Part shown: one piece after another, positions 1 through 64,000 of the stretch
Layout: every line of letters starts with the position of its first letter
Numbering within the stretch: the stretch's first letter is position 1
From: Pirellulaceae bacterium
GTDB taxonomy: Bacteria > Planctomycetota > Planctomycetia > Pirellulales > Pirellulaceae
Assembly: GCA_023382975.1 (NCBI GenBank)
Contig: JAHDXO010000004.1
Location: forward strand, 1 to 64,000
DNA: 64,000 nt
Direction of reading: 5' to 3'
The notes under the pieces: generated by a model
Databases searched by the model: none
The model's input: only the letters and a program-made list of their open reading frames with translations
Told to the model about the DNA's origin: nothing
Program-made: the position numbers and the translations under genes

Positions 1-1
1 A

Positions 2-271
2 TTGAAGGCACAGCGCGACTATCAATGGGGATTGGACAGCGCGCGGGAGCAAGGCAGGCAGGAGGGGCGTCAGGAGGGCCGGCAAGAAGGCCGTCAGGAA
101 GGACGGCAGGAAGGCCGGCAGGAGGGCGAATTGATAGGGAAGATTCGAATCCTTCGGGAGCTTCTCGGCGAAGAGCCGAGTTCCTGGGAAAACCTGGACG
201 AACGAACAACGGGCGAATTGGCTGGAATCCTCGCGGATCTGCAGCAGCGTCTGCGGTCGCGCGAATCGTGA
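2..271 (+). CDS. C-terminal fragment of an Rpn/PD-(D/E)XK transposase-like protein
   Basis: Only the last ~89 residues are inside the window; the frame is open to the left edge, so the TTG at position 2 need not be the start. The visible part begins KAQRDYQWGLDSAREQ, runs into six RQEG units, and ends in a short helical segment (IRILRELLGEEPSSWENL). Tails of this kind, a KAxRDY segment followed by charged GRQEG repeats, are typical of the Rpn family of recombination-promoting nuclease/putative transposase proteins. The catalytic PD-(D/E)XK domain would lie upstream and is not seen, so the family call rests on the tail alone. An alternative is any protein with a DUF4351-like or Yae1-like GxxEG tail. 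Confidence 0.5.
   Translation: MKAQRDYQWGLDSAREQGRQEGRQEGRQEGRQEGRQEGRQEGELIGKIRILRELLGEEPSSWENLDERTTGELAGILADLQQRLRSRES
56..127 (+). repeat. 12-bp tandem repeat encoding RQEG
   Basis: Six consecutive 12-bp units (variants of CGTCAGGAGGGC) encode RQEG six times within the partial Rpn-like reading frame. Third-position differences between units show that the array is not brand new. Being a multiple of three, unit gain or loss keeps the frame. Confidence 0.85.
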
Positions 272-424
272 CCGAGTCCGGCGGGGCGGCTATCGAGCGA
301 ACGCTGGATTATCTGTATCTTGGCGAAGGCGGCAGTTGGTACGAGGCGTCGTACAATGGCGAAGGCTCCGAAGCGTCGCCTGCTGAACGGGACTCGCAGG
401 TTTGGCTGCGGCGGTGCTTGTTCC

Positions 425-550
425 AACGGTTCCCTGGGCCGATTGCTCTCGGCGGGCGATCAGTTCGCCGGCTACGATTACGCCTATGACCGCCTGGGAC
501 GGATGATCCGCAGCGAGGCTTCCATCGCCGGGCTCGTGCCGGACCACGTG
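425..550 (+). pseudogene. Possible RHS-repeat remnant
   Basis: In the second forward frame a short stretch reads AGDQFAGYDYAYDRLGRMIR, which resembles the YxYDxLGR core of RHS/YD repeats seen in large planctomycete surface proteins. There is no credible start codon, ribosome site or continuation, so it is at best a decayed fragment. The rest of 272-806 (535 bases between the Rpn-like stop and the secretin-like gene) shows no convincing gene. Confidence 0.3.
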
Positions 551-806
551 GGCTCCCCGGCCTCGGAGATGCCGGACCACATGAACATCCTGCCTGTCGC
601 TGAGAAACGAGTGTACTTCACGTGCGATTCCACCAGCCAACCGTCCACCCTCAGCCGTTACGTCGGGATGCTCGCGACCGGTTGCCTACGTCTGAATCGC
701 AGAAGTTCGCTTGAAATGATTGCGATTCCCTTGCGTTCGGTGGTAGTATAGGTGCTTGGTGAGAAACTGGATTCCTGAGTCTTGAGCCGCATCGAACATT
801 CGTCTG

Positions 807-3800
807 ATGATGACCCGCCCACACCATTGGCTATCCTGCGCTGCCCTTTGCGTCCTGGTATCCGGGGCGGCTCAGTCAAGCGATGCTCAAGACGCCGGAC
901 CTGTCGCCGTCCCGTCCAGCCAGCCCGCCGTCCAGTCCGTCCAGGTGATTCAAGTCGATGGTCCCCCACCGGGCGTGATACTGCAACCCGGCAAACCCGA
1001 CAGTGAGCCCGGAGAGCCCGAGTCGAAAGGGAAGCCAGAGAAAGAGGGCGAGGCCGCCAAGGAAGCCAAACCGGGGGACGCCGCGGGCGAAGCGAAGAAG
1101 GAAGAAAAGCCTTCGACCGTGAAACGGCCCGTCACGCCGCCGGCTCCCGCGGACCCGACCGAATTGGAGATCCGCCCGGGCGCTGACGGACGAGTGCGAT
1201 TCAATTTCCGCGGGCAGGCGTGGCCCGATGTCTTGGAGTGGCTGGCCACCGTTTCCGGGCTGAGCCTCGATTGGCAGGAATTGCCCGGCGATTATCTGAA
1301 CCTGCTCACGCAGCGCAGTTACACGGTCCAGGAGGCGCGCGACTTGGTCAATCGCCATCTGCTGGCCCGCGGCTACACGCTCCTGGTCGTCGCGGAAGTC
1401 ATGACGGTCGTCAAGATCGAGAACATCAACGCTGCGTTGGTGCCTCGTGTCGAGCCCGAAGATCTGGCGAGACGTCTGCCTCACGAATATGTCAAGGTCT
1501 CGTTCCCGCTGGACTGGCTGATCGCGGAATCCGCGGTGGATGAACTCAAGCCGATGCTCAGCCCGAACGGCAAACTGACGGCGCTCAAGAGCACCAATCG
1601 CCTGGAGGCCCTGGACGCCGCGGCCAATCTGCGCGAGTTGTACGAGGTGCTGAAACGCGAACAGTCCGTCACCAGCCAGGAACGATTGGTGCGGGAGTTT
1701 GTCCTGGTTTACGCCCGCGCCACCGACGTCAGCGAACAGCTCAAAGGGTTGCTGGGCCTGGATACCAAGTCCCGCGGCCCGCAGATGCCGATGTCGCCGC
1801 AGCAGATGGAAATGATGCAGCAACAACAGCAGCAGATGATGATGCAGATGCAGGAACAGCAACAGCAAGGTGGTCGCCCAGCGATGCCGGGGCGAAAAGC
1901 GGAAGCGACCGTCAACCTTGTGGTCAATCTGCGACGCAACAGCGTGCTGGTCCACGCGCCGCCTGACAAACTGGCGATCATCGCCAAGGCGGTCGAGGTG
2001 ATCGATGTGCCACTGGACCGCGACCAGTCGCTGCTGTTGAACGTCAATCGAATGCAGGTCTACCGCCTGGCCCAACTGGACCCGGAGTCCCTAATCAGGA
2101 CGTTGCAGGACAGCGGCGACTTGGATCCTACGACGCGGCTCGAGCCGGATCGAAAAAACAAGGCGATCATCGCCTATGCCCCGCTGGCCGATCATCTGGT
2201 CATCCGCACATTGGTCGATAAGCTCGACGGCAGCGGACGGCAATTCGAGGTCGTCCGCCTGCGGCGATTGGAGGCCGATTATGTGGCTGGCACGATTGAG
2301 TTCATGATGGGCCAGGAACAGAAACCCGCGGAACAGCCTCGATATTACGGATTCTGGGACAGTCGCCCGCAGCCGAGCGGTGAATCGAGCACGGACAAGT
2401 TTCGGGTGGACGCCGATGTGGTGGGCAATCGTTTGCTGGTGTGGGCTAACGATGTCGAGATGGAAGAGATCCGCAAGTTGCTGGTCAAACTGGGCGAAGT
2501 CTCCTCCGAGGGTTCCAATCTGGAACGGGTCCGCGTGCTCGACATCGACGCCGGCGAAGACGCTCCGCATCTGCTCGAACAGATTCGCCGCACATGGCCC
2601 GCGTTGGCTCCCAATCCGATCGTCGTGCCATCGGGCGATTCGCCGTCGAAACCAAACGAGCCTGGTGCGGAACCGAACTCAGCGGGCGATGCCGACGACC
2701 CTGCTTCATCGCCACCGGACGCCTTCGACTTTCAACCGCATCCGCCGCAGCCACCTCAGCGGAGCCCCGCCGAGGCGGACTCGCGTGCCTATTCCGCTCC
2801 GACCGTGTCGGCTCCGGCCGACATGATTCACTTTGCCCGGTTGACCGCGGCCGAACCGCCCGTCGACGAGCAGCGCACGGAAGACCCGATCGGCCTGGAT
2901 CCGGATGCGGCGCACGAGGATCCGCCGCCGCTCCATCGATCGACCCAGACGACTCCGGATGACGCGCAATTCCCTCCGGTCCAGATTGCGGTCGGACCAG
3001 ATGGCCGTCTAGTAATTTCGTCACAAGACACAGCGGCCTTGGACCTGTTGGAAGAGCTGCTTTCGCAACTCGCCCCGGCTCGCAAGGATTTCAGGATCTT
3101 CTCGCTGAAGTACGCCTCGGCTTATTGGATCAAGCTGAGCTTGCAGGATTACTTCAAGGAGAAGCCGGACGACTCGAACCGGCGGCGGAACTACTACTAC
3201 TTCGACTACGCCCCACCCGCCGAGAAGGAGAAGAGCTATCGGCTGTCACAGCGCAAACCGCTGAAGTTCATCGACGACCTGGACACCAACACCATTCTGG
3301 TCGTGGGTGCCACCAGCGAGCAGTTGCAGACCATCGAGGAGTTGGTCCGCTTGTGGGACACGCCCCCGCCCTCCGATACACAGTCGGCGCGTCTGACCGC
3401 GGTGTTCGCCATTCGTTACTCGAAAGCCGAAACGATCGCCGAGACGCTGAAGGAAGTTTACCTGGATCTGCTCAGTTCGAATGACAAGGCTCTGCAGCGC
3501 AACCGTGACGACAAGCGAACCGGCAGTCAGACCACCTATATCTTCGGCGACGGCGGCAACAACGAACCCGATCGTCGAACGCAAGTCTCGTTCAAGGGCA
3601 AGCTGTCGATCGGAGTCGATGTACTTTCCAATACGCTGCTTGTCTCGACGGAAGGCCAGAACTTGATGGACAACGTCAGCAAGATGATCGAGGCGTTGGA
3701 CGAGGCCGCCAAACCCGTGTCCGAAGTGCGAGTGTTGACGCTCAATGGCAACGTCAACGCCCAGCGGGTTCGCCAGGCTCTGACGGAGTTGCTGGGCGAA

Positions 3801-3893
3801 AAAGCAGTGCAATCCGTCCCGGCCCAAGCAGCAAATCAGCCTCCGCCTGCTGTGCCACCGGGCGTGCAGCCTCAGGCCGTCGACAGCCGCTGA
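807..3893 (+). CDS. Exported protein with repeated secretin N-type (NolW-like) domains
   Basis: This 1028-aa protein has a Sec signal (MMTRPHHWLSCAALCVLVSG, then a small-residue stretch). A Lys/Glu/Pro-rich linker leads to an STN/N0-like domain (~125-200). Several NolW-like modules follow, each with the 'xxFxLxYAxAxxVxxxLKxLLG ... DxxxNxLLVxAxxxxxxxIxxLVxxLD' pattern; the best are around 295-400, 490-570, 750-850 and 865-985. A Gln/Met-rich tract (~330-352) interrupts one module. The chain ends in a Pro/Gln tail with no secretin pore domain. Secretin N-domains normally form the periplasmic rings of type II/III secretion and pilus outer-membrane channels. Here the protein may be a periplasmic ring or scaffold component, or a diverged GspD-like protein; that role is inference. 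No other secretion genes are adjacent. Confidence 0.7.
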   Translation: MMTRPHHWLSCAALCVLVSGAAQSSDAQDAGPVAVPSSQPAVQSVQVIQVDGPPPGVILQPGKPDSEPGEPESKGKPEKEGEAAKEAKPGDAAGEAKKEEKPSTVKRPVTPPAPADPTELEIRPGADGRVRFNFRGQAWPDVLEWLATVSGLSLDWQELPGDYLNLLTQRSYTVQEARDLVNRHLLARGYTLLVVAEVMTVVKIENINAALVPRVEPEDLARRLPHEYVKVSFPLDWLIAESAVDELKPMLSPNGKLTALKSTNRLEALDAAANLRELYEVLKREQSVTSQERLVREFVLVYARATDVSEQLKGLLGLDTKSRGPQMPMSPQQMEMMQQQQQQMMMQMQEQQQQGGRPAMPGRKAEATVNLVVNLRRNSVLVHAPPDKLAIIAKAVEVIDVPLDRDQSLLLNVNRMQVYRLAQLDPESLIRTLQDSGDLDPTTRLEPDRKNKAIIAYAPLADHLVIRTLVDKLDGSGRQFEVVRLRRLEADYVAGTIEFMMGQEQKPAEQPRYYGFWDSRPQPSGESSTDKFRVDADVVGNRLLVWANDVEMEEIRKLLVKLGEVSSEGSNLERVRVLDIDAGEDAPHLLEQIRRTWPALAPNPIVVPSGDSPSKPNEPGAEPNSAGDADDPASSPPDAFDFQPHPPQPPQRSPAEADSRAYSAPTVSAPADMIHFARLTAAEPPVDEQRTEDPIGLDPDAAHEDPPPLHRSTQTTPDDAQFPPVQIAVGPDGRLVISSQDTAALDLLEELLSQLAPARKDFRIFSLKYASAYWIKLSLQDYFKEKPDDSNRRRNYYYFDYAPPAEKEKSYRLSQRKPLKFIDDLDTNTILVVGATSEQLQTIEELVRLWDTPPPSDTQSARLTAVFAIRYSKAETIAETLKEVYLDLLSSNDKALQRNRDDKRTGSQTTYIFGDGGNNEPDRRTQVSFKGKLSIGVDVLSNTLLVSTEGQNLMDNVSKMIEALDEAAKPVSEVRVLTLNGNVNAQRVRQALTELLGEKAVQSVPAQAANQPPPAVPPGVQPQAVDSR

Positions 3894-4243
3894 GACACTG
3901 CGAAAGAAATGGGACAGGCACCCTCGCAACCAGCAGTTTCCCGCGGCTTTCACGGTTCTCGCTCGGAGCCAGCCTCATTCTATTCCAGTCGCTGCGGATC
4001 GCCCCGCCGCGATCCGTGGGCCTGCAAATCCTATGGTCGGTGCGATGTATCCATAGGCCAAGCAACGGCCGATAAGAACGTGTCAGGAGCCGCTTGTGCG
4101 AAGCCCCCGGAGGGCCGGTTCCCCGGCAAATGCCCCTGGCTGTCTGCCAGGCATTGTTAACATGCAGTTTCGCTTATATCATAAGCGACTCTTCGTTCGG
4201 CATTGGTGGGAGCAATCGCTACTCGTATTCACGGGGATGTGGA
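3894..4243. other. Intergenic stretch, 350 bases
   Basis: No gene was found. The only structure noted is a small hairpin at about 4135-4151 (CCTGGC / GCCAGG around TGTCT) without a T-run, a weak candidate terminator for the secretin-like gene. Confidence 0.4.
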
Positions 4244-4999
4244 ATGGGAAAACTGAAAACAAGTCTGGAGAACGCCGGGAAGTTGGTCAAGAACATGGAC
4301 AAGTCCATTGCGGGACAGGTCCGCAAGCTCGCCGCCTTTACCAAGGACACGGACGCCTGGGTGCGGTCGGGAAGCGCCGGCATCGACGAACTGTATCTGT
4401 ACCTGTCCGAGAAGCTGAAACGGAAGGGCGTGACGTTCAAGTCGGTGGAGAACGACACGATCAAAGACCACTTGGACAGCAACGTCGCGAATTACTTAAA
4501 GGGCATCGAGTTCACCGTCCGATCGGCAGCCGATTTCAGTGCCAGTTTCGATACGCTCGCCGGGGACGAGTCGGTCGACCGGGACCTGGCCGCGCTGGAC
4601 ACGATGCTGGACGACATCGCCGACCAGATCCGCAAGAAGCGGAAAAAGCTGCTCCAGTCCAAGAAGTACAAGGCGAAGATCGCCGTGTACGACAAGACGC
4701 TGCAGGAGTTGAAGGACCAAGTAGCGGCGAGCAAACGTTCGCTCAAACAGATGCGCAAAGACAAACCGCCATCGCCCGCCAAAGTCCGGCAACTGATCTC
4801 GATTACCGAGGCGAACACCCTGCGGGATCTTGCAGTCGCCCTGACTCGCAAGAACGAAGGACTGTACAAGGTCTACAACTCGTTGGTCCTCAACCTGAAC
4901 CAAACCGCCAACGAAATGCGGCAGCACAGCGAATTCGCGGGCCACATCAAAGTCTTGAATGACATGATCGACCAGGCGGAGGAAATGGACCAAGCGTAG
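4244..4999 (+). CDS. Coiled-coil protein of unknown function
   Basis: The ATG at 4244 follows a GGGGATGTGGA ribosome-site-like stretch, giving 251 aa (the frame stays open further upstream without support). The protein is highly charged and predicted helical, with a Lys-rich block (~130-150, IRKKRKKLLQSKKYKAK) and heptad-like spacing through most of its length. There is no signal peptide or membrane segment, so it is probably cytoplasmic. I do not recognise the family. It ends 11 bases before the convergent esterase gene and forms no obvious operon. Confidence 0.65.
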   Translation: MGKLKTSLENAGKLVKNMDKSIAGQVRKLAAFTKDTDAWVRSGSAGIDELYLYLSEKLKRKGVTFKSVENDTIKDHLDSNVANYLKGIEFTVRSAADFSASFDTLAGDESVDRDLAALDTMLDDIADQIRKKRKKLLQSKKYKAKIAVYDKTLQELKDQVAASKRSLKQMRKDKPPSPAKVRQLISITEANTLRDLAVALTRKNEGLYKVYNSLVLNLNQTANEMRQHSEFAGHIKVLNDMIDQAEEMDQA

Positions 5000-5010
5000 C
5001 CGCCCGAGTG

Positions 5011-7083
5011 TCACCGGATCTGGAGTTGCTCGCCAGGCCAGGCGAGCGCATCGGCGACCGATCGCGCATACTGCCAATCGGCCGGATTGACATCGTGCAG
5101 AACCAGCCAGGACCGCTCGGCCGCCATCGCGGCGGCTTGCGGCATGTCCAAGTAACGGTTGACGTTCAGGAAGAACGGTCCGTCGCGATGAGCGCTCGGC
5201 GGGCCATGCAGATCCAGTTGCACGAGATCCGGCTCGAACAGCGCCGCGTACAGCGTCACACCGGCCATCTGCCGACAACTCTGCATCGACAACGGCGCGG
5301 CCTTCAAGCCGTCCAGCGACCGCAGGGCCTGGGCGGCGCGGCGAACGTCCCAGACGCGCATCCCGTCCAGAGATTGACCGAGCAGATAGAACCGCCGCTG
5401 GTGTTGAATCTGCTTGCGGGCGCTCGGATCCCAGGCGGTCGGGCCGATCCCGCGCGGTGCGACGTAGGCCAGCACGGCGTCAGAACCAGAGATCGAGTCC
5501 GCGATCTTCCGGAATCCTTCCATGTCCGCGTCCGGCAGCGTCTCGTCCGATAACTGGTCGGCGAATGCGACTCGATACGCGGCCAGCATCTCGGTCCACG
5601 CCCGATCGTCCAGCACGTTAAGCAAGATCGATCCCGGCTTGTCCAGCCCCTCACGGTGCGCGACGTACAGACGCAAGCGGATCGCAAGTTGACTGTCGAA
5701 GTCGTAGACGGAGAATCGGACGCCATCGCGTTCGGCCGAACCGACCGCCTGGACCGCCAGCGGCGGCGCATCGGCCGGCCAGGCGCGGAACGATTTCTCC
5801 CGCAACGCCTGCAGCCAGTCGTCGCGAAGCGCCAGCCACTGCGCGGCGTTCTTGGGGACCGTCGGCAGCGGCGCCGCCGGGACGAAGGTCTCTTGGATCG
5901 TCGTGTTCTCCTGATCCTCGGGCAGCGTCTCGAACACTTTCAGCTCGGGCGGCTCGAAGAACTTGACGGCGGCCTTCTCGATCAGCGAGTCGTCGCCTCG
6001 CAGATGCTGGTTCATCCAGCGGAACGCGTGGATATGGAGTTCCTGCGTATCGCGATGGGGGCCGGCGGTGATCTGCAAGCCCAACTTGTCGCGTTGGCCG
6101 TACAACTCGTAAATCCGCCGCACTTGCTCGTAGGTACGCACCACGCCGTCCAGCGGGAAGATGCCGTCTCGGTCGGTGTTGCTGATCAACAACGGGCGCG
6201 GAGCGACCAGGGCCGCGACCAACGGATAGTCCCAGCGGTAGGTGTTGACCATGTACATGCAATCGCAGTGCCCCTCGACGCAGCCGTCGACCACGTGGTT
6301 TTCCAGGTCCGTGATCCCGGCGACCGGCACGGCAACCTGGATGCGGTCGTCGATGGCGGCGATCCACCAACTGTACGCGCCACCGCCGCTGCGGCCCGTC
6401 ACGCCCAGCCGCTGCGGATCGACCTCGGGCCGCGACTGCAAGTAGTCCAGCGCGCGGATGCAATTCCAGGCCTCGACTCCCGCCGGCGTGTAGCCGCGGT
6501 TCAGCCACCACCACATGTCGTAGCGGTACGTGCCGTGATGGATGGCTTCGATCTCGCCCATTTGCAGCGTGTCGATCGTCAGGCAGACAAAGCCGTGCCG
6601 GGCGAACCAGGCACCGTGGTGCTGGTAGGAGACCTTGTTGCCGAAGCTGACCCCGTCCTTCTTCGACGCGCCGTGGCCGCAAACGTACAGCACGGCCGGC
6701 AAAGGCGTTTGCCGCTGGCGTGGCAGGTACAGGTTGCCCGTCACGTACAGCCCGGGACGCGACTGGAAGTGCAGTCGTTCCACGATGAACTCGTCGTGCT
6801 CCGTCTGGGCCGTCACCACTGCCTTCAGATCCGTCCGCTCGGGCAGCGGGTCCAGGCCGAGCATCTCCAGCAGTTGGCGCCGGTACTCGGGCCGCTTCGC
6901 TTCCCAATCCGCCAGGCTGCCGATGTCCGCCAGACAGGCATCACTTAGCCGCGCTGTCTCGACCCGGAAATACTCGGCGATCATCGCATCGCCGCGAGCG
7001 GTTGAAGATTCCGCGGCCGGGAGAGCCGCGGGAATCATCCAGGAACAAACAAGAAACACTGCGATCATCGTTCGGCGTGTCAT
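5011..7083 (-). CDS. Exported tandem alpha/beta hydrolase (acetyl xylan esterase/prolyl oligopeptidase-like)
   Basis: This 690-aa protein begins with a signal peptide (MTRRTMIAVFLVCSWMIPAA). The first alpha/beta hydrolase domain (~90-370) has an oxyanion region (VLYVCGHG), a nucleophile elbow GRSGGG with Ser232, an acid candidate in NTDRDGIFP and a His in the GPHRDTQELHIHAF region. This is the pattern of the planctomycete 'acetyl xylan esterase' group (Abhydrolase_7-like). A second, similar domain (~425-690) keeps the fold landmarks (e.g. GQSLDGMRVWDVRRAAQAL) but has SMQSCRQMAG where a nucleophile elbow is expected, so it looks inactive. The likely role is deacetylation or de-esterification of polysaccharide outside the cytoplasm. 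It is divergent from the ABC gene upstream and convergent with the coiled-coil gene. Confidence 0.8.
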   Translation of the reverse strand: MTRRTMIAVFLVCSWMIPAALPAAESSTARGDAMIAEYFRVETARLSDACLADIGSLADWEAKRPEYRRQLLEMLGLDPLPERTDLKAVVTAQTEHDEFIVERLHFQSRPGLYVTGNLYLPRQRQTPLPAVLYVCGHGASKKDGVSFGNKVSYQHHGAWFARHGFVCLTIDTLQMGEIEAIHHGTYRYDMWWWLNRGYTPAGVEAWNCIRALDYLQSRPEVDPQRLGVTGRSGGGAYSWWIAAIDDRIQVAVPVAGITDLENHVVDGCVEGHCDCMYMVNTYRWDYPLVAALVAPRPLLISNTDRDGIFPLDGVVRTYEQVRRIYELYGQRDKLGLQITAGPHRDTQELHIHAFRWMNQHLRGDDSLIEKAAVKFFEPPELKVFETLPEDQENTTIQETFVPAAPLPTVPKNAAQWLALRDDWLQALREKSFRAWPADAPPLAVQAVGSAERDGVRFSVYDFDSQLAIRLRLYVAHREGLDKPGSILLNVLDDRAWTEMLAAYRVAFADQLSDETLPDADMEGFRKIADSISGSDAVLAYVAPRGIGPTAWDPSARKQIQHQRRFYLLGQSLDGMRVWDVRRAAQALRSLDGLKAAPLSMQSCRQMAGVTLYAALFEPDLVQLDLHGPPSAHRDGPFFLNVNRYLDMPQAAAMAAERSWLVLHDVNPADWQYARSVADALAWPGEQLQIR

Positions 7084-7286
7084 ATTGGCCTCGCTTTGGG
7101 TAACAACGTCTGGCCTCGGTCGGCTGCTGGACCACGGCCCGATAATACCAAAGACCCGCGGCGGATGGCAGGGTGGCCGCCCATCGCCGACGTGCTAGAA
7201 TGTCGCGACAAGCAAAGTAGATGGCTGACGGGGCACGACGGGCGGAAGTCGTTTCCGCCGCCCGCGGCTTCGCGAACGGCACGACG

Positions 7287-8168
7287 ATGTTGATCGAAAT
7301 CCACGGACTGACAAAACGCTACGGCACGTTCGCGGCGCTGGAAGACTGTACGCTGGGGATCGGGCGCGGGGAAGTGTTCGGTCTGCTCGGCCCGAACGGT
7401 GCGGGCAAGACCACGCTGCTGCGGCTGCTGATGGGCTATCTGGCGCCGACGTCGGGCGGCGCCACCATCGACGGATTGGACTGCCACCGGCAATCCGTGC
7501 AAGTCCGTCGCCGAACGAGTTACCTGCCGGGCGAAGCGAGGCTGTTTCGCCAAATGCGCGGTCGCCAGATTCTTCAGTTCTTCGCCGAGGTGCGGCCGGG
7601 CGGCGATTTTCAACGGTCGCTGGAGCTGGCGGCCCGTCTGGAATTGGACCTTTCGCGACGCGTGGCTTTCATGTCGACGGGCATGCGGCAGAAGTTGGCA
7701 CTGGCGGCGACAATGGCGGCCGACACGCCGCTGGTGATCCTGGACGAACCGACGGCCAACCTGGATCCGACCGTGCGAGGCGTCGTTGCGCAGATGGTGA
7801 CCGAGGCGCGGCAGCGGGGGCGGACCGTGTTGTTCTCGTCGCACGTGTTGTCAGAGGTCGAAGAGGTCTGCGACCGAGTGGCGTTCCTGCGCGGCGGCCG
7901 ATTAGCCCATCTGCAGGTCATGCACGATTTGAAACGCCGCCACCGGATCCGCGCCGTGCTGGCCGGACCTTGGCAACCGCCGCCGGAACGCCTGGGCGAG
8001 GAACTGTCGATCCACCGCGACGACGGAGGGCACGTTACGATCGAGACACCGGGCGCGTTGGCTCCGGTGCTGCAGTGGCTGTCGACCATGCCGTTGGAGG
8101 AGATGAACGTCCAACCCGTCGGGCTGCGGGCCTTGTACGACCGCGTCCACGATCTGGGATTCGGATAA
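7287..8168 (+). CDS. ABC-2 type transporter ATP-binding protein
   Basis: The 293-aa ATPase has Walker A GPNGAGKTT (~35-43), a Q-loop region, a degenerate signature (MSTGMRQKLALA instead of LSGGQ), Walker B LVILDEPT and an H-loop (SSHVLSEVEE). The ATG at 7287 begins the usual MLIEIHGLTKRYG opening; in-frame codons back to 7221 add an unrelated N-terminus. It lies 19 bases upstream of the permease and surely forms an exporter with it. The substrate is unknown; similar pairs are annotated as multidrug, bacitracin or Nod-factor exporters, but nothing here decides. Confidence 0.9.
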   Translation: MLIEIHGLTKRYGTFAALEDCTLGIGRGEVFGLLGPNGAGKTTLLRLLMGYLAPTSGGATIDGLDCHRQSVQVRRRTSYLPGEARLFRQMRGRQILQFFAEVRPGGDFQRSLELAARLELDLSRRVAFMSTGMRQKLALAATMAADTPLVILDEPTANLDPTVRGVVAQMVTEARQRGRTVLFSSHVLSEVEEVCDRVAFLRGGRLAHLQVMHDLKRRHRIRAVLAGPWQPPPERLGEELSIHRDDGGHVTIETPGALAPVLQWLSTMPLEEMNVQPVGLRALYDRVHDLGFG

Positions 8169-8187
8169 CAAAGGAAGAGGACGCACC

Positions 8188-9156
8188 TTGATCAACCGTT
8201 CGCTGCTGAAGAAATCGATCGCCGAAGCCTGCTGGCTGCTGATCGCTTGCACGGCGGCCGTCTACTCGTTCTGTTGGACGCGAGTCTGGCTGGTGAGCCA
8301 GTTCACGATGGGCCAGTTCCAGACGGTGCTGGAACAGTTCCGCGAATACGAGCGTTTCTCGCCGGTGCCCTTCGAGCAACTGTTCACCTATACCGGACGG
8401 GTCGCGTTGACCTTCGACGAGCCGGTCGTCGTCGTCTCGGTCTCGCTGTGGGCGATCGCCCGCGGGTCGGACTGTGTCTCGGGCGAGATCGGCCGGGGCA
8501 CGATGGAGATGCTGCTGGCCCAGCCCGTCAGCCGCCTGCAAGTGTTGTGGTCGCACGCCACGGTGACTCTGGGCGGCGTGGCCGTACTGGCAGTCGCCTC
8601 GTGGTTGGGCGTCTACACGGGCATCATGACCAACACGGTCGAGGAGCCGGTGGTACGGAGCTGGACGATCCCCTGGCTGCAATTGGAGATTCCGAATTTG
8701 CTGGCGGAAGAAGAGGTGCAGCGAATCCCGCTGCGAGACAAGATTGACCCCGCGCATCTCGCCCCGGCGGCTTCGAATCTGTTCGCCTTCGGTGTCTTCC
8801 TGGCAGGGGTAACGACCTTGCTCTCTTCGCTGGACCGGTATCGCTGGCGGACCATCGGGCTGATCGCCGGCTTCTACATCTTCCAGATGATCGTCAAGAT
8901 CGTCGGCTTGGCTGCCGACCATCTGGCCTGGCTTCGATGCTGCACGTTCTTCACCGCCTACGAGCCAGCACGGGCGGTCAGCATCGCCGTCAGGACGCCC
9001 GAGTCGGCGTGGAATCTGGTTCTGCGGGATGCGGCCGGCGGCTGGATCGGCTGGGGACCGATGGGATTCAACCTGTTGCTAATCGGGCTCGGCACCATCG
9101 CGTATCTTGGCGCGACGTTGGTCTTTCAGAAACGCGACCTGCCGGCCCCGTTGTGA
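8188..9156 (+). CDS. ABC-2 type transporter permease
   Basis: Translation starts at TTG 8188, preceded by a strong AAGGAAGAGG ribosome site. The 322-aa protein has about six hydrophobic segments, including ACWLLIACTAAVYSFCWTRV, VTLGGVAVLAVASWLGVY, TIGLIAGFYIFQMIVKIVGL and FNLLLIGLGTIAYLGATL. Between the second and third segments is the GEIGRGTMEMLLAQPVSR motif, which is characteristic of ABC-2 permeases. It partners the ATPase immediately upstream. A large extracytoplasmic loop lies between about residues 150 and 200. Confidence 0.87.
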   Translation: MINRSLLKKSIAEACWLLIACTAAVYSFCWTRVWLVSQFTMGQFQTVLEQFREYERFSPVPFEQLFTYTGRVALTFDEPVVVVSVSLWAIARGSDCVSGEIGRGTMEMLLAQPVSRLQVLWSHATVTLGGVAVLAVASWLGVYTGIMTNTVEEPVVRSWTIPWLQLEIPNLLAEEEVQRIPLRDKIDPAHLAPAASNLFAFGVFLAGVTTLLSSLDRYRWRTIGLIAGFYIFQMIVKIVGLAADHLAWLRCCTFFTAYEPARAVSIAVRTPESAWNLVLRDAAGGWIGWGPMGFNLLLIGLGTIAYLGATLVFQKRDLPAPL

Positions 9157-9176
9157 AAGGTCGAGCTGCACGGGCG

Positions 9177-9256
9177 CTGGAGTTCACGATTCATCGTGTC
9201 CGCGCTGGAATAGACTCTGCAAGACAACAAACTCGCTGAAGCGTGGACTCGAACGC
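9177..9256. repeat. Dispersed inverted repeat, family A (diverged copy)
   Basis: The left arm (CTGGAGTTCACGATTCATCG...) and right arm (CTGAAGCGTGGACTCGAAC) match the arms of the cleaner copies at 20300-20413 and 49781-49842 with a few substitutions. The copy lies between the ABC permease and the lipoprotein gene and encodes nothing. Confidence 0.6.
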
Positions 9257-9414
9257 ACCGCTCATGCGTGTTACGCCAACGAGAAGTCGGCAGCTTGACC
9301 AGTCCCCCGCCCCCGTGCAAGATAGAGCACAGTTCGGACGAGGGCGTCTCGTGTGGAGCCGGACCGGCGTTCCGAACGTGATTATCTTTTTATCGTTCGG
9401 TAGGGAGGTCTCTG

Positions 9415-10032
9415 ATGAATGGCAATTGGTGGTTGGTGCGCGGGGCAAGTTTGGCTGGCCTCGCCTTGCTGGTTCCTTTTGCCGGTTGCGGCACGGACGT
9501 CAGCGAAATGGCATCGTCGGTGCGGGACGCGGCAACGCAGGGTTTGGAAAAGGCGAAGGAAACGGCGGGCGACGTTTCGCGAAGCGTGTCCGACACGGTT
9601 CAAGGCGCCGCGGGCAGCCTGAGCGAAACCGCGGGGTTGGCGGGCAGCTTCAACTTGACCGTGGGCGAACCCCTGCAGACCGGCGGTTGTTACGCCACCT
9701 GCATCGCGCTGGGGCCGAACCGGCCCGCGATTCTGCAATTGCAGAGTTACCGGGATGTGGAAAGCGAATCGTATCCTTCGGTCTTCCTGCGAGCGTCAGT
9801 CGCCGCGCCGGACTTGAATTCGTTGGTGGGTCAAACCGTCGATGCGCAACTGTTCGTCAAGCGAAGTCTGAACGAGCCAACGCTGTACACTCGCGACGCG
9901 CCTGTCCAGTTGACCATCCGGGCCATCGAGGAAGGACTGCTGGTCGGCGAGATCGCCGGTGGTTCCCTCTCCAACCACGGATCGGCCGCTCCGACCGCTG
10001 TGTCCGGCAACTTCCGCAGCTTGATTCAGTGA
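9415..10032 (+). CDS. Putative lipoprotein of unknown function
   Basis: The ATG at 9415 follows a strong AGGGAGGT ribosome site. The 205-aa product has a lipoprotein signal with lipobox LVPFAGC (Cys25). Residues 30-75 form a helical Ala/Ser-rich segment with an apolipoprotein-like EKAKETAGDVSRSVSDTVQG pattern. A beta-rich domain (~80-205) follows, which I do not recognise. Its stop overlaps the ribosome site of the next gene, so the two are co-translated. An outer-membrane or periplasmic lipoprotein role is inference. Confidence 0.7.
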   Translation: MNGNWWLVRGASLAGLALLVPFAGCGTDVSEMASSVRDAATQGLEKAKETAGDVSRSVSDTVQGAAGSLSETAGLAGSFNLTVGEPLQTGGCYATCIALGPNRPAILQLQSYRDVESESYPSVFLRASVAAPDLNSLVGQTVDAQLFVKRSLNEPTLYTRDAPVQLTIRAIEEGLLVGEIAGGSLSNHGSAAPTAVSGNFRSLIQ

Positions 10033-10044
10033 GGAGACCCAGCC

Positions 10045-11940
10045 ATGAGTGACAGCATGCGACAGAACGCGAACACCGAATCCACGCAATTCAAATCCGG
10101 GCCCGTGGGGCTTCGGATCGGGGCGCCACCCATCTGCTTGATCGGGTACGCCTGGGTGATCATTGCGACGTTGAACCTGGCCGTCCACACCGCCGCGCTG
10201 GCCAATCCCAGCACCTCCGATCCGCACGCGGCTTTGGCGGTCCACGACCTGTGGGGAGAGCCCACCGTCTTGAAGGAAGCCAACGGAGTCTACACGGCAG
10301 CTCGCAAGACGATGGAAGGAATCGTTGCCAGCCAGGGCAAAGCCGGTGCCAAGCAATTCTCGGAGGCTCACGTCTCGCTCCGCCGTCTGAGGCGACTGGG
10401 CCTCGATTTGCAGATCCAAGGCGAAACGGCGGGCATCGATTTCGCCATGCGGGCCGACGATCTGCTGAAGCAATGGAACGAAGCTCTTCAGGCGTTCAAG
10501 AACAACCCGGCCAACGCGGCGCAAATCAACAAGATTCGCCAGGTCGTTCCCGCGCAGCAGCAGAAAGCCAACATGGCGCTGCAGAACGCGCGAAAACTGA
10601 TGCGCGAGCAGCAGCCCCTCAAAGCGTACCTGTACCTGGAGGGAATCTTCGACGAAGTCACTTTCTACACGGAGTTTCTGTCGGCGCAGGAGTCCACGCC
10701 GCTACTGAGCGATTACCAGCGGCTGTTGCCGGAGATCGCTTCGGTGCGGCACCGGCAATTGCGCGATCAGGTTCTGGCGAAACTGGAACAGGCCGGCACT
10801 CCGCTCGTGCCCGACACGCAGACGTTGCTGGCGACGGTCTCGGCGGCGGCCAACGCCTTACAGTCGACGCCGACGGCCGACGTCGATGGCCAGCCGTTGA
10901 CCGGGCCGCAGTGCCTGGAGTCGTTCGTGCGCAAATGGCAAGGCATCCATCTGAACGCCCTGCGTTGCCGCGCCATCGATTGGGCACGGCGGTTGACGGT
11001 TCCCCAGTTGCCTTACCTGCCCGTTCCTCCCACGCCCAATCGGGTCGATGCCGATCAATATGCCGCCTTCAGCGCCCAGATGGTTTCGAGTTTGACGAGC
11101 ATCGTGGCAGCCGACGCCCAGCGCGCAACCGACAGCGAGGCGTCGCAATTGTACCCGCAGTACCTGACCGTCCTGGGAACCGTGCTGCCTCGCATGGCTG
11201 ACGACAAACTGGAGACCGCGGTCGGCGCGTCGCTGGAACAACTGGCGGCCAAGTCGCCGGAGTTGGCCAACCAAGTGACCGCGTACCGAGCCGCGACCGG
11301 CGAACTGCTGCGTTGGCGCGAGCGGGTAGCCGAGGAAGAAGCGGCTGCCCGGAACGGACAATTTCCCCCGAGCACGCCGGTGCTGGAGCAAGCATTCGGC
11401 AGCCGCGATGGATACCGCGGCTTGGTCGTGCCCCAACAGGTCGGATTCGAGGAAGCCAGGCTATTCGGGCATTGCCCCGAGGCTCTCATCGGCGCGCGGG
11501 ATCAAATCGTCGGTCGCACGCTACAAGTCGGAGACATCGCCGCGCTGTCGGGCGTCCCGATGGGCGTCGCCAAGTACGCGCAGCGACACTACGCTACACT
11601 ACCCGCGCCTGTGCTGACGGAAGCGATCGATTCGCTGCAACAGGATTTGCTGGTCAGCGACCAGACTCCGCCGTTGTCGTTGGCCGCCACGGTCGCCATC
11701 GCGTCGGCTCGGCAAGGTGACTACCTCGCAGCCGGCGGCACCGTCCAGGCCGTCTACATCGAGGGACTGGTTCCCAGATTTGCCGTCCTGCCGCCCGCTG
11801 CGCTGCCCATGACGCGTCTCGGCGCGCTCGAAAGCATCAAGAATGAAGGAGCGATTCTGCCTCACGTATTAGTGCGTCTGCAATTGGTTCCCTCGTGGAT
11901 CCGACATCGCTATTTCTTCGCCGAGATCCCGCAGTCCTAG
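10045..11940 (+). CDS. Membrane-anchored or exported protein of unknown function
   Basis: The 631-aa protein starts at ATG 10045 with GAGGAG upstream, 12 bases after the lipoprotein stop. A hydrophobic segment lies at ~31-52 (ICLIGYAWVIIATLNLAVHT), preceded by a polar ~30-residue N-terminus; it may be an uncleaved anchor or a long signal. The remainder is Gln/Ala-rich and helical, with a repeated LxxAxxxLxQ character and no catalytic motif I recognise. Close spacing with the lipoprotein suggests a shared envelope function, but the function is unknown. Confidence 0.65.
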   Translation: MSDSMRQNANTESTQFKSGPVGLRIGAPPICLIGYAWVIIATLNLAVHTAALANPSTSDPHAALAVHDLWGEPTVLKEANGVYTAARKTMEGIVASQGKAGAKQFSEAHVSLRRLRRLGLDLQIQGETAGIDFAMRADDLLKQWNEALQAFKNNPANAAQINKIRQVVPAQQQKANMALQNARKLMREQQPLKAYLYLEGIFDEVTFYTEFLSAQESTPLLSDYQRLLPEIASVRHRQLRDQVLAKLEQAGTPLVPDTQTLLATVSAAANALQSTPTADVDGQPLTGPQCLESFVRKWQGIHLNALRCRAIDWARRLTVPQLPYLPVPPTPNRVDADQYAAFSAQMVSSLTSIVAADAQRATDSEASQLYPQYLTVLGTVLPRMADDKLETAVGASLEQLAAKSPELANQVTAYRAATGELLRWRERVAEEEAAARNGQFPPSTPVLEQAFGSRDGYRGLVVPQQVGFEEARLFGHCPEALIGARDQIVGRTLQVGDIAALSGVPMGVAKYAQRHYATLPAPVLTEAIDSLQQDLLVSDQTPPLSLAATVAIASARQGDYLAAGGTVQAVYIEGLVPRFAVLPPAALPMTRLGALESIKNEGAILPHVLVRLQLVPSWIRHRYFFAEIPQS

Positions 11941-12306
11941 TGCCAGCGTCAGCTTTCCCGCAGCCGAAATCGCGAGAATGCGGATGGAAACTGCGGAATC
12001 CGATGTCTCAAGACCTCGGATTCCCTGCGGGTTTGCACAGAATTTCGCAAGCTGACGATCGAGCACCCGGTTGCGATTATAACGGCTGTACATTCTGTGT
12101 GTCTTGCGCAGGCACCCGATTGTTCCTGCGCTTCCTAAACAACAGATCCGGTTTATTGGTCGCCTCCGTGACACCGATGTTAGTCTGTGACGTTTAGCGA
12201 TAGCAGGCAATTAGCGGAACGCAATCGGTCTGCGCGGTCTCTGAGGATTCAGGCGCTCTGGCGTGCCTGGGACCGTGTGGTCTGACCTTGATCGTTCTGT
12301 TCCGAG
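11941..12306. other. Intergenic stretch, 366 bases
   Basis: No gene was seen. The stretch is richer in A and T than its neighbours and must carry the promoter of the phosphatase gene. A TATAAC-like element at 12078-12083 lacks a convincing partner at -35. Confidence 0.35.
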
Positions 12307-12315
12307 GTGACCACC

Positions 12316-13872
12316 GTGACGCAAAAGATACCGAGCTACTTGAAGTTGCACATCGAGAGTGCGGCACCAAGAGATCACGAGCCGCGTGAGGACATCCCGG
12401 GGTTGAACCGGCTGTGCGAGGCTTTTCACGAGGCGACCGGATTGACGCTGGAGGTCAGCGCGAAGGACACATCGGCTCCAGCACCGCTGCGGCTCAGCGC
12501 CGCGCTGGACGACGATGCGCGGCTGACGTCGCAGCAACGGCAATTGGATTCCCCGGACGGACGGAAACAGGAACACCGGGAGCTGACGGCCTTCGAATCG
12601 TTGGCCGCGTCCATCCAGGACATCCTGCAGCAGTTTCAGCAGACTCGAGTTGCGTTGTGGCACCGCGAGGCGGAATTGGCCGCCGGCGTGCCGGTCACCC
12701 AGCATCCGGACGAGCAACTGCATTTGGCCGCTCGGTTGGAAGCGGTACTGAAAGCCGGTGCGAGGTCGGTGGGCTGCCAGGCGTCCGCGGCGTACCTGCT
12801 GGACGAAACCAGCCGGCACTTGAAGCTGCGCGCGTGCTGGGGTCTGCCCAAGAGTCGCTTCCTCGATCCGCCTCGTCCCTTGCGCGGTGCGGCGGCGGAC
12901 CTGGAGGCGCTGGTCGGGCACGCAGTGGTGTTGGAAGACACGGCCTTGTTGGCGGACTGGAACGTTCCGGAGGAATTCCGTTCGGCCGCCTGCGTGCCGA
13001 TTTCCACTCCCACGACTCCGTTGGGCACCCTGTGGGTATACTGCGACCATCCGCGCGAATTCACGACGGAAGAGTCGAGCTTGTTGGAGATCGTCTCCGG
13101 CAGGATCGCGGCCGACCTGGAGCGGGAGATGCTCTTGCAGCAGACGCTGGACGTCCGTTCGATCCAGCGGCAGTTGCGCTACGCATCCCAATGGCAAGAC
13201 AACCGCCTGCCGCGGATCAAGCCGATGCTCAACGGGTGGCAGATCGCCGGCCGAACCACTCAGGGCGACCACCTGGGCGGGGACTTCCATGATTGGTTCG
13301 TGCTGCCCGACGGCGCATTGGCCGTCGTGGTCGGCGACGCCCAAGGCAAACTGGTCGAGGCCGGTCTGACGGCCGCGGCCCTGCATACGGCCGTCAAGGC
13401 GCATGCCAATTACCGGCACAGCGCCCAGCAGTTGGTCGAGCGGGTCAACGAGACGCTGTGGGCCGCCTCGGCGGGCGATCAATTCGCCTCGTTGTTCTAC
13501 GCGTTGCTCCAGCCGGATACCGGAAGGCTCGAATGCGCCGCGGCAGGACACGTGTACGCGTCGGCCGTGGGGCGACAACTCCGACCGTTGGCGGCGGCCG
13601 AGGAATCGCCGCTCGGCACGCAGCCCGACGCCGTTTATCCAGTCCAGATCGAACATCTGGAGCCGAACGACTCGCTGGTCGTCTTCAGCGAAGGATACAA
13701 GCGATCGCTGAAGCCGGGCAAGGCGAAGACGCTGTGGCGGCTGGTGGATCGCCATCACGATCTGTCCGCAGACGACTTGACCGACCGGCTCGAAGAATTC
13801 GCCGTTCAGAACGCCCGCGACGACGCCGCCGAGGACCGGACGTTGCTGGTCATCAAACGGTCGAAGACGTAA
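12316..13872 (+). CDS. GAF domain-containing SpoIIE/PP2C-type serine phosphatase
   Basis: GTG 12316 is chosen because GAGGTGA sits five bases upstream; the GTG at 12307 lies inside that site. The ~518-aa protein has a variable N-terminus, a GAF sensor domain (~130-265) and a SpoIIE phosphatase domain (~290-515). SpoIIE landmarks are GGDFHDWF, VVVGDAQGK, FASLFYALLQPDTGRLECAAAGH and EDRTLLVI. The usual TDG metal-site motif reads SEG (in LVVFSEGYKRS), so one acidic ligand is Glu rather than Asp. Members of this group dephosphorylate anti-sigma-factor antagonists in partner-switching pathways. No anti-sigma or STAS gene is adjacent, so the target is unknown. Confidence 0.85.
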   Translation: MTQKIPSYLKLHIESAAPRDHEPREDIPGLNRLCEAFHEATGLTLEVSAKDTSAPAPLRLSAALDDDARLTSQQRQLDSPDGRKQEHRELTAFESLAASIQDILQQFQQTRVALWHREAELAAGVPVTQHPDEQLHLAARLEAVLKAGARSVGCQASAAYLLDETSRHLKLRACWGLPKSRFLDPPRPLRGAAADLEALVGHAVVLEDTALLADWNVPEEFRSAACVPISTPTTPLGTLWVYCDHPREFTTEESSLLEIVSGRIAADLEREMLLQQTLDVRSIQRQLRYASQWQDNRLPRIKPMLNGWQIAGRTTQGDHLGGDFHDWFVLPDGALAVVVGDAQGKLVEAGLTAAALHTAVKAHANYRHSAQQLVERVNETLWAASAGDQFASLFYALLQPDTGRLECAAAGHVYASAVGRQLRPLAAAEESPLGTQPDAVYPVQIEHLEPNDSLVVFSEGYKRSLKPGKAKTLWRLVDRHHDLSADDLTDRLEEFAVQNARDDAAEDRTLLVIKRSKT

Positions 13873-13942
13873 CGCGACCTCGCAAGAATGACTTGATCAA
13901 GACTTGCTTTCGCACCGAGGCCGCAGAGTACCATCATCCCTG

Positions 13943-14010
13943 ATCTTTCACCTAATCTCTCGCTTAATCTCTTACGACTTCCTTGGAGCCGGGGAGATTA
14001 GGTGAAAGAT
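13943..14010. repeat. 17-bp perfect inverted repeat
   Basis: ATCTTTCACCTAATCTC at 13943-13959 is exactly complementary to GAGATTAGGTGAAAGAT at 13994-14010, with a 34-base spacer. It lies between the phosphatase stop and the flavodoxin start. It could be a transcription terminator stem, a regulatory stem-loop or a small mobile repeat; there is no T-run after it. Confidence 0.7.
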
Positions 14011-14080
14011 GAAGTGAAGAGTTTGGGCTTTGGATACCGGCGTGGCCGGTTGGGTTTACGCCTACCGCTTGGAGCACCGC

Positions 14081-14716
14081 ATGAAATCGATCCGCTGCCT
14101 GCTGCTGGTATGTTTCGTCCTGCATCTGACGCTCGCCGCCCCGGTGCGGGCGGGCGATCCGGCGTCCGCGCCGACCTCCGACGCCCCGCGGGTCCGGGTT
14201 CTGGTCGCCTACCATTCGCTGCGCGGCAATACACGGCAGATGGCCGAAGCGGTGGCCGAAGGCGTCGCCAAGGTCGATGGGGCCGTGGCGACGGTCAAGC
14301 GGGTCGAAGACTGCACGAAGGAGGACTTGCAGGCGGCCGACGGGCTGATCCTGGGTTGTCCCACGTACTTCGCCAACATCCCCGGCGCGATGAAAGTGGT
14401 GATCGACGACTGGAACTGGAAGCTGAAGGTCGATTTCACCGACAAGGTGGGCGGCGCGTTCACGACCGGAGGCGGCCAAACCGGCGGCAAGGAGCACACG
14501 GCGATCTCGCTGCTGCTGTTCCTGCTAAACAACCGCATGGTGGTCGCCGGCCCGCTGTACGAAGACGAGGAAGGCGATGACAAATGGGGAGAACTGGGAT
14601 CGTCGGCGATGACCGGCCCCCTGGACCCGGGTGTCGGCAACAGTGAACTCGACGCCGCTCGCCGCTTGGGGGAACGCATCGCCCGAGTCGCCCGCAGGAT
14701 GAAAAGTCCCCGCTAG
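14081..14716 (+). CDS. Exported flavodoxin-like (WrbA-type) protein
   Basis: ATG 14081 with GGAG six bases upstream begins a Sec signal peptide (MKSIRCLLLVCFVLHLTLAA, then PVRAG). The 211-aa product then shows a flavodoxin fold: an FMN phosphate loop (YHSLRGNTRQMAEAVAEG), ADGLILGCPTYFANIPGAMK and a Gly-rich FTTGGGQTGGKE loop near the flavin ring. The family (flavodoxin/NAD(P)H:quinone reductase WrbA) is normally cytoplasmic, so the signal peptide is unusual. The longer frame from 14030 has no ribosome site. It is probably an extracytoplasmic FMN protein in electron transfer; the partner is unknown. Confidence 0.82.
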   Translation: MKSIRCLLLVCFVLHLTLAAPVRAGDPASAPTSDAPRVRVLVAYHSLRGNTRQMAEAVAEGVAKVDGAVATVKRVEDCTKEDLQAADGLILGCPTYFANIPGAMKVVIDDWNWKLKVDFTDKVGGAFTTGGGQTGGKEHTAISLLLFLLNNRMVVAGPLYEDEEGDDKWGELGSSAMTGPLDPGVGNSELDAARRLGERIARVARRMKSPR

Positions 14717-14827
14717 ATTGGCGGGCGGGTTGCATTCGGCTCGCGGAACGACTACGCTTTTCCATCGCATTTCGCCGTCGCGAAGTGCTTTCTGTTCTCC
14801 AGATTGCCGCCGGGAATTGCCAAAACC

Positions 14828-17800
14828 ATGCCTGCCATCCAACGTTTGCTGGTCGCCAACCGCAGTGAAATCGCCATTCGTGTCTTTCGCACCGCGCACG
14901 AATTGGGCATTCGGACCGTGGCCATGTACGCCTACGAGGACCGCTACGCCCTGCATCGGTTGAAGGCGGACGAATCGTACCAGATCGGCCGGCCTGGCGA
15001 GCCGATTCGGTCCTATTTGGACATCGAGGCGATTGTGGCGCTGGCCAAGCAGCACGACATCGACGCGATTCATCCGGGCTACGGGTTCCTGTCGGAAAGC
15101 GCGCCGCTGGCTCAGGCCTGCGCCGATGCGGGCATCACGTTTGTCGGTCCCCGCGTCGACACTTTGCAGCAGTTGGGCGACAAGATCAGCGCCCGCAAGA
15201 TCGCTCAGCAGGCCGGTGTTCCCGTGCTGAGCGGCAGCAGCGAACCGATCAGCGACGCGGCGGCGGGCATCGCAACGGCGACCAAGCTGGGATTCCCCGT
15301 GATGATCAAGGCGGCTCACGGCGGCGGCGGCCGAGGGATGAGGGCGGTCCACAGTGCGGAAGCGTTTCCGGATGCGTTCGAGATGGCTCAGCGCGAATCG
15401 TTGACCGCGTTCGGCAGCACCGACGTGTTTGTCGAAAAGTTGGTCAACCGGGCCCGCCACATCGAAGTCCAGTTGCTGGGCGACCGGCAGGGCAATCTGA
15501 TGCATCTGTACGAACGCGACTGCTCGGTCCAACGGCGACACCAGAAGGTGGTCGAAATCGCGCCGGCACCCAACCTTGACCCGAAGGTTCGCGAGGCGTT
15601 GTGCGAAGCCGCGTTGGCCATCGGCCGGGTGGTCAACTACGAAAACATCGGCACGGTCGAGTTCCTGCTGGACGCGGACTCGAACGAATTTTACTTCATC
15701 GAGGTCAATCCGCGGATCCAGGTTGAGCACACCGTCACCGAACAAGTGACCGGCATCGACATCGTCAAGACGCAGATCCTGATCGCCCAAGGCGCCGCGC
15801 TGACCGGTCCCGAGATCGGACTCACGTCGCAGGCCGAGATCCGCACCCACGGTTTCGCGGTCCAGTGCCGCGTGACCACCGAAGACGCGGCCAACGGCTT
15901 CCGGCCCGACTACGGCCGCATCGCGCATTACCGGTCCGCCTCGGGGATGGGCATCCGGCTGGATGCCGGAACCGCGTTCTCCGGCGCCGTGGTGTTTCCC
16001 TATTACGATTCCCTGCTGGTCAAAGTGACCGCCTGGGCTCGGCGTTTCAAGGATGCCACGATGCGGATGGAGCGCTGTCTGCGCGAGTTCCGCGTCCGCG
16101 GCGTGAAGACCAACATCCCGTTCCTGATCAAGCTGATGCTGCATCCGGAATTTCAGGCGGGCCAGTGTACGACCCGGTTCATCGACGAAACCCCCGGGCT
16201 GTTCGCGTTTCCGGAGCAGCGGGACCGGGCCACCAAGGTGCTGACCTACCTGGCGGAAACGACGATCAACGGCAATCCCCACGTCAAGGGTCGGCCTGTC
16301 AGCAAACGCCGCCTGCCGGCGCCCGTGCCGCAGGTCGATCCCAAGGCGCCGATCCCCGGCGGCTTGCGGCAGAAACTGAAGGAACTGGGCGCTGAGGCGT
16401 TCAGCCGCTGGATCTTGGAACAGAAGCGGCTGTTGATAACCGATACGACATTCCGCGATGCGCACCAGTCGCTGCTAGCCACCCGGCTGCGGACCCGAGA
16501 TCTGGTCAACATCGCCGACGCCTACGCCCGGTTGCTGCCCGACTTGTTTTCGATCGAGATGTGGGGTGGGGCCACCTTCGACACGTCGATGCGGTTTCTG
16601 AGCGAGTGCCCGTGGCAGCGTCTGGCGGAACTCCGCACCCGGATGCCGCACACGCTGTTCCAGATGCTGCTGCGCTCGTCGAACGCGGTCGGCTACACCA
16701 ACTATCCCGACAACATCGTCGAAGCGTTCGTCGACGAAGCGGCCGCGGCGGGCATCGACGTGTTCCGCATCTTCGACGCGTTGAACTGGATGCCCAACAT
16801 GCGGGTGGCCATGGACGCGGTGCTCAGGAGCGGCGCGATCTGCGAGGCGGCGATCTGCTACACGGGCGATATCCTCGATCCGGCTCGAACGAAGTACGAC
16901 CTGAAATACTACGTGGACCTGGCCAAGCAACTCGAAAAGATGGGCGCCCACATCCTGGCCATCAAGGATATGGCCGGCTTGTGCAAGCCCTACGCGGCCA
17001 AACTGCTGGTCGAAACGCTCCGGCAGGAGATCGGCATCCCGATCCATTTCCACACGCACGACACGGCCGGTGTCCAGGCCGGCGCGATCCTGAAAGCGTC
17101 GGAGGCCGGCGCCCACATCGCGGACACCGCGATGGCTCCGCTGTCCGGCGGCACCTCGCAGCCCAATCTGAACACGCTGGTCGAAGCCCTCCGCTTCACC
17201 GACCGCGACACGGGACTTTGCGCCGACGCGATCGACTCGCTGGCCGTCTACTGGCGGGCGGTTCGCGAGTTTTACACGCCGTTCGAGAGCCCGACGCTGG
17301 CGGCCGGCGCCGACCTGTACCGCCACGAAATGCCCGGCGGCCAGTACACCAACCTGTTCGAACAGACGCGCGCGCTGGGCCTGGCCGACCGTTGGGAAGA
17401 AGTCTGCCGCGTCTATGCCGACGTGAATCAGTTGCTGGGCGATATCGTCAAGGTCACGCCGACTTCGAAGGCCGTCGGCGACATGGCCTTGTTCCTGGTC
17501 ACCAAGGATCTGACATGCGACGACGTGCTGGATGAATCGCGCGACATCGCATTTCCCCAGTCGGTCATCGACTTGGTCAACGGTCGCATGGGTCAGACGG
17601 TGGGTGGCTTCCCGTCGCTGGTGCGAGACCGGATACTGCGCGGCGAGAAGCCGCTGGAGGGCCGAGCCGGCGACCAACTGCCGCCGGCGGACTTCGATGC
17701 GGCGACGGCCAAGCTGACGTCGTTGCTGGGCCGCGAGCCGACGCGGCAGGAGGTGTTATCGCATCTGCTGTACCCCGCGGTTTTCGAGGACTTTGCTCAG

Positions 17801-18271
17801 CACCAACAGAAGTACACCGACACCAGCAGCCTGCCCACGCCTGCGTTCTTCTTCGGTTTGGAGCAGAACGAAGAGATCGCCGTGGAACTGGAGGTCGGCA
17901 AGATGCTGTACGTCAAGTTCCTGACGTCCAGCGATCCGCATGACGACGGCACGCGGACCGTGTTCTTCGAACTCAACGGTCAACCGCGGCACGTCACCGT
18001 GGTCGATCAATCGCTGGTCGAGAAAGGCACGCGAAGCAAGAAGGCCGATCCGGGCGACGACCGGCAGGTAGGCGCCAGCATGCCGGGCATGGTGGCCAGC
18101 GTGGCGGTCCGCCCCGGGGACCAAATCGCCAAGGGGCAGAAACTGCTGATGCTGGAGGCCATGAAGATGCAGACGACCATCGTCGCCCAGCGCGACGGCA
18201 AGGTTCAAGACGTCCTGATCAAACCCGGCAGCCAAGTGGAAACCGGCGACCTGCTGCTTCGCTTCGAATAG
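14828..18271 (+). CDS. pyc: Pyruvate carboxylase
   Basis: The 1147-aa single-chain enzyme carboxylates pyruvate to oxaloacetate with ATP and bicarbonate, an anaplerotic step in the cytoplasm. The biotin carboxylase domain comes first (ANRSEIAIRVFRTAHELG, HPGYGFLSE, ATP-grasp loop HGGGGRGMR, EVNPRIQVEHTVTE). The carboxyltransferase domain follows from ~530 (DTTFRDAHQSLLATRLR, FEMWGGATFD-like FSIEMWGGATFDT, HTHDTAG). The biotinyl domain is C-terminal, with EAMKM and the biotinylated Lys at ~1113. Length and domain order match the alpha4 pyruvate carboxylase. ATG 14828 is preferred over an in-frame TTG at 14804. It converges on speA. Confidence 0.97.
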   Translation: MPAIQRLLVANRSEIAIRVFRTAHELGIRTVAMYAYEDRYALHRLKADESYQIGRPGEPIRSYLDIEAIVALAKQHDIDAIHPGYGFLSESAPLAQACADAGITFVGPRVDTLQQLGDKISARKIAQQAGVPVLSGSSEPISDAAAGIATATKLGFPVMIKAAHGGGGRGMRAVHSAEAFPDAFEMAQRESLTAFGSTDVFVEKLVNRARHIEVQLLGDRQGNLMHLYERDCSVQRRHQKVVEIAPAPNLDPKVREALCEAALAIGRVVNYENIGTVEFLLDADSNEFYFIEVNPRIQVEHTVTEQVTGIDIVKTQILIAQGAALTGPEIGLTSQAEIRTHGFAVQCRVTTEDAANGFRPDYGRIAHYRSASGMGIRLDAGTAFSGAVVFPYYDSLLVKVTAWARRFKDATMRMERCLREFRVRGVKTNIPFLIKLMLHPEFQAGQCTTRFIDETPGLFAFPEQRDRATKVLTYLAETTINGNPHVKGRPVSKRRLPAPVPQVDPKAPIPGGLRQKLKELGAEAFSRWILEQKRLLITDTTFRDAHQSLLATRLRTRDLVNIADAYARLLPDLFSIEMWGGATFDTSMRFLSECPWQRLAELRTRMPHTLFQMLLRSSNAVGYTNYPDNIVEAFVDEAAAAGIDVFRIFDALNWMPNMRVAMDAVLRSGAICEAAICYTGDILDPARTKYDLKYYVDLAKQLEKMGAHILAIKDMAGLCKPYAAKLLVETLRQEIGIPIHFHTHDTAGVQAGAILKASEAGAHIADTAMAPLSGGTSQPNLNTLVEALRFTDRDTGLCADAIDSLAVYWRAVREFYTPFESPTLAAGADLYRHEMPGGQYTNLFEQTRALGLADRWEEVCRVYADVNQLLGDIVKVTPTSKAVGDMALFLVTKDLTCDDVLDESRDIAFPQSVIDLVNGRMGQTVGGFPSLVRDRILRGEKPLEGRAGDQLPPADFDAATAKLTSLLGREPTRQEVLSHLLYPAVFEDFAQHQQKYTDTSSLPTPAFFFGLEQNEEIAVELEVGKMLYVKFLTSSDPHDDGTRTVFFELNGQPRHVTVVDQSLVEKGTRSKKADPGDDRQVGASMPGMVASVAVRPGDQIAKGQKLLMLEAMKMQTTIVAQRDGKVQDVLIKPGSQVETGDLLLRFE

Positions 18272-18327
18272 CCTGCAGGCGTTCCATTCCGTTCCGCGAG
18301 ACGTCCCGGTGTCGGCCCGTGTTCGTC

Positions 18328-20253
18328 TCAGCTCTCTTCGGGAGATTCTTCCAGGTAGGTGTAACCGCGGAGGCCCTCTTCGTAGACGCGGACGAAGCGG
18401 CCGGCTTGTTGATGGTCGATCAGGCCGCGGCGCACGGCGACTTCGACAGCGTTTTGCAACTGGTTCAACAGGTCGCGGTCCTTGTACTGCACGTACTCCA
18501 GCACCTCGCTGACCGTGTCGCCGCGGATGATCGAGGCCAGTACGATCTCGCCTTCGTCCGTCAAATCGACATGCACCGCGTTGGTGTCGCCGAACAGGTT
18601 GTGCAAATCGCCCAGGATTTCCTGGTAGGCGCCTAGCAGGCAGACGGACAGCAGGTAGGGCGATCCGTCGAAGCGATGGACAGCCAGCGAACGCTTGACG
18701 TCGCGGCGGTCGATGAACTTGTCGATCTTGCCGTCCGAGTCGCAGGTGACGTCGCCCAGCACCGCGCGGCGGGTGGGCCGTTCGTTCAGGCGGTGGACGG
18801 GCATGATGGGAAACAACTGGTTGATCGCCCAGCTATCGGGCATCGATTGGAACAGCGAAAAATTGCAGAAGTAGGTATCCGAGAGCATCGCGTCCAGACC
18901 TTCGAGTTCCTCGGGCACGTACTCCAATTGCTCGACCATCCGCTGGATGCGGTGGCAGATGCCGAAGAAGATCTTCTCGGCCAGGTAGCGGTGTTCCAGC
19001 GGCAGGTAGCCCGTGCTGAACAGGCTCATCGCCGTATCCAGCGACTGCGTCGCGTCGTGGAAGCTTTCCAGCACGTTCCGCAGAGTCAGGTCGTGGTAGG
19101 TCATCAGCAGATCGTGCAGCGGCTGCTCGACGTCGTCGTCCAATTGCTTGGGCAACTCGTTGCGGAACCCTTGTTCGGAGACCCCCAGCACGCCGAAGAC
19201 CAGCACGCTGTGGTAGGCCGCCACCGCGCGGCCGCTCTCCGAAATGATGTTCGGATGCGGAACGTTGGCATCGTCGCAGACGGTCTGGATGTGGTAGACG
19301 ACGTCGTTCGCGTATTCCTGCAAGCTGTAGTTCATGCTGGATTCGAAGTTCGTCTGCGAGCCGTCGTAGTCGACCCCCAACCCGCCGCCGATGTCCAGGT
19401 ACTCCAGGCCGGTCCCGCGGCGCGCCAAGTCGACATACACCCGCGCGGCCTCGTTGATCGCCGCTTTGATGTGGCGGATGTTGGTGATCTGGCTGCCCAG
19501 ATGGAAATGCAGCAGCTTGAAACAGTCGCTCATGCCGCGCGCCCGCAACACGTCCAGCGCTTCGAGGATCTCCCCGACGGTCAGACCGAATTTCGAACGG
19601 TAGCCGCCGGACGATTGCCAGCGGCCCGAGCCGCGCGCGGCCAACTTGATCCGCATCCCGATCTGCGGCCGCACGCCTACGCGTTCGGCGTACTTCAGAA
19701 TCAAGTCCAGCTCCGTAAATTTCTCGACCACCGGGATCACGTGCCGGCCGATCCGCTGTGCCAGCATGGCCATCTCGATGAACTCGGCGTCCTTGAAGCC
19801 GTTGCAGATGATCGGCATCCCCGGTTCCGTCATCGCCACAACCGCCAGCAACTCGGGCTTGCTGCCGGCTTCGAGTCCGAACCCGTAGTTCCGGCCGTGA
19901 CCGACGATCTCCTCGACGACCTGCCGCTGCTGATTCACCTTGATCGGGTAGACGCAGCCGTAGCTGCCCTTGTAGTCGTGCTGTTCGATCGCCTGCTTGA
20001 ACACATCGTGCAGTTCCCGCAAGCGGTCTTTCAGAATGCCGTTGAAACGCAACAGGATCGGCAGTTCGAGCCCGCGCATCTGCAATTGGTCGACCAGCGT
20101 CTTCAAGTCGATCTTGCGCTGCGGGTCTTTTTCCGGGTGAACGCACAGATGGCCCTGCGGACTGATGGAGAAGTACCCATTGCCCCAGCGCGGCAAGTCG
20201 TACAGATCCATCGCTTCGGCAATGGTCCAAGGCGAAGTCACTTGTTCGATCAC
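18328..20253 (-). CDS. speA: Biosynthetic arginine decarboxylase
   Basis: This PLP enzyme converts arginine to agmatine, the first step of the agmatine route to polyamines. Seen are the PLP lysine in YPIKVNQQRQV (~residue 105), LLHFHLGSQI, the phosphate-binding GGGLGVDYDGS and the substrate/dimer region CDSDGK in the C-terminal domain. The length (~641 aa) fits SpeA. I chose GTG 20253, which has GAGGA seven bases upstream and puts the usual WTIxEAxDLY opening near the N-terminus. The frame extends to a GTG at 20310, but that start lies inside a dispersed repeat (20300-20413), so those residues are probably not translated or are recently acquired. It is co-oriented with acnA. Confidence 0.94.
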   Translation of the reverse strand: MIEQVTSPWTIAEAMDLYDLPRWGNGYFSISPQGHLCVHPEKDPQRKIDLKTLVDQLQMRGLELPILLRFNGILKDRLRELHDVFKQAIEQHDYKGSYGCVYPIKVNQQRQVVEEIVGHGRNYGFGLEAGSKPELLAVVAMTEPGMPIICNGFKDAEFIEMAMLAQRIGRHVIPVVEKFTELDLILKYAERVGVRPQIGMRIKLAARGSGRWQSSGGYRSKFGLTVGEILEALDVLRARGMSDCFKLLHFHLGSQITNIRHIKAAINEAARVYVDLARRGTGLEYLDIGGGLGVDYDGSQTNFESSMNYSLQEYANDVVYHIQTVCDDANVPHPNIISESGRAVAAYHSVLVFGVLGVSEQGFRNELPKQLDDDVEQPLHDLLMTYHDLTLRNVLESFHDATQSLDTAMSLFSTGYLPLEHRYLAEKIFFGICHRIQRMVEQLEYVPEELEGLDAMLSDTYFCNFSLFQSMPDSWAINQLFPIMPVHRLNERPTRRAVLGDVTCDSDGKIDKFIDRRDVKRSLAVHRFDGSPYLLSVCLLGAYQEILGDLHNLFGDTNAVHVDLTDEGEIVLASIIRGDTVSEVLEYVQYKDRDLLNQLQNAVEVAVRRGLIDHQQAGRFVRVYEEGLRGYTYLEESPEES

Positions 20254-20299
20254 AGGCAAGTCCTCGGGGGAAAGGCCGATGGGGTCGGAAGTTGTTCTG

Positions 20300-20413
20300 T
20301 TGGAGTTCACGCTTCAGCGTGTCTGTGTGCTTTCGTCCCCCTTGCCGCAAAACGCGACGGCAAGGCAGCACGGGAAGTCAATAAAGGGAGACGCGCTGAA
20401 GCGTGAACTCCAA
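20300..20413. repeat. Dispersed inverted repeat, family A (best copy)
   Basis: The left arm at 20300-20323 (TTGGAGTTCACGCTTCAGCG...) and right arm at 20390-20413 (...CTGAAGCGTGAACTCCAA) are complementary at 23 of 24 positions, around a 66-base centre. The element lies between acnA and speA and overlaps the longest possible speA reading frame. Related copies lie at 9177-9256 and 49781-49842. It encodes no protein, so it is a REP/MITE-like non-autonomous repeat by appearance. Confidence 0.85.
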
Positions 20414-20425
20414 CGCCAGGGTCTC

Positions 20426-23146
<2,721 letters not shown>

Positions 23147-23743
23147 TGAACTGGTCCACCCCTTTTGGAAAAAGTAGACAGCGGACGGGCGTGAAAGCCA
23201 GGAACGTCGAGGCCCAATCGCTCGCGAGCGACCAACCTACCCCGTATTTCTACGGTGTCTGCTCGATACCATTCCTCTCTCTACCCAGCCACACCTGCCC
23301 GGACGGATTCGCAAACCCGATGATTCTAGTGAATTGCCTGCCGTTGTTAAGGCGGCAGTCGCGGCAGCAACCCGAACTCCTTGGCATTCTGATGTTCGTT
23401 CCGGCCTCAAACCGTGAATCGTGCCAATTCCGGGGTTTATGGAATGGAGCGGTTCTCGCTCGCAGCGGCACGGTTGACGGGATACCGTCTTGGCAGCCGC
23501 CGCCCGCTCGGCTTTGGTCGCTTGCCCTTCCAGATCGTTCACCACGATGGCGAGCGGCGGGTTCGAGCTAGCGTCGCATTCACCGGGGTGTGCCGCAGGC
23601 GGCGGTGGGCAAAATCGACGTAGCATCAACGCTTTCACTCGGTTAGACTACGCCTTTCAACGTGGGACATTCTATCGCCATTGGTTCGGGGATGTTCCCG
23701 GTATGCCGCACGCGTTTCGGCCCAGAGCGCACGGAGGTGCTCG
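23147..23743. other. Intergenic stretch, 597 bases, between divergent genes
   Basis: It lies between acnA (leftward) and the SbcD-like gene (rightward). Short open frames on both strands lack ribosome sites and do not look like protein. The promoters of both genes should be here, but I could not point to convincing hexamers. Confidence 0.4.
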
Positions 23744-24973
23744 ATGTCGGGAGAGTCAGTCGCCTTTGTTCACGCTTCCGATTTTCATTTGGAACAACCG
23801 CCTTATGGACTGACGGAGATTCCGGACCATCTGCGCCAGATCTTGGCGGATGCTCCGATGCAGGCGGCGGCGCGCGTGTTCGAAACGGCCATCTTGGAGG
23901 ATGTCGACTTTGTGCTGCTCTCGGGCGATCTGGTCGATCCTCAAACGTCCGGAGCCCGCGCGCTGGCATTTTTGTTGGAGCAATTCGAATTACTCCGCGA
24001 GCAACGGATCGCCGTGTACTGGATCGGGGGCCAATTGGACGGTCCCGACCGCTGGCCCGAGGAATTAGTTCTGCCCGACAACGTGCAACTGTTTCCGCGG
24101 GGCCAGTTGAAGCAGTGCCTGTTCCGGCGCAACGATCACCCGGTGGCGACGATCATCGGCGTCAGCTCGGGGGGCGACGGCGCGGTCGATGCCGGCTTGT
24201 TCCGCATCGAGCCGACCGACCGGTTCACAGTGGCGTTGGCTTATGGCCGCACGGAGGCCAGTTCGCTGGCCGGCTACAAACAGATCGACTATTGGGCGCT
24301 GGGCGGGTTGCATCAGGCCAAGACGCTGTTCCAGTCGCCTCAGACGGCCTGTTACCCGGGCAGCCCGCAAGGCCGCTCGATCGATGAACCCGGCCTGCAT
24401 GGCTGTACGCTGGGCCGCGTCGACCGGGGCCGAACGGCTCAGACGAAGTTCATCCCCACCGACTGTCTGCGGTGGTGCAGCGAATCGATCGCCATGCCCG
24501 AGAGCACACACCGCAACGACCTGCAACGCCATCTGCGCGGCAGGATGCAGCGGATCGCGGCCGAGGCGAACGGCTGCAGCATTCTGATGGCCTGGCAGAT
24601 CGAGACAGAGGGAGCGTTGGCGGGCCAATTGCGAGGCGGCCTGGACCGCGAGCTGGTCGATTGGCTGCGGACCGAATTCGGCCGCGCCCAGCCAGTGGTC
24701 TGGACGACGGAGTTGAAGGTCAAGTCGTCGGCCGTCGTGCCGGCGGAGAGTTACGAGGAAGATACGATCCTGGGCGATTTCCTGCGCGCCGTCCGCCAGC
24801 ATCGGCAGAACGAGCGGATGCCGCTGGATTTCACCGGCTACTTGCCCGAGCGCGGCAAGAATCGTGCGTTGGCCGCTGTGTTCGACACGGGCGAAGACGT
24901 TTCGCGTCTGGGCCTGCTCGAAGAAGCGGCCGCTTTGGGAGCTGACCTGTTGCGGGGCGAAGATGTCCTCTAA
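23744..24973 (+). CDS. Degenerate SbcD/YhaO-like metallophosphoesterase
   Basis: ATG 23744 has an excellent GGAGGTG site upstream; 409 aa. The N-terminal calcineurin-like fold is clear: HASDFHLEQP (Asp13, His15) and LLSGDLVDP (Asp62). The other metal and catalytic motifs are broken. GNHD reads GQLD (96-99), the later His of the 'vllaHG' strand is Tyr (ALAYG, ~167), and GHxH reads GGLH (187-190). Mre11/SbcD nucleases need these ligands for Mn-dependent cleavage, so this protein is probably not a nuclease and may have become a structural or DNA-binding partner. The C-terminal capping region (~260-409) is retained. It sits 42 bases upstream of the SbcC-like ATPase. An alternative is residual one-metal activity. 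Confidence 0.82.
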   Translation: MSGESVAFVHASDFHLEQPPYGLTEIPDHLRQILADAPMQAAARVFETAILEDVDFVLLSGDLVDPQTSGARALAFLLEQFELLREQRIAVYWIGGQLDGPDRWPEELVLPDNVQLFPRGQLKQCLFRRNDHPVATIIGVSSGGDGAVDAGLFRIEPTDRFTVALAYGRTEASSLAGYKQIDYWALGGLHQAKTLFQSPQTACYPGSPQGRSIDEPGLHGCTLGRVDRGRTAQTKFIPTDCLRWCSESIAMPESTHRNDLQRHLRGRMQRIAAEANGCSILMAWQIETEGALAGQLRGGLDRELVDWLRTEFGRAQPVVWTTELKVKSSAVVPAESYEEDTILGDFLRAVRQHRQNERMPLDFTGYLPERGKNRALAAVFDTGEDVSRLGLLEEAAALGADLLRGEDVL

Positions 24974-25015
24974 GTCAGCACGACCGACGTTGCCTTTCAC
25001 GGCGGAGACGGGAAG

Positions 25016-28000
25016 GTGAGAATCACCGATGTGGAAATCGAAGGCTTCGGCGCCTGGAGCGACCTCAAGCTGGATCACGTATCCGAAGGGCTGACGGTCT
25101 TCTACGGTCCCAACGAAGCGGGAAAAACGACGCTGATGGAGTTCGTCCGCAGCGTGCTGTACGGCTATTCGGCCGAGCGCCGCAGCCGCTATCTGCCGCC
25201 GGTCGCGGGTGGCCGGGGCGGTGGCGCCCTGGACGTGGTCGGCGCCGGCGGGCGATTCACCATCCGGCGGACGCCCGGCAGCTTGAACGGCGACGATTTG
25301 GGACGCGTCGAGGTGCTGTCGCCGCAGGGATCGCGTCAAGGCCAGCACGTGTTGGGATCGCTGCTGTCGGGGATCGACGAACCGATCTTCAACAACGTGT
25401 TTGCCGTCGGGCTCCGCGAGCTTCAGGAACTGGGCACGCTGGACGACACCGAGGCGGCTGCTCACCTTTACAAGCTGACCAGCGGCCTGGACCGCGTTTC
25501 GCTGATCGATGTCATGCGGCAATTAGAAGCGGCCCGCAACCAGATCCTGGCCGCCGACGGCAGCCGGTCCGAATTGATCGAATTGATCGAACAGCGCGAC
25601 GCGCTGCGCGCGGAGATCAAGGAACTGGCGGTCAGCGGCCAGCGTTGGACGCAACTGGCCGCCCAACGGTCCGCCCTGCAAGAGGAACTCCAACGCCTGG
25701 ACGAAAATATCGACCGGATGGAACGCGAATCGCGGGCGGTCGAAGTGGCGATCCAAGTGCGTGCCGATTGGAAACAGCGCATCGACGCCTCGCAGAAACT
25801 CGAAAAACTGGGGCGTCCCGTCCAGCTTCCCGAGCGGGCGGTCGAACGCATCGATGCGATGCAGAAGGAGATCGCCGAACACCGCGAGGCGATCGAACAG
25901 ATCAAGCGGCGCCGCCGGGTGATCGTCGAAGAGGCCAACGCCCAACCGATCAACCGGCAATTGTGGACCCATGCGGGCCGGATCGAAGCCCTCTGCGAGC
26001 ATGCCCCGTGGATCGGTTCCCTGGAGACGCAAGTCAAGCAATTGCACGACGAGATCGACGAACTCCAGCAGACGCTCCGCACCCAATGGGAGCGGCTGGG
26101 ACTTGGTCCCGGCGAGATCCCTGAGATCACTCCGGAGCTGTCGCACCGCACCCTGACCGCACTCCGTTCGCCCGCCCGCGCCGTCCAGGACGCGCAGCAG
26201 CGTATCCAGGACGCTCAGGCGGAACGCGACGCGGTGCGGCGCGAGGCCGAGGAGATCGGCAAGCAGCTTCAGGCGGAATTGGCGGAAACCGGCGAGACGG
26301 AACTGGAGCGGGCCTTGGACGAAGCCGGTCACCGCGTCGGCAGATTCCGGCGGCTGGTTCAACTGGAGGAACGGATCGAGAAACTCGATCGTCATCGCAA
26401 GGAATTGGAACAGGACCGTCGCCAATTGCTCGAAGAACAAGTGCTCCCCGTCCAGACGCTGATCTGGTGCGGCGTGCCCTTCGTCGTCGGTGTGGCCATG
26501 ATCCTCGCCTCGTTCCTGTGGGATTGGGTGGCGAAACTGGGTTGGACCGTGACGATCCTGGGTTTCGCGTGCTGGGCTCTGGCCGTGGTGACCAAACTGC
26601 TGCTGGAGAAGTCGCTGGGGAGCGATCTGGATGCCTGTGTGCGGCAGATCGACAAAGTCAAGCGTCAACTGCGGACGCTGGCCGAAGAGCGCGAGCAACT
26701 CGACCAGCAACTGCCCTCGGGCGGCGGACCGCTGGATGCGCGCGTCAAAGCAGCCGAACAGTACGTCAAGCGACTCGAAGAACTCACGCCGCTGGACGCC
26801 AAGCGGCAGGCCGCGCTCAACGGCTCCGAAACGACCAAGGAGAAGGCCAGTCGCGCCGCGGAAGATCTCCGCGAAGCCCAGCAGCAATGGCGCGCCGCTT
26901 TGCGCTCGGTCAACCTGCCCGAGTCCTTCCGGCCCGAACACATCCAGCAGTTGTCGGAAGGCAACGACCAGACCGTGCAACTCGGTCGCCGGCTGCAGAT
27001 GCGCCGCCAGGAACTGCAGGAACGCGAAACCGAGCTGACGACGATCACCAAACGCGTCGAAGAATTGATGAAGGACGTTCACATCACGGCTGCCAGTTCC
27101 GACCCACGCACGCAACTGCGCCAGGTCGCCGCGGCAATGACCGAGCAGCGGCAATGGATCGCGCGCCGCCGGGAGATCCGGCAGGAACACCGCGACTTGA
27201 AACGCCGCTTCCGGGACGCCGCGGGAAAACTCCGGAAACTGTTGCTCCAGCGAAGGACCCTGCTGCAGCAGGCCCATGTCAGCGACGACGACCAACTGCG
27301 CAAGCTGGCCCAGCGTCAGGCCCGCATCCAGGAACTGACCAACCTGCGCAACGACTTGAACCAACGGATCAAGCTGTCGATCGGCAGTCAATGCACCGAG
27401 GCCGCGGTGGGCGAGGTGTTGCAGACGCACGGCGACGACCGCTTGGAATCCTACTGGGAGCGTTTGCTGGCTCGGTTGCAGGACGCCCAGTCGAAGCTGA
27501 CCCAACTGCACGAACACCGTGGCCAGATGGTGCAGGAGATGAAGTCGCTGTCCGAGGACCGCCGCTTGGGCGACGCCAAACTCAAGCTCGGGACCGTCGA
27601 GGAACGCATCCGCCGCGACGTCCAACGCTGGCGCGTGCTGGCCGTTACCAGCCTGATGCTCGAGGCTATCCGGCAGATCTACGAGACGGAACGGCAACCC
27701 GAGACGCTGGCCGAAGCCAGCACCTACCTGGTGCGTCTGACCGAAGGCCGCTACCAACGCGTCTGGACGCCGCTGAGCGAAGACATCCTGCGAGTCGACA
27801 CCGCCAACGGCGAATCGCTGCCGCTGGACGTGCTCAGCCAAGGCACGCGCGAAGCCGTGTTCCTCAGCCTGCGTCTGGCGCTGGCCGCTGCCTACGCCCG
27901 GCGCGGCGCCTTGCTGCCGCTGGTCCTGGACGATGTGCTGGTCAATCTGGACGTGAAGCGAGCCAAAATGGCCGCCGAAGTGCTCCGCGATTTTGCCAGC

Positions 28001-28579
28001 AGCGGTCACCAGATGATGTTGTTCACGTGCCACCATCACATCCTCCGCATCTTCCAGGCGGCGGGCGTCGAAGTCCGCCTGCTGCCGGTGCGCAACGGCA
28101 TGGACCAATCCGATTGGGCCGACGAAGACGAATTGCTCGAACGGCAAGTGGTCGAGGATGAAGCCCAAGAAGAGATCGAGGAAGTCGAAGACGTCGCGGA
28201 AGTCGCCGAACCGAAGATGCAGGAACCCGAAGTCGTCGCGGAGCAAGCCCCCGAACCCGAAGCGGCCAGCGAGCCCGAGGAACTCGAAGAGGAAGAGGAA
28301 CCAGACCAAGTCGAGGAAGTTGCTGAGGAACCCGAGGAAGAACTCGAAGTGGAAGAGTTCGAGGACGAGGAAAGTGAGTTCCACGACACGTCGATGGACG
28401 ACCAGGACGAAGACCCCGGCGATCAAGACGAGGATTTCGGCGATCCGGACGAAGCGGCGCGCCCACTGTGGGACGACCTGCAAGAGCTGCGACTGGCCGA
28501 CGACGACCGTTACGCCCTGCAACCCGCGGGCGCCGACACCGGCCACTACGCCGCTCGCTGGTGGGAGCAACAAGACTGA
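25016..28579 (+). CDS. SbcC/YhaN-like AAA ATPase with membrane helices in the coiled coil
   Basis: GTG 25016 opens MRITDVEIEGFGAWSDL, the standard YhaN/Rad50 beginning; 1187 aa. Walker A is GPNEAGKTT (31-39). Long coiled-coil arms (~180-470 and ~535-900) flank two hydrophobic helices (~480-502, IWCGVPFVVGVAMILASFLW; ~510-535, WTVTILGFACWALAVVTKLL) where Rad50/SbcC would have a zinc hook; no CxxC is there. The C-terminal ATPase half has the VLSQGTREAVFLSLRLAL signature, Walker B LPLVLDDVLVNLD and CHHH after it. An acidic Glu/Asp-rich tail (~1036-1150) is appended. It is encoded with the SbcD-like protein, so they likely form a complex, perhaps tethered to the membrane, in DNA repair or chromosome handling. 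Confidence 0.85.
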   Translation: MRITDVEIEGFGAWSDLKLDHVSEGLTVFYGPNEAGKTTLMEFVRSVLYGYSAERRSRYLPPVAGGRGGGALDVVGAGGRFTIRRTPGSLNGDDLGRVEVLSPQGSRQGQHVLGSLLSGIDEPIFNNVFAVGLRELQELGTLDDTEAAAHLYKLTSGLDRVSLIDVMRQLEAARNQILAADGSRSELIELIEQRDALRAEIKELAVSGQRWTQLAAQRSALQEELQRLDENIDRMERESRAVEVAIQVRADWKQRIDASQKLEKLGRPVQLPERAVERIDAMQKEIAEHREAIEQIKRRRRVIVEEANAQPINRQLWTHAGRIEALCEHAPWIGSLETQVKQLHDEIDELQQTLRTQWERLGLGPGEIPEITPELSHRTLTALRSPARAVQDAQQRIQDAQAERDAVRREAEEIGKQLQAELAETGETELERALDEAGHRVGRFRRLVQLEERIEKLDRHRKELEQDRRQLLEEQVLPVQTLIWCGVPFVVGVAMILASFLWDWVAKLGWTVTILGFACWALAVVTKLLLEKSLGSDLDACVRQIDKVKRQLRTLAEEREQLDQQLPSGGGPLDARVKAAEQYVKRLEELTPLDAKRQAALNGSETTKEKASRAAEDLREAQQQWRAALRSVNLPESFRPEHIQQLSEGNDQTVQLGRRLQMRRQELQERETELTTITKRVEELMKDVHITAASSDPRTQLRQVAAAMTEQRQWIARRREIRQEHRDLKRRFRDAAGKLRKLLLQRRTLLQQAHVSDDDQLRKLAQRQARIQELTNLRNDLNQRIKLSIGSQCTEAAVGEVLQTHGDDRLESYWERLLARLQDAQSKLTQLHEHRGQMVQEMKSLSEDRRLGDAKLKLGTVEERIRRDVQRWRVLAVTSLMLEAIRQIYETERQPETLAEASTYLVRLTEGRYQRVWTPLSEDILRVDTANGESLPLDVLSQGTREAVFLSLRLALAAAYARRGALLPLVLDDVLVNLDVKRAKMAAEVLRDFASSGHQMMLFTCHHHILRIFQAAGVEVRLLPVRNGMDQSDWADEDELLERQVVEDEAQEEIEEVEDVAEVAEPKMQEPEVVAEQAPEPEAASEPEELEEEEEPDQVEEVAEEPEEELEVEEFEDEESEFHDTSMDDQDEDPGDQDEDFGDPDEAARPLWDDLQELRLADDDRYALQPAGADTGHYAARWWEQQD

Positions 28580-28674
28580 TCTCGGAACGAGGGACGTGTC
28601 TCGGCGTCCCTTCACGTTCGGTTGACACTGGCGGCAGATCAGGCTACCTTGGCCACGAAACCAAGGAGAGTCCC

Positions 28675-30228
28675 ATGAATCGCTCGCTGGTGCTGCTCGC
28701 TGTTTGCTTCTCGACGATCAAATGCGTATTGACCACGCCGCACCTGGTTGCTCTCCGGGCCGCGGAAGCAGGCGGCGAGACATCGCTGCTGTGGGGCCGC
28801 GCAGGCGAGCGGTGGGAACCGGCCGGGCGATTGACGGACTACTCGTACGCCGGATATCGCCGCGGCGAGCGTCCGCTGCCCGAGCGCCACTCGGAGGTGA
28901 GCGTCAAGGATTTCGGCGCCATCGGCGACGGCAAGACCGACGACACCGCCGCCTTTCAGCGCGCTGTCAAGGAAGCGGGGGGCAAAGTAATCGCCGTTCC
29001 GGCCGGCCGCTACGTGTTGACCGACATCATCGAGATCACCGCTTCCGGCACGGTGCTGCAGGGAGCCGGACCGCAGCAGACAACGCTGTACGTACCGAGG
29101 CCCCTGGAGAAAATCCGCTCGAACATGGGAGCGACCACCAGCGGACAACCGACGTCGAACTACTCGTGGTCCGGAGGCATCGTCTGGGCTCGCGGCGACG
29201 AGGACCGCACTTTGCTGGCGAAAGTGACGTCCGCGGCACGACGAGGCGAGAAGGTACTGACCGTGGACCGGCCCGATCGTTTCCAGGTCGGCGCCGACGT
29301 CCGCCTGGAGCAGCAGGACGACGCCGACGGGACGTTGACGGCACATCAGTACGGTGGCGACCCCAGCGATTTCAGCCTGCTGCGGCGAGTGCGGCAGAGT
29401 TGGTCCGCCCGAGTCGCTCGGATCGACCGCGAGACGAAGACGGTCGTCCTGGACCGCCCGTTGCGGACGGACGTGCGGCCGGCATGGCAGCCGACGCTGC
29501 ATCCGGCGCGCAGTTCCGCCGAGGAGATCGGGATCGAGCGGTTGTCGTTCGAGTTTCCCGTCGAGCCGTACATGGGCCACTTCACAGAACTGGGCTACAA
29601 CGCCATTGCGTTCAGCAGCGTCCGGAACAGTTGGGTCCGCGATGTCGAAATTCGCCAGGCCGACAGCGGTATGTTCATCGGCGGCAGCAACAATACGATC
29701 ACCGGCGTGACCTGGATTTCCGACCGGCGGCGCGATCCAGCACGCAACGCCACGGGGCATCACGGCATCACGCTCAACGGCACCGATCTGCTGCTGAGCG
29801 ATTTCGATTTCCGCACCAAATTCATCCACGACATCACGATGAGCCGCGGCTCGGCAGGCAATGTCGTGATGGACGGACGCGGCGAGGATTTGACGTTCGA
29901 CCACCACAAGTACGCGAACCACGCGAATCTGTTCACCAACATCAATGCCGGCGTGGGAACAAACATCTTCATGTCTGGCGGGGGCGCGAAACTGGGCCGC
30001 CACTGCGGCGCATGGACCACCTGGTGGAACATCCGCACCAAACGACCTGTGCGGTTTCCCGCCGGTTGGGCCCCCGACCTGATCAACATCGTCGGCGTCG
30101 TGTCCAAGGAGGCGTCGACCACCAACACCGAAGGACGTTGGCTCGAAGCGATTGCGCCCGAACGGCTGGTTCCGCCGAACCTGTACGAAGCCCAGCGCAA
30201 CAAGCGACTGGGGACGACGAGTCGGTGA
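28675..30228 (+). CDS. Exported pectate-lyase-fold (right-handed beta-helix) protein
   Basis: ATG 28675 with AAGGAGAG upstream encodes 517 aa with an N-terminal hydrophobic signal (RSLVLLAVCFSTIKCVLT). Around residues 75-125 is the Pectate_lyase_3 opening VSVKDFGAIGDGKTDDTAAF followed by GGKVIAVPAGRYVLTDIIEI. Later repeats such as NAIAFSSVRNSWVRDVEI and FIGGSNNTITGVTW are beta-helix coils. The C-terminal WTTWWNIRTKRPVRFPAGW resembles the DUF4955-type end of such proteins. It is probably a secreted polysaccharide lyase or hydrolase. The substrate cannot be told from sequence, and catalytic residues are not assignable. Confidence 0.75.
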   Translation: MNRSLVLLAVCFSTIKCVLTTPHLVALRAAEAGGETSLLWGRAGERWEPAGRLTDYSYAGYRRGERPLPERHSEVSVKDFGAIGDGKTDDTAAFQRAVKEAGGKVIAVPAGRYVLTDIIEITASGTVLQGAGPQQTTLYVPRPLEKIRSNMGATTSGQPTSNYSWSGGIVWARGDEDRTLLAKVTSAARRGEKVLTVDRPDRFQVGADVRLEQQDDADGTLTAHQYGGDPSDFSLLRRVRQSWSARVARIDRETKTVVLDRPLRTDVRPAWQPTLHPARSSAEEIGIERLSFEFPVEPYMGHFTELGYNAIAFSSVRNSWVRDVEIRQADSGMFIGGSNNTITGVTWISDRRRDPARNATGHHGITLNGTDLLLSDFDFRTKFIHDITMSRGSAGNVVMDGRGEDLTFDHHKYANHANLFTNINAGVGTNIFMSGGGAKLGRHCGAWTTWWNIRTKRPVRFPAGWAPDLINIVGVVSKEASTTNTEGRWLEAIAPERLVPPNLYEAQRNKRLGTTSR

Positions 30229-30250
30229 GACGGTGCCGCAGCCGCCCATC

Positions 30251-30395
30251 GTAGCCCAGGATGCCAGCCTGGGCATTCCGATGGCGAGGACAAACGGAAG
30301 TATCAAGATTCGCCACTGGGGCTGAAAAGGCGATCGCTGCTGCCACAGGCTGGCAGCCTGTGCTACGGGGATGTGCTACGGGGATGTGCTGCGGG
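30251..30395. repeat. Dispersed palindromes, family B, with a short tandem duplication
   Basis: Two related palindromes occur in one intergenic gap: GTAGCCCAGGATGCCAGCC... at 30251-30274, and CACAGGCTGGCAGCCTGTG (9-bp perfect arms around one G), followed by CTAC, at ~30344-30366. After the second, a 13-base unit GTGCTACGGGGAT is repeated in tandem (30360-30385), with a partial third copy. The gap separates two convergent genes, so the palindromes may also serve as a bidirectional terminator. Confidence 0.75.
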
Positions 30396-30398
30396 CGA

Positions 30399-31871
30399 TC
30401 AGGGTTGCGCGGAAGCGTCTTCCGCAGCGCTGGCTTGCTGAACCCGCTGATTGATCTGCCGAGCCATCTCGAATTGCGTTCGAGTCAATTCATCCATCAT
30501 CTGGACATTGGCACGGAACAACTCGCTCAACCGCTGAGTTGTCTGGCTCCAACGGACCTGCAATGCCTCATGGTACGCGGTTACTTCGTTCAACTCGCGT
30601 TGGAATCCGGCAAGATCCTGTTCGACCTTGGCCTTCTCTTGCTGCCGCTGCGCCAATTCCGCTTCTGCCTTGGCTTTCATCTCCGTCATGATAGCCGCAT
30701 CGCGCTGTGCCCGCTGGATCTCCTGATCCAAACTCATGTGGCGATAGAGGGCGTCGCGAAAGAAGAACGCAAAGTCGTGCAGGCTGCGGCGGTACAAGAC
30801 CTTGATCTGTTTCACCACGCCGTCGCTGACCAATTTGTCGGCCGTGTCTTTGTCGAAAACCGCGGTATCGCCCTGCCGGAACTTCACGGTCCCCTCTTCG
30901 CCGCGTTGCAAACGCCTCTCCAAGGCGCGTCCGCTGGAATCGAAAAAGCGGCCTCCCGCGTCCAACAACGATTGGTTCAATTCGCTGTCGACCTGAATCT
31001 CGTGCGCTTTCTCGAATTCCACCAGCACCCAGAGATTGTCGGGCGGATCTTGGTCGGTAGCCTCGCGATTGTAGCGCTGGAACCGTTCAAGCAGCGCCTG
31101 GTACTCGGCTTCGGGCAATCCATGACGATTGGGCAGGTACTCGCGAAGCTGTTCCTTGTCCATCCCCAACATGCGACGTTCCGTCTCGTCATGCTCGGCA
31201 AACGCTTCATGGCTGTCCAGCGGCAGGATCTCGTAGAGAGCCCAGCTCGTGTTGCCCTGAGCAGCCGCTTGGACCTGATCCGGTCCCATCGGCAACTGGG
31301 CAGCCAGCGATACCTCGGTGGCCGTAGCGTCGGAGACCGTGAACTCTCCCAGATATACGGCCGGAACCCGGTAACCCTCCGGCGTCTCTTGTTCGGTAAA
31401 AGCGTACAAAACGCTCTTCGGGGCGATTCCGTTGGGTTGCGGCGCTTCGGTTTCGGGCTTGCTGAGCGGGACCGTGTTGATCCGGTAGGCGCCGGGTCCA
31501 AGCTGCTGCACCGGCCGGCATTCGCGCCAGATGCGCCCGCGGTCGACCTCCGCGGTCGCCAAACTCGCTCGCAGACTGCGGATGGAATCTTCCTTCTGCT
31601 GGACATCTTCCAGATCGCCGTGCAAATACTTCTGGTTTTCGGCTTCCAGCTTGGCCACCGCAACCACGTGCTGTTCAAAGTGCTTGCGCCAGACGGCGTG
31701 GGTCTTGAGTACAAACGAGGCAAAAATCAGGAACGTCGCAGCCGCGGCAAACGTGAAAAACGCGAAAAGGATGTGTGCTACTCGCCATGTCTTCCAACAC
31801 ATCACCAGCAGGAAGATGTAGAACAAGACCAGCAGGACGCCGATCGCTTGGAAGACGAGCGGGTTGTTCAT
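30399..31871 (-). CDS. Inner-membrane coiled-coil protein of unknown function
   Basis: The 490-aa protein has two N-terminal membrane helices (~8-24, IGVLLVLFYIFLLVMCW; ~32-55, VAHILFAFFTFAAAATFLIFASF), a coiled-coil segment (~60-105), a globular middle (~110-390) and a Gln/Glu-rich C-terminal coiled coil (~395-480). No catalytic motif was recognised. The topology suggests most of the chain lies on one face of the membrane. It resembles the many planctomycete-specific membrane proteins of unknown role. The neighbour downstream in transcription is convergent, and the upstream outer-membrane gene is 256 bases away. Confidence 0.7.
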   Translation of the reverse strand: MNNPLVFQAIGVLLVLFYIFLLVMCWKTWRVAHILFAFFTFAAAATFLIFASFVLKTHAVWRKHFEQHVVAVAKLEAENQKYLHGDLEDVQQKEDSIRSLRASLATAEVDRGRIWRECRPVQQLGPGAYRINTVPLSKPETEAPQPNGIAPKSVLYAFTEQETPEGYRVPAVYLGEFTVSDATATEVSLAAQLPMGPDQVQAAAQGNTSWALYEILPLDSHEAFAEHDETERRMLGMDKEQLREYLPNRHGLPEAEYQALLERFQRYNREATDQDPPDNLWVLVEFEKAHEIQVDSELNQSLLDAGGRFFDSSGRALERRLQRGEEGTVKFRQGDTAVFDKDTADKLVSDGVVKQIKVLYRRSLHDFAFFFRDALYRHMSLDQEIQRAQRDAAIMTEMKAKAEAELAQRQQEKAKVEQDLAGFQRELNEVTAYHEALQVRWSQTTQRLSELFRANVQMMDELTRTQFEMARQINQRVQQASAAEDASAQP

Positions 31872-32127
31872 GTCGCTAATTGCTTCTTACGAAAGGAGTT
31901 CCAACACGCCACCTAATGATAATAAGTTGGGCAATCTGGGGTGTCAAGTTGGGGCACGTCCACAAGTCTACGTGGAAGACAGCCGTTTAGCAAATGTTTT
32001 CGGTTATTCGCAATGGTCCGGTCGAACTATTTCCTGGCTGTCCGACCAAGAACAGAAACGGATCGGAGACTCGCTGAATCCCCGATCCGTCCCAATTGTC
32101 AGCAATTCGACCGTGGAACAAGCGGCA

Positions 32128-33012
32128 TTACCGCACGATTCCAACCGTAAAGGTGGGACCACCAAAGTTGACGTTGGCGTCTTCGAAGAAATCCACTCCC
32201 ATGTTCCACGCTTGAGCTTCGTAAAGAGCCCGCACGACCAGATGGCTCGATCCGAAGATGCATCGACTCCACTCGACGCCCAACTGAGTCTGCCATACGG
32301 TGGCCGAGACGTCGTTGATCGGCGCGGGGCCTTCCCCTTCTTCGCGGATGCTCAGACGGTCGTCGAACAGGATCGAACCCCGCACGTTTCCGACCAGGGC
32401 CCAGCCTCGATTGCCGACGGGCCGTCGCACTTCGGCACCCAGCGTCGGCCCCAGTCCCTCGAAAACAAAGCCGAATTCGCGTTCTTCTTGTGGGACGAAC
32501 TCGGTGACTCCGATCTTACCGTAGCGCAGACCGCCAAACACCACGATGTCCCAATTGCAGAATTGCCCCCGCTGGGTGACATCCAAGTCGAGCGTACGGA
32601 AGTCCAAGTCAATTGTTCCGTCGGGATTGGAGTTGTCGAACTGCCAGTAGGTTGCCCTGGCTCCCAGGCCGGAACCGTGTTCGTAACCCAGCCAGACTCT
32701 CGGCGTGGCTTCGTAATCGAATGCCTGAAAAGCGGGCAAACCGACGAAGGGCTTCAAGACCGCGACCTCGCCTCCGACGAACCAACTGCTTTCTCCGCAA
32801 CAATTGTCGTCGTACGCCTTTGCAGAGTTGCCGCCTTCCGTGCCGTAGCTGGCCAACTTGGCATGCACTTGCGCCAATTCCCGTTCCAGTGTCTCGACGC
32901 GATTCGCGTAGGAAGCGTACGAGTACAAATCGGACGACGGTGTCTGGGCGTTCGCGATTGTGGCCAGGCACATGACGGTGAGCCCAGCGCCGAATGAAAT
33001 CCATTTCCTCAT
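32128..33012 (-). CDS. Lpg1974-like outer-membrane beta-barrel protein
   Basis: ATG 33012 is supported by AAGGAGATC upstream and begins a clean signal peptide (MRKWISFGAGLTVMCLATIA, cleavage after NAQ). A short coiled coil (~28-50, YANRVETLERELAQVHAKLA) is followed by a Cys-Cys pair (DDNCCGESSW) and a beta-barrel with alternating hydrophobic strands: WFVGGEVAVLKP, PRVWLGYEHGSGLGARATYW, TLDLDVTQRGQF. It ends TFTVGIVR, typical of a barrel's last strand. The layout matches the Legionella Lpg1974/major outer-membrane protein family common in planctomycetes. A pore or adhesion role is inference. Confidence 0.72.
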   Translation of the reverse strand: MRKWISFGAGLTVMCLATIANAQTPSSDLYSYASYANRVETLERELAQVHAKLASYGTEGGNSAKAYDDNCCGESSWFVGGEVAVLKPFVGLPAFQAFDYEATPRVWLGYEHGSGLGARATYWQFDNSNPDGTIDLDFRTLDLDVTQRGQFCNWDIVVFGGLRYGKIGVTEFVPQEEREFGFVFEGLGPTLGAEVRRPVGNRGWALVGNVRGSILFDDRLSIREEGEGPAPINDVSATVWQTQLGVEWSRCIFGSSHLVVRALYEAQAWNMGVDFFEDANVNFGGPTFTVGIVR

Positions 33013-33360
33013 CTGCGTGATCTCCTTGTCCTTGGGACAGTTGGGCTGGGACTCCGACTCCACCGGCATCATTGTCGATGAGCGTGCCAGTCTCTGATGT
33101 CTGGGCATCGGAAAACGGCGGAGCCGTTATTGACTTCAATTGATATCGTCGGAACAACCCACAAGACCGCCAGAACCCGGAATTTGCGAACAGTTTATCA
33201 AGTCCGGGTCGGAACCTGGGGAGCACCTCCGACATCGCGGAGATCGCGCCCGTGGTGAATTTCGCAAGTCACCAATCCGTTGCGGTCGGGTACAATCCAG
33301 GAGGTCGAGTACATCGGTGTAGGCGCAGAGTTTCGCCTCGTTGGAGCAAGGAAGGTCGGA
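33013..33360. other. Divergent intergenic region, 348 bases
   Basis: It lies between the outer-membrane protein gene (leftward) and the TPR gene (rightward) and must hold both promoters. No small gene or clear operator was seen. Confidence 0.4.
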
Positions 33361-35922
33361 ATGGGTGCCCGTCAAACAGGTTGGATGCTCTTGGTCGCTT
33401 GCTTGCTTGCCGCAGACACTGCCGGCGCGCAGGGCGACCGGGACGAATTGCGTTTCCTGGAAGGTTTGCGGCAGCGGCGGTTGTTCCGGCTAGCCGAGTC
33501 GTACTGCCGCGAGCAATTGAACACGCCGTCGCTGGCGACCGGTCGGCGAGCCGACCTGACTCTCGAACTCATCCGTTGCCACGCGGCTCGAGCCATCCAT
33601 GTTCCGCCCACCGAAAGCGCGTCCATCTGGGACTCGGCGCGCGAAACGGCGGCGGAATTTCTGCGTCAAACCCCCGCCGATCCACAGGCGCTGCTCGTAC
33701 GGGTCCAGGACGCGTTGACCGTGTTGGCCCGCGGCGAACTGCATCGGCAGGAATCGGAAGTACTGGCCGAGTCGGCGGAGGCGGCCGAGGCAGCTCGCAT
33801 GGCGCTGCGCGAAGCAGCTCGACTGTTGCAGCAACTGGACGACGAACTCACCCGCGAAATCCCCTTGCGTCATCGTGCCCCGCCGGCGTCCGACCAACTG
33901 ACGGCCGACCAGTTGATTTCGCTCCAGCACAACGTGCAATCTCAACTGGCGCGAGTCTATCGCAACCGGGCGCTCTGCTATCCCGCCGAAAGCGAGGACC
34001 GGCTGGCCGCGCTGACCAGTGCCGTGGACCAATTGGAAAAGCCGCTGGCACAGATCACGGACAACGATCCGCTGGTCTGGCCGGTCCGCCTGGATCTGGC
34101 CGTGTGCCAGCGACTGTTGGGCCGATTGCCGGACGCGGAACAACTGCTGCAGTCGATCGAGCAGAGTGAAGCTCCCGCCGAGTTCCGTTGGCGAGCCCGG
34201 GCAGAGCGAGTGCGTCTGAACCTGGACCGACGCCAGCCGGACCAGGCTCTTGCCGTCCTTCAAGCGGGACGGCCGCCGGCAGGCCAATCGGCCGCTGACC
34301 TGGACTTTGCCTACTTGGAGGCATGTCTGGCTCAGTGGCAATCCGCCGTGGCTCGCGACGACGCGTCGGCCGCAACGTGGCGGAACCGCGCGGCCGACGT
34401 CGTGCGGTCGATCGAGCAGGCGCACGGTCCCTACTGGGGGCGCCGCGGCGATTTGTTGCTGGTCCGCACCGTGGGCCTGTCGCGGGCCGGCGGCAACGTC
34501 GATATCTTGAGCCGCGCGGCGGACGGTCTCTACCGACAAGGGCAATGGGCCGACGCTGCAGCCGCTTACGAAGAGGCCGGCGCCGAGGCGTTTGCCGCGG
34601 GCCAAGCCGAGCAGAGTTTCGCTTTGCGGTACAAGGCCGCGTTGGTCGAACACACTCGACAACAGCATCAACCGGCCAGCCAGCGGTTGCGGCGACTGGC
34701 CCTGGATCTGCCGGATCAGCCGCGCGCCCCCGACGTCCACTTGCTGGCGGCGTGGAATGTCGCGCAAGCGGCCCGCTCGCAACCCGACACGCTGCCGCAG
34801 TACGCTGAGATTCTCGAAGAGCATCTTCGCCAGTGGCCGGCTTCGCCTACTGCCGACTCAGCGCGGTTGTGGTTGGCGCGGTTGCGCGAAAACCAAGGCC
34901 AGTGGCGGGCAGCGGCAGAAGCGTTCCAGGCCGTCACGCGGCAGCACGACGAATACGACTCGTCGTTGCGCGCAGCGGCTCGCTGCTGGAACCAGGCGTT
35001 GAAGGACACTGGTCGAGACGAACCGGCTGATGCCGAGGTTGTCCGCGCGGCCGCCGAACGATTCTGGAGTCAAACCCCGGCCGGCGGAAGCGAACCAGAC
35101 CGCCCTTGGACTCCGACCGATCGGTTCTGTGCCGAGCAGGCGGCCCGACTGTTGATCGATTTCACGGCCGACGGGTACGCGCGGGCCGAGACAATGTTGC
35201 GAACCGCGTTGGACGGCATGCCCGAGCCGGACGAGGCATGGCGTGGGGATGCCGAGCCCCTGTGGATCGTGAGCTTGGCCGCCCAACCAGCGAAGCGGAC
35301 ACGAGCGCAACAACAAGTGGCGACCCTCCGATCGGAATCGCCGGAACTGCTCTGGCGAGTCCTGATCGGCGTCGACGCCTTGCGGATGGCCGGAACTTCG
35401 AAGACTCTACCGACAAACGCCGCATCCACCGCCGATCCGGAAGAACGACGCGAACTGGCCAAGCTGCAGGTCGCGGTGACCGATCGGCTGTCGCAACGTC
35501 CCGAGCACTTGACGGCCAGCCAGAAGACCCGACTTCAGCAAGTGCGAGCCGAAGCGTTGTTGACGGCCGGCAGCCTCGATCAGGCTCGTGCGGCGTTTGC
35601 GGAACTCGCCTTGCGGAACCCCGACGACGGCCCGATTCAGCAGACGTACGCACAACTGCTGCTCGAAAGCGACTCGCGCGACGACTGGCAGTTGGCACTG
35701 GAAGCCTGGCGGCGGATCGCTCCGCGCCACCGCCCCGGCAGCGATGCCTGGTACGAAACTCGCTATGCCATCGCCACCGCCCTGATCAAACTCGGCCAGC
35801 GTGACGAAGCCGCCCGCCGCATCCGATATCTGCAAGCTCTGCCGCCCGGTTTGGACGGTTCGCCTTGGCAAGCCAAGTTCCAAGGACTGCTCGACCAATG
35901 CGAGCGTCCTCCTTCACCATAG
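33361..35922 (+). CDS. Exported TPR-repeat protein of unknown function
   Basis: ATG 33361 follows AAGGAAGGT and starts a signal peptide (MGARQTGWMLLVACLLAADT, cleavage near AGAQ). The 853-aa mature chain is an alpha-solenoid with many TPR-like helix pairs, for example DAAAAYEEAGAEAFAAGQAE, WRAAAEAFQAVTRQHDEYDS, LDQARAAFAELALRNPDDG and a last unit near PRHRPGSDAWYETRYAIATA. It contains no catalytic domain, so it is likely a periplasmic scaffold. In planctomycetes such proteins are common and unstudied. The neighbouring outer-membrane barrel is divergent, not in an operon. Confidence 0.78.
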   Translation: MGARQTGWMLLVACLLAADTAGAQGDRDELRFLEGLRQRRLFRLAESYCREQLNTPSLATGRRADLTLELIRCHAARAIHVPPTESASIWDSARETAAEFLRQTPADPQALLVRVQDALTVLARGELHRQESEVLAESAEAAEAARMALREAARLLQQLDDELTREIPLRHRAPPASDQLTADQLISLQHNVQSQLARVYRNRALCYPAESEDRLAALTSAVDQLEKPLAQITDNDPLVWPVRLDLAVCQRLLGRLPDAEQLLQSIEQSEAPAEFRWRARAERVRLNLDRRQPDQALAVLQAGRPPAGQSAADLDFAYLEACLAQWQSAVARDDASAATWRNRAADVVRSIEQAHGPYWGRRGDLLLVRTVGLSRAGGNVDILSRAADGLYRQGQWADAAAAYEEAGAEAFAAGQAEQSFALRYKAALVEHTRQQHQPASQRLRRLALDLPDQPRAPDVHLLAAWNVAQAARSQPDTLPQYAEILEEHLRQWPASPTADSARLWLARLRENQGQWRAAAEAFQAVTRQHDEYDSSLRAAARCWNQALKDTGRDEPADAEVVRAAAERFWSQTPAGGSEPDRPWTPTDRFCAEQAARLLIDFTADGYARAETMLRTALDGMPEPDEAWRGDAEPLWIVSLAAQPAKRTRAQQQVATLRSESPELLWRVLIGVDALRMAGTSKTLPTNAASTADPEERRELAKLQVAVTDRLSQRPEHLTASQKTRLQQVRAEALLTAGSLDQARAAFAELALRNPDDGPIQQTYAQLLLESDSRDDWQLALEAWRRIAPRHRPGSDAWYETRYAIATALIKLGQRDEAARRIRYLQALPPGLDGSPWQAKFQGLLDQCERPPSP

Positions 35923-36004
35923 CAACGTTCAGAAGACCCCGTCCTCGGCCTGCTGACAAAGGATTCAGGAACCGAATGCGAGGTCCGGTTCTGGAAGGTA
36001 TCCG

Positions 36005-36613
36005 TCAGGCGCCCGAGGCAAAGATCAAGAAAAACAGGAACAGAACGACCAGGATGGCGGCAACAATTGCGTAGTTCAACCAGGCCCGGCCCGCCTTGTG
36101 TTCCCTCATCTCCAGTTCCTGCTGACGGCGGCGTTGAAATTCGACGCTGTCGCGGCGACGAAGTTGAAACTGTGTCTGGCAGTAGGGGCACAACACCTCC
36201 TGATCCAACATCTCGATCGGCGTCTCGAGCAACTGTTTGCACTGCGGGCAAGGAATGTGCAGAATGTCAGGCTCCCGCAATTCCACCGCTGGCGTTGGTT
36301 GCGGCAACGGAGTGCCGGAAATGGAGCCCGGCCTGCCTGGCGGGCCGATCTGGAGATTGATCTGTGGACCGATCTGCGGACCGCTGTGTGGACCGGACGA
36401 TGGCCATGTCGGCGGAGGTGTCGCCGAGGGGCCAACGGAACCAACCATCGGCTGAAAATGGCTTCCCGGCCCCGGCGTGGACGCTGGGGGTGGAGCTACC
36501 GGCGCGGGGATAATGAAGGGCGTCTGGCAGATCGGGCATTGGCTCTGCTGACCCGCCTGTCCCGGCTCGGCCTGCAACACGCTCGCGCATTGGGGACATT
36601 GAAACTGAAACAT
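36005..36613 (-). CDS. Zinc-ribbon membrane protein
   Basis: The 202-aa protein has an N-terminal zinc ribbon (CPQC at 6-9, CPIC at 26-29) and a Pro/Gly/Gln-rich disordered linker (~34-105). A second ribbon follows (CPQC ~120, CPYC ~143), then a charged helix, and one C-terminal membrane helix (~176-198, YAIVAAILVVLFLFFLIFAS). It is therefore tail-anchored with the ribbons in the cytoplasm. Its ATG (36613) shares a base with the stop of the upstream gene (TGATG), so the two are translationally coupled. The ribbons may bind nucleic acid or protein; function unknown. Confidence 0.75.
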   Translation of the reverse strand: MFQFQCPQCASVLQAEPGQAGQQSQCPICQTPFIIPAPVAPPPASTPGPGSHFQPMVGSVGPSATPPPTWPSSGPHSGPQIGPQINLQIGPPGRPGSISGTPLPQPTPAVELREPDILHIPCPQCKQLLETPIEMLDQEVLCPYCQTQFQLRRRDSVEFQRRRQQELEMREHKAGRAWLNYAIVAAILVVLFLFFLIFASGA

Positions 36614-37236
36614 CAATCCACTTCTCCGTTTCGCATGATATCCGGCCCCGGTTCCTGGCCGGTCGCTTTCCGATAGCAGAAATCAAACAGGAGTTCCCAC
36701 TCCACACGAGCAATTTCTCGACAAAGCGACAGATCGTCCGTTCGACCACGCATCGCCGCTTGGCACAGATCGATGAAGGCAAACGGATCCCATTTCGTTT
36801 GGGTGCGAAAGACTCGAGCGGCCTCGCTTTCCGGGAACTGCTCGGCCAATTCACTGGCAGCATCGTGTAGCGGATCAAAAATGGCATGTTCGCCCACCCG
36901 CTGGAACCAGTATTTCGCGTTGGAGAAATCCGGCTCGCGACGATGCATGATTCCGTGCCAGTAACTGCCGGTCGCAGTATGGATCGATTGGCTGATCTGA
37001 TGCGACTGGTCCAAGAAATTGTGCAGCAACCAGAGTCCGGCGAGACATGCCGAGGCCATGCTACAATCGACAATCGGTTGGCCGCCCATCAAGTCATCGA
37101 GCGCAAGATCTTGTAGATCGGCCCGCAATTCGGCCCGCGGAATCCCCGGTCCCAGCTCGCAAAGTCGATCGGCGTCCAGCAAGCGTAGGCACTTCGAAGA
37201 ATAAGCTGTGGGATCGAAACGATGAGAGAATGCCAT
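36613..37236 (-). CDS. Conserved-looking protein of unknown function
   Basis: A ~207-aa soluble protein with no signal peptide. ATG 37236 is preferred because GAGTGG precedes it; a GTG at 37245 is the alternative. Notable residues are a His/Trp-rich block (QSIHTATGSYWHGIMHRREPDFSNAKYW, ~90-115), which could bind a metal or ligand, and FDPLHDAA shortly after. Family not recognised. The stop codon overlaps the start of the zinc-ribbon gene, so the products probably act together. The gene is divergent from the S1-domain gene. Confidence 0.7.
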   Translation of the reverse strand: MAFSHRFDPTAYSSKCLRLLDADRLCELGPGIPRAELRADLQDLALDDLMGGQPIVDCSMASACLAGLWLLHNFLDQSHQISQSIHTATGSYWHGIMHRREPDFSNAKYWFQRVGEHAIFDPLHDAASELAEQFPESEAARVFRTQTKWDPFAFIDLCQAAMRGRTDDLSLCREIARVEWELLFDFCYRKATGQEPGPDIMRNGEVD

Positions 37237-37442
37237 AAGTGCCACTCAATTTATGGTATTTATTCAAGATCCAAGTCCGGCTATCCAAGGCGACATGGAA
37301 CAGCCAATCGCCATTGGATACGTCTGCCCCTACAATCTGCCCTGGCCTCGAACTTGAACTCTACAACACTTTAAGTCACCCAGCGACCGTGTCCAAGGGA
37401 CCATCGATTCATGGCGGGGCGCTACCTGGACCCGCATCCGTT

Positions 37443-37451
37443 TGATATACT
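37443..37451 (+). promoter_or_regulatory. Extended -10 promoter candidate for the S1-domain gene
   Basis: TGATATACT fits the extended -10 consensus (TGnTATAAT) with one mismatch and lies 57 bases before the ATG at 37509. The -35 position is weak, as is usual for extended -10 promoters. Confidence 0.4.
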
Positions 37452-37508
37452 CCCGACTTTCGATTTCTGCGAACCTCGCGGATCGCACGTTGACCGAGGA
37501 AACGGGGC

Positions 37509-39131
37509 ATGATGACGATGGATCCCTCCCAACTGCCAGCCGATATGCAATCTCTACCCATCCGGGACGAAAGTTCGTCCGCAGACCGTCCGGACGGAGA
37601 CGGACAGACGCTCACGGATCAAGCGAATTCGGGGAATACGGAAGGGGGCACGTCCGCGGCGTCGGAGTCCGGCGGGCCGCTGTCAGGAGCCGTGGAACGG
37701 CGGAAGATCCAGGTTGGATCGCGTCCCGCTGGCGAGGACTCGCGGCGGACCGCTCAGCCGCGATCTGAAACGCGGCACGGCAAGAAGCCGCGCGATTCCA
37801 GACCGTCGCCCCGCCGCGAGAAGGAGTCCGACAAGACCAGCGACGAAGGTCTCGCGGTGCCTGCGATTTCCAGCCCGAAAGTTCCGCCCCCTTCGCGAAG
37901 AGACAAGCTGCCTCCGGAACTGGAACAGGCCCTCGATTCCGCAATGGCTGGTGCTTCGATGGACGAACTGTTGGGCGTGACCGGGACGGTGAGCGGCGAA
38001 ACGCTCGAAGTCGATTCGAAGCACCGAGCGACCGTAGTCAAGATCCACGGCGACAACGTGTTCTGCTCGCTCGACGGGCGAAACGAGGCCGTTGTGTCCT
38101 TGCGGCAGTTTCCCGAGCCTCCGGAACTGGGCGCTCAATTGGATGTCGTGATACGCAGCTTTCATCCCGACGACGGATTGTACGAAGTTGCCGTGCAGGG
38201 TGGGGCGATCGACGTTCACGATTGGTCGGATCTGGTCGAAGGCGCGGTGGTCGAGGCTCGTATCACCGGCTCGAATACTGGCGGTCTGGAGTGTACGGTG
38301 GGTGGCATTCGCGGGTTCATTCCCGTGAGCCAGATCGAGTTGTTCCGCGTGGAGGAATTGACGGAGTACCACGAAAAGAAGCTGCCCTGCGTGGTGACCG
38401 AAGCCAATCCGCGGCGTCGCAATCTGGTGTTGAGCCACCGCGCGCTGCTGGAGCGGGAACGCGAGGAGCAACGGCGGAAATTGCTGGAAGAGCTTGACAG
38501 CGGCCAAGTGCGCGAAGGAGTTGTCAGCAGCGTTCGCGACTTCGGTGTCTTTGTCGACCTGGGCGGCGTCGACGGTCTGGTTCATGTCAGCCAATTGAGC
38601 TGGGATCACATCAACCATCCCAGCGAGGTGCTGCAAGCCGGCCAGCGGGTCCGCGTCAAAGTCGAGAAGGTCAACCGGGACACCGGCAAAATCAGCCTTT
38701 CCTACCGGGATCTTCTGGCACATCCTTGGACGGACGCCGAAGAGCGGTTCCAGGTGAATTCCACGGTCAAAGGCACGGTGACACGCATCGCCAAGTTCGG
38801 CGCGTTCGTCAAGATCGCCCCGGGAATCGAAGGCTTGATCCACATTTCCGAGTTGGCTCACCATCGCGTGATGCAGGTCAGCAGCGTGGTTCGAGAGGGC
38901 GAAGAAGTCGAGGTGAAAGTGGTCTCGGTCGACCAGGAGAACCAGCGGATCGGCCTGTCGCTCAAAGCGGCTCATCCGTTGTCCGAGGTGGCCGCCGAGG
39001 CCGAGGCCGAACCGGAGGAAACTGCGGAGGAAGCCGCAGCGAGGGAACCGTCCGTGAAACCGTTCCAAGGCCCGCTGCGGGGCGGCACCGACCGTACGAC
39101 GGGCGGCGAAGACTTTGGTTTGCGCTGGTAA
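37509..39131 (+). CDS. S1 RNA-binding domain protein (ribosomal protein S1-like)
   Basis: A 540-aa protein with a disordered, basic N-terminal third (~1-130) followed by four S1-type beta barrels. These are a diverged one (~155-235), one at ~240-315 (VVEARITGSNTGGLECTVGG), a classical one at ~330-405 (VREGVVSSVRDFGVFVDLGG, DGLVHVSQLSW) and another classical one at ~415-495 (VKGTVTRIAKFGAFVKIAPG, EGLIHISELA). It ends with an acidic stretch and the motif GGEDFGLRW. Ribosomal protein S1 binds mRNA on the 30S subunit. This protein is shorter than the six-domain E. coli form and has its own N-terminus, but fits the planctomycete S1 arrangement. A HIT hydrolase gene follows 15 bases later. Confidence 0.85.
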   Translation: MMTMDPSQLPADMQSLPIRDESSSADRPDGDGQTLTDQANSGNTEGGTSAASESGGPLSGAVERRKIQVGSRPAGEDSRRTAQPRSETRHGKKPRDSRPSPRREKESDKTSDEGLAVPAISSPKVPPPSRRDKLPPELEQALDSAMAGASMDELLGVTGTVSGETLEVDSKHRATVVKIHGDNVFCSLDGRNEAVVSLRQFPEPPELGAQLDVVIRSFHPDDGLYEVAVQGGAIDVHDWSDLVEGAVVEARITGSNTGGLECTVGGIRGFIPVSQIELFRVEELTEYHEKKLPCVVTEANPRRRNLVLSHRALLEREREEQRRKLLEELDSGQVREGVVSSVRDFGVFVDLGGVDGLVHVSQLSWDHINHPSEVLQAGQRVRVKVEKVNRDTGKISLSYRDLLAHPWTDAEERFQVNSTVKGTVTRIAKFGAFVKIAPGIEGLIHISELAHHRVMQVSSVVREGEEVEVKVVSVDQENQRIGLSLKAAHPLSEVAAEAEAEPEETAEEAAAREPSVKPFQGPLRGGTDRTTGGEDFGLRW

Positions 39132-39146
39132 TGAAAGGGAACCAGG

Positions 39147-39491
39147 ATGAGCGAAAAAACGATCTTCCGACGGATCATCGACCGGGAAATCCCGGCGGAC
39201 ATTGTCTACGAAGACGAACACTGCCTGGCATTCCGGGACATCAAACCCCAGGCGCCGACCCACGTGCTGCTGATTCCCAAGAAGGAGATCCCGTCGCTGA
39301 ACGACTTGACCCCCGAAGACCACGCCCTGGTCGGCCACTTGATCATGGTCCTGCCCAAGCTGGCGGCTCAATTGGGTCTTGGCGATGGCTACCGCACCGT
39401 GATCAACTGCGGCCCCGATGCCGGGCAGGAGGTCTACCACCTACATGTCCACGTGTTGGGCGGCCGACGCATGACTTGGCCACCTGGGTGA
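39147..39491 (+). CDS. HIT family hydrolase (HinT-like)
   Basis: A 114-aa histidine-triad protein with the signature [10 protein letters not shown] (His98, His100, His102) and the upstream block [20 protein letters not shown] typical of HinT, a purine nucleoside phosphoramidate hydrolase. Length and end ([10 protein letters not shown]) match the Hint branch rather than Fhit. It follows the S1-domain gene by 15 bases and is probably co-transcribed with it. Confidence 0.92.
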
Positions 39492-39703
39492 CCAGCGTCA
39501 CGAATCGACACCGCTCGTGTCCGACAAACAGGGTTGACACAGGTGGCGATTCAGGGGATCATGCTGCCTGTCATCCCTCGCCGCGAGTGCTGAGGGACTG
39601 TGACACGACGAGGCCGGCTGCGAGCAGGGCGGCGAAGACACGGAAAGTCTGGCGGTTCGCGAAGCGTCTGCTCGACATTCTCCCAAGCTAGAAGGGACGC
39701 GCG

Positions 39704-40138
39704 ATGGCAACGGGAATGGAGTCTATGACGACGATGCCTCTGCAGGCCAGTGCAATACCGTTTCGATGGCGGCGTGGCCGGCTTGAATTCTGCTTGATTA
39801 CTACCAGTCGGGGAAACTGGATTTTTCCCAAGGGCATCGTCGAACCGGGCGAGACCAGCGAGGAGGCCGCGATCAAGGAAGCTTTCGAGGAGGCCGGCTT
39901 GCATGGTCGAATCATCGGCGAACCGCTCGGCTCATACGAGCTGGCCAAATTCGGCAAGACCTTCGAAGTAACTTGTTTGCTGATGGAAGTGACCCGTTGC
40001 GACGCTCGCTGGATGGAACAGCAGATGCGTCAACGCCGCTGGGTCACTGCCGAGGACGCGAGCAAGTTGCTGAAGCAGTCGCATCTGCGCGAACTGCTCG
40101 ACGAAGCCGTCGCTCGCCTGGACAACCTACAAGTCTGA
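39704..40138 (+). CDS. Nudix hydrolase
   Basis: The 144-aa protein has a Nudix box at residues 44-66 (GIVEPGETSEEAAIKEAFEE, then AGL). All the metal-binding glutamates are present; the usual Arg of REUxEE is Lys58. The preceding RGNWIFPKG and following YELAKFGKTFEVTCLLMEV resemble the diphosphoinositol-polyphosphate/Ap4A-type Nudix group, which hydrolyses nucleoside diphosphates linked to another group. ATG 39704 is one of several nearby in-frame starts (39716, 39725, 39734). The exact substrate is unknown. Confidence 0.88.
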   Translation: MATGMESMTTMPLQASAIPFRWRRGRLEFCLITTSRGNWIFPKGIVEPGETSEEAAIKEAFEEAGLHGRIIGEPLGSYELAKFGKTFEVTCLLMEVTRCDARWMEQQMRQRRWVTAEDASKLLKQSHLRELLDEAVARLDNLQV

Positions 40139-40199
40139 CCGTTTCGCCCGGCAAGCTCGCCGGAGTCCGCGGTCTTCGCGACCGGATCTCGGATTCCCC

Positions 40200-41102
40200 T
40201 CAATCGGGACCGCGGTCGGAACCGACATCAGACGAATCCGTCAGCTCCCGTTTGATGATCGCCGCAAGTCCTTCGCGGTAACTTGGATGGCGAAATTGGA
40301 AACCAAGTTGTTCCACGAAACGACGATTGCTGATCCGTTTGCTCGAACCGGCTCGCTCCAGCGCCGCTGATCCGGGCGCCGGTGTGGTGAAGACGGGCCG
40401 GGGCGCGTGGATCAATTGAGCCAGTTGCTCGAAGTACCGGCGCCGCAGCACGGGATGTCCGTCCGAGACACAGTACATTGCCGGGACAGGCGAATCGTTC
40501 TCAACGGCCAGCACGGCCCGGACCGCGTCGTCGACGTGGATCAGGTTCAAATAACCCTCGCTTGGAGCCGCAATCGGTTTTCCTAAGGCGAGATCCACGC
40601 GGCGCGGAATTCGTCCCGGACCGTAGATCCCCGCCAGGCGAAGGATGATCGAATGCTGGCCGATCGGGTGAGCCGCCAGCGTCCGCTCGGCATCCAGGCA
40701 GGCTAGACCACCTACACGGATCGGATTGCAGGGCGAATCTTCGTCTACCCAGCTCCCGTCCGACTGACCATAGACTCCCGTCGAGCTGACGTAGATGAAG
40801 CGGGCGACCTGCGACGGCATGACGTCCAGCACGTTGGCCAGTCCGTCCACGTACACCCGCCGCATTGATTCTCCCGACGAGCGATCGTAGCCGACAGCGA
40901 ACAAGACCGTTTGAGCCCTAGGAAGTTCAGCCATTGTGGCCGGGTCGAGGATGTCAGCAACAATGGGTTTCAGCCCCATCGCTCGCAACTCCGACGCTCG
41001 ATGCGAGGATCGGGTCACAGCATGGACGTCGTTGCCAGCCTGCAACCAAAGGTTGGCCACCCGCAAACCGAGATATCCACAGCCGAAGATCAGTTTTGTC
41101 AT
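40200..41102 (-). CDS. NAD(P)-dependent epimerase/SDR protein (YeeZ-like)
   Basis: ATG 41102 begins MTKLIFGCGYLGLRVA, an N-terminal Rossmann Gly motif, giving 300 aa. Further SDR landmarks are IYVSSTGVYGQ, AERTLAAHP, LRLAGIYGPGR and NLIHVDDAVRAVLA. Extended-SDR proteins of this size act on nucleotide sugars or related substrates. The catalytic Tyr-x-x-x-Lys is not standard: the Tyr of TGVYGQ is at the Ser/Thr strand, and the expected YxxxK is replaced by the ACLDAERTL region, as in the YeeZ group whose activity is uncertain. Reading further upstream to 41276 only adds unrelated residues. It is divergent from the protease genes. Confidence 0.85.
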   Translation of the reverse strand: MTKLIFGCGYLGLRVANLWLQAGNDVHAVTRSSHRASELRAMGLKPIVADILDPATMAELPRAQTVLFAVGYDRSSGESMRRVYVDGLANVLDVMPSQVARFIYVSSTGVYGQSDGSWVDEDSPCNPIRVGGLACLDAERTLAAHPIGQHSIILRLAGIYGPGRIPRRVDLALGKPIAAPSEGYLNLIHVDDAVRAVLAVENDSPVPAMYCVSDGHPVLRRRYFEQLAQLIHAPRPVFTTPAPGSAALERAGSSKRISNRRFVEQLGFQFRHPSYREGLAAIIKRELTDSSDVGSDRGPD

Positions 41103-41293
41103 TGCTGTCGCATTTTCGGAACAAATTTGATCGAACTTGGTTTTCCCACGCAGGCCGAACCGACTAAGATGAGAAAGATCCGGCTTGTTTCGTGTGGGGG
41201 GCTGTACATCGAGCGCCAACCTGCAATCATTTTTCGGTACTCCTAAATCTCTAGCGAAGAATCCTTCGAATTTCAACGCAATCAGGGCCAGTC

Positions 41294-42304
41294 ATGAAGC
41301 CGTACTCGGATGTTCTACGACTTTTGTCTACCGTGCTCTTAGCTCTAGTGACCTGGATTCCGACTTGGGCGGAAGATCAAGTTGAGAACACGGCGACTAT
41401 CGATCTGAAACAACTGTTCGATGGGAACCCACCGCAGACGATCGCTGATCTCAAAGCCATGCAACAGCATCAGCAGGATCTGGCGAAGCAATTGGTGCAA
41501 TGCACGGTGGCCGTGGTGGTCGGTCCGGCCCACGGAAGCGGGGTGATCATCAGCGAGGACGGGTACGTTTTGACAGCCGCCCATGTCGCTGGGACGCCGA
41601 ACCGGCGGGCGACGGTGATCCTGGCCGACGGGCGAAGAGTCCGCGCGACGACGCTGGGATGCCATCTGACTCTCGACGCAGGATTGATGAAGATCACCGA
41701 CGCCGGTCCGTGGCCGTTTGCGGAAATGTCGCCGAACGATACCGCGAAAAGCGGTCAGTGGGGCATTGTGACGGGGCACCCTGGCGGTTACCAGGAGGGT
41801 CGTGCCCCGGTGGTGCGCATCGGGCGAGTGCTGACGACGGATCGCTTCGCGGTCACCACGGATTGTACGCTGGTCGGTGGCGACTCGGGTGGCCCGCTCT
41901 TCGACATGGAAGGCAAGGTGATCGGCATCAACAGCCGCATTGGACGAGACTTGACGGCGAACATGCATGTCCCGGTGGTTGCGTACCGGGAGAGTTGGGA
42001 CCGCTTGAAGAAAGGCGACCAGTGGGGACATTTTCCAGGCACCGGTCCGCTGATTGGAGTCAAGGGCGTCGCCGACGCGGGCACCGCTCGGATTGCAGAG
42101 GTCTACGCGAACACGCCGGCGGAGAAGGCGGGGATCAAGGCCGGCGATGTGATTGTGAAATTCAATGGCCGGGCGGTCACGGACTTCGCATCGCTCCAGT
42201 TGCTGGTGAACGATTGTAGCCCCGGAGACAAGGTCGAAGTCGAATTGCAGCGAGGCGATCGGCGAGTCTTGTTGAAGTTGGAGGTCGGAAGGCAATCGTC
42301 GTGA
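41294..42304 (+). CDS. Exported trypsin-like serine protease with PDZ domain
   Basis: A 336-aa DegP/HtrA-like protein with a signal peptide (~1-26, cleavage near TWA-E). The catalytic triad is visible: His97 in VLTAAHVAG, Asp128 in LTLDAGLMKI and Ser198 in GGDSGGPLFD. A single C-terminal PDZ domain (~250-333) contains GVKGV, IAEVYANTPAEKAGIKAGDV and FNGRAVTDF. Periplasmic proteases of this type degrade or sense misfolded envelope proteins. A second, degenerate homologue follows ~110 bases later, and a DUF1638 gene after that, all on the same strand. Confidence 0.9.
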   Translation: MKPYSDVLRLLSTVLLALVTWIPTWAEDQVENTATIDLKQLFDGNPPQTIADLKAMQQHQQDLAKQLVQCTVAVVVGPAHGSGVIISEDGYVLTAAHVAGTPNRRATVILADGRRVRATTLGCHLTLDAGLMKITDAGPWPFAEMSPNDTAKSGQWGIVTGHPGGYQEGRAPVVRIGRVLTTDRFAVTTDCTLVGGDSGGPLFDMEGKVIGINSRIGRDLTANMHVPVVAYRESWDRLKKGDQWGHFPGTGPLIGVKGVADAGTARIAEVYANTPAEKAGIKAGDVIVKFNGRAVTDFASLQLLVNDCSPGDKVEVELQRGDRRVLLKLEVGRQSS

Positions 42305-42415
42305 CCAGCCCGCGCGGCTTCCATGTTGCCAGGGTCGGATAATCGAGTTCGGCGAGAGCGAATCAAGGTTCTGCCTCTCCGCGAACAGCCAATCACAGAT
42401 GAGGGTGTCTGCCAA

Positions 42416-43441
42416 ATGATGGGACGAGATATGATTCGGACTCGAATGTTCGTCTGCTTATCGCTGCTTCTCGCATGCATCGCACTTGGATTCATTCCGG
42501 TCAGCTCCGCCGACGATCAGGAACGAAATGCTTATTCGATCAAGAATGCGTTTCGCGAGGCGGTGGTCGACGCCGCGCGCAGTACCGTGCGAGTTTTGTG
42601 CGACGACCGTCGTTCCTCGCTGGGAGTCATCGTCGAGGCAGACGGCTACGTTCTGACGAAAGCCAGCGAACTGAACGGCGACGTGAGTTGCCAAATGCTC
42701 GGACGCGCTACGATGCCGGCTCGCATTATCGGAGTCGACGAGCAATGGGATCTGGCACTGCTCAAGGTGGACGCCGAGAACCTGCCCGCGATCCAGTGGA
42801 GCGAAAGCGACGCGCCACCGGTCGGCAGTTGGCTGGCGACTCCCGGGTTGGACGCCCTGCCGATCGCCATCGGCGTGGTGAGCGTCGGCCCCCGCAAAAT
42901 TGATCGGCGTATGCCTGCTCTGGGAATCGTGCTGGAAGACAGTGACCAAGGGCCTCGCGTCAACCGCGTGCTCGATGACAGTGGCGCGGCCAAAGCCGGA
43001 GTGAAGGCGGGCGACGTGGTCGTCGAGCTGGACGATCAAGCGGTTGCCGACCGCGACTCGCTGATCGAGGCGATCCGTCAGCGCAGTCCTGGCGACAAGG
43101 TTCGTCTGAAGGTCCGCCGTGGCGAAGAAACGCTGAACGTTGAAGCGATCCTGGGCGAGCTGAACAATATGGTGCATGGGAATCGCGAGGATTTCCAGAA
43201 TACGTTGGGCGGTCAACTGAGCGAGAGACGGGCGGGTTTCCCCCTTGCTTTGCAGCACGACACCGTGTTGACTCCCAGCCAATGCGGCGGTCCGATCGTC
43301 GATATCGAGGGCCACGTGGTCGGCCTGAACATCGCCCGTGCCAGTCGAGTCGGCAGCTATGCGATCCCGTCGTCGGTGATCAAGCCGTTGCTCAAGGAGA
43401 TGAAGTCGGGCAGATTGGTCAACACTACGCCCACCGACTAA
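42416..43441 (+). CDS. Pseudo-protease of the trypsin/HtrA type with an inserted PDZ domain
   Basis: ATG 42416 (others at 42419 and 42431) gives 341 aa with a signal peptide (~1-32). The N-terminal barrel half (~45-162) has VLTKASEL where HtrA proteins have TAAHV, so the catalytic His is Ser84; Asp112 (WDLALLKV) is kept. A PDZ domain (~166-248, AGVKAGDVVVELDDQAV) comes next. The second half (~255-330) then follows, with SQCGGPIVDIEGHVVGLNIA; the serine site is Cys290. So the PDZ sits inside the protease fold instead of at the end. It is probably inactive and may bind or regulate. It lies in tandem with the intact protease and two bases before the DUF1638 gene. Confidence 0.8.
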   Translation: MMGRDMIRTRMFVCLSLLLACIALGFIPVSSADDQERNAYSIKNAFREAVVDAARSTVRVLCDDRRSSLGVIVEADGYVLTKASELNGDVSCQMLGRATMPARIIGVDEQWDLALLKVDAENLPAIQWSESDAPPVGSWLATPGLDALPIAIGVVSVGPRKIDRRMPALGIVLEDSDQGPRVNRVLDDSGAAKAGVKAGDVVVELDDQAVADRDSLIEAIRQRSPGDKVRLKVRRGEETLNVEAILGELNNMVHGNREDFQNTLGGQLSERRAGFPLALQHDTVLTPSQCGGPIVDIEGHVVGLNIARASRVGSYAIPSSVIKPLLKEMKSGRLVNTTPTD

Positions 43442-43443
43442 CG

Positions 43444-44196
43444 ATGTTGCTGAAACTTCTCTCCTGCAACGTTTTCCTGCGCGAAGCTTGTTTGGCGATC
43501 GCGCATTCCCCGCACACCATCGATCCCGAGTTTTTCGAACTGGGCGAGCACGCGCATCCAGATCGACTGCGCGAGTCGCTCCAGGCACGGATCGACGCGG
43601 CCGCCCAGGAAGCCAAGCGATACGACGCGATCCTGGTGCTGTACGGCCTGTGCGGCAACGCCGGCGTCGGACTGCGCGCCCCGGGAACCCGGCTGGTAAT
43701 CCCGCGCGCCCACGATTGCTGCACGATCCTGCTGGGTTCGAAAGACCGTTTCCGCGAGCATTTCGAGCAGAACCCCAGCACGCCGTTTAGTTCCCTCGGC
43801 TACATGGAACGCGGCAACTATTTTCTCCGCACCGACCTGGGCGATGGACGGATTCACTACGGTGATCAATACGCAGCGTTGGTCGAGCAGTATGGCGAGG
43901 ACAACGCGAAGTACATTTGGGAGAGCATGCACCCCGAAGGCATGGAAGCGGCGGGGCATCAAATCGTATTCATCGACATTCCGGAGACGGCGTGCCTGGG
44001 AGGCGAGACTCAGTTCCGCAACAAGGCGGCGGCCGAGGGCAAGTCGTACCGAAGCTTGCAGGGCGACATGCGATTGATCCGCCGATTGATCGAGGGAGAC
44101 TGGGATCCTGACGAGTTTCTGATCGTCGAGCCTGGACAGCAGACGGCGGGTGTGTATGATTGGAGCGAAGTGATCTGCACCCGCGAGGCGCAGTAG
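43444..44196 (+). CDS. DUF1638 family protein
   Basis: A 250-aa cytoplasmic protein starting two bases after the pseudo-protease stop. Its signature is a Cys/Gly block (ILVLYGLCGNAGVGL) followed by VIPRAHDCCTILLGSK, the DUF1638 metal- or corrinoid-associated-looking pattern; more cysteines lie in ETACLGGETQF. Members occur in methanogens and bacteria near methyltransferase genes, and their biochemical function is unknown. The tight coupling to an envelope pseudo-protease is probably transcriptional convenience. Confidence 0.82.
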   Translation: MLLKLLSCNVFLREACLAIAHSPHTIDPEFFELGEHAHPDRLRESLQARIDAAAQEAKRYDAILVLYGLCGNAGVGLRAPGTRLVIPRAHDCCTILLGSKDRFREHFEQNPSTPFSSLGYMERGNYFLRTDLGDGRIHYGDQYAALVEQYGEDNAKYIWESMHPEGMEAAGHQIVFIDIPETACLGGETQFRNKAAAEGKSYRSLQGDMRLIRRLIEGDWDPDEFLIVEPGQQTAGVYDWSEVICTREAQ

Positions 44197-44442
44197 GAAG
44201 GTGAGGCATTCCTGACTCTGCCCGTACTCTGGGGGCAGACCCTATGAACGCCCGCCTAAATCGCTCTGGCGTAGATTCCGAGCTTCCGCCTATCATGCCA
44301 AGCCTCGGAAATGCCGAAGCTCAAAACGGATCTCAAGCCATTCTGTCGCGATCGGGATGAATCCCGCTGCAGCCACGGAAACCGCGGGTGACAGGCATTT
44401 GAGCGCGGCCTGCGGAAACGGAGCCTCATCGAGACATCGAAA

Positions 44443-45018
44443 GTGCAAAGATTGAAAGCGATATTCGGAAAGTTGATGACGCTGGATGATACGCCGCATC
44501 GGATCGCGTTGGGGATGGCTATCGGAGTGTTCATCGCCTGGACGCCGACGGTCGGGGTGCAGATGCTGGCAGTGATTCCCATCGCTTGTCTGCTCGGGGC
44601 AAATCGAATCGCGGGGTTGATCGGCGTTTACCTGTCGAATCCCCTGACGTTCCTGCCCATGTATTGGCTGGACTATCGATTTGGCGCGGCTCTTTTGGGC
44701 AACCCGTTGACGTTCGACGAGTTCCGTGGAATCCTCGCCCGCGAGGGTTGGGCGGAGTGTTGGTGGGGACTAGTCGGGATCGGACTCGAAATGGCGGTGC
44801 CGATGTGGCTTGGCGGCATCATCTTGGGTACGATTTCCGGCCTGATTGGCTACGCGGCAACATTCTGGTTGGTTGGCATGTTGCGGCCTTCCAAGTTCCC
44901 GACGCTAGCACGAAGTCACCAAACGATCATCGCCACGGACGGCCAAGTCGATTGTCCGATCGCGGCCAGCAGTCTGGGAACTCGACGAAATGGACCATGC
45001 AGGGCAAGCGAAGTCTGA
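44443..45018 (+). CDS. DUF2062 membrane protein
   Basis: GTG 44443 gives 191 aa; an ATG at 44476 is a possible later start. Family features are GMAIGVFIAWTPTVGVQM and NPLTFLPMYWLDYRFGAALL, with three or four membrane helices (~24-40, ~44-62, ~106-140), as in the DUF2062 family often found with lipid or sugar-transfer genes. Its end overlaps the start of the phosphatidylserine decarboxylase gene by 29 bases, so it belongs to the phospholipid operon. Function not known. Confidence 0.82.
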   Translation: MQRLKAIFGKLMTLDDTPHRIALGMAIGVFIAWTPTVGVQMLAVIPIACLLGANRIAGLIGVYLSNPLTFLPMYWLDYRFGAALLGNPLTFDEFRGILAREGWAECWWGLVGIGLEMAVPMWLGGIILGTISGLIGYAATFWLVGMLRPSKFPTLARSHQTIIATDGQVDCPIAASSLGTRRNGPCRASEV

Positions 45019-45976
45019 ATCGCCTCCGTCAATGGATCCCCGGATCCGTGACATTCAACCGGGTGGTGGTGTCGTCATCCGCCTGGAAAAGGCATGGGGC
45101 GTGTGGCGGCGATGGTGGCTGAAACGGTTCCGCAGAGCGTATGTTTCGCGGATGCTTGCCTGCCGCCGGGGAGACCCGACCGGCGTTCCCCATGAAGTGC
45201 TTGATCCGCGCGACTTGAAGCTGCATCGCAACCAGACGGACTGCCATTGGCGGCCGGAGGACGATCCGTTCGCGTGGCGCGACCGTCTGCCGTTTGTGAG
45301 GGTCGGATTGGCCGAGTTGATCGTTTTCTCCGCCGTGGCTTGGCCTGCTGCCGTCGTTTTTTCGTTGTGTGCCGCGTATCTTGCCACCGGATTCTTCGTG
45401 CGAGTCGGCCTTGGCATTTTGGCGTCGGGATGCGTCTTGATTGGCCTCGGTGTCGCTTGGTTCTTCCGGAATCCACGACGCACGGTTCCAGTCGGAATGG
45501 GCGAAGTCGTCGCTCCGGCCGACGGCAAGGTGGTGGGCATCGAGCGGATCGACGACCCGTTTCTCGGTGGGCCGGCGTGTGAGATTACCATTTTCCTGTC
45601 CGTTTTTAACGTGCATATCAACCGGTCGCCGGTTGCCGCGCGGGTGATCGGGATCGGATACCAGCCCGGCAAGTTCCTGAACGCTCTGCGCCCGGAATCC
45701 AGCCGGGAGAACGAACAGTTGACCATTCGCCTCGAAGAAGAAGCTCCCTCGAATCGCCGAGCAATCGTCCGGCAGATCACGGGTGCCATCGCCAGGCGAA
45801 TCGTCTGTTGGGTCAAGCCGGGTGACCGCTTGCAGCGGGGCGAGGCGTTTGGCATGATCAAACTGGGATCGCGTACCGTATTGGTGATCCCCGACGATGG
45901 CCATTTGGACGTCATGGTCCGAGTGGGCGACAAAGTTCGCGCCGGTTCGTCGATCCTGGCCCGTTACAAACCGTAG
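44990..45976 (+). CDS. psd: Phosphatidylserine decarboxylase
   Basis: This pyruvoyl enzyme makes phosphatidylethanolamine by decarboxylating phosphatidylserine at the inner membrane. The 328-aa proenzyme has two adjacent membrane helices (~90-140), then the conserved RNPRRTVPVGMGEVVAPADG, FLSVFNVHINRSPVA and the self-cleavage site FGMIKLGSR (Ser ~294 becomes the pyruvoyl group). The C-terminal small-chain end (KVRAGSSILARYKP) fits the short, PSD-A-type branch. An N-terminal ~85 residues precede the core. The start at 44990 overlaps the DUF2062 gene; ATG 45032 is an alternative. pssA follows 21 bases later. Confidence 0.92.
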   Translation: MDHAGQAKSESPPSMDPRIRDIQPGGGVVIRLEKAWGVWRRWWLKRFRRAYVSRMLACRRGDPTGVPHEVLDPRDLKLHRNQTDCHWRPEDDPFAWRDRLPFVRVGLAELIVFSAVAWPAAVVFSLCAAYLATGFFVRVGLGILASGCVLIGLGVAWFFRNPRRTVPVGMGEVVAPADGKVVGIERIDDPFLGGPACEITIFLSVFNVHINRSPVAARVIGIGYQPGKFLNALRPESSRENEQLTIRLEEEAPSNRRAIVRQITGAIARRIVCWVKPGDRLQRGEAFGMIKLGSRTVLVIPDDGHLDVMVRVGDKVRAGSSILARYKP

Positions 45977-45997
45977 AAGTCTTCCGGAGGTTTCCCC

Positions 45998-46825
45998 GTG
46001 CAGGCCGAACGCAGGTTTCCCGTGCTGCCGACGATGCTCACGTTGGGCAATGCGTTCTGCGGATTTGCGGCGATCACCTACGCGGCCAAACTTGGACCGG
46101 AAGCCCAAGCCGCGGACATGTACTTGCGGTTGGCCGCTTTGTATATTTTTGCCGGCATGGCGTTCGACGCTCTGGACGGAACCGTGGCGCGCTGGACCAA
46201 CCAGCAGAGCGAATTCGGCGCGCAACTGGACAGCCTGTGCGATGTGGTCACGTTCGGGGTGGCCCCGGCCTTTCTGCTGCGCCAGTTTTGCGTGAGCAGC
46301 TTGTTGCATTCCCGCATCATCTGGGGGATTGCGGCGTTGTATGTCGTGTGCGCGATCCTCCGATTGGCTCGGTTCAATACGGACATCGAGCAGGACGATT
46401 CGCATTCCTGGTTTGCCGGTCTGCCCACGCCCGCGGCGGCTGGCGTCGTCGCATCGTTTCCCATCGCCATGAATGCCGTTCACCGCTGGCTGGATCCAAG
46501 CTTCGTCAAGATTTCGGAATTGGGCCGCGAGTTGACTGGCTGGCTGAACTGGGCCTTGATTCAATCGCTGCCGCTGGTGACGCTGGCCGTGGCCTGCTTG
46601 ATGGTCAGCCAGCTTCGGTATCCGCACGCGTTCAATCAACTGATCAGCCGCCGGCGCAGCCGGATGCAGTTGATTCAAATCGTGTTCACCGTGGTGGTCG
46701 CGTTCGTCGTGGGGGAAGTGATCGTGTTGATGGCCTTTTGCTGGTTCGCGTTCGCGTCGCCAGTCCGCATTGTTCTGCAACACACGATCTCCCGCTTCTT
46801 CGTGCGGAAGCCGCCTCCGGCGTAG
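45998..46825 (+). CDS. pssA: CDP-diacylglycerol-serine O-phosphatidyltransferase
   Basis: GTG 45998 with CCGGAGG upstream encodes 275 aa. It catalyses CDP-diacylglycerol + serine to phosphatidylserine, the substrate of the Psd enzyme encoded just before. The CDP-alcohol phosphatidyltransferase motif D-x2-DG-x2-AR-x8-G-x3-D-x3-D is complete (Asp57, Asp60, Arg65, Gly74, Asp78, Asp82). Several membrane helices are seen: near FAAITYAAK, IIWGIAALYVVCAIL, ALIQSLPLVTLAVACLM, and IVFTVVVAFVVGEVIVLMAF at the end. The psd-pssA arrangement is a common phosphatidylethanolamine operon. Confidence 0.95.
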   Translation: MQAERRFPVLPTMLTLGNAFCGFAAITYAAKLGPEAQAADMYLRLAALYIFAGMAFDALDGTVARWTNQQSEFGAQLDSLCDVVTFGVAPAFLLRQFCVSSLLHSRIIWGIAALYVVCAILRLARFNTDIEQDDSHSWFAGLPTPAAAGVVASFPIAMNAVHRWLDPSFVKISELGRELTGWLNWALIQSLPLVTLAVACLMVSQLRYPHAFNQLISRRRSRMQLIQIVFTVVVAFVVGEVIVLMAFCWFAFASPVRIVLQHTISRFFVRKPPPA

Positions 46826-46834
46826 CGTGAGCGT

Positions 46835-49729
46835 TCACCGCCCCTTGGCCATGGCGTCGGTTTCCGCCAGCGTGAACCGGGTGCAAACGACCGAGTGCTT
46901 TTCGGGGCCAGGTTGGTATTTGATGTACGTGGTAGCCACAAACGTCCCGTCCGGCAATCGCTCCAGGCCGGGATACCCGCAGTCGCTGCCGCGATGGCTG
47001 TGCAACAGCTTGACCCGGTACTGACCGTCTCGTCCCGCGATGATGTCCTCGTACCGCCCAACCCACGCGACGAAGTGGTTTCTGGTCGAGCTTGCTTGGC
47101 CCGTGTCTCGGAAGCAGACGACCAACCGTCCATCGTCCGCGTACTGCGCGATGTGGCGGTCGCCGAAAAGGCCCGGCGGCAACGGCTTGGCTTCGGACCA
47201 CGTACGTCCTTCGTCGTTGCTGGTCATGAACAGGGCGATGCGTCGATGGTTCTCGCGCAGCAGGCAGAGCAGTTGCCCCCCGTCGGGCGATCGCACGACT
47301 GCAGGCTCGCAAGGCTTCAAGTCGCCCAGATCCAGCAGGATGCGCCACGGGCTCCACGTCATCCCGCCATCGGTCGATTCGCTCTGAGCGACGACATTGG
47401 ACCGTGGGTCTTTCGTTTCGCCGGGACGCCGGATGTTGGTCAACCCCAGCAGTCGCTTGCCGCCGTCGACCGGCACGATCGAGCAGAACGGCATAACGCA
47501 GACCAAGCCAGTCGAACGCATCTCGGACCAAGTTCGCCCTTCGTCTTCCGAATGCGACACATGCATCGTACCGTCGGGCCCCTGTCCGGCAAATACAAAC
47601 AGTCGTGCGCGGCCCAAAGCCCGGACGGGCTCCAAAACAGGGACGTCCGGCGTCTGTCCCGCTTCCACATCCCGGTTCGCCGGATCGACCAGTCGGTAGA
47701 TGGCGGGGCAGTTGCGAACCGAATGCCACGACTCTGGAACGGGCAACAAATCGCTCCACGTCCGACCGCCGTCGTCGCTGCGTTTGATCGGCCCGCACGG
47801 CCCACCGTGGTTGTACGTCCAGACGCAGTACATCGTCTTGCCGTCCGGCATCAACAGCGTGGTCGGGTGGCCTTGGTAGACTTGTTCGGTGCCTTGGGCG
47901 ATGATCACGTGCCGCGCGGTGTCCCCGGAAAGATCCAGGGTGGACAGCGGAGCCTGCTGAGTGGTGGAATCGCCGCCGTCCGGTTCGGACGTCTTCCACT
48001 CCAAGACCTGGCCGTCAGCCTCAAGTCGTTCGCGCAATCGGTCGTAGGGCACCCGCTGGACCGGCACCTGCAGATCGATCGCCAAGGCGGCCGCCGTCGC
48101 CGCGCTCTGGCTGGTCGCCATGAACACCGGCTCCATGCGGATGCTGCTGAACGCCGTATGGCTGGCCGACAGAGCGAACGTCACGAACAGGTTCTGGCAC
48201 TCGGCAGCCTTCGGAACGATCACCGCGTATCCAATCGGATAAGGCGGCGCGCCGCCGCGTCCCGTGGCCGTCTTGCCCTCGCGGGCCACCACGCCGTCCT
48301 TGACGATCCGGCGGATCTCGTGCGTGTCGGTGCCGTACGAGCCGAGACTGACCGAATGCGGCGCGGCTTGGCGGCCGAAGGTGTGATGTTCGGTCAGTAC
48401 CAGATCGCCGATCATGCGGCGGCCTTCGCGAACGTAGATCTGATGCGGCCAGCCCCCGTTGTCGACAAATTCGTCGCGGGGCAGACCGAATTGCTTCATC
48501 TGCTCCCGTACCTTGTCTGGCACCCGGGGATCCGTGGCCAGGAAGTGCAACAGGCCCCGATGGTAATTCTCGTGTTCCTTGGCGATCTGTTCGCGGCGAG
48601 CGTAGCTGGCCTCGGGCCATTCCCAACTGGCGCCCGGAAGATTGCCGCCGAAAGTCGCTGTGTTGAAGTCCCATTTATCGTTCGGCAGCGGATCGTGCTT
48701 GGAGAACCAGCGCAAATCCAACTCGTCGCCGATGGCCAAGCATCCTTCGATGAATCGCGCGACAATCTCGTAACGCTGCGGGTCGTAGTCCGCAGGCGGC
48801 TCGATCGGCAGCCGGTCCGCGGCCGTGGTCAGGCACAGTCGGAAGCAGTAGGCCTGGATGCCGGGCGCGGGCTCCCCCGGCACGCCCGGTTCCCCGTCGT
48901 TGATCAGTGGCAATAGTCCGCTGCTTGGATCGCCCTTGACGACGTAGGGGTCCAGCGGCAAGTCGCGGTCCCATACTCCCTGTCCGCCGGGCACGCGTCC
49001 AGTCGAGCCGGGTTTCTGGTGATGGGTGCGAGGCCGGTAGATGTCCGCGTAATGGATCCCGTTGTACGTCTCGCCGTATTTCGCGTTGCCCTCGCGGATC
49101 AGGGTGTAACCGACCCCGGCCGCCGCCATCAGATCGCCCTCGTAGGTCGCATCGATGAACATCTTGGCTCGGAATACGGCGCCGTCTTCCATGACCAGTT
49201 CGGTAATGCGAGTCCCGTCCTTCGCGGCTGAGGCGAGCCGGGCATTGAGATGCACAGCGACCCCCGCCTGGTTGGCCATCCGGTCGAAAAGACGTTCTGC
49301 CTTGTGCGGCTCGATGGCGTAGGCGCCGCCCGTGGCGGGTCCGCCGCCATCGCTCCGAAACGGCTTGTCCCAGGCCAGCGTCACGCCGACCGTCGCTGCC
49401 AGTTGCGTGAAATACTCGCGGGCGATTCCCCCCACCGAGCGAGGATCCCCGATGTCCACCGCACTCAATCCGCCCGCCGTCATACCGCCCAGATGGCGAC
49501 CGGGCTCGGCGATCACCGCCGTCTTGCCCATCCGCGCCGCCTGGACCGCGGCGACCACGCCGCCCGAGGTGCCCCCGTACACGCAGACATCCGCTTCGAT
49601 GACCCGCGATTGGGCTCCATGCAGCGCCGAACCCATACTCAGCAGCAATACGGCAACGCCAGGGCAGGACCATGCTCTTCGCAAAACGCGTCGCCATGTC
49701 GCAACGAAAGCAGCCAATAGATTCTTCAT
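46835..49729 (-). CDS. Exported FAD-dependent oxidoreductase fused to a sialidase-like propeller
   Basis: ATG 49729 starts a 964-aa protein with a signal peptide (hydrophobic ~16-34, cleavage near LHG-A). The N-terminal FAD_oxidored domain (~40-600) has the dinucleotide motif VYGGTSGGVVAAVQAARMGK, GGMTAGGLSAVD and FIDATYEGDLMAAAGVGY. A six-bladed sialidase/BNR-type propeller (~630-960) follows, with four Asp boxes: SDDGGRTWSD, SEDEGRTWSE, STDGGMTWSP and SNDEGRTWSE. Each part is common in planctomycetes; having both in one chain is unusual. Likely it binds a carbohydrate with the propeller and oxidises it. It lies downstream of a sulfatase on the same strand. In-frame codons back to 49822 cross a family A repeat and are excluded. 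Confidence 0.83.
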   Translation of the reverse strand: MKNLLAAFVATWRRVLRRAWSCPGVAVLLLSMGSALHGAQSRVIEADVCVYGGTSGGVVAAVQAARMGKTAVIAEPGRHLGGMTAGGLSAVDIGDPRSVGGIAREYFTQLAATVGVTLAWDKPFRSDGGGPATGGAYAIEPHKAERLFDRMANQAGVAVHLNARLASAAKDGTRITELVMEDGAVFRAKMFIDATYEGDLMAAAGVGYTLIREGNAKYGETYNGIHYADIYRPRTHHQKPGSTGRVPGGQGVWDRDLPLDPYVVKGDPSSGLLPLINDGEPGVPGEPAPGIQAYCFRLCLTTAADRLPIEPPADYDPQRYEIVARFIEGCLAIGDELDLRWFSKHDPLPNDKWDFNTATFGGNLPGASWEWPEASYARREQIAKEHENYHRGLLHFLATDPRVPDKVREQMKQFGLPRDEFVDNGGWPHQIYVREGRRMIGDLVLTEHHTFGRQAAPHSVSLGSYGTDTHEIRRIVKDGVVAREGKTATGRGGAPPYPIGYAVIVPKAAECQNLFVTFALSASHTAFSSIRMEPVFMATSQSAATAAALAIDLQVPVQRVPYDRLRERLEADGQVLEWKTSEPDGGDSTTQQAPLSTLDLSGDTARHVIIAQGTEQVYQGHPTTLLMPDGKTMYCVWTYNHGGPCGPIKRSDDGGRTWSDLLPVPESWHSVRNCPAIYRLVDPANRDVEAGQTPDVPVLEPVRALGRARLFVFAGQGPDGTMHVSHSEDEGRTWSEMRSTGLVCVMPFCSIVPVDGGKRLLGLTNIRRPGETKDPRSNVVAQSESTDGGMTWSPWRILLDLGDLKPCEPAVVRSPDGGQLLCLLRENHRRIALFMTSNDEGRTWSEAKPLPPGLFGDRHIAQYADDGRLVVCFRDTGQASSTRNHFVAWVGRYEDIIAGRDGQYRVKLLHSHRGSDCGYPGLERLPDGTFVATTYIKYQPGPEKHSVVCTRFTLAETDAMAKGR

Positions 49730-49780
49730 TGTTCGCCCCGATCTAAAAAACTTCGAACTCCTCTTCCCGGATTCTGTCGC

Positions 49781-49842
49781 GTTGGAGTTCATGCGCCAAC
49801 GGAACACGGAAGAGCGCCACACGCTGAAGCGTGAACTCCAAC
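49781..49842. repeat. Dispersed inverted repeat, family A (short copy)
   Basis: The right arm (ACGCTGAAGCGTGAACTCCA..., 49820-49842) is almost identical to the copy at 20390-20413. The left arm (GTTGGAGTTCATGC, 49781-49794) is shortened or diverged. The element lies between the sulfatase and the FAD/sialidase gene and would be inside their transcript if these are co-transcribed. Confidence 0.7.
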
Positions 49843-49863
49843 CAAGAGAACCGCGCCCATCCC

Positions 49864-51720
49864 TTACTGCTTCTCGACGTAAGCGTAGTACGCGCCGATC
49901 CAGTTCCCCTGCGCGTCGTGGAACCGACCGCTCAGCGTCGTCGTCCCCGTGGTCAGCGGCACCCGGAAAACGGCTTCGTTGGCGCCGTCGGGAACGGCGT
50001 CCTGGTACTCGACCTCGCCGATCCGGATCGTGGCTCGAACGGCGGGGAACGCCCTGCCGGGCTCCGTGCGAAACGCCCGTTCGCCGGGCACCGAGTCGCC
50101 CGCGGGCAGATCGCTGCCGATCGGTCGGTCGGCCTCGGCGGGCCAGCGGCGCAGACGGATTTCGTAGGTGCCGTCCGCAACGACATGAACGTTCCAGAAG
50201 CCCGTATTGCCCTCACCACCCATCGCTCGGCGCACGAATCCCTGGTGCCACGGAGTCAGGTCGGTGGTGATCCAGTCGTGGCAGGTCAGCGTCGCGGGAT
50301 TCTCGGCCGGGTGGCCCAGGTGGATCGGCGTCGCGTGCTGAAACGTCGGTTCCAGTTCCGCCCACCAGCCCTCGTAGAAGGCTCGCAGGCGTGCCACCAC
50401 GTCCGGATGCTCGCCCGCCACGTTCCGTCGTTGGCCGGGATCGGTGTGAATGTCGTACAGCTCGGCACCGTTCACCAGTCGCCAGCGGCTCGTCATGACG
50501 GCGCTTTGTTTCCACTTGATCGGGTCTTTAACACGCTGCGAATCGGTGACCAGAATCCGATCGGGCCACTCGCCGTCCTCGGTTCGATCCACGAGCAATG
50601 GTCGGATGCTGCATCCGTCGAACCGCACGTCTTGCGGCGCGGGGATGCCGCACAGATCGATCAGCGTCGGCAGGATATCCACGTGAGCGGTGATCGGCTT
50701 GACGTCGCGTCCGCCGACGAGCCCGCCTGCTGGCCAGTGCAGGAAAAACGGCACGCGGTGCCCTCCGTCGTACTGACTGCCCTTCTGGCCTCGCATCCCG
50801 GCGTCGTAGACCTTGGCGCCGCTCGATGTGCCGTTGTCGGTGGTGAAGATGAAAATCGTGTTCTCGGTCAGACCTTCTCGGTCCAGGATCGCCCGCAGGC
50901 GACCGACGTTTTCGTCCAGATTGGCGATCATCCCGAAGAAGTTCGCCACATGGACGCCCAGGTCTTGATACGGCTGGCTGTACAATTCGGGCGAATGCAT
51001 CGGTCCGTGCGGCGCGTTCGTGGCGATGTACGCGAAGAACGGTTTGCCCGCCTGCTTCTGGGCCAGAATGAATCGCTGGGCATAGTCGAACCAGACATCG
51101 GTGCAGAATCCCTGGACCGGTTCGATGCGCCGGTTGTGGAAGTAGGAACCGTCGAAGTACGCGTTGTCCCAGTAGTCCGGCGTCTGCCCCACGCCGCCGC
51201 CGCCGTGGCGGATCACTTCGGAAAATCCGCGGTCCTCGGGCCGGTACGGATAGTTGTCGCCCAGATGCCACTTGCCGAACATCCCGGTGGCGTACCCAGC
51301 ATCCTGGAAGATTTGACCGATCGTCACTTCGTTCTCTCGCAGCATTGACCGGCCCATGATCGTGTGCCACACGCCGGTACGGTTCGACCAATGGCCGGTC
51401 AACAAAGCGGCTCGCGTCGGCGAGCACGTCGGCGCGACGTGGTAGTCCGTCAGCCGCACCGACTCGGCGTAGAGTTTGTCCAAATTCGGTGTTTTCAGGA
51501 CCGGATTTCCCAGGCAGCTCAAATCGCCGTAGCCCTGGTCGTCGCTCATCACCAACACCACATTCGGCAGCCGTCCCGGTTCACCGGCCACGCCTCGACT
51601 CGGCGAAAACACCGACATCGATGCCGCAGCGGCGGCCAACAACAAAGCTGTAAATCTTAGTAGCGTTGATTGGCACACACGGCGGCATGCTTGCGTTGCA
51701 GAGGTGTTGAAAGGGATCAT
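49864..51720 (-). CDS. Exported arylsulfatase-type sulfatase
   Basis: ATG 51720 gives 618 aa with an N-terminal hydrophobic signal (~20-40). The formylglycine motif is CSPTR (Cys99, in APTCSPTRAALLTG), so a maturing enzyme is needed to activate it. Metal and substrate landmarks include VVLVMSDDQGYGDL, FGKWHLGD and FIFTTDNG. A C-terminal beta region (~510-618) follows the usual core. It hydrolyses a sulfate ester, probably of a sulfated polysaccharide, outside the cytoplasm. The gene is divergent from the Uma2 gene and followed by the FAD/sialidase gene. The exact substrate is not predictable. Confidence 0.95.
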   Translation of the reverse strand: MIPFNTSATQACRRVCQSTLLRFTALLLAAAAASMSVFSPSRGVAGEPGRLPNVVLVMSDDQGYGDLSCLGNPVLKTPNLDKLYAESVRLTDYHVAPTCSPTRAALLTGHWSNRTGVWHTIMGRSMLRENEVTIGQIFQDAGYATGMFGKWHLGDNYPYRPEDRGFSEVIRHGGGGVGQTPDYWDNAYFDGSYFHNRRIEPVQGFCTDVWFDYAQRFILAQKQAGKPFFAYIATNAPHGPMHSPELYSQPYQDLGVHVANFFGMIANLDENVGRLRAILDREGLTENTIFIFTTDNGTSSGAKVYDAGMRGQKGSQYDGGHRVPFFLHWPAGGLVGGRDVKPITAHVDILPTLIDLCGIPAPQDVRFDGCSIRPLLVDRTEDGEWPDRILVTDSQRVKDPIKWKQSAVMTSRWRLVNGAELYDIHTDPGQRRNVAGEHPDVVARLRAFYEGWWAELEPTFQHATPIHLGHPAENPATLTCHDWITTDLTPWHQGFVRRAMGGEGNTGFWNVHVVADGTYEIRLRRWPAEADRPIGSDLPAGDSVPGERAFRTEPGRAFPAVRATIRIGEVEYQDAVPDGANEAVFRVPLTTGTTTLSGRFHDAQGNWIGAYYAYVEKQ

Positions 51721-51891
51721 TGCGGTGCCTCGATGGTAAAGGGCCAAACGAAGAACGTTCGCGGAACCAATGTGCTGCCAGTATTGCGCACCGCCGGACC
51801 AGCGTCAACGCTGCAAGTAGCCATCCCGGGACCGAACGCGAGGCATTGCTGCCGCACTCCGAAACGTCTGCCATGATGACCGGCAAGACGT

Positions 51892-51897
51892 TATAAT
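51892..51897 (+). promoter_or_regulatory. Candidate -10 element for the Uma2 gene
   Basis: A perfect TATAAT 34 bases before the ATG at 51932, in an otherwise GC-rich region between divergent genes. The hexamer 17 bases upstream (TGCCAT) is a poor -35, so the call is moderate. Confidence 0.4.
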
Positions 51898-51931
51898 TAC
51901 CATCTAGGCCAATACCACGAGGAAACAATCC

Positions 51932-52537
51932 ATGTCTATCGCTGCTTTAGAACCCTCCATCTTGCTGCTCGGTCCGGGCGCGGCGGGCATGATGCTCGCG
52001 CCCGACGAATTTGATGCGGCGGAATTCGAGGACGGTTTTCGTTACGAACGCATTCACGGAGTCCTGGTCGTGTCGCCCGCACCCTTGCCGCAGGAACGAG
52101 ATCCCAACGATGAACTAGGTCACCATTTGCGGTCCTATCGGCAGAACCATCCTCACGGCGGTTCGCTGGACAACACGCTGCCGGAGCATGACATCATGGT
52201 AGGCGACGACCGGCGGCGAGCGGATCGCGTCATTTGGGCCGGCTTGGGTCGGCAGCCTCGCGTGGACGAGATGCCCACGATCGTCGTCGAATTCGTCTCG
52301 GTCGGCAAACGCAGCCTCACCCGGGATTACGAGGTCAAACGCCGCGAGTATCTGGTGATCGGTGTGCAAGAGTACTGGGTGTTCAACCGCTTCAACCGCA
52401 CCTTGACCGTCTTCCATGCGAGCGGCAAGAAAGTCGTGCTGGGGGAAAACCAAACCTACTCGACGCCTCTGTTGCCGGGCTTTGAATTGCCGCTGGCCCG
52501 GCTGTTCGAATTGGCCAACCGCTGGGACGCCAGTTGA
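51932..52537 (+). CDS. Uma2 family PD-(D/E)XK nuclease-like protein
   Basis: The 201-aa protein has the Uma2 fold features: an N-terminal YERIHGVLVV, a first acidic position in RRADRVIWAG, then PTIVVEFVSVGKRSLTRDYE with the E-x-(S) motif and VKRREYLVIGVQEYWVFNRF. Uma2 proteins are abundant in cyanobacteria and planctomycetes, sometimes in dozens of copies; they resemble restriction-type nucleases, but their function is unproved. A GAGGA site precedes the ATG. Confidence 0.85.
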   Translation: MSIAALEPSILLLGPGAAGMMLAPDEFDAAEFEDGFRYERIHGVLVVSPAPLPQERDPNDELGHHLRSYRQNHPHGGSLDNTLPEHDIMVGDDRRRADRVIWAGLGRQPRVDEMPTIVVEFVSVGKRSLTRDYEVKRREYLVIGVQEYWVFNRFNRTLTVFHASGKKVVLGENQTYSTPLLPGFELPLARLFELANRWDAS

Positions 52538-52791
52538 CCGCGTCGCGCATCTGCGGATACTGACCGGTTGGATTCGCGCATCACGGGCCGCGACGTGCCC
52601 GGTCACCGCAACCACATAACCAGTATAATCCGTCTCTTTCCACCGGATAGACATGCGACACGTCGCTGGAAGCTGTCGGAAACACCAAGATTCTTGTTAG
52701 CCCTTATCTTCGTCGACGAACCTCAGGTTGTGCAGATGTCCGAGCGGGACGCTCAACGGCCGGACCACGGATTCCAGCAGCGCCGTCGGCA

Positions 52792-53382
52792 TTAGCACAG
52801 TTCGTAGAAGTCATCGGTGCCCAACTTCGACAAGTAACGCGGACCCAACTCGGCCAAGGGCTTCGAATCCGCCAAGCAAATCCAGTCGTCGATACTACCG
52901 CGAGAGCACCAGCGTTCGACGGAGAACAGACGCTTCTTCGCGTCGACCAATTGGAACCGCATGGTCTTCGAATATTGCGACGTTTGCGCGATACTTTGCG
53001 TTGCTGCCCGGGCGGCAAACGGCAGATAGCCCAGGCCCATGTCCTCAAACAGCCGATTGGTGGCGTTCTCGTCCATCATCGGTAGATAGACGACCAGACT
53101 GTCTCCGGAAACGTCGATCAGGAAACATGCCAATCCCGCGTACCGGCGGATTCCGTTAGCCAGCGTTTCGCGTTCTTCCGGAGTGCTCCGTGTGGGCTGA
53201 CGTTTGCGCAAGTGAACCTGCCCCGTCTCCGGACCTTCGTACACCTCGTATCCCTCCGGCACGTCTTCGACCGGCGTTCCTGTGACTTTGCGTCCGAAGT
53301 AATACCGTATCTTGCCGGTGCGGGTCTTCCCCGACTGCAAGTAGTATCGATCCTCTTTACGATTTACGTACTCGAACGCCAT
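52792..53382 (-). CDS. Protein of unknown function
   Basis: ATG 53382 with CGGAGA upstream gives 196 aa opening MAFEYVNRKEDRYYLQSGKT. Several basic/aromatic motifs follow (GKIRYYFGRKVTGTPVEDVP, EVYEGPETGQVHLRKRQ). The C-terminal half includes ERWCSRGSIDDWICLAD. There is no signal peptide or membrane segment. It looks like a conserved cytoplasmic protein, possibly nucleic-acid binding, but I cannot assign a family. The preceding 254 bases (52538-52791) hold no convincing gene. Confidence 0.7.
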   Translation of the reverse strand: MAFEYVNRKEDRYYLQSGKTRTGKIRYYFGRKVTGTPVEDVPEGYEVYEGPETGQVHLRKRQPTRSTPEERETLANGIRRYAGLACFLIDVSGDSLVVYLPMMDENATNRLFEDMGLGYLPFAARAATQSIAQTSQYSKTMRFQLVDAKKRLFSVERWCSRGSIDDWICLADSKPLAELGPRYLSKLGTDDFYELC

Positions 53383-53463
53383 GACACAGTCTCCGGGCAG
53401 CCGTTTTGACGAACGATCCGTTCCCAATTCTACGAAAGTGATAGGGCAGATGTCTTCCTCGAT

Positions 53464-56400
53464 TTACTGTCTCACGGCTTGGAAGCCGCAGAGAATCGGG
53501 GACTTGCGCGTGTCCTCGGGCAGATTGGTTTCGGACGGTGTCAGTTGAATCGTCAAGTCTCGTTGCACGGGAATGTCGCGGAATTCCCGGACCAGGGCGA
53601 GTTGCGAACCTCCCGCAGCGGCGGCGACATCAAGTCGTTCGAGCACGGTCCTTCCCTGCAACTGGACGTCGAACACTCGCTGCCCCGGCCCGATCTCCTC
53701 TGGTTCGGCAAACATCAGACGCACGGTGTACCGGCTCTCCGGCTGACCGTCGCCGATCAAGCGAAAGCGGAGCGGTTTGTCGTGGCGATAGCCCGAGGTG
53801 TAAACCCACGGGATGTCGGTGCCGGCAATCTCAGTCGTCAAGTCGTCCAGCCGGTAGCACATCGCGTCATCGTGTTGATAGGTCGGCAACCAGTCGCCCA
53901 GCGGACCGGGATCGACGCGAGCCGGGTAGGGGATCCAGAGGTGCCCCGCAGCGTCCGAACGATAGCCCGGCGCGCCGAGATTGATCGACACGAGCTGAAC
54001 AGGCAGCGAGACGGTTTCGGCCCGGCCGCCGGTGAAGCCGAGCGACCAGTCGTCGCCCTGCGACTTGGGGTACAAGGCAATCGAGGCGTAGATCGGCGTG
54101 TCGCAGGTACAGCCCGAACGGCCCTCGGGCGCTACGAAGATTCCACCGGCGGGCACCGCGCCCAGTCCGCAGGCCAAGTGCATTCCGGCAAACGGCGCAA
54201 AGCCGCTCGCCGTATCCAGATTGCAGTAAGCGATGCCGCCGCGTGCCCCAAACAAGGCCGCTCCCGAACCCAGCAAATGTCCGCAACCGATGTAGCCGCG
54301 GTGAAAATCCAGAGGCTGCGGTTGCCCGCTGAGCGGATTGGGCACCGTCTTCAATCGGCCGGTCTTCAATTCCCACGCGAACGGCTCGGCGTAGACAAAG
54401 TCGCCGACGATGATCGGACGCTTGCGGTATCCCTTCCGACCGCCCCACAGGAAGTCGCCTGACTCGGCATCCCAGGCGAAGATCGCGCGCCGCGCGAACT
54501 CGCCTTGCAGGAACTCGCGGTGCGGATGCCCCAAGCTGCCGATCCCGTGGACCACAACGACGCCGTCCTTGGCCATGCAGGCCGCGCCGCTGCGGCCCAA
54601 CACGGCCAAGTCGTCGAGCGTGATGTCGCGGCAGTTCAGCGGGCGTTCCCATCGCCGCTGTCCCGTGGCGGCATCCAGCGAGACCAGTTTGCGCAAATCG
54701 AGCGGAATCGGCTCGCCGCGCCGATCCATCGCGGGCCGATCCGCAACCGAATCGTCGGCGACGGTCTCGGCCACCGCCTGCCGCTGTTGTCCTTCGGTCA
54801 AATCACGATCCAGCAAGAACACTCGGCCGTCCGCCAGAGCAATCCCGTTGTGGTCGATGCCCCAGCCTCGATAGGTCCAAAGCGTCTGGCCCGTTCGCCG
54901 GTCGAGGGCGAAGAGCAGATCGCTGGTCTGTTCGACCGCGCGGCGGCGCTGATCGTCTACTTCCGCGCGGCTGCCGTAGACACAGTTGCCATCCACCGCG
55001 ATCCAGGCCCACTGGACTTCCGCTGCCGACGATCGGCCCGCCGCCACCTCCGGCAGACCGTCCGGCACGACGGGGACGCGGTAGGTCGCGACGGTCTCGC
55101 CCGTCGCTGCGTCCAGCCGCAAGCAGAGACCGCCGGGGACGACCACGTATAAGCTGTCGGTGTCGGCTGCCAGATTCGAGGTGTTGATCGGCAGGTGCTG
55201 GCGGGCCGCGCCCGGAATCTCGCGTTGCCAGAGACACGTGCCGTTGTACGCATCGTAAGCCAGAACCAGATCGTAGCCGACCGTAAACATCCGGCCCGCC
55301 ACCACCAACGGCATCGGACCAGTCGCGTGGCGGTCGATCCGCTGGCGCGGCCCCGGTTCCCCGTACCACAGCACGCCGAAGGGGCCTTTGACCAGCGGAT
55401 CTTCGCTGCTGGAAGTATTGGCCGCCGTTGCGTAGTTGTGGGTCCAATCGCGCGACTCGGGGACCGGCCCTCGAGTGATCCGCCACGTGTCGCCCGATCG
55501 TTCGACTGTCGCTTGGTGGCCGAACGCATCGCGAACCGAGGCGTCCCGTTCGTTCGGCGACGAGGCATCGCCGCCGGCGGCGCGGAACTCCACCGTCAAC
55601 CGGCCTCCGCACGGTCGCGTCACTCGAAACAACTCGCCAACCGTATCGGGCGTGGCATCGGCGGCGATCACCCGATCAAAGAGATAAGGCGGATAGGGCA
55701 GATGTGCCGAGTCGGCTTGTCGGACGCATGCGCGACCGCCATATAGTTTTTGTCCGGCCAGTTGGCGGCGGAGTTCGTCTACCTTCGTATTGTCGTTCGC
55801 CACGATCTCCGTGCGGAAGCCGTCCGTCTGGTCCAGCAAGTCTGCGAGATCCATCGTTCCGGCCCCGACGACCAAGGCATAACCTCGCTGGTCGGCGGCG
55901 CGCGACGGTGCGAGCGGTTCCACCAGCGAGTCCGTCGCCAACGATCGCGTTTCACCGTCCGCTACATTCGAGGACGGAGTAAAACAGCGGATCGCACCAT
56001 CGATCGTGCTGACATACAAGCGACCTTGCGCGACGGCCAGATCCCGAACGCAGCTGCTCGTTTCGTGACTCCACAAAGCCCGGCCGGTATTGGCGTCGAT
56101 GGCGTCGACCCGATTTTCGCCACCAGCATACAGAACATCGCCGGCCAGAATGAGCGACTCGTTCGAGATCTGCGGCGTCATCCAGCGACAGCGCGCAGCG
56201 AATTTCTGAAACAGTGTTGGGCGAGCCGCCTGCCATTGCTCCCAAGCGGCTTGGCCCCAGCGCAACGGGCCCGACTCCAGCTCTCGAACGCGGGCGTCGT
56301 CCTCGCCGAACTCGGCCTTCCGCCGTCCGTGGTTCTCGAGATGGTCCAGATACGAAGCGACTCGCAGCCGCTTGTACGTCTCCTCGAATTCACGACACTC

Positions 56401-57480
56401 CTGGCCTGCGATTTCGGGCAGTTGCCGCTGTTCGATCGCCAGGACGTGATCGTCGGTGGCCAAGTAAGCCAAGTCGTTGTGAAAGACGGCCGCTCGCGCG
56501 TTGAACCAGTTGAAGACCAGATCGCCGAGCCGCGTTTTTCCCCAACGGTCCTTTCGCGACCGGTCCGGATCGTAAGCCAGCAGGCAGGCTTGGCCGTAGA
56601 CCAAGTACCGGCCATTCCAAACCTGAGCCTCGGAACCGCCGTTGTAGAACCGGTATTCGTGAGCGTTCTGCACATCGGGGAACGGGGTGTCGAAGTCGAT
56701 GCGGACGCCGTCCTGCTTGCGCCAGCGGCTGGGCGCGACGCGCGACGTCGTAAACAGCGAATCGGAAGTCGCCAGCATATAGCCCTGGGGTACCGGCGAC
56801 TCCGGCCCGCCCCCATCGACCGGTCGGCGCCAGATGATCCGCCCGTCTTCGGCATCCACGGCGAACAGATAGATACGATGGTTCGGAAACAGTCCTGCCG
56901 AAAAGTAGGCGATTCCTTCCTCGACCATTCCTCCGGCCCGGATCGGCCACAGCGAGCTGAAGCGGCCGAACCCCAACATCAGATCGGGACGCGGCGCCGC
57001 GTCGATCTGCCACAGCAACTGCCCGCTGCCCGCATCGAGACAACGGAAGACGCCGTCATCCGCGCCGGAGTACAACCGACCTTGCCACCAAACGGGCGCC
57101 AAGCGGGGCGAGCCGCCCGTGAAGAACCGCCAGATTTCGCGGCCGGTCGCGGCATCCAAGGCGATCACGCAGTCCTCGGCCGACGACGCGAAGTACACTC
57201 GATCGGCGACGGCGACGATGCGGAAGGCGTCGTCGTACGAGACTTCCGGCTTGTTCTTCCGCGCGCCGTAGCCGTTGACCGGCAGCGACCAGCCGGCCGC
57301 GGGAGGAAACGGCGACCGGCGAGTCCAGCACAGTTCGAGCGGCGGAGCAAGCCGCTCTGCGGTCACGCCGCTGCGTTGATTATCGCGCCGCGCGGTGGGC
57401 CAGTCGTCGGCGCGAACGTCGCATGCTGCCGCCAGCAGGACGATCGACAGCGACAACCGCAGTGTCTCAACCGTCCTCAT
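53464..57480 (-). CDS. Exported PQQ-propeller / methyltransferase-like / malectin protein
   Basis: The 1338-aa protein has a signal peptide (~1-24, cleavage near VRA-D). A PQQ-type beta propeller (~30-520) has repeats such as VIALDAATGREIWRF and AIDANTGRALWSHE. A Rossmann, methyltransferase-like segment (~525-640, RGYALVVGAGTMDLADLL ... ADSAHLPYPPYLFDRVIAAD) interrupts it. A second set of PQQ-type blades follows (~680-1200, LFALDRRTGQTLWTYRG, VSLDAATGQRRWERPL). The C-terminus (~1215-1338) is malectin-like: YTVRLMFAEP, QRVFDVQLQGRTVLE, DLTIQLTPS. The malectin part suggests carbohydrate binding. Whether the methyltransferase-like fold is active in an exported protein is doubtful. It is 19 bases after the alkaline phosphatase gene. 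Confidence 0.8.
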   Translation of the reverse strand: MRTVETLRLSLSIVLLAAACDVRADDWPTARRDNQRSGVTAERLAPPLELCWTRRSPFPPAAGWSLPVNGYGARKNKPEVSYDDAFRIVAVADRVYFASSAEDCVIALDAATGREIWRFFTGGSPRLAPVWWQGRLYSGADDGVFRCLDAGSGQLLWQIDAAPRPDLMLGFGRFSSLWPIRAGGMVEEGIAYFSAGLFPNHRIYLFAVDAEDGRIIWRRPVDGGGPESPVPQGYMLATSDSLFTTSRVAPSRWRKQDGVRIDFDTPFPDVQNAHEYRFYNGGSEAQVWNGRYLVYGQACLLAYDPDRSRKDRWGKTRLGDLVFNWFNARAAVFHNDLAYLATDDHVLAIEQRQLPEIAGQECREFEETYKRLRVASYLDHLENHGRRKAEFGEDDARVRELESGPLRWGQAAWEQWQAARPTLFQKFAARCRWMTPQISNESLILAGDVLYAGGENRVDAIDANTGRALWSHETSSCVRDLAVAQGRLYVSTIDGAIRCFTPSSNVADGETRSLATDSLVEPLAPSRAADQRGYALVVGAGTMDLADLLDQTDGFRTEIVANDNTKVDELRRQLAGQKLYGGRACVRQADSAHLPYPPYLFDRVIAADATPDTVGELFRVTRPCGGRLTVEFRAAGGDASSPNERDASVRDAFGHQATVERSGDTWRITRGPVPESRDWTHNYATAANTSSSEDPLVKGPFGVLWYGEPGPRQRIDRHATGPMPLVVAGRMFTVGYDLVLAYDAYNGTCLWQREIPGAARQHLPINTSNLAADTDSLYVVVPGGLCLRLDAATGETVATYRVPVVPDGLPEVAAGRSSAAEVQWAWIAVDGNCVYGSRAEVDDQRRRAVEQTSDLLFALDRRTGQTLWTYRGWGIDHNGIALADGRVFLLDRDLTEGQQRQAVAETVADDSVADRPAMDRRGEPIPLDLRKLVSLDAATGQRRWERPLNCRDITLDDLAVLGRSGAACMAKDGVVVVHGIGSLGHPHREFLQGEFARRAIFAWDAESGDFLWGGRKGYRKRPIIVGDFVYAEPFAWELKTGRLKTVPNPLSGQPQPLDFHRGYIGCGHLLGSGAALFGARGGIAYCNLDTASGFAPFAGMHLACGLGAVPAGGIFVAPEGRSGCTCDTPIYASIALYPKSQGDDWSLGFTGGRAETVSLPVQLVSINLGAPGYRSDAAGHLWIPYPARVDPGPLGDWLPTYQHDDAMCYRLDDLTTEIAGTDIPWVYTSGYRHDKPLRFRLIGDGQPESRYTVRLMFAEPEEIGPGQRVFDVQLQGRTVLERLDVAAAAGGSQLALVREFRDIPVQRDLTIQLTPSETNLPEDTRKSPILCGFQAVRQ

Positions 57481-57499
57481 CGCTCCGCCCTCATCGAGT

Positions 57500-58936
57500 T
57501 TACCGGGCCGTGGCGGCCGGCGCCGCGACCTGCCCACTGACGGCCCTCGCCATCACGTAGAACACGTCGGTGTTGTCAATGTAGCGGCCACGCACCGGGT
57601 CGGTGTGGTCGGCCAGTTCCGCCAACCACAGGGCGCCGCGGCCACGCGCGTACACGGGCACCAACGAATTACTGTGCTTGTCCGAATGAAACCGCAGCAG
57701 GGGCATACTGCCTTTGCCTCGGTCCGCAATCGGCTGGAACCGTTGCCACGGTTCTTGGGAATCCAGACCCCAGACCAGTCCCGTCTCGTGATCCGCGGTC
57801 AAGATCAGCAGCGTTTCTTCCCAATTGCTGTTCGCTTCGACCCATTGAACCACGGCTTCGACGGCTTCGACGAAATCGATCTGCTCTTCGACCATTCGGC
57901 CGCCCATGTTGTCGTGCCCCGCCCAATCGACTGCGCCGCCTTCGACCATCAGCCACAGGCCCTCGGGGTTTTGGTCCAGCACATTCAACGCCCCCCGAGC
58001 CATCACAGCCAAAGAAGGAACCGTCGTCAGCAACGGATCGTCGTAAGGGCTGTCCCCTTTCGTCGCTCCGCTCCGCGAATACTGCAATGTCTTGGCGACC
58101 TGGGCCGTGCCGAGGACTTTTTCGGGCGTCTCGCCCGACACCAACGATTCGAACTCAGCCTTTGTCGAAACGGGGCGGAATCCGTGGATCTTTCCATCGG
58201 GCGTCGCACGTGCCGCCTCGATGGCTTCCCACGTCGCCGGCCCGCCCACGAACTGGTAGTTCTTCTTCGTGACCGGCAGGCCGTCGTTGTCAAAGTCCGG
58301 GTGTCCGGCGCCCATGATCACGTCCAGTACACCGTCCTGGATCATCTGGTTGGCGATTGCTTCATAATCGCTGCGCTTCGGCACTCGTGCGCCGCCCAGA
58401 CTGGCCGGCGTCGCGTGCGACCACTGGACGCTGGTGACCACGCCCACCGACTTGCGGTTCTGCTTGGCGATCTGCGGCATCGTCGGCGAAATCGGGCGAT
58501 CCAGATCGCTCCAGTTGATGGCACTGTTGTACGTCTTGACGCCCGTTGCCAGAGCGGTACCGGCCGCCGCGGAGTCCGTGAACGTGCGTTTGAGCCAATC
58601 GTAGTCGGCCAGCGGATCCCAAGCCTTGTCCGGATCGTAGACCAGTTCGGCATCCTGGACGTCCGTCTTGAGCGGCGTCTCCGACAGGTTCAACGGATAC
58701 GTCGCGCAGGCCACTTCGATCCAGCCATCGCCGTCGTACACCTGGGTGCTGCGGCCGCGCTGCGCATCCCAACGGCCTTGGTACATGCTGCCGACCGTCC
58801 AGTGGTTGAACCCCGCGCCATCGCTGATCATCAAAATGACGTTCTTGACTTCGGCCGCTTCAAGTCGCGGCACGAGTGCGGTGGCAAGGACGACGGACAG
58901 ACCTGCGAGAAGTCTCCAAGTGCTTCGAGAGAACAT
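57500..58936 (-). CDS. Exported alkaline phosphatase
   Basis: A 478-aa phosphomonoesterase with a signal peptide (~1-28, cleavage near LEA-A). It has the PhoA-type features: VILMISDGAG (metal Asp39), the active serine in TFTDSAAAGTALATG (Ser122), VVTSVQWSHATPAS, and the metal site LTADHETG. It releases phosphate from exported substrates and could supply phosphate under limitation, but no Pho box was searched. It is transcribed just before the PQQ/malectin protein, probably as an operon. AAAGGAAA precedes ATG 58936. Confidence 0.93.
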   Translation of the reverse strand: MFSRSTWRLLAGLSVVLATALVPRLEAAEVKNVILMISDGAGFNHWTVGSMYQGRWDAQRGRSTQVYDGDGWIEVACATYPLNLSETPLKTDVQDAELVYDPDKAWDPLADYDWLKRTFTDSAAAGTALATGVKTYNSAINWSDLDRPISPTMPQIAKQNRKSVGVVTSVQWSHATPASLGGARVPKRSDYEAIANQMIQDGVLDVIMGAGHPDFDNDGLPVTKKNYQFVGGPATWEAIEAARATPDGKIHGFRPVSTKAEFESLVSGETPEKVLGTAQVAKTLQYSRSGATKGDSPYDDPLLTTVPSLAVMARGALNVLDQNPEGLWLMVEGGAVDWAGHDNMGGRMVEEQIDFVEAVEAVVQWVEANSNWEETLLILTADHETGLVWGLDSQEPWQRFQPIADRGKGSMPLLRFHSDKHSNSLVPVYARGRGALWLAELADHTDPVRGRYIDNTDVFYVMARAVSGQVAAPAATAR

Positions 58937-58970
58937 CGCGTTTCCTTTTCCTGATTGTCGGTTTGGAGGT

Positions 58971-59486
58971 TTACTGAGCCGCCAACGTCTGCTGGAATTT
59001 GGCGTCCTTGGCGGCGATCGTTTCGGCCAACTTCCCTTTGAATTCGACCAGTTTCTCCGCCAGAACCGGATCCGATGTCGCCAGAATCTGAACGGCGAAC
59101 AAGCCCGCGTTGCGAGGGCCCCCCATGCCGACCGCGACGCTCGCGACGGGGACGTCGCCGGGCATCTGGACGGTCGAGAGCAACGAATCCAGACCCCCGA
59201 GTTCCGGCGTCGGCACGGGCAATCCGATGACCGGCAGCGTCGTGTGGGCCGCGACCACGCCCGCCAAGTGGGCCGCGCCGCCCGCAGCGGCGATGATCAC
59301 CCGCAGACCGCGCTGGATCGCCGTCGAGGCGTACTCGGCAACCGTACCAGGCGTGCGGTGAGCACTCATCACGTGCGCCTCGTACGGCACGCCGAATTCG
59401 TCCAGTGCCGCCGCCGCTTTGTTGATCTTCGGCCAATCGCTGTCGCTGCCCATCAAGATGCCGACCAAAGGCTTCCTGTCTGTCAT
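58971..59486 (-). CDS. purE: N5-carboxyaminoimidazole ribonucleotide mutase
   Basis: The 171-aa enzyme of purine synthesis converts N5-CAIR to CAIR. The N-terminal GILMGSDSDWP, the active-site block VMSAHRTP and the Gly/Ala-rich IIAAAGGAAHLAGVVAAHT are all present, as in class I PurE. ATG 59486 is the natural start: MTDRKPLVGILMGSDSD. The open frame continuing to 60035 is an overlap with the neighbouring gene in another frame. purK is not seen in the window. Confidence 0.96.
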   Translation of the reverse strand: MTDRKPLVGILMGSDSDWPKINKAAAALDEFGVPYEAHVMSAHRTPGTVAEYASTAIQRGLRVIIAAAGGAAHLAGVVAAHTTLPVIGLPVPTPELGGLDSLLSTVQMPGDVPVASVAVGMGGPRNAGLFAVQILATSDPVLAEKLVEFKGKLAETIAAKDAKFQQTLAAQ

Positions 59487-59584
59487 CGTGGCATTCCTGT
59501 GTTGTTCCATTAGAGAAAGGCAGGTGCCAATCCTGTCCGCGCGGGGCAAGTCTGTCAAGTCGCCCGTCGCCACAATCGTCGAAC

Positions 59585-60280
59585 TCACATCCCACGCACT
59601 TCCGCGATCAGATCTTCGGTCGATCGAAGTCGGGCAAATTTGTTCTGCCAGATGCGGAAGCAGGCTTGCTGGATCGTGTCGTCCAACGTGGCCACTCCGT
59701 CCGTGACCACGGTGACGCGATAGTCCCGGTTGGCGGCGGCCAACACGGTGCTGTTGACACACACGTCCGTGGTGACTCCGGTCACCAGCAACCGATTGAT
59801 GCCGCGACTGCGGAGCGCCAAATCGAGCGGCGTCCCGTAGAACTTGTCGTACGTGTGTGCCCGTACCACCAGTTCGTCCTCCCGCGGTTCCAATTCGGCG
59901 ATCGTCTCGGCCGATTCGGCCCCGCTGCCCGCACGCGGTCCGATCAGGCAATTGCTCGACGGATAGCCAAACCCCGTTGGAGCCGACGGCTCGGCGGGCA
60001 GATGTTCGAGGCCGAACGGATCGCCGCGCAGACACGGCACGGTCTCGGAGTACACAAATTCCGTGAAGATCACCGGTACGGCTTGGTCGCGGCAGGTCGC
60101 GATCAACCGAGCAACGTTGCCGACGATGCCGCGCCCTGCGGGGACGAACAACGAGGCCTCCGGATCCAGAAACCCGCGTTGCATGTCGATGACCAGCAAT
60201 GCCGTGACGCCGGCAACGCAGCGGTGCGACCGCTCGATCCTGCCGGTTCTTTCCTCGAAGCGGCTCGGAGTATCCGTCAT
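59585..60280 (-). CDS. Isochorismatase-like cysteine hydrolase
   Basis: A 231-aa cytoplasmic protein with the catalytic triad Asp32 (LLVIDMQRGFLD), Lys146 (TYDKFYGT) and Cys174 (GVTTDVCVNSTV). The last motif, with the cis-peptide region VTGVTTD, defines the isochorismatase/nicotinamidase/N-carbamoyl amide family; the natural substrate cannot be told from the sequence. ATG 60280 overlaps the stop of the channel gene by four bases (ATGA), so translation is coupled. It is the last gene of the overlapping Ftr-channel-hydrolase set. Confidence 0.88.
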   Translation of the reverse strand: MTDTPSRFEERTGRIERSHRCVAGVTALLVIDMQRGFLDPEASLFVPAGRGIVGNVARLIATCRDQAVPVIFTEFVYSETVPCLRGDPFGLEHLPAEPSAPTGFGYPSSNCLIGPRAGSGAESAETIAELEPREDELVVRAHTYDKFYGTPLDLALRSRGINRLLVTGVTTDVCVNSTVLAAANRDYRVTVVTDGVATLDDTIQQACFRIWQNKFARLRSTEDLIAEVRGM

Positions 60281-61776
60281 GATTTCCCTTTCAACGTAAG
60301 TTCCTCTTCCGCGATCACGACAATCTCGTCACCTCTGCGAAAGATATAATCGGCAGGGTTGACGAACATCTGCCCGTCGGCGGTGTGGACCGAGACGAGC
60401 ACCGCGTTGTGCTGCCTCTTCAGGTCGACAAACAATTCGAGAAACGATCGCCCGGCGAACTCATCGGGCAGCCTGAGCCGGTAGAATTCGTTTCCCTTCT
60501 GGTAGGTCAGCAGCTCCGAGAAGACGTCCATCAGCCCGCGGTTCATCGCGGCTTGAGCCAGCAGAAACGCGCCGTGTTCACCGCTGACGACGTAGTCATT
60601 GACGTGTCCCATCTCCAGGTGCGAACCGTACGAGCGGTTCAGCAACTCGGCGCACGTGTACACGCGGGGATTCAGTTTCTCGACCGTCAGCGCGGCCAGG
60701 ATCGTCCGCGCGTCCGCGTCTTGATCGCTCCGGCCGCCTTGAGTATCGGCCAGGATGATGCACGTCGCGGCCCGGTGGATGCCGACCTTTTCCAGTACCG
60801 CGATGCGAGTGAAATCGTCGAAACAGACATGCACGTTCGCATCCAAGTCCGGGGGCAGCAGCGACTCGTCCCGCGGCCCGCCGGTGATCACGACGATGGG
60901 CGTGCGTTCGCGTCCCGGCGAGGCGCGCAGCTCGCGGATGATGATCTCCGCCTGGTTGTTCCACCCGCAGATGATCACGTGGCTTTGAAGAGCGTTCCAA
61001 TCCACTCTGCCTCCTTCCGACTGCAACCGCTCGACCATGAACGCCGAAACGGTTCCGGTAAACATGGCGAAGATCGTCAACCCCATGAACATCACGAACA
61101 CCGTGATCAGTTTGCCGCCTACGGTCCTGGGTGGTTCGGGAACCGGCTCGCCGGCGAACAGCGAGTAGACGCTGAACCAGATCGAATCCTGCAAACCGAA
61201 GCGAGGTTCCTCGGCGCCCAACTCGCCCTCGACATCCGCCCCGGGCCGTCCTTCGAAATAGAGGATTCCGCCCGAAGCAAAGACGACCGTCAAGACCAGC
61301 AGGCCACAAACGACCAAATACTCCAGCGCCCCGCGACGAAACACGTGGGGAAAGTGGCTCGCCAGCCGCGAGACCACGCCAAAGGTTCGCAGCAAGCGGA
61401 TCATCCTCAGCAGCCGGATCGCCCGCCCGGCGCGAAAGATGCGAAACAGGGGCAGCACTGCGATGATATCGAGCCAAAACGTGCGAAAGAACTGGCGCTT
61501 CGAGTTCGCCGCGCAGAATCGCAGGCACAGTTCGATCACGAAGATCCCGGTGATCACGTCGTTCACACGAATCAACGGCTGCAGCGACGCCAAGTCGTCC
61601 GGGTTTCGAGCGGTCTCGGCCAGCGCGAATTCCAACAGCGTCAAGCCCACCGAGACCAGCACCAACACGCCGACAGACGCCTCGACCCACACGTTGGCGA
61701 AGAACTCCGCCAAGCTGACTTGCCAGCGAGCGGGCTGGCGGCGAGGCTTCGCGGACTTGTCCGCACCGGGAGTCAC
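60277..61776 (-). CDS. Voltage-sensor ion channel with RCK (TrkA) domains
   Basis: Start GTG 61776 overlaps the Ftr stop by four bases (GTGA); 499 aa. Six membrane helices are seen. S4 carries seven arginines at every third position (Arg112 to Arg130, FRIFRAGRAIRLLRMIRLLR). The pore loop (SIWFSVYSLFAGEPVPEPPR, ~198-217) has no TVGYG filter, reading LFAGEPVPEPP instead. S6 is LITVFVMFMGLTIFAMFTGT. A cytoplasmic RCK N domain follows with the nucleotide motif HVIICGWNNQAEI, then a TrkA-C-like domain (YRLRLPDEFAGRSFLELF). By architecture it is a ligand-gated, voltage-sensing cation channel. Its ion selectivity cannot be assumed to be potassium. In-frame residues upstream to 62514 lie over Ftr and are not used. 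Confidence 0.85.
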   Translation of the reverse strand: MTPGADKSAKPRRQPARWQVSLAEFFANVWVEASVGVLVLVSVGLTLLEFALAETARNPDDLASLQPLIRVNDVITGIFVIELCLRFCAANSKRQFFRTFWLDIIAVLPLFRIFRAGRAIRLLRMIRLLRTFGVVSRLASHFPHVFRRGALEYLVVCGLLVLTVVFASGGILYFEGRPGADVEGELGAEEPRFGLQDSIWFSVYSLFAGEPVPEPPRTVGGKLITVFVMFMGLTIFAMFTGTVSAFMVERLQSEGGRVDWNALQSHVIICGWNNQAEIIIRELRASPGRERTPIVVITGGPRDESLLPPDLDANVHVCFDDFTRIAVLEKVGIHRAATCIILADTQGGRSDQDADARTILAALTVEKLNPRVYTCAELLNRSYGSHLEMGHVNDYVVSGEHGAFLLAQAAMNRGLMDVFSELLTYQKGNEFYRLRLPDEFAGRSFLELFVDLKRQHNAVLVSVHTADGQMFVNPADYIFRRGDEIVVIAEEELTLKGKS

Positions 61777-62660
61777 GACAACAGCTCGTGCAGACGGAAA
61801 TGGAATTTGCCCAGTTTGCCGCCGTAGTTTCCCGCGGCAATCATCAACACCTCGTCGCCCGCCGCCGCACGCATCGCAGCGGTCATGGCGCGAGAGACGG
61901 CTTCGGGACTGGTTCCGTCGATCACGATTTCGTAGGCACAGTTGGCATCGGGGTGCAGTTGCGATTCGACGCGGCCACGCAACGTCGGACAGAAGGGATC
62001 CGCGGTGGATGCGATCAGCCCTTTGTACCGCGAACCGACCTTGCTGCCGCTGCGCGCGACGCCGCCGGGAAACGGCGTGATCGCACCGTCGATCGCCGCC
62101 ACCGCTTCGACGGCCCGTCGCGCCGCCGCCAGTCCCGCGGCTTGATCCGCCGTCTGCAGAATGATGTTTCCGCCTCCGACACCCTTGCCCACCCCCACGG
62201 TGTCGCGCACCAGGAACTCGCCGTCCATAACCGGAATGCGCCAGTAGCGTTTCCCGGCGATCTGCTTGCTCTTCTGATATCCATCGCCGAAGAAACGAAT
62301 ATGCTTGCCAAGAGCGATGCGTTTTTCGCCGTCTTCGAGACCGTCGTACACGGCCGTTGACGGGCAAGTCATCAGGCACTGGCCCACGCGGTTGGGGACG
62401 GCTTTCTCCAATGCCTCGCGCGAGAACCCAAACATCAGCACCGACGCCCCAGGACGGCCGTCCGGTGTAGCGTCCGCGGAAATCAACCGCTCCAAACCGG
62501 CTTCGGCGTCGCACGAGATCACCGAAGAGCTATAGCCCGTCGCCTCGCGCACCGCCGCGTCCAACCAATGCGCGTCGTGAGCCGTCACCAGCAGCCGCAC
62601 GTACGACATGCCGAACGCCTCGGCGAACGTGTCTTGGATAAGCGTCGTTCCCAGATTCAC
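61773..62660 (-). CDS. ftr: Formylmethanofuran-tetrahydromethanopterin formyltransferase
   Basis: A 295-aa enzyme transferring a formyl group between methanofuran (or its analogue) and tetrahydromethanopterin, in the archaeal-type C1 pathway that planctomycetes and methylotrophs also use. Family marks are the opening IQDTFAEAFGMSYVRLLVTA, PGASVLMFGFSREALEKAVP, QCLMTCPSTAVYDGL, VGKGVGGGNIILQT and the end GGKLGKFHFRLHELL. GTG 62660 puts TFAEAF at the usual position and has GGAG upstream; GTG 62705 is the longer alternative. No Fhc/Mch/Fae genes are adjacent in the window. It lies between the small L7/L12-like gene and the channel gene, and overlaps the latter by four bases. Confidence 0.95.
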   Translation of the reverse strand: MNLGTTLIQDTFAEAFGMSYVRLLVTAHDAHWLDAAVREATGYSSSVISCDAEAGLERLISADATPDGRPGASVLMFGFSREALEKAVPNRVGQCLMTCPSTAVYDGLEDGEKRIALGKHIRFFGDGYQKSKQIAGKRYWRIPVMDGEFLVRDTVGVGKGVGGGNIILQTADQAAGLAAARRAVEAVAAIDGAITPFPGGVARSGSKVGSRYKGLIASTADPFCPTLRGRVESQLHPDANCAYEIVIDGTSPEAVSRAMTAAMRAAAGDEVLMIAAGNYGGKLGKFHFRLHELLS

Positions 62661-62731
62661 GATTCGGGCTCCGTCAGCCGGGCCGAAGCAACGTTCGCCC
62701 GGCACCGGCTAGGTGGAAAGCAGGCGACCGG

Positions 62732-63055
62732 CTACCAGCCCATGACCATGTTTGATTCGATCGCCTTGCGGGCCGCTTCCAGGTCCGTGCCGGTTTCGTG
62801 CATGTACAAGCGGATCGCATGGACTTTGTCCCCGGCCGCTTTGGACAGGCAGTCGCGGGCCACTCCGCACGGGTCGAAACTCTCGGTCAGCCCCAACGCA
62901 CCTTTCGAGATGACCCACGTGTCACGGGGGCGTTTGGTCATCCGAATCACCTTGTCGCCGGGGTAGGCTTCATTAACCACATTGGTGGCATTCGTTTCAT
63001 CCTCGGCCCACGTGATGATGATGTGTGCGTCGGTCTCGACCTCGAACAATGGCAT
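62732..63055 (-). CDS. Small protein with ribosomal L7/L12 C-terminal-like segment
   Basis: ATG 63055 (AAGGAGCC upstream) gives 107 aa. The first half (MPLFEVETDAHIIITWAEDE ... DKVIRMTKRPRDTWVIS) is beta-rich and not recognised. The second half ends KVHAIRLYMHETGTDLEAAR with KAIESNM, which resembles the ribosomal L7/L12 C-terminal helix pattern (IxxVRxxTGLGLKEAKxxVE). It is not a full L7/L12 and lacks the N-terminal dimerisation domain. It lies upstream of ftr, 71 bases before its chosen start. It might be a regulatory or assembly protein; unknown. Confidence 0.65.
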   Translation of the reverse strand: MPLFEVETDAHIIITWAEDETNATNVVNEAYPGDKVIRMTKRPRDTWVISKGALGLTESFDPCGVARDCLSKAAGDKVHAIRLYMHETGTDLEAARKAIESNMVMGW

Positions 63056-63732
63056 GACAGGCTCCTTTCCGGCAGGGCTGATGCCGCCGCCAGACTCAAA
63101 CAATTTGACGTAAATGGTTGGGCCTCGATCGTAACCCCTTCGCCGAATTCGCGAGAATTCGAACCGAAGCCGCGGAGCCACTCCGCAGTTGCGATCCAGG
63201 CGAAATCTTACCACCCGACCTTTCTTTCACGCTCCGTTTCAAGACCTCGACTCGCTTTTTCGCCAAACGAGTGATGTATCCGGAAATCGGTGCGCAGGCA
63301 AACCACCGGTGGATGACTTAGCATGGGCGGAAAACAGCTTTTTGACAAGGCACCCGCGGAAAATCGAGCATATCGATCCGGTCTGCTACAAACGTCAATT
63401 CCCGTGTGTACGCTAAGGTCTTCCTGAATTCGCTGGTCGGACAAGTTGTCACACAGACCTCCAGTTTTCCCCATGTTTCCTCGTTTACCTGAGCGATCGA
63501 ATCGGCCAGTCCCGATACGAGAGTTACAGAGGCACACGGCGAGGCGGTGACAAGAACGCCGACAGGCATCCTCGCAACCCACGAGAATTCCCGAGTTTTC
63601 GCGGTGTTTGCTCGAAGCCCAGTCCCCCTTCTTTCCCGCAGCCTCGCAGCGCAGCCTTTGTCCAACCCCCGCATTTCCGACTGAGCGCCAATGTGGCCCA
63701 ACGCAGCTTTCTTTCAATTTCAGGAGGATCAA
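63056..63732. other. Intergenic stretch, 677 bases
   Basis: Between the L7/L12-like gene (leftward) and the exported protein (rightward). Open frames on the minus strand (up to 174 codons) have no ribosome site and read as composition artefacts. Promoters for both flanking genes should be present; none is obvious. Confidence 0.4.
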
Positions 63733-64000
63733 ATGGTGAAACGGACGTTCTTGTGTTTGACGGTTTTCCTGGGATCACTCGCCGGGGTGTTCCTGTGTAG
63801 TAGCGCCGTGCGCGGCGACGAGCACGGCAGCGGGGTTCCGACGCCGTCCTCGATCGAAGCGTCGGACCACGGGTACGGCGGTTGCTGGTACGACGACGAC
63901 AGCGGCTACTGCCCCTACGACATGGTCCAGTCCGCGCCGACTCCGGCCGCGGAAGCGCCGCCAGACGCCGAAACGTACTGCGACGACGCTTACGAATCGA
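63733..64000 (+). CDS. Exported protein, N-terminal part (runs off the window)
   Basis: ATG 63733 follows CAGGAGGA and opens MVKRTFLCLTVFLGSLAGVF, a Sec signal with likely cleavage after AVRG-D (near residue 27). The visible mature part is rich in Asp, Tyr and Cys (GGCWYDDDSGYCPYDMV, TYCDDAYES) with Pro/Ala stretches, suggesting a surface or wall-associated protein with metal binding or disulfides. The frame is open to the right edge (89 residues visible). Family not recognised. Confidence 0.7.
   Translation, partial: MVKRTFLCLTVFLGSLAGVFLCSSAVRGDEHGSGVPTPSSIEASDHGYGGCWYDDDSGYCPYDMVQSAPTPAAEAPPDAETYCDDAYES

Follow-up and report, generated by a model that had tools for sequence, protein, structure and literature searches.

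The locus raises the question of whether a gene of the SbcD type, in which the metal-binding residues are altered, still encodes a nuclease and, if not, what its product is kept for. The gene lies in the window (the whole stretch of DNA that was analysed, 64,000 nucleotides from a Pirellulaceae bacterium) as a single open frame on the + strand. The features of the gene are as follows (counts refer to 154 orthologues):

23744..24973, + strand: degenerate SbcD/YhaO-type gene, 409 aa (translation, Pfam, AlphaFold, structure match, alignment)
23780..23788, + strand: codons D13-F14-H15, retained site-1 ligands (Mre11 D8 and H10); D in 145/154, H in 127/154
23927..23929, + strand: codon D62, retained bridging ligand (D49); kept in 123/154
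24032..24037, + strand: codons Q97-L98, lost N84 and catalytic H85 (GNHD to GQLD); N in 1/154, H in 1/154
24242..24244, + strand: codon Y167, lost site-2 ligand H173; His in 75/154, Tyr in 45/154
24305..24313, + strand: codons G188-L189-H190, lost H206 and retained H208 (GHxH to GGLH); H206 position His in 0/154 and Gly in 146/154, H208 kept in 119/154
24740..24793, + strand: aa 333-350, C-terminal PAESYEEDTILGDFLRAV segment, which is well conserved among the degenerate proteins

Translation of the frame gave the motifs HASDFH (D13, H15), SGD (D62), GGQLD (Q97, L98), ALAYG (Y167) and GGLH (G188, H190), exactly the changes, and the intact D13, H15 and D62, that had been read in an earlier note on this DNA. 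Ligands were numbered after P. furiosus Mre11, in which we take metal site 1 to be D8, H10, D49 and H208, and metal site 2 to be D49, N84, H173 and H206 (after Hopfner 2001). Four of the seven ligands (D13, H15, D62, H190) are present in the window protein and make up a complete site 1; the other three, N84 (Q97), H173 (Y167) and H206 (G188), are gone, as is the catalytic H85 (L98). The pattern of loss is specific: site 1 is retained and the ligands exclusive to site 2 are absent. The same note had stated that most metal ligands were lost, which goes too far with four of the seven in place; the loss concerns site 2 and the catalytic His. At the level of profiles, the protein was matched by Pfam Metallophos (calcineurin-like phosphoesterase, 2.9e-5) and did not pass the curated SbcD model TIGR00619 (18.8 bits against a cut-off of 77.65).

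The fold was modelled with AlphaFold2, using a 50-row alignment (A1) as input. The model (pLDDT 89.9, pTM 0.83; final 80 residues less certain) had Mre11 and SbcD structures as its closest relatives in the PDB (Foldseek, 4e-16), and was superposed on Mre11 (5dny_C) with a Z score of 24.8 and 3.3 Å over 275 residues. The nuclease and capping fold of Mre11 is present (Z 22-25 to relatives), which bears out the retained fold that the earlier note had assumed. Profile-profile comparison aligned the degenerate protein with its canonical YhaO-type paralogue over the full length (100%, E 2.7e-54, 399 columns). Conservation of the PAESYEEDTILGDFLRAV segment is 2.68 bits among the degenerate proteins and 2.12 bits in the canonical paralogue; AlphaFold2 predicted a helix (342-355) that overlaps it, and the segment is a candidate ATPase-binding helix.

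The distribution of the gene was assessed at two levels. The SbcD-like query was matched in 59 of 60 genomes of the GTDB family of the window and, among 57 genomes drawn evenly across the order (evidently Pirellulales), the degenerate gene was found in 50, three of which were placed by score only. Named records with the gene include Roseimaritima, Adhaeretor, Pirellula, Rhodopirellula and Rubripirellula. The orthologue set consisted of 154 distinct sequences of the order, each of at least 380 aa with an open frame. The site was altered in every one of them: all seven ligands were found together in 0/154, against 44/45 canonical homologues, with H206, N84, H85 and H173 retained in 0, 1, 1 and 75 rows respectively, and the four ligands of site 1 were complete in 110/154 (71%). 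On the tree, every degenerate row fell on one side of a single branch (SH-aLRT 94.6, a branch not starred). Read from this alignment, the active-site loss is an old, fixed and order-wide trait, far beyond chance or sequencing error. Homologues from a sister order of the same class are even more degenerate, with a full site 1 in 0/5; these five (L170-L174) are without nearly all ligands, and D8 is gone in each. A planctomycete outside the class (L197; G132:C174, 1666-3321) carries a similar loss (GLVD/GGYH) beside a hairpin-bearing ATPase; it sits elsewhere in the tree and possibly represents an independent loss. Literature searches found no description of a degenerate planctomycete SbcD.

The SbcD-like gene is directly followed by a gene for a large ATPase, the features of which are as follows:

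25016..28579, + strand: YhaN/SbcC-like ATPase, 1187 aa, GTG start, obligate partner (ORF, Pfam, neighbourhood)
25106..25129, + strand: Walker A, GPNEAGKT (motif reading)
26441..26593, + strand: predicted central membrane hairpin, aa 476-526 (hydropathy)
27836..27952, + strand: ABC signature SQGTRE and Walker B LVLDDVLVNLD (motif reading)
28109..28576, + strand: long acidic C-terminal tail, 44% D/E, ending WWEQQD (sequence)

The GTG start lies 42 bases downstream of the SbcD-like stop codon. The partner was recognised by AAA_27 (69.9 bits, cut-off 22; 3e-19), in agreement with the SbcC/YhaN-like ATPase named earlier, and the operon is conserved: the ATPase gene adjoins the SbcD-like gene, which lies directly upstream of it, in 84/84 loci. 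Across these loci no conserved neighbour was found beyond the pair; most of the other ORFs that recurred were shadow frames of the pair itself, and only 8 loci had a UvrD-like gene. Further upstream in the window (14804-23146) lie pyruvate carboxylase-like, arginine decarboxylase-like and aconitase-like ORFs, which look ordinary in sequence and are not conserved beside the pair. The window ATPase has an intact Walker A, signature, Walker B and H-loop, as do its orthologues wherever these motifs could be read; the CxxC zinc hook of Rad50/SbcC is absent from the window ATPase. The predicted hairpin lies where the coiled coil is expected to have its tip. By hydropathy, such a hairpin was found in 119/121 ATPases paired with the degenerate protein and in 0/18 of the soluble ATPases paired with the canonical one. 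A WW motif occurs within the last 60 aa in 46/109 of the degenerate-paired ATPases.

The canonical pair occurs in the genome of the window as well: a second SbcD-like protein there (L051) has GNHD and GHxH, and the ATPase that belongs to it lacks a hairpin. The SbcD of this soluble pair scored strongly in 15 of the 57 genomes of the order, so that the degenerate pair is found in more genomes than the intact soluble one (50 vs 15); 36 genomes carry the degenerate pair without the soluble pair, some of them with weaker SbcD-like matches. The counts above (119/121 vs 0/18) suggested that the hairpin tracks nuclease loss, an idea that was rejected: hairpin ATPases adjoin intact nucleases in other planctomycetes (L183, L185, L193), in a Listeria pair (L284; hairpin predicted at aa 428-474 of YhaN, YhaO intact) and in Natrinema, where YhaN has a membrane hairpin and YhaO is intact. 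The anchor alone is therefore no sign of a non-nuclease role, and, because hairpin YhaN stands beside intact YhaO in Listeria, Natrinema and other planctomycetes, the membrane hairpin is probably older than the nuclease loss, i.e. ancestral. In the Pirellulales lineage, a YhaO/YhaN pair has very probably lost its nuclease activity. The Listeria record (OR846780.1) is filed as a phage; it carries a chromosomal-type yhaO-yhaN pair and is evidently host DNA.

That the window protein does not cut DNA is the safest of our inferences, because the single change H85S is enough to abolish both exo- and endonuclease activity of P. furiosus Mre11 (PMC8007570, PMC8824468). The SbcD-like protein is thus, very probably, nuclease-dead, a conclusion well supported by the residues that it has lost. 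The retained site 1 was weighed separately. Its four ligands occur together in 110/154 rows where 74 would be expected under independence, and, of 8 independent pairs counted on starred (supported) branches, D49 and H208 changed in parallel in 5.8 and in opposite ways in 0.0 (median p 0.03). The remaining pairs of site-1 ligands point in the same direction, with too few pairs for significance, and the site-2 ligand H173 showed no joint-loss pattern in the tests read. Joint retention and joint loss suggest that site 1 is a genuine single-metal site in the majority of members, which probably do bind a metal. H10, D49 and H208 each changed about 20-24 times on the tree; because site 1 was lost repeatedly while the pair was kept, metal binding cannot be essential to the shared function and is dispensable for whatever maintains the gene pair.

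The best surviving alternative is a one-metal enzyme, in which site 1 (D13, H15, D62, H190) would hold a single metal and chemistry would persist, possibly that of a weak phosphodiesterase or one directed at a different substrate. The behaviour of the four ligands as a set, unlike that of H173, is what such an enzyme would leave behind; the catalytic His85 is nevertheless gone in 153/154, the site was lost over and over in lineages that still keep the pair, and none of the five sister-order homologues has it in full. We consider this alternative unlikely. A site 1 that is kept although the catalytic residues are gone, next to an ATPase with intact motifs, could also be explained by a regulator, in which the vestigial site would sense Mn, Fe or a nucleotide and control the ATPase; since the operon persists in members without site 1, this is judged improbable. 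Equally improbable is a complex that still cuts DNA with residues supplied by the partner or by the adjacent loops WALGG and YW.GG: W93, W104 and G188 are conserved near the old site in a family-specific manner, but the positions of N84, H85 and H206 are variable or Gly, and no acidic residue or His has newly become conserved in their place. The gene is under purifying selection: dN/dS was 0.09-0.24 across several pairs, several of them near synonymous saturation, and 0.09 in the best-suited pair (L002 vs L204, dS 0.58), i.e. about 0.1. A pseudogene in decay or an assembly error, which the departures of the active site from that of the SbcD family might suggest, has a negligible chance and is refuted by this dN/dS, by frames of at least 380 aa open in all 154 orthologues and by order-wide retention with the same substitutions fixed.

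With these alternatives weighed, the reading that we favour, with moderate confidence, is a derived YhaO/YhaN (SbcE) complex that is nuclease-dead and anchored in the membrane; its SbcD-like subunit would have a structural role in a clamp or tether for DNA that is driven by ATP. The mechanism would be as follows. The gene pair would encode a derived complex of the Rad50-Mre11-like type; the SbcD/YhaO-like subunit, its nuclease lost, would serve the ATPase structurally, as VPS29 serves retromer; the hairpin in the middle of the coiled coil would anchor the ATPase in the membrane, so that the ATP-driven heads and the SbcD-like dimer would extend into the cytoplasm; and the complex would hold DNA at the membrane, as a clamp or tether, and leave it uncut. 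The parts of this reading differ in strength. It is likely that the SbcD-like protein is a structural subunit of the adjoining ATPase, which it would contact. DNA is the most likely ligand because of the family, and a DNA-membrane tether as the job of the complex is put forward tentatively. Retention of site 1 in 110/154 counts against a pure scaffold, because a scaffold would not need ligands. Planctomycete membranes are heavily invaginated. More tentative still is an order-wide SMC-like machine, in which a non-cutting subunit of former Mre11 type would form part of a membrane-anchored, ATP-driven tether between the inner membrane of planctomycetes and their nucleoid.

The earlier proposal of a non-nuclease partner agrees with the fold, the operon and the altered site, and it withstood the check that its author had named, since no orthologue had the seven ligands intact; it left out site 1, complete in 71% of orthologues, the membrane anchor and the ligand-intact soluble paralogue. 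On the sequences compared, the loss of the SbcD active site is to be read as real, selected and order-wide, within a YhaO/YhaN-type complex with a predicted membrane anchor. The pair would then be a natural separation-of-function experiment, a Mre11-Rad50-like machine with a dead nuclease and an intact ATPase throughout an order. If this is true, selection must act on the structural job (tethering, clamping or membrane attachment) by itself.

Among known systems, the pair most resembles YhaO/YhaN (YhaN is SbcE in Bacillus subtilis), with the same gene order and an AAA_27 ATPase without a CxxC hook. The pair of Listeria has, like the window ATPase, a membrane hairpin predicted midway along YhaN; the YhaO proteins of Listeria, Microvirga, Methylotuvimicrobium and Natrinema have GNHD and GHxH intact, whereas the window protein has lost site 2 together with the catalytic His. 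Unlike the soluble partners of canonical proteins, ATPases of the window type usually carry a C-terminal tail of at least 60 aa (101/111 vs 0/17). With SbcCD/Mre11-Rad50 the pair shares the Mre11 nuclease and capping fold beside a Rad50-like ATPase, but it falls below the SbcD cut-off, its active site is broken and it has no CxxC hook. The B-subunits of eukaryotic replicative DNA polymerases are likewise inactivated calcineurin-like phosphoesterases and obligate structural subunits of a DNA-acting enzyme; their partner and lineage are other than those of the SbcD-like protein. VPS29 is a metallophosphatase-fold scaffold that has retained metal-binding properties and is not an active phosphatase (PMC3101248). 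The likeness is that the same fold may serve as a rigid scaffold: VPS29 is a eukaryotic trafficking protein, sequence kinship is not claimed, and the analogy is one of working only.
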